Shown: positions 1-45,959 of the stretch, in pieces
Layout: each line of letters opens with the position of its first letter
Position numbering within the stretch: the stretch's first letter is position 1
Assembly: GCA_017397825.1 (NCBI GenBank)
Contig: JAFQHT010000148.1
Coordinates: 1-45,959, forward strand
From: Bacillota bacterium
GTDB taxonomy: Bacteria > Bacillota > Clostridia > Peptostreptococcales > Anaerovoracaceae
Direction: 5' to 3'
DNA length: 45,959 bases
The notes under the pieces: model-generated
Told to the model about the DNA's origin: nothing
The model's input: the letters and a program-made list of their open reading frames with translations, nothing else
Database searches by the model: none
Translations under genes and position numbers: made by a program

Positions 1-105
1 ACTCTTGCGGACGGGAAACAGGTGGCCGTGCCCAAGAGAGCTGTTGCCGCATTGCATACGGCATGGATGCAGTACTGGCTGAAAGGAGGCAGCAAAAATG
101 TCTGA
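1..105 (+). CDS. LytTR-family response regulator, C-terminal fragment
   Basis: Reading from base 1 gives the last 34 residues of a protein ending at a TGA at 103-105. The stretch DGKQVAVPKR followed by a helical tail with AWMQYW matches the end of LytTR DNA-binding domains, where a DG-turn-V-x-R/KR strand precedes the last helix. The gene begins outside the window. Its last 8 bases overlap the start of the sensor kinase, and the kinase's AAAGGAGG lies inside this reading frame, so the two are translationally coupled. The LytTR assignment rests on a short C-terminal motif plus the kinase neighbour. Confidence 0.7.
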   Translation, partial: TLADGKQVAVPKRAVAALHTAWMQYWLKGGSKNV

Positions 106-1396
106 TTATACACTTCTGCGCGACATTTCACTGATATGGTCGCTCTTCCATGTACTTATACTGTTTATTGCCTTTTACGAGTCCCGTTATCCTAGGCGCA
201 AAACATTCATTCTTACCGGCATTTTTATGGGCGGGCTGCTGGTTCTGCTTTCAATTCTGATCTTTATCAAAGGCGCTCTCTGGGTAAGCAATGCCGCTCT
301 TGTGATCTGCACTCTGCCGAGCCTGATCTTTTTTTACATTATGTCCGGTCAGCGTGACGGACGGTTTGTGTTTACATTCTGTCTTGTAGATACTGTGTCC
401 CTGTGGTTAATGACTCTGACCATGGTACTCAGTTACTGGTTTACGCCCGACACCTACTGGGTTCTCTTCTTCGGCAGACTTATCGGCTTCCCTGCCTTTG
501 AATATCTGGCATGGCGCCGGCTCCGCAGACCATATCTTGAAGTGCAGAGGGCCGTGGCCAAAGGCTGGTTTTCCTTTGCGGCAGTCTCCGCCGTATTCTA
601 CATTCTGCTGTTTGTGGCAAGTCTGTATCCTGTAAGTATCTACGAGAATCCTGATAATATCCCTGTAATTCTGCTGCTTCTAATTCTGATGCCTCTGATG
701 TACTGGAATATTTTTCAGGTTATTGTGCGCCAGCAGCGTCTTGCTGATGCGGAGGAAAAGGCGCGCATTCTCCATCTGCAGTCCGTCATGATTCAGCAGC
801 GTATAGAGCAGACCATGGAAGCAGAAAAGCAGATTTCCATTCATCGCCATGACATGCACCACAGGCTTCAGACTATTAATACCATGCTTGAAAACGGAGA
901 AATAAATGAAGCTCAGAATTATATAAAAAATTCCCACGAAAGCTTAACTGATACCAGGAGCAGTCACTGGTGCATGCACCCTGTGCTGGATGCAGTTTTT
1001 TCCGCCTATTTCCGCAAGGCTGAAGCTGAAGGAATCAGAATTGAGGCTGATATGGGTATCCCTGCTGACCTTCCTGTGGATGCTGTGGAGCTGTCCACTG
1101 TTTTTGCCAACGCACTGGAAAACGCAATCCATGCAGTAAGCAAGCTGCCGCAGGAACAAAGAGTGATACGCTGCCGCTGCATCTGCCAGCCACAGCTCAT
1201 GTTCTACGTTTCCAACCCTTATACCGGCAAAGTAAAGTTTGATGAAAATAACAGGCCGGTTGCGGACAGTACGCTCCACGGAATCGGTACACATTCTATC
1301 GCTGCCTATTGCGAAAAACATGGAGCAGTCTGCGAGTACAGCGCGGAAAATGGTTGGTTCAGCATCCAGATTGTACAGACTATCTGGACAAAATAA
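98..1396 (+). CDS. GHKL sensor histidine kinase (AgrC/VirS/CitA-like)
   Basis: This is a membrane sensor kinase of a LytTR-type two-component system; such systems often sense peptides or cell-envelope signals. The first ~210 residues form about six hydrophobic segments with short loops and no large extracellular domain. A helical linker (about 211-245) leads to the phosphoacceptor region HRHDMHHRLQ (candidate His about 251), as in the HPK10/AgrC group. The C-terminal ATPase has an N-box (ANALENAIHAV, about 338-348) and a G-box (HGIGTHSI). The start follows AAAGGAGG by 8 bases and overlaps the upstream regulator. No peptide precursor gene is visible, so the ligand is unknown. Confidence 0.9.
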   Translation: MSDYTLLRDISLIWSLFHVLILFIAFYESRYPRRKTFILTGIFMGGLLVLLSILIFIKGALWVSNAALVICTLPSLIFFYIMSGQRDGRFVFTFCLVDTVSLWLMTLTMVLSYWFTPDTYWVLFFGRLIGFPAFEYLAWRRLRRPYLEVQRAVAKGWFSFAAVSAVFYILLFVASLYPVSIYENPDNIPVILLLLILMPLMYWNIFQVIVRQQRLADAEEKARILHLQSVMIQQRIEQTMEAEKQISIHRHDMHHRLQTINTMLENGEINEAQNYIKNSHESLTDTRSSHWCMHPVLDAVFSAYFRKAEAEGIRIEADMGIPADLPVDAVELSTVFANALENAIHAVSKLPQEQRVIRCRCICQPQLMFYVSNPYTGKVKFDENNRPVADSTLHGIGTHSIAAYCEKHGAVCEYSAENGWFSIQIVQTIWTK

Positions 1397-1400
1397 TATT

Positions 1401-1435
1401 AAAAACGGGGCCTGCCACTGCGACCGGTCCCGTTT
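1401..1435. terminator. Convergent intrinsic terminator
   Basis: AAACGGG at 1403-1409 pairs with CCCGTTT at 1429-1435, with extra GCC/GGT pairing inside. Read on the minus strand the hairpin is followed by TTTTT, so it most clearly terminates the acyl-CoA synthetase gene. On the plus strand the trailing T tract is weak. Confidence 0.7.
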
Positions 1436-1450
1436 GAGTTACTGTTTATT

Positions 1451-3262
1451 CTACTGTTTGTTTGACTGTACGAATCTCTTGATCTTCTTACCAGTTGTCT
1501 TTTCAAAGTCTTCCTGTCTGATTACGACTTTCTTGATCTTCTTGAAAAGCGGCAGGGATTCGTTAATCTTGTCAACTTCCTCCCAGAGAAGTTTTTCGAT
1601 GGCTGCAGTGTCTTTTGCTGCCTCTTCACCGATTGCAGCGATTACTTCTTCCATTTCAGGTTTGATTGTTGCAGTTATCACATCGTCCTGGCCGTCTTCA
1701 TCGCTGAGGGCCCATACCATGGATTCGCTCACATAAGGAACTTTGCCGAGGAAGTATTCCAGTTCTTCAGGGAAAACGTTCTTTCCGTTTCTTGTGATGA
1801 TAACATTCTTTTTACGGCCTGTGATGTAGATGAAGTCTTCATCGTCAACATAACCCAGGTCACCTGTGTGGAACCAGCCGTCTTTGATAACCTTTGCTGT
1901 TTCTTCAGGCATGTTGTAATAACCCATCATTACGTTGCCGCCCTTGAGGCAGATTTCGCCAACGCCGTCTTCGTCTTTATCTTCTATCTTTACTTCCATA
2001 CCAGGCATAAGATGACCTACGGAAGCATTTCTCATAGTCTTGTGTGTGTCAGGGTTGAGGGCCGCCATAGGTGCACATTCAGTAAGACCGTAGCCCTGAA
2101 CTGCAATGAATCCCAGGTCATTGAAGAACTGGAGGATTGCAGGGTCAATTGCTGCACCGCCGGAAATAAGCACTCTCATACGGCCGCCGAAAACTTTAAG
2201 AATATCCTTGAGGAGCTTCTTATTGATATCAAGGCCCAGCTTGCTTGTAACCTTGTTTACAGCCATAACTTTCTTAACAAGGCCTTCCTTGCCCTGCTTG
2301 CGGACATTTTTCATAATGTTCTTGTAAAGGCTTTCGAAGATAAGGGGAACTGCAAGAATCATTGTAGGGCTCACTTCAGAGAGGTTCTTTACGATGTGCT
2401 TGAGACCTTCGCAGTATGCGATGGCTGCACCTTTATAAAGCGGCATGAGGAAGCCGCATGTGCATTCATAAGTGTGGTGAACCGGAAGCACTGAGAAGAA
2501 AATATCCCAGTCATGCACCATGAGGAGTGTAGGCGCTACCATAAGGTCCACGCAGATGTTTCTGTGAGAAAGCATTACGCCCTTGGCAATGCCTGTGGTT
2601 CCGGATGTGAAAAGCAGAATACTCATTGCTTCAGCATCGATTTCTGCATCGATGAAGCTGCGGTCTCCGCCGGCAACAAGTGCCTTACCTTCTTCAACAA
2701 GGCTCTTCCACGCATAAAGACCCTGTCCCACAGCATCTTCTGCTCTTTCAAAGTTTACCAGAAGCTGAATGTTTGTATCTCCGCTTTCCTTCATTTCAAG
2801 GAACATATCTTCAAATTTCTTTCCGAAAATCACTGCGGAAACTTCTGCTTCAATTACCAGCTGCTTCAGTTCTGCTGCGGAAAGTTCCTTATCAAGAGGA
2901 ACCACGATTCCTGTTCCGCATACTGCTGCCAGATAGCTTGTTGCCCACTGATAGCAGTTGTCACCGATTACAGCAATACGCTTGTCCTTGAGACCATGAG
3001 CAATCAGTGCTGTTCCAAGACCGTTTACATCTGCAAGAGCTTCCTTATATGTGATATTTTCATAGCCTTTTTCCTTGTCAAACTTCTGCATGAAGGCAAC
3101 GTTATCACCGTAAAGTTCAACGCTGGTGTTGAGCATGTGTCTGATATCAGTGATTGGTCTGCTCAGTCTGTATTTTACATATTTATCTTTACTTGTATTA
3201 AGCGCATCCACAACTTCCTGCGCTCTTTTCATTTCGTTTTCTTTAAGGGTTCTGTAGTCCAC
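1451..3262 (-). CDS. Long-chain acyl-CoA synthetase (AMP-forming)
   Basis: This enzyme activates a carboxylic acid, probably a fatty acid, to its CoA thioester through an acyl-adenylate. It has the ANL-superfamily P-loop (LLFTSGTTGIAKG), the GYGLTECAP motif, the hinge/adenylate motif (WFHTGDLGYVDDEDFIYITGRKKN) and the C-terminal NGKNVFPEELE segment. The start is a GTG at 3262, preceded 8 bases upstream by AAGGAG, giving 603 residues. A TTG farther upstream in frame coincides with the -35 box and cannot be the start. It has its own sigma-A promoter with a palindrome over the -10 box, and is divergent from a DUF1836 gene. The acyl substrate cannot be read from sequence. It may serve fatty-acid salvage, or the acyl group released by the nearby amidohydrolase, which is speculation. 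Confidence 0.92.
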   Translation of the reverse strand: MDYRTLKENEMKRAQEVVDALNTSKDKYVKYRLSRPITDIRHMLNTSVELYGDNVAFMQKFDKEKGYENITYKEALADVNGLGTALIAHGLKDKRIAVIGDNCYQWATSYLAAVCGTGIVVPLDKELSAAELKQLVIEAEVSAVIFGKKFEDMFLEMKESGDTNIQLLVNFERAEDAVGQGLYAWKSLVEEGKALVAGGDRSFIDAEIDAEAMSILLFTSGTTGIAKGVMLSHRNICVDLMVAPTLLMVHDWDIFFSVLPVHHTYECTCGFLMPLYKGAAIAYCEGLKHIVKNLSEVSPTMILAVPLIFESLYKNIMKNVRKQGKEGLVKKVMAVNKVTSKLGLDINKKLLKDILKVFGGRMRVLISGGAAIDPAILQFFNDLGFIAVQGYGLTECAPMAALNPDTHKTMRNASVGHLMPGMEVKIEDKDEDGVGEICLKGGNVMMGYYNMPEETAKVIKDGWFHTGDLGYVDDEDFIYITGRKKNVIITRNGKNVFPEELEYFLGKVPYVSESMVWALSDEDGQDDVITATIKPEMEEVIAAIGEEAAKDTAAIEKLLWEEVDKINESLPLFKKIKKVVIRQEDFEKTTGKKIKRFVQSNKQ

Positions 3263-3280
3263 TTTGGCTACTCCTTTCCA

Positions 3281-3299
3281 TCTAGTATCGAATACTAGA
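3281..3299. promoter_or_regulatory. Palindromic operator, FapR-like
   Basis: TCTAGTATCGAATACTAGA is a perfect inverted repeat with 8-base arms and a 3-base centre. It overlaps the -10 box of the acyl-CoA synthetase promoter, where bound repressor would block transcription. Its core TAGTAnC...TACTA resembles the FapR operator core TAGTACCTGGTACTA known from Bacillus lipid-synthesis genes. That resemblance is my inference; another repressor family could bind here. Confidence 0.6.
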
Positions 3300-3325
3300 T
3301 TATCACTCTTCCCATATAATGTCAA
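3297..3325 (-). promoter_or_regulatory. Sigma-A promoter of the acyl-CoA synthetase gene
   Basis: On the minus strand TTGACA (3320-3325) and TAATCT (3297-3302) are separated by 17 bases. The promoter lies 35-65 bases upstream of the GTG start and overlaps the palindrome at 3281-3299. Confidence 0.75.
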
Positions 3326-3327
3326 GC

Positions 3328-3356
3328 TTTACACCGTTATTTTTATGTGATATATT
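3328..3356 (+). promoter_or_regulatory. Sigma-A promoter of the DUF1836 gene
   Basis: TTTACA (3328-3333) and TATATT (3351-3356) are spaced by 17 bases, 32 bases before the ATG. It runs back-to-back with the acyl-CoA synthetase promoter. Confidence 0.6.
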
Positions 3357-3387
3357 TATGAAAAGCTGTTTTTTAAAGGAGACTGAC

Positions 3388-3903
3388 ATGTCTGATAATT
3401 TCAACGTTCACAGTATTACACCATTCGACAATTTTCATCTTCCACGCTGGTCTGAGCTTCCTGCCCTTGACCTTTATATGGACCAGATTATCACCTTCAT
3501 CGACGGGCATGTAGGTGCTTTTCTTACCAGTGTAGGTGGCGCACCTATAACAAAAAGTATGGTAAACAATTATGTAAAAGCAAAAATCGTTGATGCTCCG
3601 GTTAAGAAAAAGTACCCGAAACTTTCCGTTGCAATGATTATAGTTGTATATATACTCAAAAATTGTTTTTCCACAGAGGAAATCGGCCGTCTTATACGAT
3701 TCGGCATCACCCTGGACCCGGACTGTTCGGTTACTTATGACCGTTTCTGTGAGGCTATGGAAAAGGCAGTAAAGGCAGTTTTCAGCGGAAGCATTCATAT
3801 CGACAACCATTATGAACCTGGAAGAGAAAGCCGCTATCTTATGGATAACTTCGCCCTTGCTTTTGCCTCCAAATTATATGTGCAGAAAATATTTTTAAGC
3901 TGA
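3388..3903 (+). CDS. DUF1836 domain-containing protein
   Basis: The predicted protein has 171 residues and starts at an ATG six bases after AAAGGAG. It matches the DUF1836 pattern: an N-terminal LPRWSELPALDLYMDQII stretch, a helix-turn-helix-like segment ITKSMVNNYVKAKIVDAPVKK, and a hydrophobic helix LSVAMIIVVYILKNCFSTEEI. The ITKSMVNNYVK region resembles MerR-type winged helices, so a DNA-binding role is likely but unproven. No membrane segment or signal peptide is evident. It is monocistronic, with its own promoter and terminator. It may or may not act on the palindrome in the shared intergenic region. Confidence 0.8.
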   Translation: MSDNFNVHSITPFDNFHLPRWSELPALDLYMDQIITFIDGHVGAFLTSVGGAPITKSMVNNYVKAKIVDAPVKKKYPKLSVAMIIVVYILKNCFSTEEIGRLIRFGITLDPDCSVTYDRFCEAMEKAVKAVFSGSIHIDNHYEPGRESRYLMDNFALAFASKLYVQKIFLS

Positions 3904-3925
3904 TATAATCGCTGCAGACAGCAAA

Positions 3926-3958
3926 GAAGCCCTGCTTTATGAGCAGAGCTTCTTTTTT
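3926..3958 (+). terminator. Intrinsic terminator after the DUF1836 gene
   Basis: GAAGCCCTGCT pairs with AGCAGAGCTTC (one C-A mismatch) around a TTATG loop, followed by TTTTTT. It may also slow transcription arriving from the opposite-strand dehydrogenase gene. Confidence 0.8.
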
Positions 3959-3986
3959 AATGGAAAACGCCGGTATATGCGGGATA

Positions 3987-4922
3987 TCAGATTCCGAGGA
4001 CATCTACCACTTTCATATATTTTTCATCACGTTCCTTGATAGCAATATCAGCCTTTCCGTCCGGATAATCATAGATGCCGGCGCCTGCCTTTACACCCAG
4101 TCTTCCCTGTTCAACAAGGGATCTGAACAGAGGAGAACCGTCCTGATTGTTATCAAGGTCAGCAAACAGATAGTCAGAGATATTTCTGAATGTGTCAATA
4201 CCACCCATGTCTGCAATTTCGAAAGGACCAAGGCATGCATATCTGATTCCCAGACCGTACTTCATAACATTGTCAGCATCTTCACAGCTTACGACATCAT
4301 CTTCAACCAGATGGAGAAGTTCTCTTAAAACTGTGAACTGTACTCTGTTTGCACAGAAGCCGGGAACGTCTTTCTTTACGCGGATAGGCTGCTTGCCCAA
4401 TGACTTGGAAAGTTCATATACTGCCTGTGCATTTGCATCGTCAGTCTTATCACCGTTGATAACTTCAATGAGCGGAATGATATGCGGAGGATTGAACCAG
4501 TGCATTCCGACGAATCTTTCAGGCTTGTTTACAGCTTCAGCGATTGCAGTGATGCTGAGGCCGGAAGTATTTGTAGTAAGCAGTACATCCTCTTCTACAA
4601 TGTTTGAAATCCTGCCCCAGAAATCGCGCTTGATTTCCAGTTTTTCCACTACAGATTCAGTGACGAAGTCTGTATCCTTTGCTGCTTCAAGGTCAGTAGT
4701 GAAGGAAATGTTTGCGATTACCTGTGCAGATTTTTCTTCAGTTGATTTGCCGCTGACAATCAGTGCTTCCTGATTGAGCTGAAGAAGTTTCTTTCCGTTT
4801 TCAATTGCTTTCTCAAAAATATCATATACAGTTACTTCGTAGCCTTTACCTGCAAAAGCCTGTGCAATAGACATGCCCATTGTTCCGGAACCTGCTACGA
4901 AAACTTTTTTAATTTCTCTCAT
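3987..4922 (-). CDS. 3-hydroxyacyl-CoA dehydrogenase (3-hydroxybutyryl-CoA dehydrogenase type)
   Basis: The enzyme oxidises or reduces 3-hydroxyacyl-CoA with NAD(H). The N-terminal Rossmann fold carries VFVAGSGTMGMSIAQAFAGKG (about 6-26), and HWFNPPHIIPLIEV corresponds to the family's H-F-NP active-site segment. The C-terminal helical domain contains KDVPGFCANRVQ and GLGIRYACLGPFEIADMGG. The length, about 311 residues, suits Hbd/FadB-like single-domain enzymes (usually ~280) with a slightly longer tail. The ATG at 4922 follows GGAGG by 5 bases; an in-frame ATG four codons upstream overlaps that site and is less likely. No crotonase, thiolase or acyl-CoA dehydrogenase genes are adjacent, so this is not a standard butyrate cluster. 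It is last in the amidohydrolase-permease-dehydrogenase block. Confidence 0.9.
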   Translation of the reverse strand: MREIKKVFVAGSGTMGMSIAQAFAGKGYEVTVYDIFEKAIENGKKLLQLNQEALIVSGKSTEEKSAQVIANISFTTDLEAAKDTDFVTESVVEKLEIKRDFWGRISNIVEEDVLLTTNTSGLSITAIAEAVNKPERFVGMHWFNPPHIIPLIEVINGDKTDDANAQAVYELSKSLGKQPIRVKKDVPGFCANRVQFTVLRELLHLVEDDVVSCEDADNVMKYGLGIRYACLGPFEIADMGGIDTFRNISDYLFADLDNNQDGSPLFRSLVEQGRLGVKAGAGIYDYPDGKADIAIKERDEKYMKVVDVLGI

Positions 4923-4934
4923 ATTCCCCTCCAT

Positions 4935-4960
4935 ATAAGAAAGAGGGTTTTAAACCCTCT
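4935..4960 (-). terminator. Intercistronic hairpin, possible partial terminator
   Basis: AGAGGGTTTTAAACCCTCT (4942-4960) is a 19-base palindrome between the DUF819 permease and the dehydrogenase. On the minus strand it is followed by TTCTTAT, an imperfect T tract. It probably lowers read-through or stabilises the upstream message. Confidence 0.5.
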
Positions 4961-4988
4961 CCCTTTTGGTTATGTATTTGTTTTTAAA

Positions 4989-6206
4989 TTATAATACGGA
5001 TGTCATACCGATCATATTTGCAAAGAAGATACCGCAGTAGCTGCCGATAACATAACCCCAGAGACCTACCAGAAGAGCAGGAACTACCATCTTGTTCCAG
5101 CCTAAGGATACTGCCATAGGAGCTGCTGTTGTAGGGCCACCTACTGTAGCCTGGTTTGCGATAGCAACGTCTTCCCAAGTGCACTTTAAGAGCTTTGCAC
5201 CTGCGAATGTAACTGCCATGTTGATTAAGCTGATTAACTGGTGGAAAATCAGAGCCCAGATACCAGTCTGGATGATGTTCATTAAGTCACCGGAAATGCC
5301 GATTGTTGAGAACCATGCAAGGATACCGATGTTACCAAGTTCCATAGCACCGTTGACATTCTTCATCTTTTCTTTGAAGATTGTAGCGACAGCAACTGTG
5401 ATGATGGAAAGAATCAGGTAAGGGCTGCCGAATAACTGCTTGATTAATTCAGGTGGGTTGAAGGATAATACGAAGTTAGCAATTGTCTGGGAAACACCAA
5501 CAATTGTGAATGTAAGTGCGAGACAGATTGCAATGTCCTTCAGGCTGATTTCCTTACCGCCCCAGAAACCTGCAGTAAGAGTCTTGCCTTCTCTCTTAAG
5601 AGCTTCAAGGTCAACTGATGATTCCATTTCGTCAATATGAGGATGAGGAAGCTGTTTACGCATCCATTTGCTGTTACCGATAAGTCTTGTTTCAAGAATC
5701 AGTAATGCTACAGACATGTTGCCTACTACAGATGTAGCTGCGAATACATCGTTCGGAACGCCAAAGATGCTCTGCATAGCAACCATGTTAACTGTACCAC
5801 CGATCTGACCACCAGCATAAAGAACTACTAAGTAGTCGGAGTTTTCAACACCGCCGAAGATGAAGTGCATTGCGAAACAACCAACAATTGTACCGATTGC
5901 TGCAACGTGGAACAGAATAAATACCTTTCCTGAGTTCTGGAAAATTTCCTTAAGGTCTGCCTTGAAGAGCAGTAAAGGAATAGAACAGATCAGAACTACG
6001 CTACCGAGTGTTGAGAACACTGGGGATGAATGTGGAATTAATCCGATGTTTGCTAAGATGAAACCACCTACGATTACCAGCATTGTGCTGGAAAGAGTAG
6101 CTGCCCATTTATAGCGCTGTTCTAAAATAATTGCGACTGCAACGAGACATAAAACGACTGCCCATAGTAATATGGTCTGGTCTTCTGCAATGATAGGTGT
6201 ACTCAT
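4989..6206 (-). CDS. DUF819 family membrane protein (YjcL-like putative permease)
   Basis: A 405-residue integral membrane protein with about ten hydrophobic segments. It matches the DUF819/YjcL family: an N-terminal WAVVLCLVAVAIILEQRYKW segment, glycine-rich YAGGQIGGTVNMVAM, and a C-terminal ATVGGPTTAAPMA element where bilobal carriers often bind substrate. The family relates to small-solute transporters of the glutamate/citrate:sodium symporter fold, but its substrates are not established. AAGGAGG lies 8 bases before the ATG. It sits 31 bases downstream of a D-aminoacylase-like gene, so import of an N-acyl amino acid or export of a product is a plausible inference. Confidence 0.85.
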   Translation of the reverse strand: MSTPIIAEDQTILLWAVVLCLVAVAIILEQRYKWAATLSSTMLVIVGGFILANIGLIPHSSPVFSTLGSVVLICSIPLLLFKADLKEIFQNSGKVFILFHVAAIGTIVGCFAMHFIFGGVENSDYLVVLYAGGQIGGTVNMVAMQSIFGVPNDVFAATSVVGNMSVALLILETRLIGNSKWMRKQLPHPHIDEMESSVDLEALKREGKTLTAGFWGGKEISLKDIAICLALTFTIVGVSQTIANFVLSFNPPELIKQLFGSPYLILSIITVAVATIFKEKMKNVNGAMELGNIGILAWFSTIGISGDLMNIIQTGIWALIFHQLISLINMAVTFAGAKLLKCTWEDVAIANQATVGGPTTAAPMAVSLGWNKMVVPALLVGLWGYVIGSYCGIFFANMIGMTSVL

Positions 6207-6237
6207 GATCTTTACCTCCTTGTTTTATTTGGTTTGT

Positions 6238-7821
6238 TTAATGAGTCAACAACTTGCCCGGATATACTCCGGTTAATTTTTTATCTTTATAGACAATCTG
6301 TCCATTAACGATAACATATTCAAGGCCTTCTGCTACCTGGTTGGATTCTGTGTAGCATGCCATATCCTGCAGTTTTTCATAATCAAAGATTACCAGATCT
6401 GCGTCCATACCATCAGCGATTACGCCCTTTCCTTCAAGCATGAATCTTTCGGCAGGAAGTGAGGTCATCTTACGGATAATTTCTTCAAGAGACAGGATTC
6501 CCTTTTCTTTGTGGAAATAAGTGATTGCGTGGATGCATGTACCCCATGCTCTCGGATGTCCCTTTTCGGACATTGCTTTGCAGATACCGTCAGAACCAAC
6601 TACCGTGTTAGGATCTGCTATGATTCTGCAGAGATCTTCTTCACCCATACTGAAGTAAATACCTGTTCCGGCACCATTGTTGGCAATTACCAGATCGAAG
6701 TAAGTATCAAACGGATCTTTTTCCAGCTGCGCAGCGATGTCAGAAACAAACATACCTGCGTATTCAGGTGTCTCAGGGAGAATTGATGCAAATACTCCTT
6801 CCCATCCGCCACAGTTGATATAATAGTTGTCAAACTGTGCATTTTCATCAAGCATCTCTGCTTTGATCTGCGCTCTCATTTCAGGATCTCTGAGAATATC
6901 ACATACCTTGCTGATACCTCCTGAAAAATACTTAGGCGGAATCAGCACATTGAAATGTGTCATGGATGCTTCGTAAGGATACTGGTCGAGGGTAACTTTC
7001 TGACCGGCTGCGATTGCTTCTGCAACCATTCTGAGAGTTTCCTTACTCTTTCCCCAGTTTGTCTTACCGTAGGCTTTGTGGTGAGAAAGCTGAACTCTTA
7101 CACCAGCCTGCTTACCTATTTCAAGAGCTTCAGCTACTGCTTCAACAAGGCTGCCGGATTCGTTTCTCAGGTGGGAAGCGTAGATTCCGTCGTAAGGAGT
7201 CATAACCTTGGCCATCTCAATGAGTTCTTCTGTTTCAGTGAAGTCTCCCGGCGGGTAGATAAGGCCGGTACTCATACCAATTGCTCCTTCTTCCATAGCC
7301 TCTTTAAGCATTTCCTTCATTTTAGCCATTTCTTCATCTGTAGGCTTACGGTTTTCCATGCCCATTACAGCAATTCTGATTGCACTGTGACCTGTAAAAA
7401 GAGCTGTGTTACATGCAAGCGGAAGAGTTTCCAGATATTTTTTATATGTTTTAAAATCACTCCAGTTTGCCATATCTTCATCGAATTCAGGGCATACAAC
7501 AGAAAGTAATTCTTTTAATTCAGGTAAGGTTTCAGGATTTACAGGGAAAAATGTTGAGCCGCACTGGCCGCAGATTTCTGTAGTCACACCTTGTCCGATT
7601 TTACAGAGGTTGCCGAATTCAGTTCCGTACACACCGTCCCCATGTGAGTGGGAATCAATAAAACCAGGTGCAACGTATTTACCTTCTGCGTCTATAACAG
7701 TTTCAGCAGTATCAGTTTCTGCAGGTACTTTTATTTTTCCGTTTTCTACGCCGATGTTTCCCTTATAAGCAGATGCCCCGGTGCCATCGATTATCATCGC
7801 GTTTTTAATCAAAAGCTCCAT
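6238..7821 (-). CDS. N-acyl-D-amino-acid deacylase family amidohydrolase
   Basis: A 527-residue member of the amidohydrolase superfamily, D-aminoacylase branch, expected to hydrolyse the amide bond of an N-acyl (D-)amino acid. Visible motifs are the metal-binding PGFIDSHSHGD (His about 58 and 60), GVTTEICGQCG with the Cys (about 87) that ligates zinc in D-aminoacylases, IYASHLRNES and LSHHKAYG supplying the next two histidines, and VGSDGIC with the catalytic Asp. A C-terminal beta-sandwich portion ends in EYVIVNGQIVYKDKKLTGVYPGKLL. There is no signal peptide, so it is cytoplasmic. GGGAGGAG lies 8 bases before the ATG. It heads an operon-like block with the DUF819 permease and a hydroxyacyl-CoA dehydrogenase and is divergent from a LysR regulator. 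D-substrate specificity is a family inference. Confidence 0.85.
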   Translation of the reverse strand: MELLIKNAMIIDGTGASAYKGNIGVENGKIKVPAETDTAETVIDAEGKYVAPGFIDSHSHGDGVYGTEFGNLCKIGQGVTTEICGQCGSTFFPVNPETLPELKELLSVVCPEFDEDMANWSDFKTYKKYLETLPLACNTALFTGHSAIRIAVMGMENRKPTDEEMAKMKEMLKEAMEEGAIGMSTGLIYPPGDFTETEELIEMAKVMTPYDGIYASHLRNESGSLVEAVAEALEIGKQAGVRVQLSHHKAYGKTNWGKSKETLRMVAEAIAAGQKVTLDQYPYEASMTHFNVLIPPKYFSGGISKVCDILRDPEMRAQIKAEMLDENAQFDNYYINCGGWEGVFASILPETPEYAGMFVSDIAAQLEKDPFDTYFDLVIANNGAGTGIYFSMGEEDLCRIIADPNTVVGSDGICKAMSEKGHPRAWGTCIHAITYFHKEKGILSLEEIIRKMTSLPAERFMLEGKGVIADGMDADLVIFDYEKLQDMACYTESNQVAEGLEYVIVNGQIVYKDKKLTGVYPGKLLTH

Positions 7822-8122
7822 CGTAATCTCTCCTCCCTTATAACAAATATGTTAAGAATGTGTTTATTTTCACAATTATATATTCAGTATATAACTTCTC
7901 CGCCGGACATACCAAATACATAAAAATGATATCAATTATCGAAAAAATATATAGGGCTGGTCATGCCCCTTAAAGCATTGATATTTCAACGTTTTATGCC
8001 ATTATATCCATTCGGGTATTATTTTAAATGTTGAAAAAAACCGTTCTAGTTTTTATAATGTATGTATAGAAAAAAAACATTATTCTCATTGAAACGCGGT
8101 AATACGAAAAGGAGGCATGCAG
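7822..8122. promoter_or_regulatory. Divergent control region between amidohydrolase and LysR genes
   Basis: About 300 AT-rich bases without a gene. On the plus strand TTGAAA (8031-8036) and TATAAT (8054-8059), spaced 17, form a good promoter for the LysR gene. On the minus strand TTGGTA (7910-7915) and TATACT (7886-7891), spaced 18, could serve the amidohydrolase operon. A TGATATCA palindrome at 7927-7934 and a related TTGATATTTCAA near 7978-7989 could be LysR half-sites. I could not fix a T-N11-A box with confidence. Confidence 0.55.
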
Positions 8123-9025
8123 ATGAATATTCAGTCCCTGACATATTTTATCCAGGTGGCAGACGCCAGAAGTTATTCCGTTGCTGCCAAAAAAATTTAT
8201 GTTGCCCAGTCATCTCTGAGTACAGCAGTCAAGAAGCTTGAGGAAGAACTTTCAGTCAAGCTGTTCAATTATGATGGCAAATCCCTCAACCTTACTATGG
8301 AGGGTGAGCGTTTTTATGAACTGGCCAAGGAGTTCCTCAGCTCATATGAACTTTTCTTCGAATCTGCAAAAAAAATCACTGACGACGTCTTCGGCACAAT
8401 TAATATTCTGCTTCCTATTCTGGTAAGTGATATTTTCTTTTCCGAGCCGCTGGCAGAGTTCCAGAAAAAATACCCGGATGTAAAAATCAATGTTACCAAC
8501 CGCGGAGGATACCAGACACAAAACCTTATTTCTGTAAACGAATATGACATTGGTGTAACAATCAAACCGCTGATTCAAAATACTTTCGAATGTATTGATA
8601 TTGCAAAATCTCCAATGGTTCTGGCGGTTCACGAGTCCAACCCTCTGGCCGACAAGGAAGAAGTAACCTACGAAGAACTTGTTTACGAAAATTTCCTGTC
8701 ATATGAAGAAGATTCCGTGCTTTACCAGAATTTTATCAGTAAAACAAAAGACGCCGGTTATGCTCCTCAGATTCTTATGAAGGCCGCAGAAACACCCTTA
8801 CTTCTGTCTGTCATAGAAAAAGGCACAGGGGTACTGGTGGTGCCTGAATGTGTTGTTGACTACCGCAAGTATTCCAACATCCGCGTAATACCTATCAGAG
8901 GCGAAGATGAAGGCTACCAGCTCATTATGGTATATAACAAGGATAAATACTTATCCACAGCAAGTGTTGCATTTATTGATTTTATAAAAGAATGGTATCA
9001 GGATAAGGAGAAGAAAAATGGCTAA
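8123..9025 (+). CDS. LysR-family transcriptional regulator
   Basis: A 300-residue LysR-type activator/repressor. The N-terminal winged helix reads MNIQSLTYFIQVADARSY..., with a recognition segment YVAQSSLSTAVKKLEEEL. A long linker helix and a periplasmic-binding-protein-like effector domain (about 90-295) follow. The start chosen is the ATG at 8123, seven bases after AAAAGGAGG; the ATG at 8117 is only one base from that site. It is divergent from the D-aminoacylase-like operon, the classical arrangement for a LysR controlling its neighbour; the effector could be an acyl amino acid or a product of its hydrolysis. Its last 8 bases overlap the next gene. Confidence 0.9.
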   Translation: MNIQSLTYFIQVADARSYSVAAKKIYVAQSSLSTAVKKLEEELSVKLFNYDGKSLNLTMEGERFYELAKEFLSSYELFFESAKKITDDVFGTINILLPILVSDIFFSEPLAEFQKKYPDVKINVTNRGGYQTQNLISVNEYDIGVTIKPLIQNTFECIDIAKSPMVLAVHESNPLADKEEVTYEELVYENFLSYEEDSVLYQNFISKTKDAGYAPQILMKAAETPLLLSVIEKGTGVLVVPECVVDYRKYSNIRVIPIRGEDEGYQLIMVYNKDKYLSTASVAFIDFIKEWYQDKEKKNG

Positions 9026-9806
9026 AAAGATCGGAACAATTATACTGATGCTGCTGATGCTGCTCTCACCTGCGGCTGCTTGGGCTGATGTAGGAGATGT
9101 GGAAACGCTGGTTCTCACCGAACACAATCTTGGCAGTGATGAGATGCACATTTCACTTCCTGAAGGGTGGTATTTCAATACACCAAGAGATATAGACGGA
9201 GAGTTCCTTAAAGTCTCCGAAAACTCCAGACGGAAACTTATAAAATATCTCAATGACAGCGATATCGACTATAATCTGGTTTCCAAAGATCTGCTTGATG
9301 AAATAAATATCATCTTTGTAAACAGCAGCCAGTCTAAAATGATGTACAACTTTTCCCTGCTTAACAGAGATGTTCTTATAGAACGTGCCAAATCTATGGT
9401 TGACATGGGAACCCAGGAAAACAAAGACATCAGAAGTACATATCACTCATATGAGTTGCAGGAGTTCAACGGCTGTATCTTCATGGTCTTTGAAGGAACC
9501 ATGGAAACACCAGAAGGAAAGGTTGATTTCTATCAGTATACAACAATGGTAAATGGTTTCGGTATAACCTTCACATACAGAGGTTCTGAAGGAACAGACT
9601 ATGAAAGCGGCAAACTCCTGCTTGATAAAATTGCACATAGTTTTACTGTTGATGAAATCAAGGAAGCTGATCTGAAAGAAAATATGATCAAGCAGATGAT
9701 TGCACCGGCCGCCCTTGTTGCAGGGTTCATAGGTTTCACAATTTTCCTTTTCATCAGACAGCTGAGAAAAAACAAAAAAGAAGAAAAAGCTAAATTGAAT
9801 AAATAG
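9018..9806 (+). CDS. Secreted/membrane-anchored protein of unknown function
   Basis: I do not recognise a family. The 262 residues begin with a signal peptide (MAKKIGTIILMLLMLLSPAAAWA, likely cleaved after AWA). An extracytoplasmic domain of about 200 residues contains ISLPEGWYF early, and a FNGCIFMVFEGTMETPEGKVDFYQYTTMVNG core resembling the PsbP/DUF1795-like fold seen in small secreted proteins. A single transmembrane helix (about 228-246) and a lysine-rich cytoplasmic tail follow. This suggests a type I membrane protein. It overlaps the LysR gene by 8 bases and uses an AAGGAG inside it, so the two are coupled. A terminator follows. The fold comparison is weak. Confidence 0.75.
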   Translation: MAKKIGTIILMLLMLLSPAAAWADVGDVETLVLTEHNLGSDEMHISLPEGWYFNTPRDIDGEFLKVSENSRRKLIKYLNDSDIDYNLVSKDLLDEINIIFVNSSQSKMMYNFSLLNRDVLIERAKSMVDMGTQENKDIRSTYHSYELQEFNGCIFMVFEGTMETPEGKVDFYQYTTMVNGFGITFTYRGSEGTDYESGKLLLDKIAHSFTVDEIKEADLKENMIKQMIAPAALVAGFIGFTIFLFIRQLRKNKKEEKAKLNK

Positions 9807-9818
9807 TCCTCATTAAAG

Positions 9819-9852
9819 AAGCCCTGCATCTGAAATGCAGGGCTTTTGCTTT
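9819..9852. terminator. Intrinsic terminator
   Basis: AAGCCCTGCAT (9819-9829) and ATGCAGGGCTT (9835-9845) form a perfect 11-bp stem with a five-base loop and a T-rich tail. It separates the convergent LysR unit and the carboxypeptidase gene. Confidence 0.85.
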
Positions 9853-9878
9853 ATATGATTTGTAAAAGATATAATTTT

Positions 9879-10844
9879 TTATTGCTGTGGCGGCACCTTA
9901 TCCAGATACTCTTCAAGTGTCAGGTCATTGGCCATAATATATGTTGCCACATCAATTCCCACATATCTCAGGTGCCAAGGTTCATAAGCATAACCTGTGA
10001 TATCGGTTTTTCCCTTTGGATAACGGATAATGAAACCATATTCATGGCAGTGATCGTTAATCCACTGTCCGTCAGCATAATCAATGAAATCCTGAGTCAG
10101 GCCCCAGCCCATGGATGCAGATGTCACATCCAGTGCCAGTCCTGTATGGTGCTCACTTCTTCCAGGATATGCAGAGCGCACATTGGTTGTTTCTCTGCCG
10201 CGGTTTTTCAGTGAATTATTAAACAGAGTCTTCTGAGTATTGTACGATCTCATTGTAGAACAGAGCTTCAGATCAAAACCCTCTTCCTTGGCATCAGCAT
10301 ACATTTTCTTATATGCTTCGTAGGCAACATCCTTCATTTCCATATCGGTATATGTGCCGTACTTATTGTCAATGGTCACCAGATCTTTTGGTTTATAGTC
10401 TTTGGAAACAGTGTAGTACTTGTTTACCAGAACCAGCAGATCTCCGTCATCTGCAACGCGGGTTTCAATAACTTCCGGAATGCCCCGGACGCTGTGATCC
10501 TCACCTTTGGACGGTGCGTCCGGATCATCATTCAGATTACCCGGCCATACAGTAGTCTGCACAGTAGGATCATCTGTAGATACCGGCGGCTCTACTATTT
10601 CATCTGCAGGCGGGTCTTCTTCCTCCGGCGGCAGCTGATTTTCCTCATCAACAGGAGGCTCAACCGGATCGTCCACACTGACAGCATTATCCTCATCATC
10701 TACCGATGGATCCACAGAAACCTGCACATCCCCATTATCCTCATTGCCCTGTGCTGCACCTTCGCTGGCACCACAGCCGGCAATAATCATCACGCTGCAC
10801 ATCAGCAGCAATGCAAGAATCCACATAAATACTTTCTTCCTCAT
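9879..10844 (-). CDS. VanY-type D-alanyl-D-alanine carboxypeptidase lipoprotein
   Basis: A zinc LAS-family peptidase that trims the terminal D-Ala of peptidoglycan stem peptides outside the membrane. The N-terminus is a lipoprotein signal (MRKKVFMWILALLLMCSV...) with lipobox IIAGC. A long acidic, proline-rich linker follows (roughly 25-110, many DD, EE and PP), then the VanY domain with SEHHTGLALDV (zinc His and Asp) and EPWHLRYVG (third zinc His). GGAAGGAG lies 11 bases before the chosen ATG. It is 28 bases downstream of a MATE gene and probably co-transcribed. The acidic linker likely spaces the enzyme from the membrane. Nothing ties it to vancomycin resistance. Confidence 0.9.
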   Translation of the reverse strand: MRKKVFMWILALLLMCSVMIIAGCGASEGAAQGNEDNGDVQVSVDPSVDDEDNAVSVDDPVEPPVDEENQLPPEEEDPPADEIVEPPVSTDDPTVQTTVWPGNLNDDPDAPSKGEDHSVRGIPEVIETRVADDGDLLVLVNKYYTVSKDYKPKDLVTIDNKYGTYTDMEMKDVAYEAYKKMYADAKEEGFDLKLCSTMRSYNTQKTLFNNSLKNRGRETTNVRSAYPGRSEHHTGLALDVTSASMGWGLTQDFIDYADGQWINDHCHEYGFIIRYPKGKTDITGYAYEPWHLRYVGIDVATYIMANDLTLEEYLDKVPPQQ

Positions 10845-10872
10845 AATACAGTTTTCTCCTTCCAGTATATTC

Positions 10873-12204
10873 TTAATATCCATAATGTTTCCTGTATTTT
10901 AAAAGCAGCCACACTGCCATGACCGCAGAAAGAATCTCCGACACAGGCAGCGCCCACCATACTCCGTCAATGCCCCATAGCATAGGCAGCAGTATAAGTG
11001 CTCCCGCCTGCAAGGCAAAAGTTCTCATAAAAGAAATCAGCGCAGAAATTTTGCCGTTGTTAAGTGCTGTGAAAAATCCCGAAGCCAGAATATTGATTCC
11101 GCTGAAGAATATGCTCACTGCCAGAATTGCAAATCCGCTTATCATCAGCTCCGCCAGCACCTCATCTTTTGACGCAAAAATCATGGTAAGCGGCCGGTTG
11201 AAGATTTCTGCTGCTGCTACCATGGCTCCCGAAAAAATCAGAGTAAATTTCAGCGCAAAACTGAAAATTTTCTTTATGTTATCACGGTTGCCCGCACCAT
11301 AGTTGTAACTTACAAGTGGTCCCAGACCGGATGTGAACCCGATAAAAACCGCAACAAATATAAACTGCAGGTAAAGAATCGCACTGATTGCCGCTACCCC
11401 CTTTTCACCCACCAGATTCATCATCTGAATGTTGAATAAAGCAGTTGTAATTGCACTTGCCAGGTTTACCACCATTTCTGAAGAACCATTGCCCATAGCC
11501 TTGAGTATATCATATGTTACCCATACAGGCCTGGCAAATCTAAGCAGGTTTTTTCCCGAAAAAAATACTGTAAGCGGCACCAGCCCGCCAATGCATATTC
11601 CTATGGAGGACGCAAGAGCCGCACCGGTAAGTCCCATGTCCCACACACCTACAAAAAGCAGGTCAAGGACCACATTAAGTACGCCGCTGACTACCGACAG
11701 ACACAGGCCCATTCTAGGGCGGTCCGCAGTTACCAGGAAGCTCTGGAACAGCACCTGCATAACCCACACAGGGCTGACTGCCACCATAATGTTTCCGTAT
11801 TCCACGCAGTACGGCAGCAGGGCCTCATCAGATCCCATGAGCATATAAATCTGCTCATCCACAAGGAAAAATGCCGCTGTCAGAACAGCTACCAGTCCCA
11901 CATTCAGAAGCACAGTCAATGTAAGAAAGCTCCGCGCCTCATCAACCTTGCCTTCACCCAGTTTCTTGCCGATAAGGGCATTGGCTCCCATACCGAACAT
12001 AAAAGCAAGGGCCATTGTTATATTCAGTACCGGATACACTATGTTAATTGCCGAAAGCCCTACACTTCCCACAAAATTCGACACCACGATACCATCCACA
12101 ATAGAATACATGGATATGAAAACCATTCTTATCATGGTCGGCACTGCAAAGCCCAACATATTTCCGGCCGTCACAGGTTTGTTATATATAAGATTCTCGT
12201 TCAA
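10873..12204 (-). CDS. MATE-family efflux transporter
   Basis: A 443-residue multidrug/toxin extrusion antiporter with twelve predicted membrane segments in two pseudo-symmetric halves. The opening MIRMVFISMYSIVDGIVVSNFVGSVGLSAINIVYPVL is typical of NorM/DinF-like proteins, and a GLGPLVSYNYGAGN loop occurs in the second half. Translation starts at a TTG seven bases after GGAGG; no ATG sits correctly. A strong promoter lies upstream. The substrate cannot be predicted. The next gene in the same direction encodes the VanY-type peptidase. Confidence 0.9.
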   Translation of the reverse strand: MNENLIYNKPVTAGNMLGFAVPTMIRMVFISMYSIVDGIVVSNFVGSVGLSAINIVYPVLNITMALAFMFGMGANALIGKKLGEGKVDEARSFLTLTVLLNVGLVAVLTAAFFLVDEQIYMLMGSDEALLPYCVEYGNIMVAVSPVWVMQVLFQSFLVTADRPRMGLCLSVVSGVLNVVLDLLFVGVWDMGLTGAALASSIGICIGGLVPLTVFFSGKNLLRFARPVWVTYDILKAMGNGSSEMVVNLASAITTALFNIQMMNLVGEKGVAAISAILYLQFIFVAVFIGFTSGLGPLVSYNYGAGNRDNIKKIFSFALKFTLIFSGAMVAAAEIFNRPLTMIFASKDEVLAELMISGFAILAVSIFFSGINILASGFFTALNNGKISALISFMRTFALQAGALILLPMLWGIDGVWWALPVSEILSAVMAVWLLLKYRKHYGY

Positions 12205-12232
12205 AGATTTCCCTCCATTTAAATCTTTTTAT

Positions 12233-12261
12233 ATTATACCTGCTGTTCTTCAACTGTGCAA
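12233..12261 (-). promoter_or_regulatory. Sigma-A promoter of the MATE-vanY unit
   Basis: Minus-strand TTGCAC (12256-12261) and TATAAT (12233-12238) with a 17-base spacer, 29 bases before the TTG start. Confidence 0.7.
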
Positions 12262-12270
12262 GTTGTGTTA

Positions 12271-12296
12271 TATATTTCCTGCTCCCTGCATATATT
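12271..12296 (+). promoter_or_regulatory. Possible sigma-E-type promoter for spoIIID
   Basis: CATATATT at 12289-12296 matches seven of eight positions of the mother-cell sigma-E -10 consensus CATACAnT, and TATATT lies 12 bases upstream. spoIIID is transcribed by sigma-E in Bacillus. No sigma-A -35 box is evident. The match is suggestive only. Confidence 0.35.
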
Positions 12297-12330
12297 GTTT
12301 TTAACAAGCAGGTAAGGAGTGTGTCTTGCA

Positions 12331-12588
12331 ATGAAAGACTATATAGAAGAAAGAGTTCTGGAGCTGGCTCATTATATAATCAGCACTAACTCCACAGTCA
12401 GAGCCGCCGCCAGGAAATTCCGCGTCAGTAAATCAACTGTACATAAAGATGTGACGGAGAGGCTCCTTGAAATCAACCCGGGCCTGGCCGCAGAAGTAAA
12501 AGATGTTCTGGAAAACAACAAAGCCGAGCGCCATCTCAGAGGCGGCATGGCTACCAAAGAAAAATATCAGCACGCAAAAGAAAAATAA
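12331..12588 (+). CDS. spoIIID: Sporulation transcriptional regulator SpoIIID
   Basis: SpoIIID is a small DNA-binding protein that activates and represses mother-cell genes after engulfment. The 85 residues align along their full length with the Bacillus protein: MKDYIEERVLELAHYI, the helix-turn-helix RAAARKFRVSKSTVHKDVTERL, then EINPGLAAEVKDVL and RHLRGGMATKEKY. The ATG lies 11 bases after AAGGAG; an in-frame GTG overlapping that site is unlikely. Intrinsic terminator directly downstream. This is the clearest evidence that the organism can sporulate. Confidence 0.95.
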   Translation: MKDYIEERVLELAHYIISTNSTVRAAARKFRVSKSTVHKDVTERLLEINPGLAAEVKDVLENNKAERHLRGGMATKEKYQHAKEK

Positions 12589-12610
12589 CGGCCCGGCGGG
12601 TCGTTTTTTT
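12589..12610 (+). terminator. Intrinsic terminator of spoIIID
   Basis: CGGCCC pairs with GGGTCG (one G-U pair) around GGC, followed by seven T. It begins directly at the stop codon. Confidence 0.75.
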
Positions 12611-12612
12611 AC

Positions 12613-12641
12613 TTGGCAAAAACATATCATTGGCATATAAT
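12613..12641 (+). promoter_or_regulatory. Sigma-A promoter of the threonine aldolase gene
   Basis: TTGGCA (12613-12618), 17-base spacer, consensus TATAAT (12636-12641). The untranslated leader is about 65 bases. Confidence 0.8.
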
Positions 12642-12713
12642 GTATTTGTAGCAGTCTGGCCTGTATGCCGGCCGGACATGGAACAGATTACAATCCTTAA
12701 GGAGGAAAGATAA

Positions 12714-13739
12714 ATGATTTATTTCAGAAGTGATTACAGTTTAGGTGCTCATCCTAAGATTATGCAGGCTCTGATGGATACAAACATGGAGCATACTGAC
12801 GGCTACTGTCTGGACGCTTTCAGCGACGACTGTACCGAAATGATCCGTCAGTGGGTAGGCAAACCTGATGCAGACATTCACTATTTTGTGGGCGGAACAC
12901 CTTGTAATACCACTACAATTTCTGCAGGCCTCAGACCTTATGAAGGAGTTATCACTCCTGCAACAGGCCATATTTATGTTCACGAAACAGGCTCCATCGA
13001 GCTCAACGGACACCGCCAGTTTGCAATGGCAACTCCTGACGGCAAACTCCGTCCTGAAGACATTGAAAAAGCTCTTCTTCACCACGAAGACGAACATACA
13101 GTAATCCCTAAAATGGTTTACATCACTCACCCGACAGAAAACGGCGGCGTATATACAAAGGCTGAAATGACTGCCCTTTCCGAATGCTGCAGAAGGCACG
13201 GCCTGACTTTCTATGTGGACGGCGCACGTCTTGGTACAGCACTCACATGGCCAACCAACGACCTGGAAATCACAGAAATTGCAGACTTAGTTGATGCTTT
13301 CTACATCGGTGGTACTAAAATCGGTGCTCTTTTCGGCGAAGCTCTCGTAGTTGTTCACCCTGAAAAGTTTGACGACCACTTCCGCTACATGATCAAGCGC
13401 CAGTGCGCACTCCTGGCAAAGGGCCGCCTGATTCCAGTCCAGCTCAAAGCCCTCTTCGAAGGCGGCAAGGACTCCATATATTATGAAATGTCCCGTCACG
13501 AAAACGAACTTGCAATCAGACTTGCCAAGGGCGTAATAGAAAAAGGCTACGAACTCTGGCTTCCGCACCAGACCAACCAGGTATTCGTAATCGTAGACAA
13601 CGAGAAAATCGCCCAGCTTGAAGAAAACTTCTTCTTCTACACCTGGTGTCCTTACGACGAAACCCGCTCTGTAATCAGACTTGTAACCAACTGGAACTCC
13701 AAAGAAGAAGAAATCGACGCTATTTTAGCAGCACTGTAA
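12714..13739 (+). CDS. ltaE: Low-specificity L-threonine aldolase family (PLP)
   Basis: A 341-residue PLP enzyme of the beta-eliminating lyase/threonine aldolase family that cleaves threonine (or allo-threonine) to glycine and acetaldehyde. Motifs: FRSDYSLGAHPKIMQAL at the start, the cofactor-stacking His in HIYVHETGSIE (about 90), YVDGARLG (Asp about 169) and the Schiff-base lysine in YIGGTKIGALFGEA (about 202). AAGGAGG lies 8 bases before the ATG. It has its own promoter and terminator and codon use suggesting good expression. Stereospecificity cannot be told from sequence. Confidence 0.85.
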   Translation: MIYFRSDYSLGAHPKIMQALMDTNMEHTDGYCLDAFSDDCTEMIRQWVGKPDADIHYFVGGTPCNTTTISAGLRPYEGVITPATGHIYVHETGSIELNGHRQFAMATPDGKLRPEDIEKALLHHEDEHTVIPKMVYITHPTENGGVYTKAEMTALSECCRRHGLTFYVDGARLGTALTWPTNDLEITEIADLVDAFYIGGTKIGALFGEALVVVHPEKFDDHFRYMIKRQCALLAKGRLIPVQLKALFEGGKDSIYYEMSRHENELAIRLAKGVIEKGYELWLPHQTNQVFVIVDNEKIAQLEENFFFYTWCPYDETRSVIRLVTNWNSKEEEIDAILAAL

Positions 13740-13756
13740 GCTTATAAACAGACACA

Positions 13757-13785
13757 AAAAACCGGTCCTGACGACCGGTTTTTTT
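13757..13785. terminator. Bidirectional intrinsic terminator
   Basis: ACCGGTC (13761-13767) and GACCGGT (13773-13779) flank a five-base loop, with A-run upstream and T-run downstream, so it works for both convergent genes. Confidence 0.9.
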
Positions 13786-13794
13786 AATTCTTTT

Positions 13795-14871
13795 TTATTC
13801 TCCCAGATTTCTGCCGGTATTCTTGTACTTTTTAAGCACACTGTCGGCAATCATGTTCTGGCCCAGCTGTTCTGCGCGTACTCGCTGTTCGTAAGGAGTC
13901 AGGTTGTTTACATCTTTTATGTGTCTGCGCACAGGTTTCGGTACTACCGCCATGTAAATCAGCGGTGACACAAGCAGGCAGTCAATCAGCACCCAGGCAA
14001 CAAACAGCACAGCCATCACACCTGTGGAGATAGTCTCTGTTGTTGCAAGTCCTATAATGGCAACCACGCCCAGTACGAATATCATGCTGGTAAGGTAAAG
14101 TCTCTCAACCTTATTTATTGCCTTGCTGAGGGCCTCATCAAACCACTGAGTTTTCAGTTTCTTCACTATATATTTTGCCCATCTGAACTGGACATTGGCC
14201 AGATAAATGCAGCATTTGAAATCATCAAAAGTTGCAGGCTGCGCCGGGATTTCTTCAGGCCCCAGTTCACTGGCTGCATCTCCGTAAAAAATCTGTGCAC
14301 GGATTACAATGCCTTCTCCCATTACAGAATATTCCACCTTTTCACCGGCTTCAGATTCGAGCACCAGAAGCTGTCCCGGATTAATCATGTGGCTTTCTCC
14401 GCAGCAGTTTACCACCGCATAACCCTCTTTGCAATAAAGCGCATGTGTGGCAAGAGGTTTTTCAGTTTCGAATGAGGAAGCAAACTCTGTTTTTGCGGCC
14501 ACAGGATAAATCAGGTCCAGATAACCTTCGCTTCCTTTGCGGACCATCAGGTTGTAATCTGTGATTCTGCCGAAGCTTTTGGTTTTCCATCCTCCGTCAA
14601 AACGGTCCTGCTCCAGCTCTTTCAGGCGGGCAACCCTTTCCCCTTCATAGCTGAGAACAACTTCACCCTCAAGAACCATGATTACTCTGTCATAGTCAGG
14701 TAGTTTTGAAAAGTCGGACTCTTCCTGCTCAATTGTTGCAGAACTCAGTCTCCACAAAAAGTTTCTTTCCAGATAATCTGAACTATGTGGATAAATTGCC
14801 AGCTGAGTGGTTTTACCGCCGGTCCAGTTGCTTACTTTATAATTTTCTTCCTTAAAAAGATATTGTTTCAT
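13795..14871 (-). CDS. HutD/Ves-family cupin fused to a two-helix membrane domain
   Basis: The first ~190 residues carry the HutD/Ves bicupin signature: VSNWTGGKTTQLAIYP, FLWRLSSATIEQEESDFSKLPDYDRVIMVLEGEVVLSYEG, FDGGW, and ITDYNLMVRKG. HutD proteins are linked elsewhere to histidine utilisation control but lack a firm biochemical role. The C-terminal ~150 residues are not part of HutD: a hydrophilic region (AKYIVKKLKTQWFDEALSKAINKVERLYL) leads to two transmembrane helices (about 255-305) and a basic tail. The fusion makes this a membrane-attached sensor-like cupin. No hut genes are nearby. The ATG follows GGGGAT, a modest ribosome site. Confidence 0.75.
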   Translation of the reverse strand: MKQYLFKEENYKVSNWTGGKTTQLAIYPHSSDYLERNFLWRLSSATIEQEESDFSKLPDYDRVIMVLEGEVVLSYEGERVARLKELEQDRFDGGWKTKSFGRITDYNLMVRKGSEGYLDLIYPVAAKTEFASSFETEKPLATHALYCKEGYAVVNCCGESHMINPGQLLVLESEAGEKVEYSVMGEGIVIRAQIFYGDAASELGPEEIPAQPATFDDFKCCIYLANVQFRWAKYIVKKLKTQWFDEALSKAINKVERLYLTSMIFVLGVVAIIGLATTETISTGVMAVLFVAWVLIDCLLVSPLIYMAVVPKPVRRHIKDVNNLTPYEQRVRAEQLGQNMIADSVLKKYKNTGRNLGE

Positions 14872-14975
14872 ACGTATATCCCCTGATTTTTGTTTTATAA
14901 TTATTTCATACAGTATACCATATCAAAGGCTCCGTAAGCAAGTCTGATGGTAAAATACCCCAAAAGGTAAAAAAC

Positions 14976-15004
14976 TTGTAATTTCCTGCCGGATAATATA
15001 TAAT
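14976..15004 (+). promoter_or_regulatory. Sigma-A promoter of the E2-like gene
   Basis: TTGTAA (14976-14981), 17-base spacer, TATAAT (14999-15004), 77 bases upstream of the ATG. Confidence 0.7.
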
Positions 15005-15080
15005 AAATTTATCTATGCAAATGGATAATCAGCTTTAAACACATATATAAACAACTCATTAACCCAAAGGAGGGCGACAA

Positions 15081-15953
15081 ATGTATAGAGCAGACGGCTA
15101 CCGCGTCCGCGGAAATGACGCCATGTACGAATTGGTCCCTTATATCATGCCGTATCGTTACGATGCATCAAATACAGTAACTGTAGATATTGACCTGGCA
15201 CCAATACAGGATTACATAAGAAAATGCCGCAAAAAAGGTATTCAGATGAGTCACATGAGCATCATCATTGCAGGGGCACTGAGACTTGTTTCACAGAACC
15301 CTTATCTGAACCGTTTCGTTATGAACCGTAAAATTTACTCAAGAAACCATTTCTGCGTTTCTTTCGTTACACTGCAGCCTGGCAAAACCAGTGACACTGT
15401 AACCAAATTATATTTCAATCTGGACGACGATATCTTTACTGTTAACCAGAAAGTGCAGGAGGCAATCGAAAAGACTCAGATTCCTACATCACAGAATGCA
15501 CTGGACAAACTCATGTCCCGTCTTCTGGCAATTCCGTTCCTTGTAGGAGGTGCTGTAGGCATTCTGAAATTTATCGACAAGTATTTTACACTTCCATTTT
15601 CAATTATCAATGCCAGCCCGTTCCATACAAGCCTTTTTGTTACCAATCTGGCTTCAATCAGAACCAACACAATTCATCATCATCTGTATGAATTCGGTAC
15701 TACGGGCATCTTCATTTCCATGGGTCAGCCTATGAAGAAAACTTACCTCAACGGTGAAAACGTGGAAGAGCGCAAAATCATGGAACTTGGTATCGTTACC
15801 GACGAACGTATTGCCAATGGCCACTATTACGGCCGCTGTTTCAGAGAGCTTAACAGACTTTACAAGAATCCTGAAATTCTGGAAACCAAGCCGGAAACAG
15901 TGGTAAAAGACCCTCATGTAAAGAAGAAAAACCCTAAATTTATAGTAAAATAA
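15081..15953 (+). CDS. 2-oxoacid dehydrogenase E2-like acyltransferase fold protein
   Basis: A 290-residue stand-alone protein with the chloramphenicol-acetyltransferase/E2 catalytic fold, without lipoyl or subunit-binding domains. Recognisable parts: YIMPYRYDASNTVTVDIDLAPIQDYI, MSHMSIIIAGALRLVSQNPYLNRFV, SLFVTNLASI, and the C-terminal TDERIANGHYYGR, which aligns with the E2 active-site motif DHRxxDG. The catalytic His is a Glu and the motif Asp is an Asn, so classical acyl transfer is doubtful. AAAGGAGG lies seven to eight bases before the ATG. It is followed 17 bases later by a C_GCAxxG_C_C gene, probably in the same transcript. Confidence 0.75.
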   Translation: MYRADGYRVRGNDAMYELVPYIMPYRYDASNTVTVDIDLAPIQDYIRKCRKKGIQMSHMSIIIAGALRLVSQNPYLNRFVMNRKIYSRNHFCVSFVTLQPGKTSDTVTKLYFNLDDDIFTVNQKVQEAIEKTQIPTSQNALDKLMSRLLAIPFLVGGAVGILKFIDKYFTLPFSIINASPFHTSLFVTNLASIRTNTIHHHLYEFGTTGIFISMGQPMKKTYLNGENVEERKIMELGIVTDERIANGHYYGRCFRELNRLYKNPEILETKPETVVKDPHVKKKNPKFIVK

Positions 15954-15970
15954 TCAGACGAGGTGCTACT

Positions 15971-16366
15971 ATGGACAGAAAACAACAGGCAGTAGAATTA
16001 CATAAAAATAAATTTAACTGTGCCCAGTCACTTACATGTGCTTTCTGCAATGTAATGGGTGCAGACCCTATTCAGGCTTTCAAACAGGCTGAGGCCTTAG
16101 GCGGCGGTATGGGAACTCTTGGAACATGCGGCGTACTCACAGGCATGGCTCTGGTAGTAGGTATGAAAATCAGTGATGGTAATCTCGATAATCCTCAGAC
16201 AAAAAAAGAATGTTACAGAATGATGCGTATTCTTACAGAAGAATTTACTGCAAAGTTCGGTTCCACAATCTGTGCGGAGCTCAAAAGCGGAGAAAAACGC
16301 GTAAGCTGCGACGAACTTATCGCATACGGAGCAGAACTTCTTGACCACCATCTGCTTGGTCTGTAA
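15971..16366 (+). CDS. C_GCAxxG_C_C family redox protein
   Basis: A 131-residue protein of the C_GCAxxG_C_C family, with conserved cysteines thought to be redox-active or metal-binding. It has NCAQ (Cys about 17), GGGMGTLGTCGVLTG (Cys about 53), KKEC (about 81), STICAELK (about 101), plus non-family cysteines at about 23, 26 and 113. No signal peptide. GAGGTG lies a few bases before the ATG. Its partner is the upstream E2-like gene, with 17 bases between them. Biochemical function is unknown for the family. Confidence 0.85.
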   Translation: MDRKQQAVELHKNKFNCAQSLTCAFCNVMGADPIQAFKQAEALGGGMGTLGTCGVLTGMALVVGMKISDGNLDNPQTKKECYRMMRILTEEFTAKFGSTICAELKSGEKRVSCDELIAYGAELLDHHLLGL

Positions 16367-16389
16367 TACGCTTATTGTATTTTTTGTAT

Positions 16390-16417
16390 TTGACTTTTTA
16401 CGCAGTTGCGTTAAAAT
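16390..16417 (+). promoter_or_regulatory. Promoter of the ketopantoate reductase gene
   Basis: TTGACT (16390-16395), 16-base spacer, TAAAAT (16412-16417). Confidence 0.6.
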
Positions 16418-16490
16418 AATTATACATATATTTATGTTTATTTTCCGGAGTTAAAATTCTCAACCGGATATCTGAAAGGAGAAATATATA

Positions 16491-17513
16491 ATGAGAGCAG
16501 CAATTTTAGGATGCGGTGCTTTAGGCACAATTTTAGGAGCTAAGGCTAGCCTTGCAGGACATGACTGCACTATGATCGACGCTAACAAAGAACATGTTGA
16601 TGCATTAAACAAATATGGTGCAACAATTACAGGTCAGCTCGACCATAAAAATGTTCCGGTTAAGGCTATTACACCAGATCAGATGGAAGGCAAGTACGAC
16701 TTAGTATTCCTTCTCACAAAGCAGACAGCAAACAAGGTAGCTGTTCCTAACCTTCTTAACTATCTTCACGAAAAGAGTATCGTTTGTACACTTCAGAACG
16801 GTGTTCCTGAAGAATCCGTAGACGAAATGGTTGGCGGAAACCGTACAATGGGCGGCTGCATCATGTGGGGCGGCGAACAGTGGGAACCAGGTAAAGTAGT
16901 ATGTACTACAGCTGGTGAACTGATGACAATCGATATCGGCTCCATCAGCGGCGAAATCACTGAAGATGTACGTAAAGTTGAAGAATGGCTCCAGTGCCAG
17001 GGCAAGGTTACAGTTTCCGAAAACCTTATGGGCGTAAGATGGATGAAGCTTTGGGTTAATGCTGGTATGTCCGGTATGTCCGCATCTCTTAACTGCACAT
17101 ACGGTGATATCTGCCAGAACGACGAAGCAGTTCGCTGCGCAGCTCATATCGCTGACGAAGTAGTACGCGTTTCCAGAGCCAAGGGTATCAAGATGGAAGG
17201 CGTTATCAAGGGATACAATGCTGATGACCTTACATTCGACACTAAGGAAGGTCTTGAACATACAATCGCTTGCATCCGTAAAGTACATATGCTTCAGCCT
17301 GCACAGACTGCATCCATGCTTCAGGATATGAAGAAGGGTCGTCCTTGCGAAATCGACTTCATCGATGGCGAAGTTACTAAGAACGGTGCTAAGTACGGAG
17401 TTCCTACACCTTACGCTGATACAGTAGTAAGAATCGTTAAGGAATTCGAAGCGGGCAAGAGACCTATGCCAACAATGGATAACCTTAAAGAATTCCCACA
17501 GGAAACTTTATAA
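16491..17513 (+). CDS. Ketopantoate reductase family protein (2-dehydropantoate 2-reductase)
   Basis: An NADP-dependent ApbA/PanE-family oxidoreductase of 340 residues. The Rossmann fold begins at the first residue (AAILGCGALGTILGAKASLAGHD). LLTKQTANKVAVPNLL and CTLQNGVPEE match the family, and the C-terminal domain carries GVRWMKLWVNAG, including the catalytic lysine, and the MLQDMKKGRPCEIDFIDGEV segment. PanE supplies pantoate for CoA synthesis; other family members reduce different 2-oxo acids, and no panB or panC is nearby. GAAAGGAG lies nine to ten bases before the ATG. Monocistronic, flanked by its own promoter and terminator. Several guanine-rich coding stretches and preferred codons suggest high expression. 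Confidence 0.85.
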   Translation: MRAAILGCGALGTILGAKASLAGHDCTMIDANKEHVDALNKYGATITGQLDHKNVPVKAITPDQMEGKYDLVFLLTKQTANKVAVPNLLNYLHEKSIVCTLQNGVPEESVDEMVGGNRTMGGCIMWGGEQWEPGKVVCTTAGELMTIDIGSISGEITEDVRKVEEWLQCQGKVTVSENLMGVRWMKLWVNAGMSGMSASLNCTYGDICQNDEAVRCAAHIADEVVRVSRAKGIKMEGVIKGYNADDLTFDTKEGLEHTIACIRKVHMLQPAQTASMLQDMKKGRPCEIDFIDGEVTKNGAKYGVPTPYADTVVRIVKEFEAGKRPMPTMDNLKEFPQETL

Positions 17514-17540
17514 TTCAAACAATCAGGCTTTATGCCATAA

Positions 17541-17573
17541 AAAAAGAGCTCTCCCTATGGAAAGCTCTTTTTT
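17541..17573. terminator. Bidirectional intrinsic terminator
   Basis: AAAAAGAGCT...AGCTCTTTTTT with inner TCC/GGA pairing around CTAT. Symmetric A and T runs allow it to serve both the ketopantoate reductase and the opposite-strand FTR-like gene. Confidence 0.85.
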
Positions 17574-17591
17574 ATTTCTTTATCCCTGTTT

Positions 17592-17792
17592 TTAGTCCCT
17601 GCTCTTGTAATAAAGCATGCAGTGGCAGTAACCCTCAAAATCCGGATCTGCAATCTGCTCTCTGAATTCTTTGCAGATGCACTTATTGTCTTCTGTCCGC
17701 TGCAGCCTGCACGGGCAGTACCCGCCTTTTGCAGCCAGTCCGGACCTGATGTCAGCCACCAGTTCTTTATCTTCGTTCAATCTTACAGCCAT
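17592..17792 (-). CDS. Ferredoxin-thioredoxin reductase catalytic-chain-like mini protein
   Basis: Only 66 residues, but all six cysteines of the FTR catalytic subunit are present in order: CPC (26, 28), CIC (38, 40) and CHC (56, 58), with GGYCPCR and GYCHCMLY matching the family. In plant and cyanobacterial FTR, four of these bind a [4Fe-4S] cluster and two form the active disulfide that reduces thioredoxin with electrons from ferredoxin. No variable (alpha) subunit is adjacent, as is common outside phototrophs. AAGGAG lies six bases before the ATG. It overlaps the end of queT by 10 bases and is probably translated with it. Confidence 0.82.
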   Translation of the reverse strand: MAVRLNEDKELVADIRSGLAAKGGYCPCRLQRTEDNKCICKEFREQIADPDFEGYCHCMLYYKSRD

Positions 17793-18265
17793 TCTATTCT
17801 CCTTTTTTTAAGGCCTTTATAAAGCAGCCAGCCCAGCACTCCGCAGGATATGACTTCGCCTATGCCCACAGTAACCAGCAGATAAAGATATCCTTCTTCA
17901 AGACCGTAAACCTTCTGCAGCACCAGAGGTACAATCAGCGCATTGCTCAGAATCGGGAAAACCGGCCCCAGCACAGGTTTTTTGCGGCCGATGAAGTAAG
18001 TCCCCAAAGCCCCTGCAAAAGTAGCTGCAGAGCCAAAAATAATGTCCCAAAGGGCGCATCCCGTAAGCATATTGGCAAGTACACAGCCGATGGTCAGTCC
18101 GGGCACCGCTGCCCATGTAAACAGAGGCATAATGGTCAGTACCTCCGACAGACGGATCTGAATTGCACCGCTGGCAAGACCTGCCGCATTTGCAATAAAC
18201 GTAAGCACCACGTAAAGAGCCGCAATCAGCGCAGCCCAGGTCAGGTTCAGAGTTTTTGTTTTCAT
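17783..18265 (-). CDS. queT: QueT family queuosine-precursor transporter
   Basis: A 160-residue membrane protein of the QueT family, the substrate-specific component of an ECF-type vitamin transporter for queuosine precursors such as preQ1 or queuine. The family signature AIQIRLSEVLTIMPLF is present, with five or six hydrophobic helices and GCVLANMLTGCALWDIIFGSAAT in the middle. Directly upstream is a preQ1-I riboswitch whose 3' end contains the ribosome binding site (CTAAGGAG, 6 bases before the ATG), which independently supports the substrate. The energising ECF module is not in the window. It overlaps the mini-FTR gene downstream. Confidence 0.92.
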   Translation of the reverse strand: MKTKTLNLTWAALIAALYVVLTFIANAAGLASGAIQIRLSEVLTIMPLFTWAAVPGLTIGCVLANMLTGCALWDIIFGSAATFAGALGTYFIGRKKPVLGPVFPILSNALIVPLVLQKVYGLEEGYLYLLVTVGIGEVISCGVLGWLLYKGLKKRRIEWL

Positions 18266-18270
18266 TTTTT

Positions 18271-18312
18271 CTCCTTAGTTTTGTTTTAAGTGAGGATGGT
18301 TCCGAACTCACT
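18271..18312 (-). promoter_or_regulatory. preQ1-I riboswitch controlling queT
   Basis: On the minus strand the RNA has stem arms GTGAG and CTCAC around a TTCGGAACCATC loop, followed by an A-rich tail TTAAAACAAAACTAAGGAG. This is the class I preQ1 aptamer layout, in which the tail docks on the stem and the terminal bases include the Shine-Dalgarno. Because SD and aptamer overlap, control is probably translational. preQ1 binding would shut off QueT. It begins only about 10 bases after the stop codon of the upstream ecsC-like gene. Confidence 0.88.
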
Positions 18313-18322
18313 GATTTTTTTT

Positions 18323-19147
18323 TTACAGATCAATGCCTTCAGCCGCAAGCTTACTGCCGAGGAATCTTCTCCTGTATTTAAGAACAGCATAATCGCTGAT
18401 TCTGTTCACATAAACCGGGTCAAAAATCCCGCCCGCAACACCGATAATCATTTGGCCCTGCAGGAATTTGGTATATATCATTTCTTTGGAAAGAGCTTCA
18501 GAAGTCACTTTCATCTGCTCTTCTTTTTCTACTGTCCAGCCGCCGATTTCGTCTCCGTGCCATGCAATATAGTCGATGATATCATTGAACTCCTGATTTT
18601 TGCGGAGGAATTCTTCTTCATCACACATTGCAGCCTCGATGAGTTTAAGAATAAAAATTTTTTCTTCGTCCTTTTCGTAATCATAACCGTAGCTGAGAGC
18701 GATTTCGTAAACACTTTTGAGCACCATGGCGATGAACAGCGGAATGTCAGGAATACCTGCCCCCACAAGTCCCAGGCCCACACCTTCCACACTGGAAATA
18801 AGCAGGTTTGTGGCCTTGGCCGACTTCGCATGTCTGGTAAATGACTTGGCAGACTTGCGATTGCCCATAAGTTCATGGGTAAAAGTATTAACCTTAAAGT
18901 CTGCTTCTTTTTTATTTTTATCATAGGTCTTTTCGATAACCCCTGTTCCCTTTTCAAAAATTAACTGGAAACCCTTGAAAAAGGCCGCATTAAGAGTGCC
19001 GCTAAGTTTAGCCGGAATAAAGCGGTCCAGTTTCTGTATCAGTACAAATGTAGGTCCGTCCTGACGCTTGGCAGTGAATTTTGCTTCGCGTTTTGCAAGA
19101 TCTTCCCACTCTTTTTCCCAAGGTGATTTTTTCCTGAATGTAGACAT
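18323..19147 (-). CDS. EcsC family protein
   Basis: A 274-residue EcsC-family protein. The family signature is clear: ISSVEGVGLGLVGAGIPDIPLFIAMVLKSVYEIALSYGYDYEKDEEKIFILKLIEAAM, a Gly-rich amphipathic/hydrophobic hairpin followed by helices. An N-terminal basic region (KKSPWEKEWEDLAKREAKF) precedes it. In Bacillus, EcsC is encoded with the EcsAB ABC transporter but its function is unclear; no ecsA or ecsB is visible here. It lies upstream of queT and the mini-FTR in the same direction, with no terminator between apart from the riboswitch. Its promoter overlaps that of the divergent cyclase gene. Confidence 0.88.
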   Translation of the reverse strand: MSTFRKKSPWEKEWEDLAKREAKFTAKRQDGPTFVLIQKLDRFIPAKLSGTLNAAFFKGFQLIFEKGTGVIEKTYDKNKKEADFKVNTFTHELMGNRKSAKSFTRHAKSAKATNLLISSVEGVGLGLVGAGIPDIPLFIAMVLKSVYEIALSYGYDYEKDEEKIFILKLIEAAMCDEEEFLRKNQEFNDIIDYIAWHGDEIGGWTVEKEEQMKVTSEALSKEMIYTKFLQGQMIIGVAGGIFDPVYVNRISDYAVLKYRRRFLGSKLAAEGIDL

Positions 19148-19170
19148 AACTAATCCCCCTTAACTTTAAT

Positions 19171-19213
19171 AGTATACCATGACATTGCGAAAAAAACAAT
19201 ATCGTGGTAATAT
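19171..19213. promoter_or_regulatory. Overlapping divergent promoters (ecsC-like / cyclase)
   Basis: Plus strand: TTGCGA (19185-19190), 17 bases, TAATAT (19208-19213). Minus strand: TTGTTT (19194-19199), 17 bases, TATACT (19171-19176). The two overlap, so polymerase binding in the two directions should be mutually exclusive. Confidence 0.6.
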
Positions 19214-19244
19214 GATAAAAAACATCCAATGAAAGGGACAACAG

Positions 19245-19889
19245 ATGAAAGTAATTGACCTTACACACATTATGTGCAACAATATGCCCGTTTACCCCGG
19301 CACAAAGTCACCGGAATTCACAACAGCCTATTCCTGGGAAACTGACGGATTCAAGGAAACGCTTATTAACATGACCACCCACACAGGTACTCACATGGAC
19401 CCGCCGGCACACTTATATGCCCACAGAACTACTCTCGATCAGTTTCCTGCTGACCAGTTCATAGGCAAAGCCCTCGTAATTGACTGCCGCGACCTCCCTG
19501 AAGGTGGTGTCATTACCATGGACCACCTCAGCCGGTATGGCAAACTTACCGATGAGGCAGACTTCCTGCTCTTCAACCTTGGCTGGGACAAATACTGGGG
19601 TACTCCGCAGTATTTCGGCGACTATGCATGTGTTGATGACGAGGTCCTTGATTATATCATAAACGGTAATTACAAAGGTATCGGCTTCGACGTTATCGGC
19701 CTTGATCCGATTGCTGATATAAACCTTACCCGTCACAAAAAGCTGTTCCTTAATACTGATATCATCAATATTGAAAATCTCAGAAATCTTGACCAGTGCG
19801 GAGAAGGCCTGTTCTGGTTCAGCTGCTTCCCGCTGAATCTGGAAAACTGCGATGGTTCTCCGATCCGCGCCGTGGCATGGTCTGAATAA
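19245..19889 (+). CDS. Cyclase family metal-dependent hydrolase (kynurenine formamidase-like)
   Basis: A 214-residue member of the putative cyclase/arylformamidase family, metal-dependent hydrolases acting on formamide or lactone bonds. The metal-binding motif HTGTHMDPPAH is exact, and DLTHIMCNNMPVYPGTKSPEF at the N-terminus and the C-terminal FWFSCFPLNLENCDGSPIRAVAW are typical. No other tryptophan-degradation genes are near, so kynurenine formamidase activity is only one possibility. It is followed by the hairpin at 19907-19947 and the ZIP gene in the same direction. Confidence 0.88.
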   Translation: MKVIDLTHIMCNNMPVYPGTKSPEFTTAYSWETDGFKETLINMTTHTGTHMDPPAHLYAHRTTLDQFPADQFIGKALVIDCRDLPEGGVITMDHLSRYGKLTDEADFLLFNLGWDKYWGTPQYFGDYACVDDEVLDYIINGNYKGIGFDVIGLDPIADINLTRHKKLFLNTDIINIENLRNLDQCGEGLFWFSCFPLNLENCDGSPIRAVAWSE

Positions 19890-19906
19890 ACGATCTCACA
19901 AAAACA

Positions 19907-19947
19907 ACACCTCACTAATATTATAAATACAGTGAGGTGTATTTTTT
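19907..19947 (+). promoter_or_regulatory. Terminator-like hairpin that sequesters the ZIP ribosome binding site
   Basis: ACACCTCACT (19907-19916) and AGTGAGGTGT (19931-19940) form a perfect 10-bp stem with a 14-base AT-rich loop, followed by A and six T. The next three bases are the ZIP ATG. The only Shine-Dalgarno for that gene, GAGGTG, lies within the 3' arm, 8 bases before the ATG. The structure therefore can act as the cyclase gene's terminator and also hide the ZIP start site. Confidence 0.75.
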
Positions 19948-20751
19948 ATGAGCAATTTAGTTCTCATGGCTCTTGCCGCAACCCTTGGCACATGGTTTGT
20001 AACTGCTCTGGGCGCTGCAACTGTCGTATTCTTCAAATCTCCCAACCCCCGGCTTCTGAATCTCATGCTTGGATTTGCGGCGGGCGTCATGGTGGCGGCC
20101 AGTTTCTGGTCGCTCCTCCAGCCGGCCATTGAAAGGGCTGAGGCGGCTGGAGGTACGCCCGCCTACATCACGGCAACCGGAGGTTTCCTGACTGGTGCAC
20201 TTTTTATGTGGGCATCTGATAAAATCGTAAGCCGGGCACGGGCCCGTACTGACATGCTTCCCGGATCCTCTCAGCAGAAGCTGAACCGCGTTATAATGCT
20301 GATTCTTTCCATCACACTCCACAATATCCCTGAAGGCCTGGCCGTAGGCGTAGCCTTTGGTGTTCTGCAAGGCAGTGATTATACGGCTGATGCTCTTATG
20401 GGGGCCGTAACAATGGCCATAGGAATCGGCCTGCAGAACTTTCCGGAAGGTGCTGCCGTGTCAATCCCTCTGCGGCGTGAAGGGTTTTCAAGACGCAGAA
20501 GTTTCTTCATGGGGCAGTTGTCAGGAATGGTGGAACCGGTCAGCGGAGTCCTCGGTGCTCTGCTTGTGACTCATGTGACAACAATTCTGCCCTTTGCCCT
20601 TTCATTTGCGGCAGGTGCAATGGTATTGGTCGCTGTCCACGAACTTATACCTGAATGTCAGAGGAACCAGGAAAGTCAGCCCTACTCAGCCACCATGGGT
20701 ATTGTCACAGGTTTTGCTGTAATGATGCTGCTGGATGTAATGCTGGGTTGA
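19948..20751 (+). CDS. ZIP family metal transporter
   Basis: A 267-residue ZIP-family (zinc/iron permease) importer with eight membrane segments. Metal-path motifs are present: HNIPEGLAVGVAFG in helix 4 and QNFPEGAAVSIPLRREG in helix 5; a VAVHELIPEC motif lies in helix 7. These match the bacterial GufA-type subfamily, which usually imports Zn2+ and can carry other divalent ions. Its start codon directly abuts a strong hairpin and T-run, so expression needs read-through or an unrecognised promoter in the loop. A terminator follows. Confidence 0.93.
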   Translation: MSNLVLMALAATLGTWFVTALGAATVVFFKSPNPRLLNLMLGFAAGVMVAASFWSLLQPAIERAEAAGGTPAYITATGGFLTGALFMWASDKIVSRARARTDMLPGSSQQKLNRVIMLILSITLHNIPEGLAVGVAFGVLQGSDYTADALMGAVTMAIGIGLQNFPEGAAVSIPLRREGFSRRRSFFMGQLSGMVEPVSGVLGALLVTHVTTILPFALSFAAGAMVLVAVHELIPECQRNQESQPYSATMGIVTGFAVMMLLDVMLG

Positions 20752-20758
20752 CTCCGCT

Positions 20759-20802
20759 AAAAGAAACCGGTCTGCCTCATATGATGCAAACCGGTTTCTT
20801 TT
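20759..20802. terminator. Bidirectional intrinsic terminator
   Basis: AAAAGAAACCGGT (20759-20771) pairs with ACCGGTTTCTTTT (20790-20802). It ends both the ZIP transcript and the opposite-strand ilvA transcript. Confidence 0.85.
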
Positions 20803-20816
20803 GGTATGTATTATGA

Positions 20817-22019
20817 TTATGATTGTTGTACAATTTTAAATCCTGCTTCTGTAAGCTGGGTTTTGATTTCCTCAATCTGTGCAAAGTCTCTTGTTTCCAT
20901 GCCGACCTTCAGATAGCAGCTTGCAACCGCCATGTTGGCATCAGCTCTTTCATGAAGCACGCTTACTACATTGCCGCCACAGTTGGAAATAACCGTACTT
21001 ACTCCCACCAGCTGTCCCGGCTTATCTTCCAGTTCAATAGTCAGCGTTGTGTTTCTTCCGGTTGTCACCAATCCTCTTGTGATTACTCTGGAAAGGATAT
21101 TCACATCAATATTGCCTCCGGAAACAAGGCAGACAACTTTCTTTCCTTCAATAGGAAGTTTGTTGAAAAGTGCAGCGGCCACACTGACAGCGCCTGCACC
21201 TTCAGCAACTACTTTCTGCTTTTCCATGAGGGTGAGAATGGCTGTTGCAATTTCATCTTCACTTACTGTAACCACTTCGTCCACATATTTGCTGATAATA
21301 TCAAATGTCAGGTCTCCCGGACGCTTTACCGCAATACCGTCGGCAAATGTTGCAACACTCTTGAGGGCAGTAATTTCACCTGCCTTGACGCTTTCAAACA
21401 TTGAAGGCGCTTTTGCTGCCTGAACACCATAAACCTTTACATTAGGATTGAGCTGTTTTACTGCACATGCCACCCCACTGATAAGGCCGCCGCCGCCGAT
21501 AGGAACTATAATCGCATCCACATCAGGCAGCTGGCCAAGGATTTCAAGGCCTATTGTCCCCTGACCTGCAATTACTTCCTCATCATCAAACGGATGAATA
21601 AAAGTTGCCCCTGTCTCATCACGGAGTCTGCATGCTTCCGCATAAGCATCGTCATATGCACCTGGCACCAGTTTTACTTCCGCACCAAGGGCCTTGGTTG
21701 CTTCAACCTTGCTGATTGGTGCACCGTCAGGCATGCATACCACGCTCTTAATACCCATCTTGGTTGCTGCAAGAGCCACGCCCTGTGCATGATTTCCCGC
21801 ACTGCAGGCTATGATGCCTGCTTCCTTCTGCGACTCTGTCAGCTGGTGAATTTTGTAATACGCTCCTCTGAGTTTGAAACTTCCTGTCACCTGCAGGTTT
21901 TCTGTCTTCAGGTAAATACTGGACGGGCCGGAAAGTTTGTCTGCATAAATCAGGTCTGTTTTTCTTGCTGCTTCTTTAAGCACAAAAGCCGCCTGATAAA
22001 TTTTATCTAATTTTACCAT
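20817..22019 (-). CDS. ilvA: Threonine ammonia-lyase (threonine deaminase)
   Basis: A 400-residue PLP enzyme that converts threonine to 2-oxobutyrate, the first step of isoleucine synthesis. The cofactor lysine is in TGSFKLRGAYYK (about 49), with SAGNHAQGVA and IGGGGLISGVA for phosphate and substrate binding. A single C-terminal ACT-like domain (about 325-400) makes it the short type shared by catabolic TdcB and many Gram-positive biosynthetic enzymes. Its place behind the branched-chain genes argues for the biosynthetic role. AAAGGAG lies six bases before the ATG. It follows the DUF815 gene by 31 bases and is likely co-transcribed with it. Confidence 0.92.
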   Translation of the reverse strand: MVKLDKIYQAAFVLKEAARKTDLIYADKLSGPSSIYLKTENLQVTGSFKLRGAYYKIHQLTESQKEAGIIACSAGNHAQGVALAATKMGIKSVVCMPDGAPISKVEATKALGAEVKLVPGAYDDAYAEACRLRDETGATFIHPFDDEEVIAGQGTIGLEILGQLPDVDAIIVPIGGGGLISGVACAVKQLNPNVKVYGVQAAKAPSMFESVKAGEITALKSVATFADGIAVKRPGDLTFDIISKYVDEVVTVSEDEIATAILTLMEKQKVVAEGAGAVSVAAALFNKLPIEGKKVVCLVSGGNIDVNILSRVITRGLVTTGRNTTLTIELEDKPGQLVGVSTVISNCGGNVVSVLHERADANMAVASCYLKVGMETRDFAQIEEIKTQLTEAGFKIVQQS

Positions 22020-22050
22020 AAATTACTCCTTTCAGAATTGGTCCGGCCTG

Positions 22051-23358
22051 CTATTCTTCCAGACCTGCAAGATAGTTGATAAACTGCTGTGCTGTTCTGC
22101 CTGAAACGCCGCCGTGGCGGAGTTCCCAGGTGTTGGCTGCCAGCAGCAGCTTGTCTCTTTCCATTGTGATTCCTGCACGCTGTGCCAGGCTTTCCACAAT
22201 TTCATGGTACTGCTGGCGGTTCGGATTATTGAAATTAATCAGCACGCCGAATCTTGCAGAAAGAGAAAGCTTTTCTTCCATTGTATCTGAACGGTGTACA
22301 TCACCGTTGTATTCCATATCGTTCTTATCTTTCCAGTTTTCCTTGATGAGATGGCGTCTGTTGGAAGTTGCGTAGATCAGGATATTATCCGGTCTTGATT
22401 CTACTCCCCCTTCAATAACTGCCTTGAGGAATTTATATTCTACTTCATGTTCCTCAAAGGAAAGGTCATCAATGAAAATGATAAAGTAATAGTTTCTGTC
22501 TTTTATCTGAGCGATCACGTCAGAAAGGTCCTGGAACTGATGCTTATAAATTTCAATCATTCTCAGGCCTTTGGCATAGTACTCGTTGAGTACCGCTCTC
22601 ACGCTGGTGGACTTGCCTGTGCCCGCATCACCATACAGCAGAGCGTTGTTGGCAACCTTTCCGTCTGTAAAAGCCTTGGTATTGTCTATAAGTTGTTTTT
22701 TCTGGTATTCGTAACCAACCAGGTCATCCAGTCTGATGGAGTCTGCGTTGTTTACAGGAATGAATTCCAGCCTGCCGCCTTCTCTCTTTATTCTGAAAGC
22801 TCTGTTGATTCCGAAAAGTCCCACACCATAATTCTTGTAGTGTTCTGTCACCAGTCTGAAGATTTCCTCTTCGCCTGCCGCCTTTTCAATTTCCAGGCTG
22901 AGGGCCTGCACTTTCTGGCTTACATGTTTGTTGTATACCCTTTCACGTTTGGCAACTGCCTTATAGTTGGAAATGGTAGTGAAACAGTCAATTCCCAGTT
23001 CCTCCTCAATCGGCCCGAAATCAAAGTCAAAAAGGTTTTTGAAGATTCTGAAATCCTGCTTTGCGAACCGGTTTACGCTGCCGTCTTCGCTGGCTCCAAC
23101 TCTTTCACATGTGAGAGAAAAAGAGTTCTCATTGGAAATCAGCAGGAAAGTCAGGTAATTGTGCCACAGATTTGTATCAAAACCATAGACTGTGGAAATG
23201 TCCAGAATCCTTTTTATTTCTTTGAATATTCGTCCTGTAAGCTCTGCCTTGTCAGCATTGCCGGTTTCCCGGTCGCGGAATATGGCAGCCAGATTTTCCA
23301 GAATGCTGTCCTCTCCGAGATTGCTGTAAAGCAAAAGTTTCGATACTTCTCTGTACAT
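22051..23358 (-). CDS. DUF815 AAA ATPase
   Basis: A 435-residue P-loop ATPase of the DUF815 family. An N-terminal helical region of about 210 residues precedes LDDLVGYEYQKKQLIDNTKAF, Walker A GDAGTGKST (about 243-251), Walker B YYFIIFIDDLSFEE (about 292-305) and sensor-1-like ILIYATSNRRHL. These AAA proteins are widespread in anaerobes but have no defined role. The start is the ATG four bases after AGGAGG. It lies between ilvE and ilvA on the same strand. TATAAT (23383-23388) upstream may be a promoter -10 box, but its -35 is poor. Confidence 0.88.
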   Translation of the reverse strand: MYREVSKLLLYSNLGEDSILENLAAIFRDRETGNADKAELTGRIFKEIKRILDISTVYGFDTNLWHNYLTFLLISNENSFSLTCERVGASEDGSVNRFAKQDFRIFKNLFDFDFGPIEEELGIDCFTTISNYKAVAKRERVYNKHVSQKVQALSLEIEKAAGEEEIFRLVTEHYKNYGVGLFGINRAFRIKREGGRLEFIPVNNADSIRLDDLVGYEYQKKQLIDNTKAFTDGKVANNALLYGDAGTGKSTSVRAVLNEYYAKGLRMIEIYKHQFQDLSDVIAQIKDRNYYFIIFIDDLSFEEHEVEYKFLKAVIEGGVESRPDNILIYATSNRRHLIKENWKDKNDMEYNGDVHRSDTMEEKLSLSARFGVLINFNNPNRQQYHEIVESLAQRAGITMERDKLLLAANTWELRHGGVSGRTAQQFINYLAGLEE

Positions 23359-23391
23359 AAATCCTCCTGATTTATAAGTGTCATTATACAA

Positions 23392-23419
23392 GGTGCAGCC
23401 ACCTTACGGCAGCCGCACC
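23392..23419 (-). other. Intercistronic hairpin after ilvE
   Basis: GGTGC (23392-23396) and GCACC (23415-23419) with inner GCC/GGC pairing form a GC-rich hairpin. It lacks a T run on the minus strand, so it is at most a weak terminator or RNA stabiliser. Confidence 0.4.
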
Positions 23420-23441
23420 ATTTAAAAGATTATTCTTTTTA

Positions 23442-24506
23442 CTATTCCACTTCAACTCTCCAGCCGAACTTGTCCTCAAGTTTGCCGAGCTGGATGCCTG
23501 TTACTGTGTCATACAGTTTCTGGCTGATTTCACCGATATTACCGTCGCCGATAGTCATTACATCGTCTTTGTATCTCAGCTTGCCTACAGGTGAAATTAC
23601 TGCTGCAGTACCGGAACCGAATACTTCTTCCAGCTTGCCGCTCTTCTGAGCTTCGATAAGTTCATCAACGCTGATTTTTCTTTCTTCAACAGGGAGGCCC
23701 CAGTCTCTTGCGATTGTAAGAACGGAGTCTCTTGTGATGCCAGGAAGGATGCTGCCGTTAAGTTCAGGAGTAACGATTTTTCCGTCGATCTTGAAGAAAA
23801 TGTTCATTGCGCCAACTTCTTCGATGTACTTTCTTTCAACGCCGTCAAGCCAGAGAACCTGTGAATAACCGCCGTCATGAGCCTTAACCTGTGCCGCAAG
23901 AGAAGCTGCGTAGTTACCGCCTGTCTTTGCGTAGCCCATGCCGCCCTTAACTGCTCTTACATAGTCGTCCTCAATCCAGATACCTACAGGCTTGAGACCT
24001 TCTGCGTAATAAGCGCCGCTTGGTGAAAGGATAATCATGAACAGGAATGTGTCAGAAACGTCAACGCCAAGGAAAGGTTCTGTAGCGATGATGAAAGGTC
24101 TGATATAAAGAGATGTACCAGGTTCTGTAGGAATCCAGTCTTCATCAACTTTTACAACTGCCTTTACAGCCTGCACGAAATCTTCCACAGGGATCTGAGG
24201 GATGCAGAGTCTGTCGTTGGTGCTGTTTGTTCTCTTACCATTCATGTCAGGTCTGAAAAGATAGCTCTTGCCGTCTTCGCCTTTATATGCTTTCAGGCCT
24301 TCAAACATTTCCTGACCATAGTGGAATACCATGCAGGCAGGAGAAAGAGTCAGATCCTGATAAGGAACGATTCTTGGATCATGCCAGCCGATGCCCTTTG
24401 TATAATTCATGATAAACATGTGGTCTGTGAAAACTTTTCCGAATCCAAGAGGGCCTTCTGGTTTTGCCTTTGGATTAGTTGTTTTTGTGATTTTGATATC
24501 AAGCAT
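23442..24506 (-). CDS. ilvE: Branched-chain amino acid aminotransferase
   Basis: A 354-residue fold-type IV PLP aminotransferase catalysing the last step of Ile, Val and Leu synthesis with glutamate as amino donor. The Schiff-base lysine is in YAKTGGNYAASL (about 194). FHYGQEMFEGLKAYK and the C-terminal EVFGSGTAAVISPVG are characteristic, and the length fits the longer eukaryote-like/Gram-positive BCAT subgroup. AGGAGG lies 8-9 bases before the ATG. It is the first gene after leuB, but a good promoter in the 68-base gap lets it be expressed apart from the attenuated ilv-leu operon. Confidence 0.95.
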   Translation of the reverse strand: MLDIKITKTTNPKAKPEGPLGFGKVFTDHMFIMNYTKGIGWHDPRIVPYQDLTLSPACMVFHYGQEMFEGLKAYKGEDGKSYLFRPDMNGKRTNSTNDRLCIPQIPVEDFVQAVKAVVKVDEDWIPTEPGTSLYIRPFIIATEPFLGVDVSDTFLFMIILSPSGAYYAEGLKPVGIWIEDDYVRAVKGGMGYAKTGGNYAASLAAQVKAHDGGYSQVLWLDGVERKYIEEVGAMNIFFKIDGKIVTPELNGSILPGITRDSVLTIARDWGLPVEERKISVDELIEAQKSGKLEEVFGSGTAAVISPVGKLRYKDDVMTIGDGNIGEISQKLYDTVTGIQLGKLEDKFGWRVEVE

Positions 24507-24543
24507 TTTAATTCGCCTCCTGCTTTAATATTATGCTTTATAT

Positions 24544-24572
24544 ATTATACACCTGGTTTGCTGTAATCACAA
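24544..24572 (-). promoter_or_regulatory. Internal sigma-A promoter of ilvE
   Basis: Minus-strand TTGTGA (24567-24572) and TATAAT (24544-24549), spaced 17, within the leuB-ilvE gap. Confidence 0.7.
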
Positions 24573-24574
24573 TA

Positions 24575-25651
24575 TTATAATCTTCCGATAATTTTTTCTG
24601 TCATTTCGTCACAGGTAAGCGGCGTAACATCACTGTTTCCGACGATGTCAGCAGTTCTGTAACCATCTTCAAGAACCTGGTTAACTGCATTTTCGATGCA
24701 GTCTGCCTCTTCAGCAAGGTCAAAGGAGTATCTGAGCATCATTGCTGTTGACAGAATTGTTGCCATAGGGTTTGCCTTGCCTGTTCCTGCAATGTCAGGT
24801 GCGGAGCCATGAATCGGCTCATACATGCCGCACTTGCTGTCTCCCAGGGATGCTGACGGAAGCAGGCCGATGGAACCTGTAATCTGAGAAGCTTCGTCAG
24901 AAAGAATATCTCCGAACATGTTGGAAGTAACTGCAACGTCAAATCTGGAAGGTTCTCTTACCAGCTGCATTGCTGCGTTGTCCACGTACATGTGTGCAAG
25001 TTCTACGTCAGGGTATTCTGCGGCAACTCTTTCAACTACTTCTCTCCAGAGTCTGGATGTTTCAAGAACGTTTGCCTTGTCAATGCTTACAACGTTTTTT
25101 CTTCTCTTGCGGGCAGTCTCAAAAGCAACTCTTGCAATTCTTTCAACTTCCATTTCGCTGTAAGCCTCAGTATCAAAGGCTTCCGGACCGTATTTACCGT
25201 CTCTTCTGCCTCTTTCACCGAAGTAGATGCCCCCTGTAAGTTCTCTTACGATTACCAGATCAAAACCTTTTTCAACGATGTCAGGTCTCAGGGTGCAGGC
25301 TTCCATGAGTGCCGGATAAATCTTTGCCGGTCTCAGGTTGGTATAAAGACCGAGAGCTGCGCGGAGTCCCAGCAGAGCCTTTTCAGGTCTGAGATGATTA
25401 GGCACAGAGTCCCACTTAGGTCCGCCCACTGCGCCAAGAAGCACGCTGTCGCTCGCCTTGCAGCCTGCTACTGTTTCTTCAGGAAGAGGCACGCCGCATG
25501 CATCGATGGCGCAGCCTCCTGCCAGATATTCTGTAAAAATAAAAGTGTGTCCATATTTCTGTGCAACCACTTCCAGTACCTTAATTGCACTGGAAACGAT
25601 TTCAGGCCCGATGCCGTCACCTTTTACAACTGCAATATTATATGTACCCAT
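24575..25651 (-). CDS. leuB: 3-isopropylmalate dehydrogenase
   Basis: A 358-residue NAD-dependent oxidative decarboxylase of leucine synthesis. Motifs: GDGIGPEIV at the N-terminus, the substrate loop [30 protein letters not shown] with the catalytic lysine, and the nucleotide site [18 protein letters not shown]. Its ATG shares a base with the leuD stop (TAATG), so translation of the two is coupled. Last gene of the attenuated ilvB-leuB operon. Confidence 0.97.
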
Positions 25652-26154
25652 TACTGTTCCCCCTTTGCATCCTGTCTTGCCTTAAGATACTTGAGCAGGC
25701 CGCCTTTACCGATTATATTGTTGATAAACTGAGGGAAAGCAGCTGCCTGGAAAGTCTGGCCGGTAGTTTCGTCAGTTATGATTCCTGTATCATAGTCTAC
25801 GGAAACCTGATCGCCGTCCTTGATATTTGCCGCTGCTTCAGGGCATTCCAGAATAGGGAATCCGATATTGATAGCGTTACGGTAAAAAATTCTCGCAAAG
25901 CTTGCAGCAATCACACATTCAATGCCGCTAGCCTGAATTGCGATAGGTGCATGTTCTCTTGAAGAACCGCAGCCGAAGTTTGCACCGCCAACCATGATGT
26001 CGCCTTTCTGAACTTTCTTTACGAACTCTGCATCGATGTCTTCCATGCAGTGCTGAGCCAGTTCTTCCGGTGATGGTGCGTTGAGGTATCTTGCAGGGAT
26101 GATAACGTCTGTATCAACATTATCGCCGAATTTAAAAACTTTTCCTGTTACCAT
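25651..26154 (-). CDS. leuD: 3-isopropylmalate dehydratase small subunit
   Basis: A 167-residue swivel-domain subunit of isopropylmalate isomerase, of the short archaeal/clostridial type. It starts [23 protein letters not shown] and carries [18 protein letters not shown], the substrate-recognition loop of the family. It forms a heterodimer with LeuC, encoded 12 bases upstream. Its stop overlaps the leuB start. Confidence 0.96.
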
Positions 26155-26166
26155 TTCAATACCTCC

Positions 26167-27426
26167 TTATAAATCTGCCGGTGAAGCCACGCTGCCTGCA
26201 ACTGCTGATGCAGCTGCAACTGCAGGGCTTGCCAGGATTACTTCACTCTTTACGTGGCCCATTCTGCCCACAAAGTTTCTGTTGGTAGTTGCCACCGCTC
26301 TTTCGCCTTCGCACATGATACCCATGTGACCGCCCAGGCAAGGTCCGCATGTAGGTGTGGAAACTGCACAGCCGGATTCGATGAAAATTTCTGCCAGGCC
26401 TTCCTTGATGCACTGCAGGTAAACGTCCTGAGTTGCAGGAATTACGATGCACTTGACGTGATCTGCAACCTTGCGTCCTCTGAGGATTTCTGCAGCGATT
26501 CTCATGTCCTGAATACGTCCGTTTGTGCAGGAACCTATTACTACCTGATCGATATGCAGTCCCTTCACTTCGTCAACAGTCTTGGTGTTGGAAGGAAGGT
26601 GCGGCATGGAAACTGTAGGTTTGAGTGTATTTAAATCAATTGTAACTGTTTCGTCATATTCTGCATCAGGGTCAGCTTCAAAAACCTTAACTGGTCTTGT
26701 AAATCTGCCTTCAACATATTCCATAGTAGCCTCATCTACAGGGAAAATACCGTTCTTTGCGCCTGCTTCGATGGCCATGTTTGCGATAGTGAATCTGTCA
26801 TCCATTGTCAGAGCTTTTACACCTTCACCTGTGAACTCCAGAGATCTGTAAAGAGCACCGTCAACGCCGATGAGACCGATAAGGTGGAGAATTACGTCCT
26901 TGCCGCTTACATGTGGCTGAAGGCTGCCTGTCAGCTCAACCTTAATTGCAGACGGAACCTTGAACCAGTTTTCGCCCATTGCCATGCCGGCTGCCATATC
27001 TGTGGAACCAACCCCTGTGGAAAATGCTCCCAGGGCACCGTATGTACATGTGTGGGAGTCCGCTCCGATGATGCAGTCCCCAGGTCCTACGATACCTTTT
27101 TCAGGAAGAAGTGCATGCTCAATACCGACTGTACCTACATCATAAAGATGCTTGATATTGAATCTCTTTGCAAATTCCTTGGCTGTAGCACAAAGCTGTG
27201 CGCTCTTGATATCTTTGCAAGGTGTGTAATGGTCAAGAACCAGAGCAATTTTTTCATTATCAAAAACTTCTGTAAATCCTGCTTCATCGAAGACCCCGAT
27301 TGCCACCGGCGCTGTAATATCGTTGCCTAAAACGATGTCCAGCTTGGCTTCAATCAGATCTCCTGCCTTTACGGAAGGAAGGCCTGCGTGGTCAGCAAGG
27401 ATTTTCTGTGTCATTGTCATCCCCAT
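26167..27426 (-). CDS. leuC: 3-isopropylmalate dehydratase large subunit
   Basis: The aconitase-family [4Fe-4S] subunit (about 419 residues) that isomerises 2- to 3-isopropylmalate. Cluster cysteines lie in [14 protein letters not shown] and [36 protein letters not shown] is the conserved active-site stretch. The ATG at 27426 lies eight bases after GGAGG; an in-frame GTG three codons upstream overlaps that site. It is the short LeuC type that pairs with short LeuD, as here. Confidence 0.96.
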
Positions 27427-27443
27427 AAAATTCACCTCCGGCT

Positions 27444-28988
27444 CTACGCTTCTTTTTTAAATTTGCCTGCATCTTTGTGCATCTTGTTGATCGCCCTGAT
27501 GTAAGCTGTGATTGATGCTTCAATAATGTCGGTGGAAAGACCTTTGCCGACATAAGTTCTGTTGTCAGCAGTCATCTTGATGCTCACATCACCGAGGGTA
27601 TCTTTACCTTCAGATGTGGAGTTGATTGTATAAAGGTCAAAAGTATGTTCTATAGGCTGTGCAATAATGTCGATTGCCTTGAAAGCCGCGTCTACAGGAC
27701 CATCTCCAAGAGAAACCGCCTCGAATTTCTGGCCGTCTTTTATCAGGCACACTGTACTTGTTGAAGTAGTGAAATTACTTGTATGCACAGCGAACCAGTC
27801 AAGTTTGTAGCCATCTTCATCATCATTGTCGTCTGCTGCAGTATTGTGCATAACGATGGCCTCGATATCCGCATCGTTAAGAGTCTTTTTCTTGTCACAG
27901 AGAACCTTGAACTCTTCAAAACACTTGAGCAGTTCAGTTTCTGAAAGTTCGTATCCCAGATCATTGACTCTTTCTTCGAAAGCATGCTTTCCGGAATGTT
28001 TTCCTAAAACCAGGTTATTTGATGTGATACCTACTGCTTCAGGCGTAAGGATTTCGTAAGTCTGTTTGTGAGCCATTACGCCGTGCTGATGAATACCGGA
28101 TTCATGAGCAAAGGCGTTCTTTCCGACGATTGGTTTGTTGATCGGAGGGTTCTGGCCGATGATGTTATAAACTGTTTTGCTGGCTCTGTAAATTTTAGTA
28201 GTGTCAATTCTTGTTTCAACATCAGAGAAAATGTCAGGTCTTGTGTGCATTGCCATGATAACCTCTTCAAGAGAAGTATTGCCGGCTCTTTCGCCAAGAC
28301 CGTTGATTGTACATTCAATCTGAGTTGCGCCGCCCAGAACACCTGCAAGGGAATTGGACACGGCCATACCAAGGTCGTTGTGACAGTGTACGGAAAAATC
28401 AACCTGATCAGCGTTTTCCACGTTTTTAACCATGTGCTCAATGAGTGCTCTCATTTCCTGCGGAGTAGTGTATCCTACAGTATCAGGAAGGTTAATGGTT
28501 CTTGCACCGTTCTTTACTGCCACATTTACAACCTGTGTGAGGAAATCAATGTCAGATCTTGTGGCATCCTCTGCAGAAAACTCAATGTTTAAACAGTATC
28601 TCGCTGCGTATTTTACCATTGCTGCAGTTCTTTCCAGAACTTCTGCCGGTGTCATTTTCAGTTTGTACTCCATGTGCAGCGGTGAAGTAGCAATGAAAAG
28701 GTGAATTCTTGGATCCGCCGCTACTTTTACTGCTTCCCAGGCTGTGTCAATGTCCTTTTCGGAAGCTCTTGCCAGAGATGCCACGGAACAATCCTTTACA
28801 GTCTTGGCAATTGTATTGACAGACTCAAAGTCTCCCGGTGAAGAAATCGCAAAGCCCGCTTCAATAACGTCAACTCTCAGTTCTTCCAGACGTTTTGCCA
28901 CCTCGATTTTTTCTTTAAGGTTCATGCTGCAGCCCGGTGACTGCTCGCCGTCTCTTAACGTTGTATCAAAAATTTTAATCTGTCGCAT
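27444..28988 (-). CDS. leuA: 2-isopropylmalate synthase
   Basis: A 514-residue enzyme condensing acetyl-CoA with 2-oxoisovalerate, the committed step to leucine. The TIM barrel begins [13 protein letters not shown] and contains the metal-binding [28 protein letters not shown] follows. The C-terminal LeuA_dimer domain (about 380-510), which binds leucine for feedback inhibition, is intact. AGGAGG lies 8-9 bases before the ATG. It sits between ilvD and leuC in the operon. Confidence 0.96.
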
Positions 28989-29013
28989 GTTGATTTACCT
29001 CCTGTCAGGGCTT

Positions 29014-30675
29014 TTATCCAAGGATTGCGCCCTTGTCTGCTGATGATACCATTTTAGCGTATCTTGCCAGGTAACCTGTCTTCACCTTAGGTTCAGGGCA
29101 TACCCAGGCATTACGTCTTGCCTCAAGTTCTTCATCAGATACCTGCAGCTGAATACTGCAGTTTTTAATATCAATGGAAATAATGTCGCCTTCATTTACC
29201 AGCGCAATATTGCCGCCGGATGCTGCTTCAGGGCTTACATGACCGATGGAAGCTCCTCTTGTAGCCCCGGAGAATCTTCCGTCTGTGATGAGTGCGACGC
29301 TTTCTCCAAGGCCCATACCGCAGATTGCAGATGTAGGGTTGAGCATTTCTCTCATGCCAGGGCCGCCCTTAGGCCCTTCATATCTTATTACAACCACATC
29401 ACCTGCCACGATTTTGCCGTCATAAATTGCTGCAATTGCATCGTCTTCTGAATCAAATACTCTTGCAGGGCCTTCGTGAACCATCATTTCAGGTGCTACT
29501 GCAGACTGCTTAACTACGCAGCCATCAGGAGCCAGATTACCCTTGAGGACAGCAATACCGCCGTTTTCTGAATAAGGGTTTTCAACCGGTCTGATGATTT
29601 CAGGGTTTCTGTTATAAACACCTGCAAGGTTTTCTTCCATTGTCTTACCTGTAACAGTCATTACAGAAAGGTCAAGAAGGTTCTTTTTTGTCAGTTCCTT
29701 CATTACTGCATAAACACCGCCTGCATGGTCAAGATCTTCCATGAAAGTATCTCCCGCAGGTGCCAGATGGCAGAGGTTAGGAGTTTTTGCACTGATTTCG
29801 TTGGACATGTCAAGGCTGATTTCAACCCCTGCTTCATGGGCAATTGCCGGAAGGTGAAGCATTGTGTTTGTGGAGCAGCCCAGTGCCATATCAACTGTTT
29901 CCGCATTGTGGAAAGCAGCTTCTGTCATAATGTCTGAAGGCTTGATGTCCTTTTCAATTAGTTCCATAATTTTCATGCCGGACTCTTTCGCAAAGCGTAT
30001 TCTTGCGGAAAGGGGTGCAGGAATTGTTCCGTTGCCCGGAAGCGCCATACCGATAGCTTCTGTCAGGCAGTTCATGGAGTTTGCAGTATACATGCCTGAG
30101 CATGAGCCGCAGGAAGGGCAGGCATTTTCTTCAAAATCCTTCATTCCTTCGTCGTCAAGAGTTCCTGCATGATAAGCGCCTACTGCTTCAAAAATATGGC
30201 TGAGGCAGGTTCTTTTGCCGCTGTTCATTGTGCCGGAAAGCATTGGTCCACCGGAGCAGAAAATTGTAGGAACATTGACTCTTGCTGCTGCCATAAGGAG
30301 GCCCGGAACGTTTTTATCGCAGTTCGGAATCATTACAAGGCCGTCAAACTGATGAGCCACTGCCATTGCTTCTGTGGAGTCAGCGATCAGGTCTCTTGTA
30401 ACCAGTGAGTATTTCATACCTACATGGCCCATAGCAATACCATCACATACAGCGATTGCAGGGAACATGATAGGTGTACCGCCGGCAGCTCTTACACCGG
30501 CCTTTACTGCTTCTTCTATTTTATCCAGATTCATATGACCCGGAACGATTTCATTGTGGGAGCTTACAATACCTACAATCGGACGATTCATTTCTTCATC
30601 AGTGAGTCCGAGAGCATACAGCAAGCTTCTGTTAGGGGCTCTTTCGATACCTTTCTTTATGTTATCTGAACGCAT
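29014..30675 (-). CDS. ilvD: Dihydroxy-acid dehydratase
   Basis: A 553-residue Fe-S dehydratase making the 2-oxo acid precursors of Ile and Val. The cluster cysteines lie in [24 protein letters not shown] and [17 protein letters not shown], as in canonical IlvD, followed by [12 protein letters not shown]. The ATG at 30675 is eight bases after AGGAGG; an in-frame TTG two codons upstream is less well spaced. Its operon position and canonical motifs make this the biosynthetic enzyme; a divergent paralogue lies at 40548-42209. Confidence 0.96.
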
Positions 30676-30692
30676 GGTCAATACCTCCTGAT

Positions 30693-31712
30693 TTAGTTGG
30701 ATGCTGTGTCAAGGTCTGAGTCATTCTTCCAGAGCATCTGTTCACGGAGCTGCTTACCTACAACTTCCATAGGGTGCTTAGCAAGAGCATCTCTCTTGGA
30801 GTTGAAGAAAGTACGTCCGTTCTTATTTTCTGCAATCCACTTGCCTGCGAAAGTACCATCCTGAATGTCCTTTAATACTGCTCTCATGTTTGCCTTTGTT
30901 TCTTCGTGAGGAAGTACTCTAGGACCTGATACGTATTCACCGAATTCAGCAGTATCGGAAATAGAGTAGTTCATGCCTGCGATACCTGCCTTGTTGATAA
31001 GGTCGATGATGAGCTTCAGTTCGTGGATACATTCGAAGTAAGCGTTTTCTGGCTGGTAACCTGCTTCTACTAATACTTCGAAACCGCATCTCATTAAGTC
31101 TACAACGCCGCCGCAGAGAACTGTCTGTTCACCGAAAAGGTCAGTTTCAGTTTCTTCGTTCATTGTAGTTTCAAGGATACCTGCTCTTGCGCCGCCGATA
31201 CCTGCAAGGTATGCAAGTGCAATGTCATAAGCGTGACCAGTTGCGTCCTGTTCAACTGCGATGAGGCAAGGAACGCCTTTGCCTGCAACGTACTGGCTTC
31301 TTACTGTGTGGCCAAGGCCCTTAGGAGCTGCCATGAATACGTCTACGCCGGCAGGTGGAATAATCTGTTTGTATCTGATATTGAAACCATGTGCAAAAGC
31401 AATTGCCTTACCTTCTGTAAGGTTTGGAGCGATGTCCTGTTTGTACATGTCAGCCTGAAGTTCGTCATTGATAAGAATCATGATGATGTCAGCTTTCTGA
31501 GTTGCTTCAGGAACTGTGTAAACCTCAAAACCGTCAGCTTCTGCTACAGGCCAGGACTTGCCGCCTTTGCGGAGGCCGATGATAACGTCACAGCCGGAGT
31601 CTCTTAAATTAAGAGCATGTGCATGACCCTGTGAGCCATAGCCAATGATAGCGATTTTCTTTCCGTTTAATTTGTTGATATCACAATCTTTTTCATAATA
31701 CATTTTTACCAT
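30693..31712 (-). CDS. ilvC: Ketol-acid reductoisomerase (class I)
   Basis: A 339-residue NADPH-dependent enzyme of Ile/Val synthesis. The Rossmann motif [19 protein letters not shown] is followed by the cofactor loop [21 protein letters not shown] and the C-terminal helical knot ([30 protein letters not shown]) are typical. AAGGAG lies nine bases before the ATG. The first 20 bases overlap the end of ilvN, so translation is coupled. Another in-frame ATG three codons later could also serve. Confidence 0.96.
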
Positions 31713-32244
31713 AGTTAAATTCTCCTTTTTCTTTAGTATCTTCGTTTATTGTTTCCTGTCCTCTTTCAAGTGCTACAATACCTGTTCTTGCAAGTTCAAG
31801 TATTTCGAACTCTTCGAGGATCTTTTCAAACGCTTCATTTTTTCCTTCGTCGCCGATCATTGCCAGAGTCAGTGCTCCCGGAGAAACGTCCAGAATATTG
31901 GCTCTGAAAATATTGGCAATCTGGATAATTTCGTTACGCTTAACACTGTTTTCTGCATTCACCTTGAGAAGAATAAGCTCACGTCTGATTGACTTTTCAG
32001 GTGGAAGCACTTTCAGTGAGTGTACGATAAAAAGTTTTCTGAGCTGGTTGGCGATAAGTTCTGCATGATCTTCGTCAGCCATTACTTCAATGGTTATACG
32101 GGAAATTTCCGGATTATCTGTAGTACCTACTGCCAGTGATTCAATGTTGAATCCCTTACGGGAGAAAAGTCTTGAAACCTGAGATAAAACCCCGGCTTCA
32201 TTATCTACCAGTACCGCTATGGTATGCTTTTTAATTTCGTTCAT
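31693..32244 (-). CDS. ilvN: Acetolactate synthase small (regulatory) subunit
   Basis: A 183-residue regulatory subunit that binds valine and activates IlvB. The N-terminal ACT domain (about 8-80) reads [33 protein letters not shown], and the ALS_ss C-terminal domain (about 85-165) includes ELILLKVNA. The last ~20 residues (acidic, then YGKNVL) extend past the usual length, partly because the frame runs into ilvC. It is 19 bases from ilvB. Confidence 0.95.
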
Positions 32245-32263
32245 GGGTTCCTCCTTCTGGTTT

Positions 32264-33970
32264 CTATTTTACAATAAATTCAGTAATACGTTTGCCGCCC
32301 TGTACCATCGGTCTTACCATTTCGTCGGTGTCAATAGCACAGTCTATTACGTAGCCGTGTTTCCATTCTCTTGCATCCTTGATTGCCGCTTCAAGCTCTT
32401 CTACTGTAGTAACTCTGCGACCTCTCAGTCCGTAAGCTTCGGCAAGTTTCACAAAATCAGGTCCGCGGTCCAGATTGGTTGAAGCATATCTCTTATCTTT
32501 TATAAGAGTCTGCCACTGACGTACCATTCCCAGACATCCGTTGTTGAAAACAAAAGTGATAATCGGCAGGTCATAGAACTGTTCTGTTGCCAGTTCGTTA
32601 CAGTTCATTCTGAAACTTCCGTCACCTGTTATGTGAATTACCTGTTTGTCAGGATTTCCTACCTGGGCACCTATTGCTGCACCAAGGCCGAATCCCATGG
32701 TTCCAAGTCCACCGGATGTAATCAGCTGACCAGGATAATCAAAGTGGAAATGCTGAATTGCCCACATCTGGTGCTGACCTACGTCAGTTGCAACTATTGT
32801 ATCCTGAGGAAGCAGTTCTGCAATTGCCTTTGTAATCTGTTTAGGTGTAAGAGTTTCGCCGTCTTCTTCATAAATGGTTTCTGTATCGAATGAGAAAACG
32901 TATTCTTTCCACTCATCATGGTGTTGCTGCTCAATCTGCTCAAGAAGAAGTGCAAGTACATCCTTGGCATCCCCGATGATATGGTGGTCAGTCTTTACGT
33001 TCTTGTTGATTTCAGAACGGTCTATGTCAATGTGTACGATTTTTGCCTGTTTAGCAAAGGTTGCCGGGTCAAGAGCTACTCTGTTGGAGAATCTGCATCC
33101 CACTGCGATTAAAAGGTCACAGCCGTCGCAGGCCATATTGGAAGCCTGTGAACCATGCATGCCTATCATTCCTGTGGTCAGATTGTTTCTTCCTCTGAAA
33201 CCGCCGCCGCCCATTACTGTAATTGCAACCGGTGAATCGATACGGTCAGCAAATTCGTTGAACTCCTTATCCGCTCTGCTTCTTACAACGCCGCCGCCGC
33301 AGATGAGCAGAGGTTTCTTGGACTCTCTGATCATTTCGACCAGCTTGTTGATATCATCCATGTTAGGCTTCGGAGCTTCGAAGTTGTGGGAAGCCCTCTG
33401 CATAAGTGATGCGAGTTTGCCTGTGGTGGAGTGATTTTCCTGCGGTACAGGTTCAAATTCACATTCAGCACTGGAAACGTTGGAAAGTATATCAATGAAA
33501 ACCGGGCCGGGACGTCCGCTTCTTGCAATAGCAAAAGACTGTCTCACAACATCCGCTAGATCTTCAACTCTTTTTACCAGATAATTGCACTTGGTAATCG
33601 GCATTGTAATACCGGTAATATCTACTTCCTGGAAAGAGTCTTTACCGATCAGGTCTTCACTCACGTTACAGGAAATAATCACTACAGGGGATGAGTCCAT
33701 ATGGGCTGTTGCAATACCTGTTACGATATTGGTTGCCCCCGGACCGGAAGTTACAAAGCAGACACCGACTTTGCCGGTACTCCTTGCATATCCGTCCGCC
33801 GCATGGGACGCTCCCTGTTCATGGGATGTAAGGACATGTTTGATTTTATCCTGGTACTTGAAAAGTTCGTCATACAGATTGAGGACTGTGCCGCCGGGAT
33901 AACCGAATACAGTATCGACTCCCTGTTCAAGCAGACATTCCATCAAAATCTTTGCGCCAGTCATCTTCAT
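32264..33970 (-). CDS. ilvB: Acetolactate synthase large (catalytic) subunit
   Basis: A 568-residue ThDP enzyme forming acetolactate or acetohydroxybutyrate. The catalytic Glu is in TSHEQGASHAADGYAR (about 51). Other motifs are FVTSGPGATNIVTGIATAHMDS and the ThDP-Mg motif ITGDGSFRMNCNELATEQF...VFNNGCLGMVRQW. AGGAGG lies 11 bases before the first ATG; the ATG two codons later is farther. First structural gene of the operon, directly downstream of the attenuator terminator, which leaves 26 bases between the T run and the start. Confidence 0.97.
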   Translation of the reverse strand: MKMTGAKILMECLLEQGVDTVFGYPGGTVLNLYDELFKYQDKIKHVLTSHEQGASHAADGYARSTGKVGVCFVTSGPGATNIVTGIATAHMDSSPVVIISCNVSEDLIGKDSFQEVDITGITMPITKCNYLVKRVEDLADVVRQSFAIARSGRPGPVFIDILSNVSSAECEFEPVPQENHSTTGKLASLMQRASHNFEAPKPNMDDINKLVEMIRESKKPLLICGGGVVRSRADKEFNEFADRIDSPVAITVMGGGGFRGRNNLTTGMIGMHGSQASNMACDGCDLLIAVGCRFSNRVALDPATFAKQAKIVHIDIDRSEINKNVKTDHHIIGDAKDVLALLLEQIEQQHHDEWKEYVFSFDTETIYEEDGETLTPKQITKAIAELLPQDTIVATDVGQHQMWAIQHFHFDYPGQLITSGGLGTMGFGLGAAIGAQVGNPDKQVIHITGDGSFRMNCNELATEQFYDLPIITFVFNNGCLGMVRQWQTLIKDKRYASTNLDRGPDFVKLAEAYGLRGRRVTTVEELEAAIKDAREWKHGYVIDCAIDTDEMVRPMVQGGKRITEFIVK

Positions 33971-33995
33971 CTTTTCTGTTTCCTCCTTTGATAAT

Positions 33996-34039
33996 AAAAA
34001 AACCTTATGGCTGTAGCTAAAAGTCAGTCCATAAGGTTT
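33996..34039 (-). terminator. ilv operon attenuator (intrinsic terminator in the leader)
   Basis: Minus strand: AAACCTTATGG (34039 to 34029) pairs perfectly with CCATAAGGTTT (34010 to 34000) around an 18-base loop, followed by a T run. It lies after the leader peptide stop and before the ilvB ribosome site, as an attenuator should. The loop sequence ACTTTTAGC (34016-34024) is perfectly complementary to leader codons at 34110-34118, a candidate antiterminator pairing that cannot coexist with the terminator stem. Confidence 0.85.
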
Positions 34040-34088
34040 GCTCTTTCTTCGTTCAGTTTTTACAGGTTTTCAATTCTCCTGCTGACGA

Positions 34089-34196
34089 TTATTCGCAAAT
34101 CACGGCATAACTTTTAGCACTATCCTTGAGGGCTCCCACTAGAGCCAGAATAATGCTGATAATAATAATGCCGATGTATGCGTAATTCATAACCAT
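34089..34196 (-). CDS. ilv operon leader peptide (35 aa)
   Basis: An ATG nine bases after GAGGTAA opens a 35-codon frame rich in branched-chain codons: residues 8-23 read IGIIIISIILALVGAL, and the whole peptide has eight Ile, three Leu and three Val. It ends about 50 bases before a perfect terminator that precedes ilvB. The layout matches ribosome-mediated attenuation as in enterobacterial ilv leaders: stalling on Ile/Leu/Val codons would favour an antiterminator. The peptide is also a plausible single membrane helix, so a second role cannot be excluded. Confidence 0.8.
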   Translation of the reverse strand: MVMNYAYIGIIIISIILALVGALKDSAKSYAVICE

Positions 34197-34237
34197 AGCA
34201 ATTTACCTCACCTGTAGTGGAATATTATAATGGTGTT

Positions 34238-34270
34238 ATTCTAACATATGTTTTCATTGTTTGCAACAAT
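34238..34270 (-). promoter_or_regulatory. ilv operon promoter with palindrome over the -35 box
   Basis: Minus-strand TTGCAA (34261-34266) and TAGAAT (34238-34243) spaced 17. ATTGTTTGCAACAAT (34256-34270) is a perfect 15-base inverted repeat covering the -35 box and is a candidate repressor site. Transcription would start near 34231, about 35 bases before the leader peptide. Confidence 0.7.
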
Positions 34271-34332
34271 ATTGCACAACTTTTTTTGGTTTTTTGAACA
34301 TATTTCATGTACTTTTTCACGTACACGGTTCT

Positions 34333-35208
34333 TCACAGAAAAGATAGCTGCGAAACCGTTTCTTTTTGCTCAAATTCGTTCAGATATGCGAATATTTTGT
34401 CACTGCCAGACATGATTCCGTTAACTCTGCAGAAGCTTTCAAACAACTTCATCAATCTGCGGTTGTCCGGGCTTGTCAGATTATATGCCATGCCGAATTC
34501 TTTCATGTATCTTTCTTTAAGGCCGCTGGCAGGAAACAATCTGTCCAGCTGACTATAAAAATATTCTCTGTTTCCATCACGCAGAGTCAGCCCCATGCCA
34601 AAGCAGATTATACCCTTCACACCGGCATCCCGGCAGCCTTCAAGAATCGGCTGCAGATTTTTTTCAGTGTCATTTATAAAAGGAAGAATCGGTGCAAGCC
34701 AGACCACTGCAGGAATTCCCATGCGCTGCAGCTCCTTAAGTACCTGAAATCTTCTTTCTGTAGTACACACACCTGGTTCCAGTTTCCTGCAAATATCTTC
34801 GTCAGCAGTTGTGATTGTCATCTGCACCACAGCTTTGGTTTTGCTGTTTATGGACTCAAGAATATCCAGATCACGGAGCACCAGATCAGATTTGGTTATT
34901 AGCGTCGCTCCGAAGCCATACCGGTCTATGAGCTTCAATGCCCTCCGTGTCATTTCCAGTTCTTTTTCCAGAGGCATATAGGGGTCAGACATGGAGCCGG
35001 TGCCGATCATGCACTTGCGGCGTTTACCGGCAAGAGCTTTTTCCAGCAGCTCCAGTGCGTTTTCTTTCACCGCCACATCCTCAAAATCATGATCCATGCC
35101 GTAGACCGTGCTGCGTGAATCACAGTAAATACATCCGTGAGTACAGCCGCGGTAAAGGTTCATACCGTTGTGTGCAGATAAAATTGTCTTTGCCTGGATT
35201 TTATGCAT
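34333..35208 (-). CDS. SPL/Rv2578c-like radical SAM protein
   Basis: A 291-residue radical SAM enzyme. It begins HKIQAKTILSAHNGMNLYRGCTHGCIYCDSRS: the CxxxCxxC cluster motif (Cys about 22, 26, 29) with the NxYRGCxHxCxYCDxRS context of the spore-photoproduct-lyase-related family. GTGSMSDPYMPLEKELEMTRRAL and ATLITKSDLVLRDLDIL follow. True SplB has extra cysteines that I do not see, so repair of spore photoproduct is not claimed; the role of these relatives is unknown. The start is the ATG seven bases after GGAGG, which overlaps the end of the EamA gene by 8 bases. Confidence 0.85.
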   Translation of the reverse strand: MHKIQAKTILSAHNGMNLYRGCTHGCIYCDSRSTVYGMDHDFEDVAVKENALELLEKALAGKRRKCMIGTGSMSDPYMPLEKELEMTRRALKLIDRYGFGATLITKSDLVLRDLDILESINSKTKAVVQMTITTADEDICRKLEPGVCTTERRFQVLKELQRMGIPAVVWLAPILPFINDTEKNLQPILEGCRDAGVKGIICFGMGLTLRDGNREYFYSQLDRLFPASGLKERYMKEFGMAYNLTSPDNRRLMKLFESFCRVNGIMSGSDKIFAYLNEFEQKETVSQLSFL

Positions 35209-36103
35209 CAGCCTTCCTCCGTTTTTCCGGCATGCAGAGTATGGCAAGCGCAGCAATAGTTACAAACACACCGGCAACCATAAGCACTGTCGGAATTTCA
35301 TGGAAGAAAACAGCTCCGAAAACAGTGGCTGCCGCCGGCTCGATGGCCGCCAGAATCGCAGCCTTTCCGGAGTCCATATACCTGAAACTCATTGTGTAAA
35401 TCACATAAGGAACCACCGCACATAATGCAGAATGTGCAATCAGGAAAATAATATTCACAGCAGGTGCTGCCTTGATGAACTCTGCAATTATACTGCAGTC
35501 CGCAAAAGGCATTGTCACAAAAGCAATCACCAGCATGAAATAAAAGGTTATTGTAATCGAATGATAACCCCTCTGGGAAAGCATTTTGGTGATTATGCTG
35601 TACAATCCGTAGCAGAATGATGACACCACGCCCACCGCAACGCCTGCCGCTGTCCACGTAATAGCGCCTCTTGCTTCCAGGAAACCGCTCACAAGAACGC
35701 ACCCTGCAATGGCAATAAACATGCATATTACCTTACGGCCTGTGATTTTTTCTTTAAAAAGAATTGCGGCAAAAAACATAACAAAAATAGGGAAAGTGCT
35801 CAGCAGCACGGCCGCAAACGACAGGCTCAGCTGCATCATAGCCTCATTATAAAAATAGCTCAGTCCGAAATTGCCTCCGATTGCCCCGAAAATTATAAGG
35901 CCGATATCCTTTTTTCTTACTTGAAGCAGCTTCTTGTCCACCAGCAAAATACCTGCAAGCATGAGTATTACGCCGAAAGTCATACGGGCAAACATGACTG
36001 TAAAATTGTCCATACCAAAATCAGTCATCCTGCGCAGGAAAACCCCTACGCTTCCCCACAATATCCCTGCTGTCACTGGCAGAACTGCCGCAAATTTATT
36101 CAT
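35201..36103 (-). CDS. EamA/DMT-superfamily transporter
   Basis: A 300-residue drug/metabolite transporter with ten predicted membrane helices in two EamA repeats. The first starts AAVLPVTAGILWGSVGVFLRRM; the second contains TWTAAGVAVGVVSSFCYGLYSIITKML, and the end YMDSGKAAILAAIEPAAATVFGAVFFHEIPT is the usual family signature. Substrate unknown; relatives export amino acids or metabolites. GGAGG lies about 11 bases before the ATG. It is coupled to the radical SAM gene by an 8-base overlap. Confidence 0.92.
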   Translation of the reverse strand: MNKFAAVLPVTAGILWGSVGVFLRRMTDFGMDNFTVMFARMTFGVILMLAGILLVDKKLLQVRKKDIGLIIFGAIGGNFGLSYFYNEAMMQLSLSFAAVLLSTFPIFVMFFAAILFKEKITGRKVICMFIAIAGCVLVSGFLEARGAITWTAAGVAVGVVSSFCYGLYSIITKMLSQRGYHSITITFYFMLVIAFVTMPFADCSIIAEFIKAAPAVNIIFLIAHSALCAVVPYVIYTMSFRYMDSGKAAILAAIEPAAATVFGAVFFHEIPTVLMVAGVFVTIAALAILCMPEKRRKADA

Positions 36104-36228
36104 AATCTCATATTCCTCCGGTTAGTATTATATGGGTATTGTACCACTTTTGTGGTAGGTATGCACCTGTCAATTCATAAAAAATACGGAAAACACACCA
36201 TCCGACATATTTCGCTAAAACATCCCCT

Positions 36229-36257
36229 TTGCAATCTTCCCTGTGATGTGATATAAT
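36229..36257 (+). promoter_or_regulatory. Promoter of tmRNA
   Basis: TTGCAA (36229-36234), 17-base spacer, consensus TATAAT (36252-36257); transcription would begin close to the mature 5' end at 36270. Confidence 0.8.
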
Positions 36258-36269
36258 ATACGGGCACAT

Positions 36270-36626
36270 GGGGGTGTAAAGGTTTCGACGGGGGTGTAGA
36301 ACCAGGATAAGCGAGCGGTAGTTTGTCCAGTCTACCTTAAAAGGGACACGTTAAATATAAACGCTAAAAATAACAACAATTTCGCATTAGCAGCTTAGTC
36401 TGCTCGCGCGTCGGCATGGGTTTACCTGTAGGCCCATTCACCGGCGTCGACTATACAGGAAAACTCTGAAGGATCTCCCGGTACTTCAGGGGACTTACGG
36501 GATAGCCGCTCCGGCAGCCTGTTAATGGGCGTCCGGAAAAGCGAAACTTCAAATCATTAACTGCGCTCGGAGAAATTCCTGCGGAAATGCTTTCGGACGT
36601 GGGTTCGACTCCCACCATCTCCACCA
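36270..36626 (+). ncRNA. ssrA: Transfer-messenger RNA (tmRNA)
   Basis: tmRNA rescues stalled ribosomes and tags the nascent chain for degradation. The 5' end GGGGGTGTAAAGGTTTCGACG and the 3' end with a T-arm GTGGGTTCGACTCCCAC, CATCTCC and encoded CCA are diagnostic; GGGGGTG pairs with CATCTCC as the acceptor stem. The tag frame starts at the resume codon GCT (36363) and ends at TAG (36396-36398): AKNNNFALAA. The length of 357 bases is normal for a one-piece tmRNA. The SmpB gene is not in the window. Confidence 0.97.
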
Positions 36627-36666
36627 CCAGTAGGGCGGCCATAAAGGCCGCCTTTTTCAATTGCGG
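36619..36666 (+). repeat. Direct repeat copy 1: tmRNA 3' end plus terminator
   Basis: 48 bases that include the last 8 bases of tmRNA and its terminator recur 198 bases downstream at 36817-36864 with two mismatches. The 3' ends of tmRNA genes are common integration sites, so this could be an att-like core. Confidence 0.85.
36634..36657 (+). terminator. Intrinsic terminator of tmRNA
   Basis: GGCGGCC (36634-36640), loop ATAAA, GGCCGCC (36646-36652), five T. Confidence 0.9.
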
Positions 36667-36816
36667 AAGTGGTGGGAGGAGAACCCGAGAGGGCACGAGC
36701 GTCAAGCCCGTCAGTCCTGCGAACTGACGGGTAGCGAGTGGTCCGAAGCAGGCCGAATGGGTCTGCGAGGACGCAGCATGCTGGGCGAAGCGCAGCATGC
36801 GGTCGACTCTCCTCAC
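36667..36816 (+). repeat. GC-rich structured intergenic element between the two repeat copies
   Basis: About 150 bases, clearly richer in GC than the surroundings. It contains hairpins CCCGTCAGT/ACTGACGGG (36707-36715 with 36723-36731) and GCATGCTG/CAGCATGC (36776-36783 with 36793-36800). It ends GGTCGACTCTCC, a degenerate echo of the tmRNA T-arm. No credible gene; reading frames across it are low-complexity artefacts. It may be a dispersed repeat or the remnant of an excised element. Confidence 0.6.
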
Positions 36817-36864
36817 CTCCACCACCAGTAGGGCGGCCATTAAGGCCGCCTTTTTCAATTGTGG
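36817..36864 (+). repeat. Direct repeat copy 2 of tmRNA 3' end and terminator
   Basis: 46 of 48 bases match 36619-36666, including CTCCACCACCAG and a complete second terminator hairpin with T run (GGCGGCC ATTAA GGCCGCC). The resemblance continues weakly beyond the copy (GAACCCGA on both sides). Confidence 0.85.
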
Positions 36865-36969
36865 AGGGGGAGAGGGTGAACCCGATATCAATTTCTTTTT
36901 CTTCACTTCCTATGTCATAAACATTATGCTATAATTAACTCTGTAAATTAAAATTTGCGAGGTCATTCA

Positions 36970-37377
36970 ATGAACGCAGAGTTTGAACGCGAACTTAAAA
37001 TATTGCAGGAAGAAGGATTGAAAAACAACCCTTTGCGTCAGGAATATGAGCGGAAAGTAAGGGAGCTTTCTTCATACCGGGACGCTTTGCTGGGTGCAGG
37101 AAAGCCTGCTTCTGAGGCTGCCCGCCTTCTCCACGAAAAGCGCCGTGAACTTGGCAGAATCTACAAAGATGCAGCCCCGCCACTGTTCAGGGAATATATT
37201 CTTTACGCTACGGAGATGAAGTACGGAGACCCTCTGGGCCCTGATTACGAAAGCCTTTGCAAAAGAAAAACTGCAGAAGAAATCATTGAATCGGCAACAC
37301 GTCCGATAGAAAACCTGGACAACAGACTTACCTTTGAAGGGTTTATTGAGTGGTACAGAAATAACAAAATGCATTAA
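36970..37377 (+). CDS. Hypothetical helical protein (135 aa)
   Basis: I do not recognise this family. The 135 residues are charged and mostly helical, with coiled-coil-like heptads in the first half (EFERELKILQEEGLKNNPLRQEYERKVRELSSYRDALL) and a C-terminal EGFIEWYRNN. No signal peptide, membrane segment, cysteine cluster or catalytic motif stands out. The ATG lies six bases after GAGGT; TATAAT at 36930-36935 is a plausible -10 box. Its codon use resembles the neighbouring genes, supporting a real gene. Confidence 0.65.
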   Translation: MNAEFERELKILQEEGLKNNPLRQEYERKVRELSSYRDALLGAGKPASEAARLLHEKRRELGRIYKDAAPPLFREYILYATEMKYGDPLGPDYESLCKRKTAEEIIESATRPIENLDNRLTFEGFIEWYRNNKMH

Positions 37378-37405
37378 AACGCGAGCTGTTTCCTGTGAAA
37401 ACTCA

Positions 37406-37434
37406 TTGAAAAAGCATCTTAACAGCAGTATAAT
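37406..37434 (+). promoter_or_regulatory. Sigma-A promoter of the RNA leader before yhcG-like gene
   Basis: TTGAAA (37406-37411), 17-base spacer, consensus TATAAT (37429-37434). Predicted start near 37441. Confidence 0.75.
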
Positions 37435-37440
37435 ATTTAC

Positions 37441-37524
37441 AGGTCTTATCCGGCCAGGCCATACACGGGCATGAACGTGCAAGGATGATTGCGGTGAATC
37501 CGCAGTGTCTTTGCACGTTTTTTT
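37441..37524 (+). ncRNA. Candidate small RNA or attenuator leader
   Basis: Between a consensus promoter and a strong terminator lie about 80 bases with no reading frame that has a usable ribosome site. The 3' half folds as AACGTGCAA (37474-37482) with TTGCACGTT (37511-37519), enclosing a smaller GCGG/CCGC hairpin, and ends in a T run. The 5' half (GGTCTTATCCGGCCAGGCC...) contains self-complementary GGCC. It matches no riboswitch class I know. It ends 21 bases before the nuclease start codon, so that gene would be read by read-through. Confidence 0.5.
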
Positions 37525-37545
37525 ATTTAAAGAGAGGTGAGCATA

Positions 37546-38544
37546 GTGAGTAAAGATCTGATTCCTCAGGCGGAACAGTTTGACGAAATTATTTCTATCA
37601 TTGACAATGCACGCAGCCGTGCACTGAAAGCAGTCAATGCTGAATTAATTCAGATGTATTGGGAGATTGGTAAATATCTTTCCAAGCTTTGCGCTGAAGC
37701 TGAATATGGCGACAAAGTAATAGATGACGTTGCTTCTTTTATTGCAAAATCAAATCCCGGTATCAAAGGATTTAACCGGCGTGGACTATACCGCATGAAA
37801 CAATTCTACGAAACATATAAGGATGATGACTTTGTGTCACCACTGGTGACACAAATCAGCTGGACTAATCATCTGCTTATTATGTCCGGTTCCAAGTCTA
37901 CGGAAGAAAGACATTTTTATATGTCGTTATGTGCCAGAGAAAAATACTCGAAGCGTGAACTTGAACGTCAAATGGATAGTGCCTACTACGAGCGCTATAT
38001 GCTTTCCTCCCAAAAACTTATGCCAGAATCAGTTCCACAGGATATACGGAAAAGTATTCTGGATACATATGTGCTGGAATTCCTTGACTTGCCGGAAATG
38101 TCATCCGAAAAAAATATCAGGAAAGCAATCATTAATAATTTAAAGCAATTTATTCTTGAATTTGGTAAAGACTTTACTTTTATCGGCGAAGAGTATCGCA
38201 TTCAAGTCGGTGGAGAAGATTTTTATATTGATCTGCTTTTTTATAACCGGGCTTTGTCCTGTTTGGTACCGGTGGAATTAAAAATCGGAAAATTCAAGCC
38301 TGAACATATCGGTCAGATTAACTTCTACCTTGAAGCTCTTGACAGAGATGTAAAAAAACCTGAAGAAAACCCGAGTGTAGGTGTGATTCTATGTGCAGGG
38401 AAAAATGATACCATAGTTGAATATGCGTTAAGTCGGACAATGTCTCCCACCATGGTTTCTGACTATACCTTATGCCTGCCTGATAAAGAATTGCTGCAGA
38501 GCAAACTACGTGAACTGGCAGATATTGCCTTAGGAAACAGTTAA
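37546..38544 (+). CDS. YhcG-like PDDEXK nuclease (DUF1016)
   Basis: A 332-residue DUF1016/YhcG-family protein. The N-terminal helical domain (about 1-150) has AELIQMYWEIGKYLSK and YRMKQFYETYK...ISWTNHLLIM; the C-terminal PD-(D/E)XK nuclease domain has FTFIGEEYRIQVGGEDFYIDLLFYNRALSCLVPVELKIGKF, with catalytic D of FYIDLLFY and E-x-K of VELKIGKF, then GQINFYLEALD. Relatives occur with restriction-modification, toxin-antitoxin and mobile elements. Here it stands alone. It starts at a GTG eight bases after GAGG. The gene is visibly more AT-rich than its neighbours, consistent with horizontal acquisition. A 25-base inverted repeat lies in the coding sequence at 37831-37855. Confidence 0.88.
   Translation: MSKDLIPQAEQFDEIISIIDNARSRALKAVNAELIQMYWEIGKYLSKLCAEAEYGDKVIDDVASFIAKSNPGIKGFNRRGLYRMKQFYETYKDDDFVSPLVTQISWTNHLLIMSGSKSTEERHFYMSLCAREKYSKRELERQMDSAYYERYMLSSQKLMPESVPQDIRKSILDTYVLEFLDLPEMSSEKNIRKAIINNLKQFILEFGKDFTFIGEEYRIQVGGEDFYIDLLFYNRALSCLVPVELKIGKFKPEHIGQINFYLEALDRDVKKPEENPSVGVILCAGKNDTIVEYALSRTMSPTMVSDYTLCLPDKELLQSKLRELADIALGNS
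37831..37855. repeat. Perfect inverted repeat inside the yhcG-like gene
   Basis: TTTGTGTCACC and GGTGACACAAA flank ACT, giving 11-bp arms. It encodes part of FVSPLVTQ, so the coding constraint may explain it; alternatively it is a recognition site or an RNA hairpin. Confidence 0.6.
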
Positions 38545-38589
38545 AGTTAACAGCCTTCTTTTTTACCACTTTCCGCATAATCTTTCTTG

Positions 38590-38598
38590 TGATATAAT
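38590..38598 (+). promoter_or_regulatory. Extended -10 promoter of the flavoprotein gene
   Basis: TGATATAAT: a consensus -10 (38593-38598) with the TGn extension; the -35 (TTTCCG, 17 bases upstream) is weak. Confidence 0.55.
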
Positions 38599-38639
38599 AA
38601 TTCAAAACCAAGTCACTTCCATCTGAAAGGAGCACCAAT

Positions 38640-39116
38640 ATGTTCAGAAAATTAGCAAAACAGAATAAATTAATCTCTGAAGAAGCATGTATTGAATTGT
38701 TAAAGACTCAGAAAAGAGGCGTTTTGTCAGTATTAGGTGATGATGATTATCCATACGGAATGCCTCTGAATCATTTTTATGACGAAGAGTCCGGCAAGAT
38801 TTATTTCCACAGCGGCAATTACGGCCACAGAAAAGATGCCGTAAACAAACACGACAAGGTGTCTTTCTGCGTCATCAGTGATCCGCAGCCTGTGGAAGGT
38901 TTCTGGGGAATGGACGTTCAGAGCGTAATCGTATTCGGCAGAATGAAAATCATTACTGACCTTGAAATGGTCAAAGACATTTCCCGCAAACTCTGCTATA
39001 AATTCACCAGCGACGAAAAGTGGATTGAAGAAGAAATCGAAGCAGATGCCAAGGCAACTATCCTTCTTGAACTTACACCTGAGCACATGTGCGGCAAATT
39101 CGTCAACGAATCCTAA
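38640..39116 (+). CDS. Pyridoxamine 5'-phosphate oxidase-family flavoprotein (NimA-like)
   Basis: A 158-residue split-barrel FMN-binding protein of the NimA/PNPOx-like family. Features: KQNKLISEEACIELLKTQKRGVLSVLGDDDYPYGMPLNHFYDEESGKIYFHS, then GHRKDAVNKHDKVSFCVISDP. Family members bind FMN or heme; some reduce nitroimidazoles, but the native substrate is usually unknown. Resistance should not be inferred. GAAAGGAG lies about seven bases before the ATG. It is 21 bases upstream of the B3/B4 gene, probably one transcript. Confidence 0.85.
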   Translation: MFRKLAKQNKLISEEACIELLKTQKRGVLSVLGDDDYPYGMPLNHFYDEESGKIYFHSGNYGHRKDAVNKHDKVSFCVISDPQPVEGFWGMDVQSVIVFGRMKIITDLEMVKDISRKLCYKFTSDEKWIEEEIEADAKATILLELTPEHMCGKFVNES

Positions 39117-39137
39117 AATCCAAAAAGGAGTTTTTCT

Positions 39138-39821
39138 ATGATTGAATTCAGAATTGACAGCAGCCTGACAGCCCTGGGAATTGACAGCATTGTAATCGCA
39201 ATTGCAAAAAATGTGGATCCCACTGCTCCTCTGAGCGAATCTTTCCTTAAAAAACAGAAAGAAATGGAAGGCCGGGCACTGGAATGTGACATAAATGATG
39301 TTATGAACCACCCTGTAATTCAGGGATATACCGACATGCTCAAAAGTGCAGGCCGCAGCATGAAGAAAAACCCTCCGACCGTCCCTGCCCTTATCCGCAA
39401 CATTCAGCACCGTGGTTCAATCCCGCATATCAACAGTGTTATCGATATTTACAATGTGGAATCTCTGCAGTCCATGCTGGCCATCGGCGGCCACGACCTG
39501 GACAAAATCACCGATTACATTGAGTTCACCGTGAACAAAGAAGAAGGTGTTTTCCTGCCGATTTTATCCACAGAAAAGCATGTGGCTGAAACTGACTATG
39601 TTTACCGTGATGCCAAGGGCATCCTGGCATGGCTGGATGTCCGCGACGGAGAAAACTACAAGTTTGATGACAGCACAAAAAACGCGGTTTTTGTCATTCA
39701 GGGCAATTCCAACACCTCCGTTGAATACCGTCTCGAGGCTCTGAAACACATCGGAGAAGATCTGGCTGAATGTATGCCTGGTGTGGAATTTGAGACATTT
39801 GTGCTTACAGCGATGCCATAA
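39138..39821 (+). CDS. B3/B4 (PheT-like) tRNA-binding domain protein
   Basis: A 227-residue stand-alone protein with the B3/B4 domain found in the phenylalanyl-tRNA synthetase beta chain. Key stretch: PPTVPALIRNIQHRGSIPHINSVIDIYNVESLQSMLAIGGHDLDKI, followed by VYRDAKGILAWLDVRDGENYKF and a C-terminal TSVEYRLEALKHIGEDL. In PheRS, B3/B4 edits mischarged Tyr-tRNA, so a trans-editing role is possible but unproven for such free-standing forms. AAGGAG lies seven bases before the ATG. It follows the flavoprotein gene and ends at a terminator. Confidence 0.85.
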   Translation: MIEFRIDSSLTALGIDSIVIAIAKNVDPTAPLSESFLKKQKEMEGRALECDINDVMNHPVIQGYTDMLKSAGRSMKKNPPTVPALIRNIQHRGSIPHINSVIDIYNVESLQSMLAIGGHDLDKITDYIEFTVNKEEGVFLPILSTEKHVAETDYVYRDAKGILAWLDVRDGENYKFDDSTKNAVFVIQGNSNTSVEYRLEALKHIGEDLAECMPGVEFETFVLTAMP

Positions 39822-39843
39822 CAGATGTGAAATATACATCCAC

Positions 39844-39872
39844 GCAGCGTAGGTTGTCCTGCGCTGCTTTTT
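39844..39872 (+). terminator. Intrinsic terminator
   Basis: GCAGCGTAGG (39844-39853) pairs with CCTGCGCTGC (39858-39867; one G-U) around TTGT, followed by TTTTTG. Confidence 0.8.
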
Positions 39873-39911
39873 GTTTTATGATTATGTCATCAGACAGAAG
39901 GAGGTTTAAAA

Positions 39912-40499
39912 ATGGACAATTATGTAACAGGCTCCGTCATCAGGTGCCTTCGTGAAAATAAAAAAATGACTCAGGCTGAACTGGCCGCAAAACTTGATGT
40001 AAGCCCCAAGACAGTGTCAAAGTGGGAAACCGCAAAGGGTCTGCCGGACATTTCTCTCCTTGACACGCTGGCTGCTGCCCTTGATGTTTCTGTTATGGAG
40101 CTTATGAGCGGCAATACCATAGTCAACCGCAATGTTTCTGCCAACATGATGCGCTCACAGATATACGTCTGTCCTGTCTGCGGCAATATAATACACACCA
40201 TGGGCGAAGCTGCAATAAGCTGCTGTGGGGTTTCCCTTCCGCCTCTTGAGGCAGAAGAACCGGATGTTGACCACGTGATTACCATCGAGGCAGTGGAAGA
40301 TGAGAAGTTCATCACCGTAAACCACCAGATGACCAAGCATCATTACATATCGTTTATTGCCTATGTTACAGGAGACAAATTCCAGATGGTGAAACTCTAC
40401 CCTGAAGGCAATGCCGAATGCCGTTTCCGGTTCAGAGGCGCAGGTTTTCTGTACATATACTGCAACCGCCACGGACTCATGCGTATAAAAGTCAGATAA
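39912..40499 (+). CDS. XRE-family HTH fused to desulfoferrodoxin (superoxide-reductase) domains
   Basis: The 195-residue protein has three parts. Residues 1-65 are an XRE helix-turn-helix (LRENKKMTQAELAAKLDVSPKTVSKWE). Residues 85-106 resemble the desulforedoxin-type rubredoxin-like Fe site (CPVCG...SCCG; Cys 87, 90, 104, 105). Residues 118-195 match the superoxide-reductase iron domain: His 121 (DHVITIE), His 138 (NHQM), His 144 (HHYISF), Cys 184 and His 187 (YCNRHGLM), aligning with the full His4-Cys ligand set of Dfx center II. This suggests a transcription factor that senses superoxide, peroxide or iron, or a bifunctional regulator and scavenger. AGGAGG lies seven bases before the ATG. 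Monocistronic with a terminator. Confidence 0.85.
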   Translation: MDNYVTGSVIRCLRENKKMTQAELAAKLDVSPKTVSKWETAKGLPDISLLDTLAAALDVSVMELMSGNTIVNRNVSANMMRSQIYVCPVCGNIIHTMGEAAISCCGVSLPPLEAEEPDVDHVITIEAVEDEKFITVNHQMTKHHYISFIAYVTGDKFQMVKLYPEGNAECRFRFRGAGFLYIYCNRHGLMRIKVR

Positions 40500-40509
40500 C
40501 AACAAAAAT

Positions 40510-40539
40510 ACCAGGGCTGTGAAAACCCTGGTGTTTTTT
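40510..40539. terminator. Intrinsic terminator between convergent genes
   Basis: ACCAGGG (40510-40516) and CCCTGGT (40526-40532), T run after; A-rich upstream side allows use in both directions. Confidence 0.85.
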
Positions 40540-40547
40540 GTCTTACG

Positions 40548-42209
40548 CTATTCTATCAGTGTTGCCCCCTTACTTGCTGAAGTTACAAGTTTTGCATATC
40601 TTGCCAGATACCCTCTTTTTATTTTCGGTTCCGGCCTTATATACTGAGCTCTGCGTTTTTCAAGTTCTTCATCGGACACATGAAGTGTCAGGGTTCTTGC
40701 CGGAATATCAAGTTCGATTATATCTCCGTCTTGTACCAGCCCAATCGGTCCGCCATCCATAGCCTCCGGACATACATGCCCTACACAGGCTCCTCTTGTA
40801 CTGCCCGAAAACCTTCCGTCTGTAACAAGCGATACATCTTCTCCCAGACCCATACCCATGATTGCAGCAGTTGCAGTGAGCATTTCACGCATGCCCGGGC
40901 CTCCCTTAGGGCCTTCGTATCTGATGACCACCACATCTCCTGCTTTGATTTTTCCTGAAAGCGTTGCTTCAACAGCATCTTCTTCCCAGTCAAATACTTT
41001 TGCAGTACCTTTGTGCTGCATCATTTTCGGAGACACCGCACCCGTTTTTACTACGCAGCCTTCTGGTGCAAGATTCCCGTAGAGGACTGCCAGACCGCCC
41101 TGCTCGCTGTAAGGATTTTCTACAGTGCGTACCACATTGCCGTCAGGTGCAGGTGTGCAGCGTACGACATCTGAATAACTGAAGCCGCTTGCTGTCATCA
41201 CATCCAGATTCGCATGACCATGCTTTGCCAGCTCTTTTATTACAACCTGAATACCGCCCACTCTGTATAAATCTTCGATATAGTAAATTCCACCAGGGCG
41301 GAAATGACAGAGTTTCGGAGTACTCTTGCTCTTTTCGTTGAAATCATCCAGCTTAATGTCCACATCTGCTTCTCTGGCAATTGCCATCAGATGAAGGACC
41401 GTATTGCTGGAACCACCGATGGCCATGTCTACAGCAATTGCATTGAGAAAAGCATCTTCAGTCATAATGTCTCTTGGTCGGATGTTTTTTTCATATAAAT
41501 CCATAATTGCTTCGCCGGTTTGTTTTGCAAGTTGTTTACGTTTGGCCAGATAAGAAGGAATAGTGCCGTTATATGGCAGACTCATACCCAGAACCTCTGA
41601 CATGAGGCACATACTGCAGGCAGTTCCAAGCTCTGCACAGGCACCACAGCCAGCTTCGGCCACTTCTTCAAGCTCATAAATATCCTCTTCAGAATAGTTA
41701 CCCATAGCCAGCTCCCCGGCAGCCTCATACAAATGAGTTCCGTCGCAGCGCTCTCCGCGGAACTTTTCTACAGGCATGGTTCCGCCGGCCAGAATGATGG
41801 CCGGAATATTCAGGCGGGCAGCTGCCATAAGCATACCCGGGGTAATTTTGTCACAGTTAGTAATAAGAACCAGTGCATCCAGAGCGTGAGCCTCTGCCAT
41901 TGCTTCTATGGAGTCAGCAATCAGATCTCTGCTGGGAAGCGGGAAGCACATCCCTTTATGGCCCATAGCAATTCCGTCGCACAGAGCAATGGCCGGAAAT
42001 TCTACCGGAACTCCACCTTTTGATGCAATTCCCAGTTTAACGGCCTGTACCAGATCATTAAGATGAATATGCCCCGGGTTGATTTCGTTAAATGAATTGA
42101 CAACACCAATAAGAGGTTTGCTCATATCTTTTCTTGTCATTCCTGTAGCAAGTAACAAACTTCTCTGACATGCACGCTCTGCGCCTTTTTTAATTACATC
42201 AGATTTCAT
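40548..42209 (-). CDS. IlvD/Edd family dehydratase, divergent paralogue
   Basis: A 553-residue Fe-S dehydratase of the IlvD/Edd family. The cluster cysteines are kept ([40 protein letters not shown]), but the third motif differs from the canonical [17 protein letters not shown] of the operon-encoded IlvD, and MALPGNGT is MSLPYNGT. The C-terminal swivel domain ([41 protein letters not shown]) is well conserved. It may be a second dihydroxy-acid dehydratase or act on a sugar acid; sequence alone cannot decide. It lies away from the ilv genes, 50 bases after a prolyl-tRNA-deacylase-like gene on the same strand. Confidence 0.85.
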
Positions 42210-42259
42210 TATATTTACCCTCGCTTTTAATTAAAACTGGTCCGCCTCAGGATGTCTTT

Positions 42260-42748
42260 TTAAAGTTCCACCACATTCACCTCATATCCGATATCCTCAA
42301 AGTACCGCATCATGTCAGCAGTCCTGATAAACATGGTTATTTCGTTGGTATTGGGGTGGAAAGTCATTATTTCTTCGCTCATGATTTCCTTGTCAAAGTA
42401 AACTTTGATGTCGTGGTCTTCGTTGTTGAGAAGGCCGAAGATTGACACAGTTCCCGGAGGCAGACCCATCTTTTCCATAAGGCTTTCAGGGGATGCCATC
42501 TTGACACGCTTTGTCTGTGCAATTTCTTCGAAGCGTTCCATATCAAGGCGTTTCAGATCATCCATAACCACCAGAAACCAGTCCGTTTTTTTCTTGTTTG
42601 TCAGAAACATGGTTTTGGTGCGGACACCTTCCATACCTTCGATATACTTGTCCGCTTCTTCCGTTGTAAGAGCAGGCGGATGATTAACCTGTTCAAATTC
42701 AATATTCAGCTCTTTTAATTTATTTACTACCATTTCATACTGGGTCAT
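42260..42748 (-). CDS. YbaK/ProX-type prolyl-tRNA deacylase family protein
   Basis: A 162-residue single-domain protein of the YbaK/ProX/INS editing family, which hydrolyses mischarged tRNA such as Ala- or Cys-tRNAPro. Features: NKLKELNIEFEQVNHPPALTTEEADKYI, KTMFLTNKKKTDWFLVVMDDLKRLDMERF, and LPPGTVSIFGLLNNEDHDIKVYFDKEI. The pattern TKTMFLTNKKK...LPPGTVSIFGLLND is that of clostridial ProX (PrdX) rather than E. coli YbaK. AGGAGG lies about eight bases before the ATG. TATAAT at 42784-42789 (minus) is its likely -10 box. Confidence 0.88.
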   Translation of the reverse strand: MTQYEMVVNKLKELNIEFEQVNHPPALTTEEADKYIEGMEGVRTKTMFLTNKKKTDWFLVVMDDLKRLDMERFEEIAQTKRVKMASPESLMEKMGLPPGTVSIFGLLNNEDHDIKVYFDKEIMSEEIMTFHPNTNEITMFIRTADMMRYFEDIGYEVNVVEL

Positions 42749-42820
42749 ACAGCCTTCCTCCTGCGGAATATTTTTACAACTATATTATAACAATTATTCT
42801 GCCAACCTGAAACAAAAAAA

Positions 42821-42849
42821 TTGCCCTTCCGGCAAATTAGTGCTATACT
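42821..42849 (+). promoter_or_regulatory. Sigma-A promoter of the uracil permease gene
   Basis: TTGCCC (42821-42826), 17-base spacer, TATACT (42844-42849). The -35 box lies in a small inverted repeat, TTGCC-CTTCC-GGCAA. The leader of ~30 bases is too short for a PyrR attenuator. Confidence 0.65.
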
Positions 42850-42882
42850 TTTTGCAAATGAAAAATGAGAGGAGACAATCTG

Positions 42883-44175
42883 ATGGAAAACAAACGCATT
42901 ATCCAGGTAGAAGAAAAGCTGCCGGTAGTCCAGCTGATTCCTTTGAGTCTGCAGCATGTATTCGCCATGTTCGGTGCCTCTGTACTGGTACCTATTCTCT
43001 TCGGAATCAACAGCGGCATTGTTCTTTTTATGAACGGTGTGGGCACATTAATCTTTATCGCACTCACAAAAGGCAAGGCACCTGCCTACCTTGGTTCCAG
43101 CTTCGCCTTCCTTGCACCTGCAGGAATCGTTATCGCTGAACTGGGCTTCGAATATGCTCAGGGCGGTTTCGTAGTAGTTGGTATTTTAGGCTGCGTGGTT
43201 GCACTTGTTGTTTATAAATTCGGCACGGACTGGATAGATATCGTTCTTCCGCCTGCGGCTATGGGCCCTGTGGTAGCTCTTATCGGCCTTGAACTTGCTG
43301 CAAATACAGTAAAAGGCGGTGCCATCGGCGCAGACCTGATGACAGTAAATCCTGCCGGAGGCCTTATGATCAGCCCTACAATGGACAGCGGCGACATTAT
43401 CGTGTTTGCGGTAACTCTTGGTGTTGCGGTATTCGGAAGCGTGCTTTTCCGCGGATTCTTTTCAGTTATTCCGCTGCTCATTGCAATGATCTGCGGATAT
43501 ATTACAGCATGTATCGTGGGAATCGTGGACTTCACACCTCTTCAGGGCGTATCTTTCTTTACAATTCCTGATTTCCACTTTGCAAAGTTCGACCTTAATG
43601 CCTGCCTGACAATCTGCCCTGTGCTTCTTGTTATAGTTACAGAACATATCGGCCATCAGGTTGTGACAGGTAAAATCGTGGGCAGAGACCTGATTAATGA
43701 CCCTGGTCTCCACCGTTCACTTCTGGGGGACAATATTTCAACAGCAGTATCCGGCCTCATCGGCAGCGTCCCTACAACTACTTACGGCGAAAACATCGGA
43801 GTTATGGCAGTTACAGGTGTATACTCAGTACGCGTTATCGCCGGTGCCGCAGTATTCTCAATCCTCATGGCCTTCATCGGACCGCTTTCAGCTTTTATCG
43901 CTACAATTCCTGGAGACGTAATCGGCGGCATCACTTTCCTCCTTTACGGTATGATCGGTACTTCTGGTCTGAGAATTCTGGTGGATAAGCAGGTTGATTA
44001 CAGCAAAAACCGCAACCTTATCCTTACTTCTGTAGTATTCGTTGCAGGACTTTCCGGACTGACAATCAGCCTCGGTACGATTTCTCTTTCCGGCATGACT
44101 CTGGCTGCAATCACTGCAGTAATCATCAGCCTTATCTTCTACGTTCTCGACAAGGCAAAGCTGATGAACGATTAA
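42883..44175 (+). CDS. uraA: Uracil permease / NCS2 nucleobase symporter
   Basis: A 430-residue NCS2-family transporter with 14 predicted membrane segments. The start VEEKLPVVQLIPLSLQHVFAMFGASVLVPILFGIN is typical of UraA, as are TKGKAPAYLGSSFAFLAP, the substrate-loop motif VTEHIGHQVV, and GSVPTTTYGENIGVMAVTGVYS. Uracil is the probable substrate. The ATG at 42883 is eight bases after GAGAGGAG; an in-frame ATG six codons upstream overlaps that site. It precedes the acyltransferase gene by 18 bases, so both may share a transcript. Confidence 0.92.
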   Translation: MENKRIIQVEEKLPVVQLIPLSLQHVFAMFGASVLVPILFGINSGIVLFMNGVGTLIFIALTKGKAPAYLGSSFAFLAPAGIVIAELGFEYAQGGFVVVGILGCVVALVVYKFGTDWIDIVLPPAAMGPVVALIGLELAANTVKGGAIGADLMTVNPAGGLMISPTMDSGDIIVFAVTLGVAVFGSVLFRGFFSVIPLLIAMICGYITACIVGIVDFTPLQGVSFFTIPDFHFAKFDLNACLTICPVLLVIVTEHIGHQVVTGKIVGRDLINDPGLHRSLLGDNISTAVSGLIGSVPTTTYGENIGVMAVTGVYSVRVIAGAAVFSILMAFIGPLSAFIATIPGDVIGGITFLLYGMIGTSGLRILVDKQVDYSKNRNLILTSVVFVAGLSGLTISLGTISLSGMTLAAITAVIISLIFYVLDKAKLMND

Positions 44176-44193
44176 TAAACCGGGAGAATTAAT

Positions 44194-45495
44194 ATGACAG
44201 AAAAACTCACTCTGGCGCAGAAACTGCACCGCCGTCACATCAAACGCCCGCCTGCAGTTATCTATCCTGTTCTTGCCCGCATCTGGCAGCTTATGTACCA
44301 GAAGCGGCTGGGGCTGACATTTGAATATAAAATCGACCCTAAAAAAATCAAAGGTCCGTTTATCGTGGTAAGCAACCACGCATCGCGCCTTGATTACATA
44401 TTTACAGGGATACCTTTCCTGCCTCACCGCATGAACTTTGTGGCCGGTTACAACGAATTCTTCAGATCACATCTGGCAATGGTTTTCAGACTTCTGCAGG
44501 TAATTCCCAAGAAAAATTTCGTGCCTGACATTTACTGCGTGCGTGAAATCCGCAGAATTCTCAAGTCAGGCGGCAGCATCTGCATTTTCCCTGAAGGTAT
44601 GAGCAGTATTTCCGGGGCCAACCAGCCGGTTTCTCTTGGCTCAGCCAAGCTGCTGAAATCCTCCGGAGTGCCTGTGTATGCTACCCACATTTCCGGCGGC
44701 TACCTGACCAGCACCAAATACTGTCTTGACGAGCGCCGCGGCAAGGTTCATGTGGTCGTGGACCAGCTTTTCACTGTGGAGGAACTTGAAGCCCTCACAG
44801 TGGAGGAAATCCAGGATAAACTTCATGCCCACCTCTGCCAGGACGACTATGCATGGAACAAGAAGACACGCGCTGCATACGATGGTCATGGTCAGATGGC
44901 GAAGAACATGCACGACCTGCTCTATATATGCCCTAAATGCGGCAAGGAATTTACAATGCACGGTGAAGGCAATACCATCGTCTGTAAGGAATGTGGCAAT
45001 GGCGCAACGGTCAACGAGTATTACGATCTTATTCCGCTGGATGATTCCTGCATTATTCCTGAAACTCCGCGCCTGTGGTTCGATATGGAACGGAAACGTG
45101 CAGCCGAATCGGTAAAAGACCCGGATTTCGTCCTCACCGAAAAAGTTCAGCTCGGCATGATTCCGCCTTACGAATACCTGAAGAATCAGGCAACTTCTGA
45201 AATTGTAGGCGAAGGTATACTGACACTGGACAAGACTGGCATCACATACCGTGGCAGCCGCCGCGGCGAAGAAGTTGAACTTCACATGCCGATTGCACAG
45301 CTTCCTACATACGGAATGTGTACCGATGTGAGCCGTTTCTACACTTTCATTGATGGCGAGTTCTGCGAATTCTTTCCTGAAGGAAGAACTGTAGGCAAAT
45401 GGCTCCACTGCACCGAAGAAATGCACCGTCACATGGGCGGCAAGTGGCAGAATTTCAAGGATGCTGATACGCGCTATGATAAATTGCGATTTTAA
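44194..45495 (+). CDS. PlsC-type acyltransferase with zinc ribbon and C-terminal extension
   Basis: A 433-residue 1-acyl-glycerol-3-phosphate acyltransferase-like protein. The PlsC domain (about 40-220) has the catalytic NHASRLDYIF (His 62, Asp 67) and FPEGMSS (132-138). It is followed by a zinc ribbon CPKCGKEF...CKECG (Cys 246, 249, 264, 267) and about 160 more residues (GEGILTLDKTGITYRGSRRGEEVELHMPIAQLPTYGM) that look like a PH/GRAM-like beta domain. Typical PlsC proteins are only 200-260 residues. No long hydrophobic N-terminal anchor is present. It probably acts at the inner leaflet in phospholipid synthesis; the extension's role is unknown. Confidence 0.85.
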   Translation: MTEKLTLAQKLHRRHIKRPPAVIYPVLARIWQLMYQKRLGLTFEYKIDPKKIKGPFIVVSNHASRLDYIFTGIPFLPHRMNFVAGYNEFFRSHLAMVFRLLQVIPKKNFVPDIYCVREIRRILKSGGSICIFPEGMSSISGANQPVSLGSAKLLKSSGVPVYATHISGGYLTSTKYCLDERRGKVHVVVDQLFTVEELEALTVEEIQDKLHAHLCQDDYAWNKKTRAAYDGHGQMAKNMHDLLYICPKCGKEFTMHGEGNTIVCKECGNGATVNEYYDLIPLDDSCIIPETPRLWFDMERKRAAESVKDPDFVLTEKVQLGMIPPYEYLKNQATSEIVGEGILTLDKTGITYRGSRRGEEVELHMPIAQLPTYGMCTDVSRFYTFIDGEFCEFFPEGRTVGKWLHCTEEMHRHMGGKWQNFKDADTRYDKLRF

Positions 45496-45534
45496 TGCAT
45501 TCACAAAAAACCACAAAAAAATCTCTGAAACTTA

Positions 45535-45562
45535 TTGACAAAACACAAAAACGCGTTATAAT
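45535..45562 (+). promoter_or_regulatory. Sigma-A promoter of the T-box-trpB unit
   Basis: Consensus TTGACA (45535-45540) and TATAAT (45557-45562) with a 16-base spacer. Confidence 0.8.
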
Positions 45563-45568
45563 AGCTAC

Positions 45569-45840
45569 ATGAATTTAATAACACCAAACCGATGAGGCAG
45601 AAAAAAGTCAGACCACAACCTTCCCAGCGAGCGGATTACGGTGCGAGTTCCGCAAGGTTGCCTGAGTAATATGGACTGCTGAGGGCGGCGTCAAATGCGC
45701 CGACGTACAGGCTCGCGTCAGAAGCCGGAGATATGTTGGTATCTCGCAGAGGGGCTTTCAAAGGCCCGAACCAAGGTGGCACCGCGGAAAAGTATTTTCG
45801 CCCTTGACTCGCACTGACCGTGCGGTTCAGGGGCTTTTTT
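45569..45840 (+). promoter_or_regulatory. T-box riboswitch, probably tryptophan-specific
   Basis: The T-box motif is clear (AAGGTGGCACCGCGG, ending at 45787), followed by a terminator hairpin GCCCTTGA...TTCAGGGGC with T run (45800-45840). Upstream, Stem I has an apical GGTGCGAG loop and an AGCGAGC element. UGG (45672-45674) in GTAATATGGACTGC is in the specifier position and would pair with tRNA-Trp. The downstream TrpB-like gene fits. Uncharged tRNA would stabilise the antiterminator and allow expression. Confidence 0.88.
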
Positions 45841-45897
45841 AGTATAAAAAGGCCGCTTGCGAGATTTAACTGGTAAAAATGAAAGGAGAACGAAAAA

Positions 45898-45959
45898 ATG
45901 ACAGACAACAAGATCCCTTACAAAATTTACTTGGAAGAACAGGAAATGCCTAAGGCATG
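45898..45959 (+). CDS. TrpB-like tryptophan synthase beta chain, N-terminal fragment
   Basis: Only 20 complete codons lie in the window: MTDNKIPYKIYLEEQEMPKA. The pattern KIPYKIYLxExEMPKxWYN is the N-terminus of TrpB2-type tryptophan synthase beta chains. AAAGGAG lies about ten bases before the ATG. The T-box with a probable UGG specifier supports a tryptophan gene. The remainder is outside the window. Confidence 0.7.
   Translation, partial: MTDNKIPYKIYLEEQEMPKA

Follow-up and report, generated by a model that had tools for sequence, protein, structure and literature searches.

The fusion gene at positions 39,912 to 40,499 of the window, that is, of the whole stretch of 45,959 nucleotides analysed here, belongs to a known architecture, the HTH-Dx-SOR class catalogued in 2011 (SORGOdb, PMC3116461), for which we can now predict a conserved operator, a promoter geometry and candidate targets that appear to be new. 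The conservation of the predicted operator leaves autoregulation of the fusion gene well supported, and we give an even chance to the fuller reading, in which the protein would be an autoregulatory one-component transcription factor whose metal sites sense an oxidant or iron; its signal, its metal and the sign of regulation are what we infer. The gene and the parts of its product are the following.

39912 to 40499, plus strand: HTH-Dx-SOR fusion gene, 195 aa, assigned by family models and fold
39898 to 39904, plus strand: ribosome binding site AAGGAGG, read in the sequence
39930 to 40109, plus strand: XRE/Cro-CI type helix-turn-helix (HTH), residues 7 to 66
40155 to 40229, plus strand: desulforedoxin-like site, residues 82 to 106, with C87, C90, C104 and C105
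40263 to 40493, plus strand: SOR centre II fold, residues 118 to 194, with ligands H121, H138, H144, C184 and H187

The first-pass annotation had proposed that an XRE HTH, a Cys4 site like that of desulforedoxin and all the ligands of centre II occur together in one protein, and this was confirmed by family models, fold and alignment. The N-terminus is a Cro/CI-type HTH (HTH_3 match at 3.4e-14, with an agreeing fold) in which K33, S36, K37, W38, E39, T40, P45 and D46 were invariant across 64 aligned sequences, and it stands ahead of a Dx-SOR module, as the class requires. The match to Desulfoferrod_N lies below the cut-off of that model and the TIGR00320 score reached 50.4 bits against a cut-off of 146.9; all four His and the single Cys of centre II are present. 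Compared with Dx-SOR proteins (desulfoferrodoxin, 2Fe-SOR; Desulfoarculus baarsii 2ji1 and Desulfovibrio 1dfx), the fusion adds an HTH, has Val119-Asp120 where SORs have Glu-Lys ahead of the first centre II His, and has 13 rather than 15 residues between its Cys pairs. It differs from XRE/Cro-CI repressors (P22 c2, SinR, 434 repressor) in its metal-site C-terminal domain and in having an operator known from sequence alone. HppE, like the fusion, joins an XRE-like HTH to an iron-binding domain, and its enzyme domain is of the cupin type, unlike the SOR fold.

SORGOdb sets apart 19 'HTH-Dx-SOR' proteins with the same domain order (HTH, desulforedoxin-like Cys4, SOR centre II), so that the architecture itself is no different, and the accessible part of that account gave no function, operator or regulon for them (PMC3116461). 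No paper on the function of HTH-Dx-SOR fusions was found in the open-access literature, and the accessible parts of four further articles (PMC5050335, PMC3828012, PMC6459899, PMC8546684) held nothing on an HTH-SOR fusion. TrtA of Treponema denticola is likewise an XRE protein tied to the oxygen response of an anaerobe; it was considered as a relative and rejected, being 104 aa long and devoid of a SOR domain in the accessible part of its description (PMC12724145).

Ligand retention was followed in an alignment of 166 distinct full-length fusions (174 before eight duplicates were merged) and 22 standalone Dx-SORs, the latter a chosen subset of those found; five frames that were partial or resembled fusions (L121, L174, L175, L178, L179) were kept out of the standalone set and the partial L127 out of both. 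On the tree, a branch with an SH-aLRT of 99 splits the fusions from the SORs. Percentages over the 166 lean to close kin, because one source of the set was the best 80 of 555 relatives, and an even sample of the class, 196 genomes in all, is therefore the fairer measure; there, 43 genomes had a fusion-type match, of which 38 were counted as full-length and five, with a frame shorter than 190 aa, were not. The first three Cys of the desulforedoxin-like site were kept in 166 of 166 fusions, and the fourth was Cys in 138 and His in 28. Within centre II, H121 was retained in 151 fusions, H138 in 166, H144 in 160, C184 in 161 and H187 in 125, position 187 being Asp in 37. All five ligands occurred together in 115 of the 166, with some lost in 51, and in 21 of the 38 full-length fusions of the even sample, with loss in 17. 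The expectation that related fusions have often lost these ligands was thus borne out, but the complete set is not special to the window protein and is, among the sequences aligned, the commonest state.

These counts bear on the main rival reading, that of a zinc site kept for structure and a centre II in decay. The SOR fold would then be vestigial, its Cys4 site a structural zinc knuckle and its centre II without functional iron, and the regulator would answer something else, such as a small molecule or a partner protein, or merely set its own level. A Cys site that is universal next to a centre II that decays repeatedly is what such a reading would predict, and it also accommodates a clade of 28 rows (e.g., L039, L050, L056) in which the fourth Cys has become His and H187 has become Asp. 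We nonetheless consider it unlikely, since H121, H138, H144 and C184 were invariant in one alignment of 112 rows that included the window protein three times, and the retention of five ligands in most fusions is hardly expected of a dead site. The Cys3His/Asp187 state has one origin on the tree, both metal sites having changed on one branch. The replacement of Cys105 by His together with His187 by Asp was considered as covariation and rejected, because the coupled swap arose once and hence cannot count as independent support for a contact between the metal sites. The deepest centre II losses fall in a second fusion subfamily, and the resulting series, from full ligands to almost none, forms a ready set of natural variants.

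Catalysis is the other function that the fold brings to mind. An E-K pair precedes the first centre II His in 22 of 22 standalone SORs, and the Lys, which is Asp in the window fusion, was kept in 8 of 166 fusions and replaced in 158, so that superoxide reduction by the window protein is unlikely on alignment grounds. Work by Lombard in 2001 reportedly assigned roles in SOR catalysis to Glu47 and Lys48, and one natural SOR without the Glu is said to work still. That the Lys is gone where the iron site is conserved suggests that the metal was retained while the reaction was abandoned. The reading as a working SOR, with an HTH by which it regulates its own production, would have the five ligands in its favor, together with the 17 of 38 full-length-fusion genomes of the class sample in which no standalone SOR was detected. 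We hold this to be very unlikely in view of the replaced Lys, of the frequent ligand loss and of an occurrence that is independent of SOR: SOR-type matches, some of them weak, were present in 21 of 38 fusion genomes and 69 of 158 others (Fisher p 0.21). Besides, the source genome carries an ordinary enzyme of its own.

1498 to 1884 of L001, contig C103 of the source genome, minus strand: ordinary standalone Dx-SOR, 128 aa, with E-K-H and all ligands intact

The evidence for autoregulation comes from the DNA upstream of the fusion genes, where a palindromic operator, TCTACGnAGCGTAGGTTG, recurs as a 13-bp CTACG-NNN-CGTAG core followed by a GTTG tail. After one of the 166 loci was dropped for having less than 150 nt upstream, the operator was found at a score above 8 in 153 of 165 fusion loci and in 0 of 165 after shuffling. 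Redundancy does not explain this result, because 27 of 30 representatives below 60% identity have the operator and a profile built only from rows of at least 50% identity recovered it in 24 of 42 distant rows (1 of 210 when shuffled). Moreover, among fusion genes of a phylum sample held outside the profile (nine of ten further matches, G523 with its 106-aa frame being left out), the operator was present in seven of nine at scores of 19.4 to 27.1, and 50 shuffles per gene gave top scores of 5.4 to 15.0. The window has the following predicted elements.

39839 to 39856, plus strand: predicted operator TCCACGCAGCGTAGGTTG, core CYACG-NNN-CGTAG, profile score 27.1
39854 to 39859, plus strand: predicted -35 box TTGTCC, its TTG being the end of the operator
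39877 to 39882, plus strand: predicted -10 box TATGAT, after a 17-nt spacer

The best -10 box (at least 4 of 6 matches) stood exactly 17 nt on at 137 of the 153 loci, as against 17 of 153 when shuffled, and the center of the palindrome would lie at about -43 of the predicted promoter if transcription starts 7 nt past the -10 box. The second half of the -35 box (positions 22 to 24) was unconserved across the fusion operators. The first-pass annotation had taken the XRE domain to be DNA-binding, which the conserved operator makes plausible. A hairpin-like stretch, GCAGCG...CGCTGC followed by TTTTT (39844 to 39872, plus strand), overlaps the predicted operator and promoter and may also act as a terminator for the gene upstream.

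In our preferred reading of an autoregulatory sensor, a dimer of the fusion's HTH would bind the palindrome that ends in the -35 TTG of its own promoter, both sites, Cys4 and the iron site of centre II, would bind metal and act as the sensor, and the way the dimer sits on the DNA would change once the ferrous site is oxidised or gives up its iron. Activation of the own promoter seems slightly better than an even bet over repression, because the same spacing appears at unrelated promoters and conservation does not extend to the second half of the -35 box; repression by blocking the -35 box is possible. Lambda CI at PRM is a class II activator with a comparable promoter arrangement. Some ligand-losing fusions still lie behind the operator (e.g., L171), and this, along with the loss of centre II ligands in 17 of 38 fusions of the class sample, rules out centre II as a sensor common to every member.

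Genome G391 holds two diverged fusion copies (L342, L343), with an operator at one and none within 400 nt of the other. At 12 fusion loci no operator lies near the gene; at seven of them it stands further upstream on the same strand, heading genes that lead into the fusion: a GIY-YIG-like gene alone, with a DUF2087 gene or with DUF6530 and AAA-ATPase-like genes, or a similar-looking flavoprotein gene. At L158, L160 and L266, GIY-YIG-like, DUF6530 and AAA-like genes lead into the fusion with the operator at their head, and at two further such fusion loci, L137 and L142 (G232, G370), the operator precedes a GIY-YIG-like gene. A conserved neighborhood was also tried as a guide to function and rejected, since no family recurs beside the fusion gene; the largest neighbor cluster, read as an ABC ATPase, was present on both strands at 19 of 166 loci in a survey that covered more than 1.5 kb upstream at 128 loci and downstream at 109. 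The window itself has the following neighbors.

39138 to 39821, plus strand: B3/4-domain protein, directly ahead of the fusion gene
38640 to 39116, plus strand: PPOX-fold flavin protein, with a resemblance to the NimABCDEF family (109 bits, far under the model's cut-off of 260) that is no basis for a claim of drug resistance
37537 to 38544, plus strand: DUF1016/YhcG PDDEXK nuclease protein, PADLOC candidate PDC-S02 (E 1.4e-125)

In the source genome, which is 82% complete, the window site was the only operator with fewer than three mismatches, and no convincing target besides the fusion gene itself was found. Against TCTACGNNNCGTAGGTTG, only the window site had at most one mismatch and 13 others had three, as compared with 33 for the reversed-pattern control; a shorter pattern with two mismatches allowed gave 105 matches against 473 for its reversed control and was informative only in that the window site alone had a single mismatch. 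By profile score, a site of 18.5 in C27 has no convincing gene behind it and a site of 17.6 in C63 precedes another XRE gene. Across 197 genomes of the family, 34 sites with at most one mismatch were found, 21 of them ahead of a fusion gene by coordinates. The other 13 did not exceed the reversed-pattern control of 20, and such meaning as they have comes from position and homologues: two lie ahead of other XRE genes and one ahead of a further gene, three are inside ORFs, and seven precede candidate targets, namely GIY-YIG-like genes (G164, G071, G195), FMN-reductase-type genes (G195, G108) and amide-hydrolase-like genes (G091, G068).

The FMN-reductase-type gene (PF03358) had the operator in six of six close homologues, 57 to 150 nt before the start, and in none of three weaker ones. 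Four of these six genomes carry a full fusion and G059 a C-terminal piece with a stop; in G049, the flavoprotein operator is present and a full fusion was not found. For the GIY-YIG-like gene, the operator was present in four of five close homologues, all five in fusion genomes, and in 0 of 23 weaker ones, its label being a weak one (I-TevI E 0.42; SegE_GIY-YIG E 0.04; PADLOC homing endonuclease model 1e-5). The amide-hydrolase-like candidate, whose name is a reading of the sequence with no match in Pfam or NCBIfam, had the site at 3 of 11 loci, two of them in one genome. In the class sample, a strict pattern gave nine sites in 7 of 196 genomes, with three in the control; it is insensitive, since most of the 38 fusion genomes were missed. 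Six of the nine are ahead of a fusion or GIY-YIG-like gene and three are in G312 and G218, where a full-length fusion was not found. The two sites of G312 (L281, L283) precede two genes that resemble each other. Taking together 24 sites before non-fusion genes (21 candidate targets and three other XRE genes), a -10 box stood exactly 17 nt on in 20, with 2.1 expected, and a box with at least 4 of 6 matches occurred within 16 to 18 nt at all of them.

The candidate targets also bear on whether iron availability, rather than oxidation, is sensed, with Fe(II) occupancy of centre II setting DNA binding. His4Cys ligands without the Lys would suit the sensing of metal occupancy, and a CX2CX2CX7C motif read in the sequence of the flavoprotein target looks Fe-S binding. 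On the other hand, among the genes examined behind the sites outside G312 and G218, none could be recognised as serving iron uptake, and we regard an iron-availability sensor as quite unlikely. Control of SOR by the fusion was rejected: the operator was found at 0 of 20 SOR loci of 1.6 to 6.5 kb (best score 11.1), and the two genes occur independently. The same holds within 6.5 kb around the standalone Dx-SOR of the source genome (L336), where the operator was absent and the best score was 8.7. Known superoxide defence would thus lie outside the predicted regulon.

Strict gut anaerobes depend on sensing oxygen and what it gives rise to, and few oxygen or oxidant sensors other than PerR are, to our knowledge, known in Clostridia. 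Full-length fusions were present in 38 of the 196 evenly drawn genomes of the class, and a bolder proposal, which we put forward tentatively and at somewhat less than an even chance, is that, in a regulator widespread among Clostridia, sensing falls to a SOR iron centre stripped of its catalytic lysine; this regulator would read superoxide or oxygen directly and drive a small non-SOR regulon (itself, the FMN-reductase-type flavoprotein and the GIY-YIG-like protein) whose promoters share a single fixed geometry. The predicted operator, promoter geometry and candidate targets make the DNA binding and the signal of the family directly testable in vitro.

Similar sites occur at other XRE genes, so that cross-talk is possible; among 18 such genes, a chosen subset of those in the family genomes, a site scored at least 14 in four and at least 19 in none. 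The layout of operator and promoter may be common to such XRE genes, with the operator letters apparently particular to the fusion family. Different palindromes, AACCG-N-CGGTT among them, stand at several other XRE genes (L346 to L363), positioned alike with respect to a TTG -35 box and a -10 box 17 nt on, which suggests that the operator letters of such genes could be read off genome by genome.
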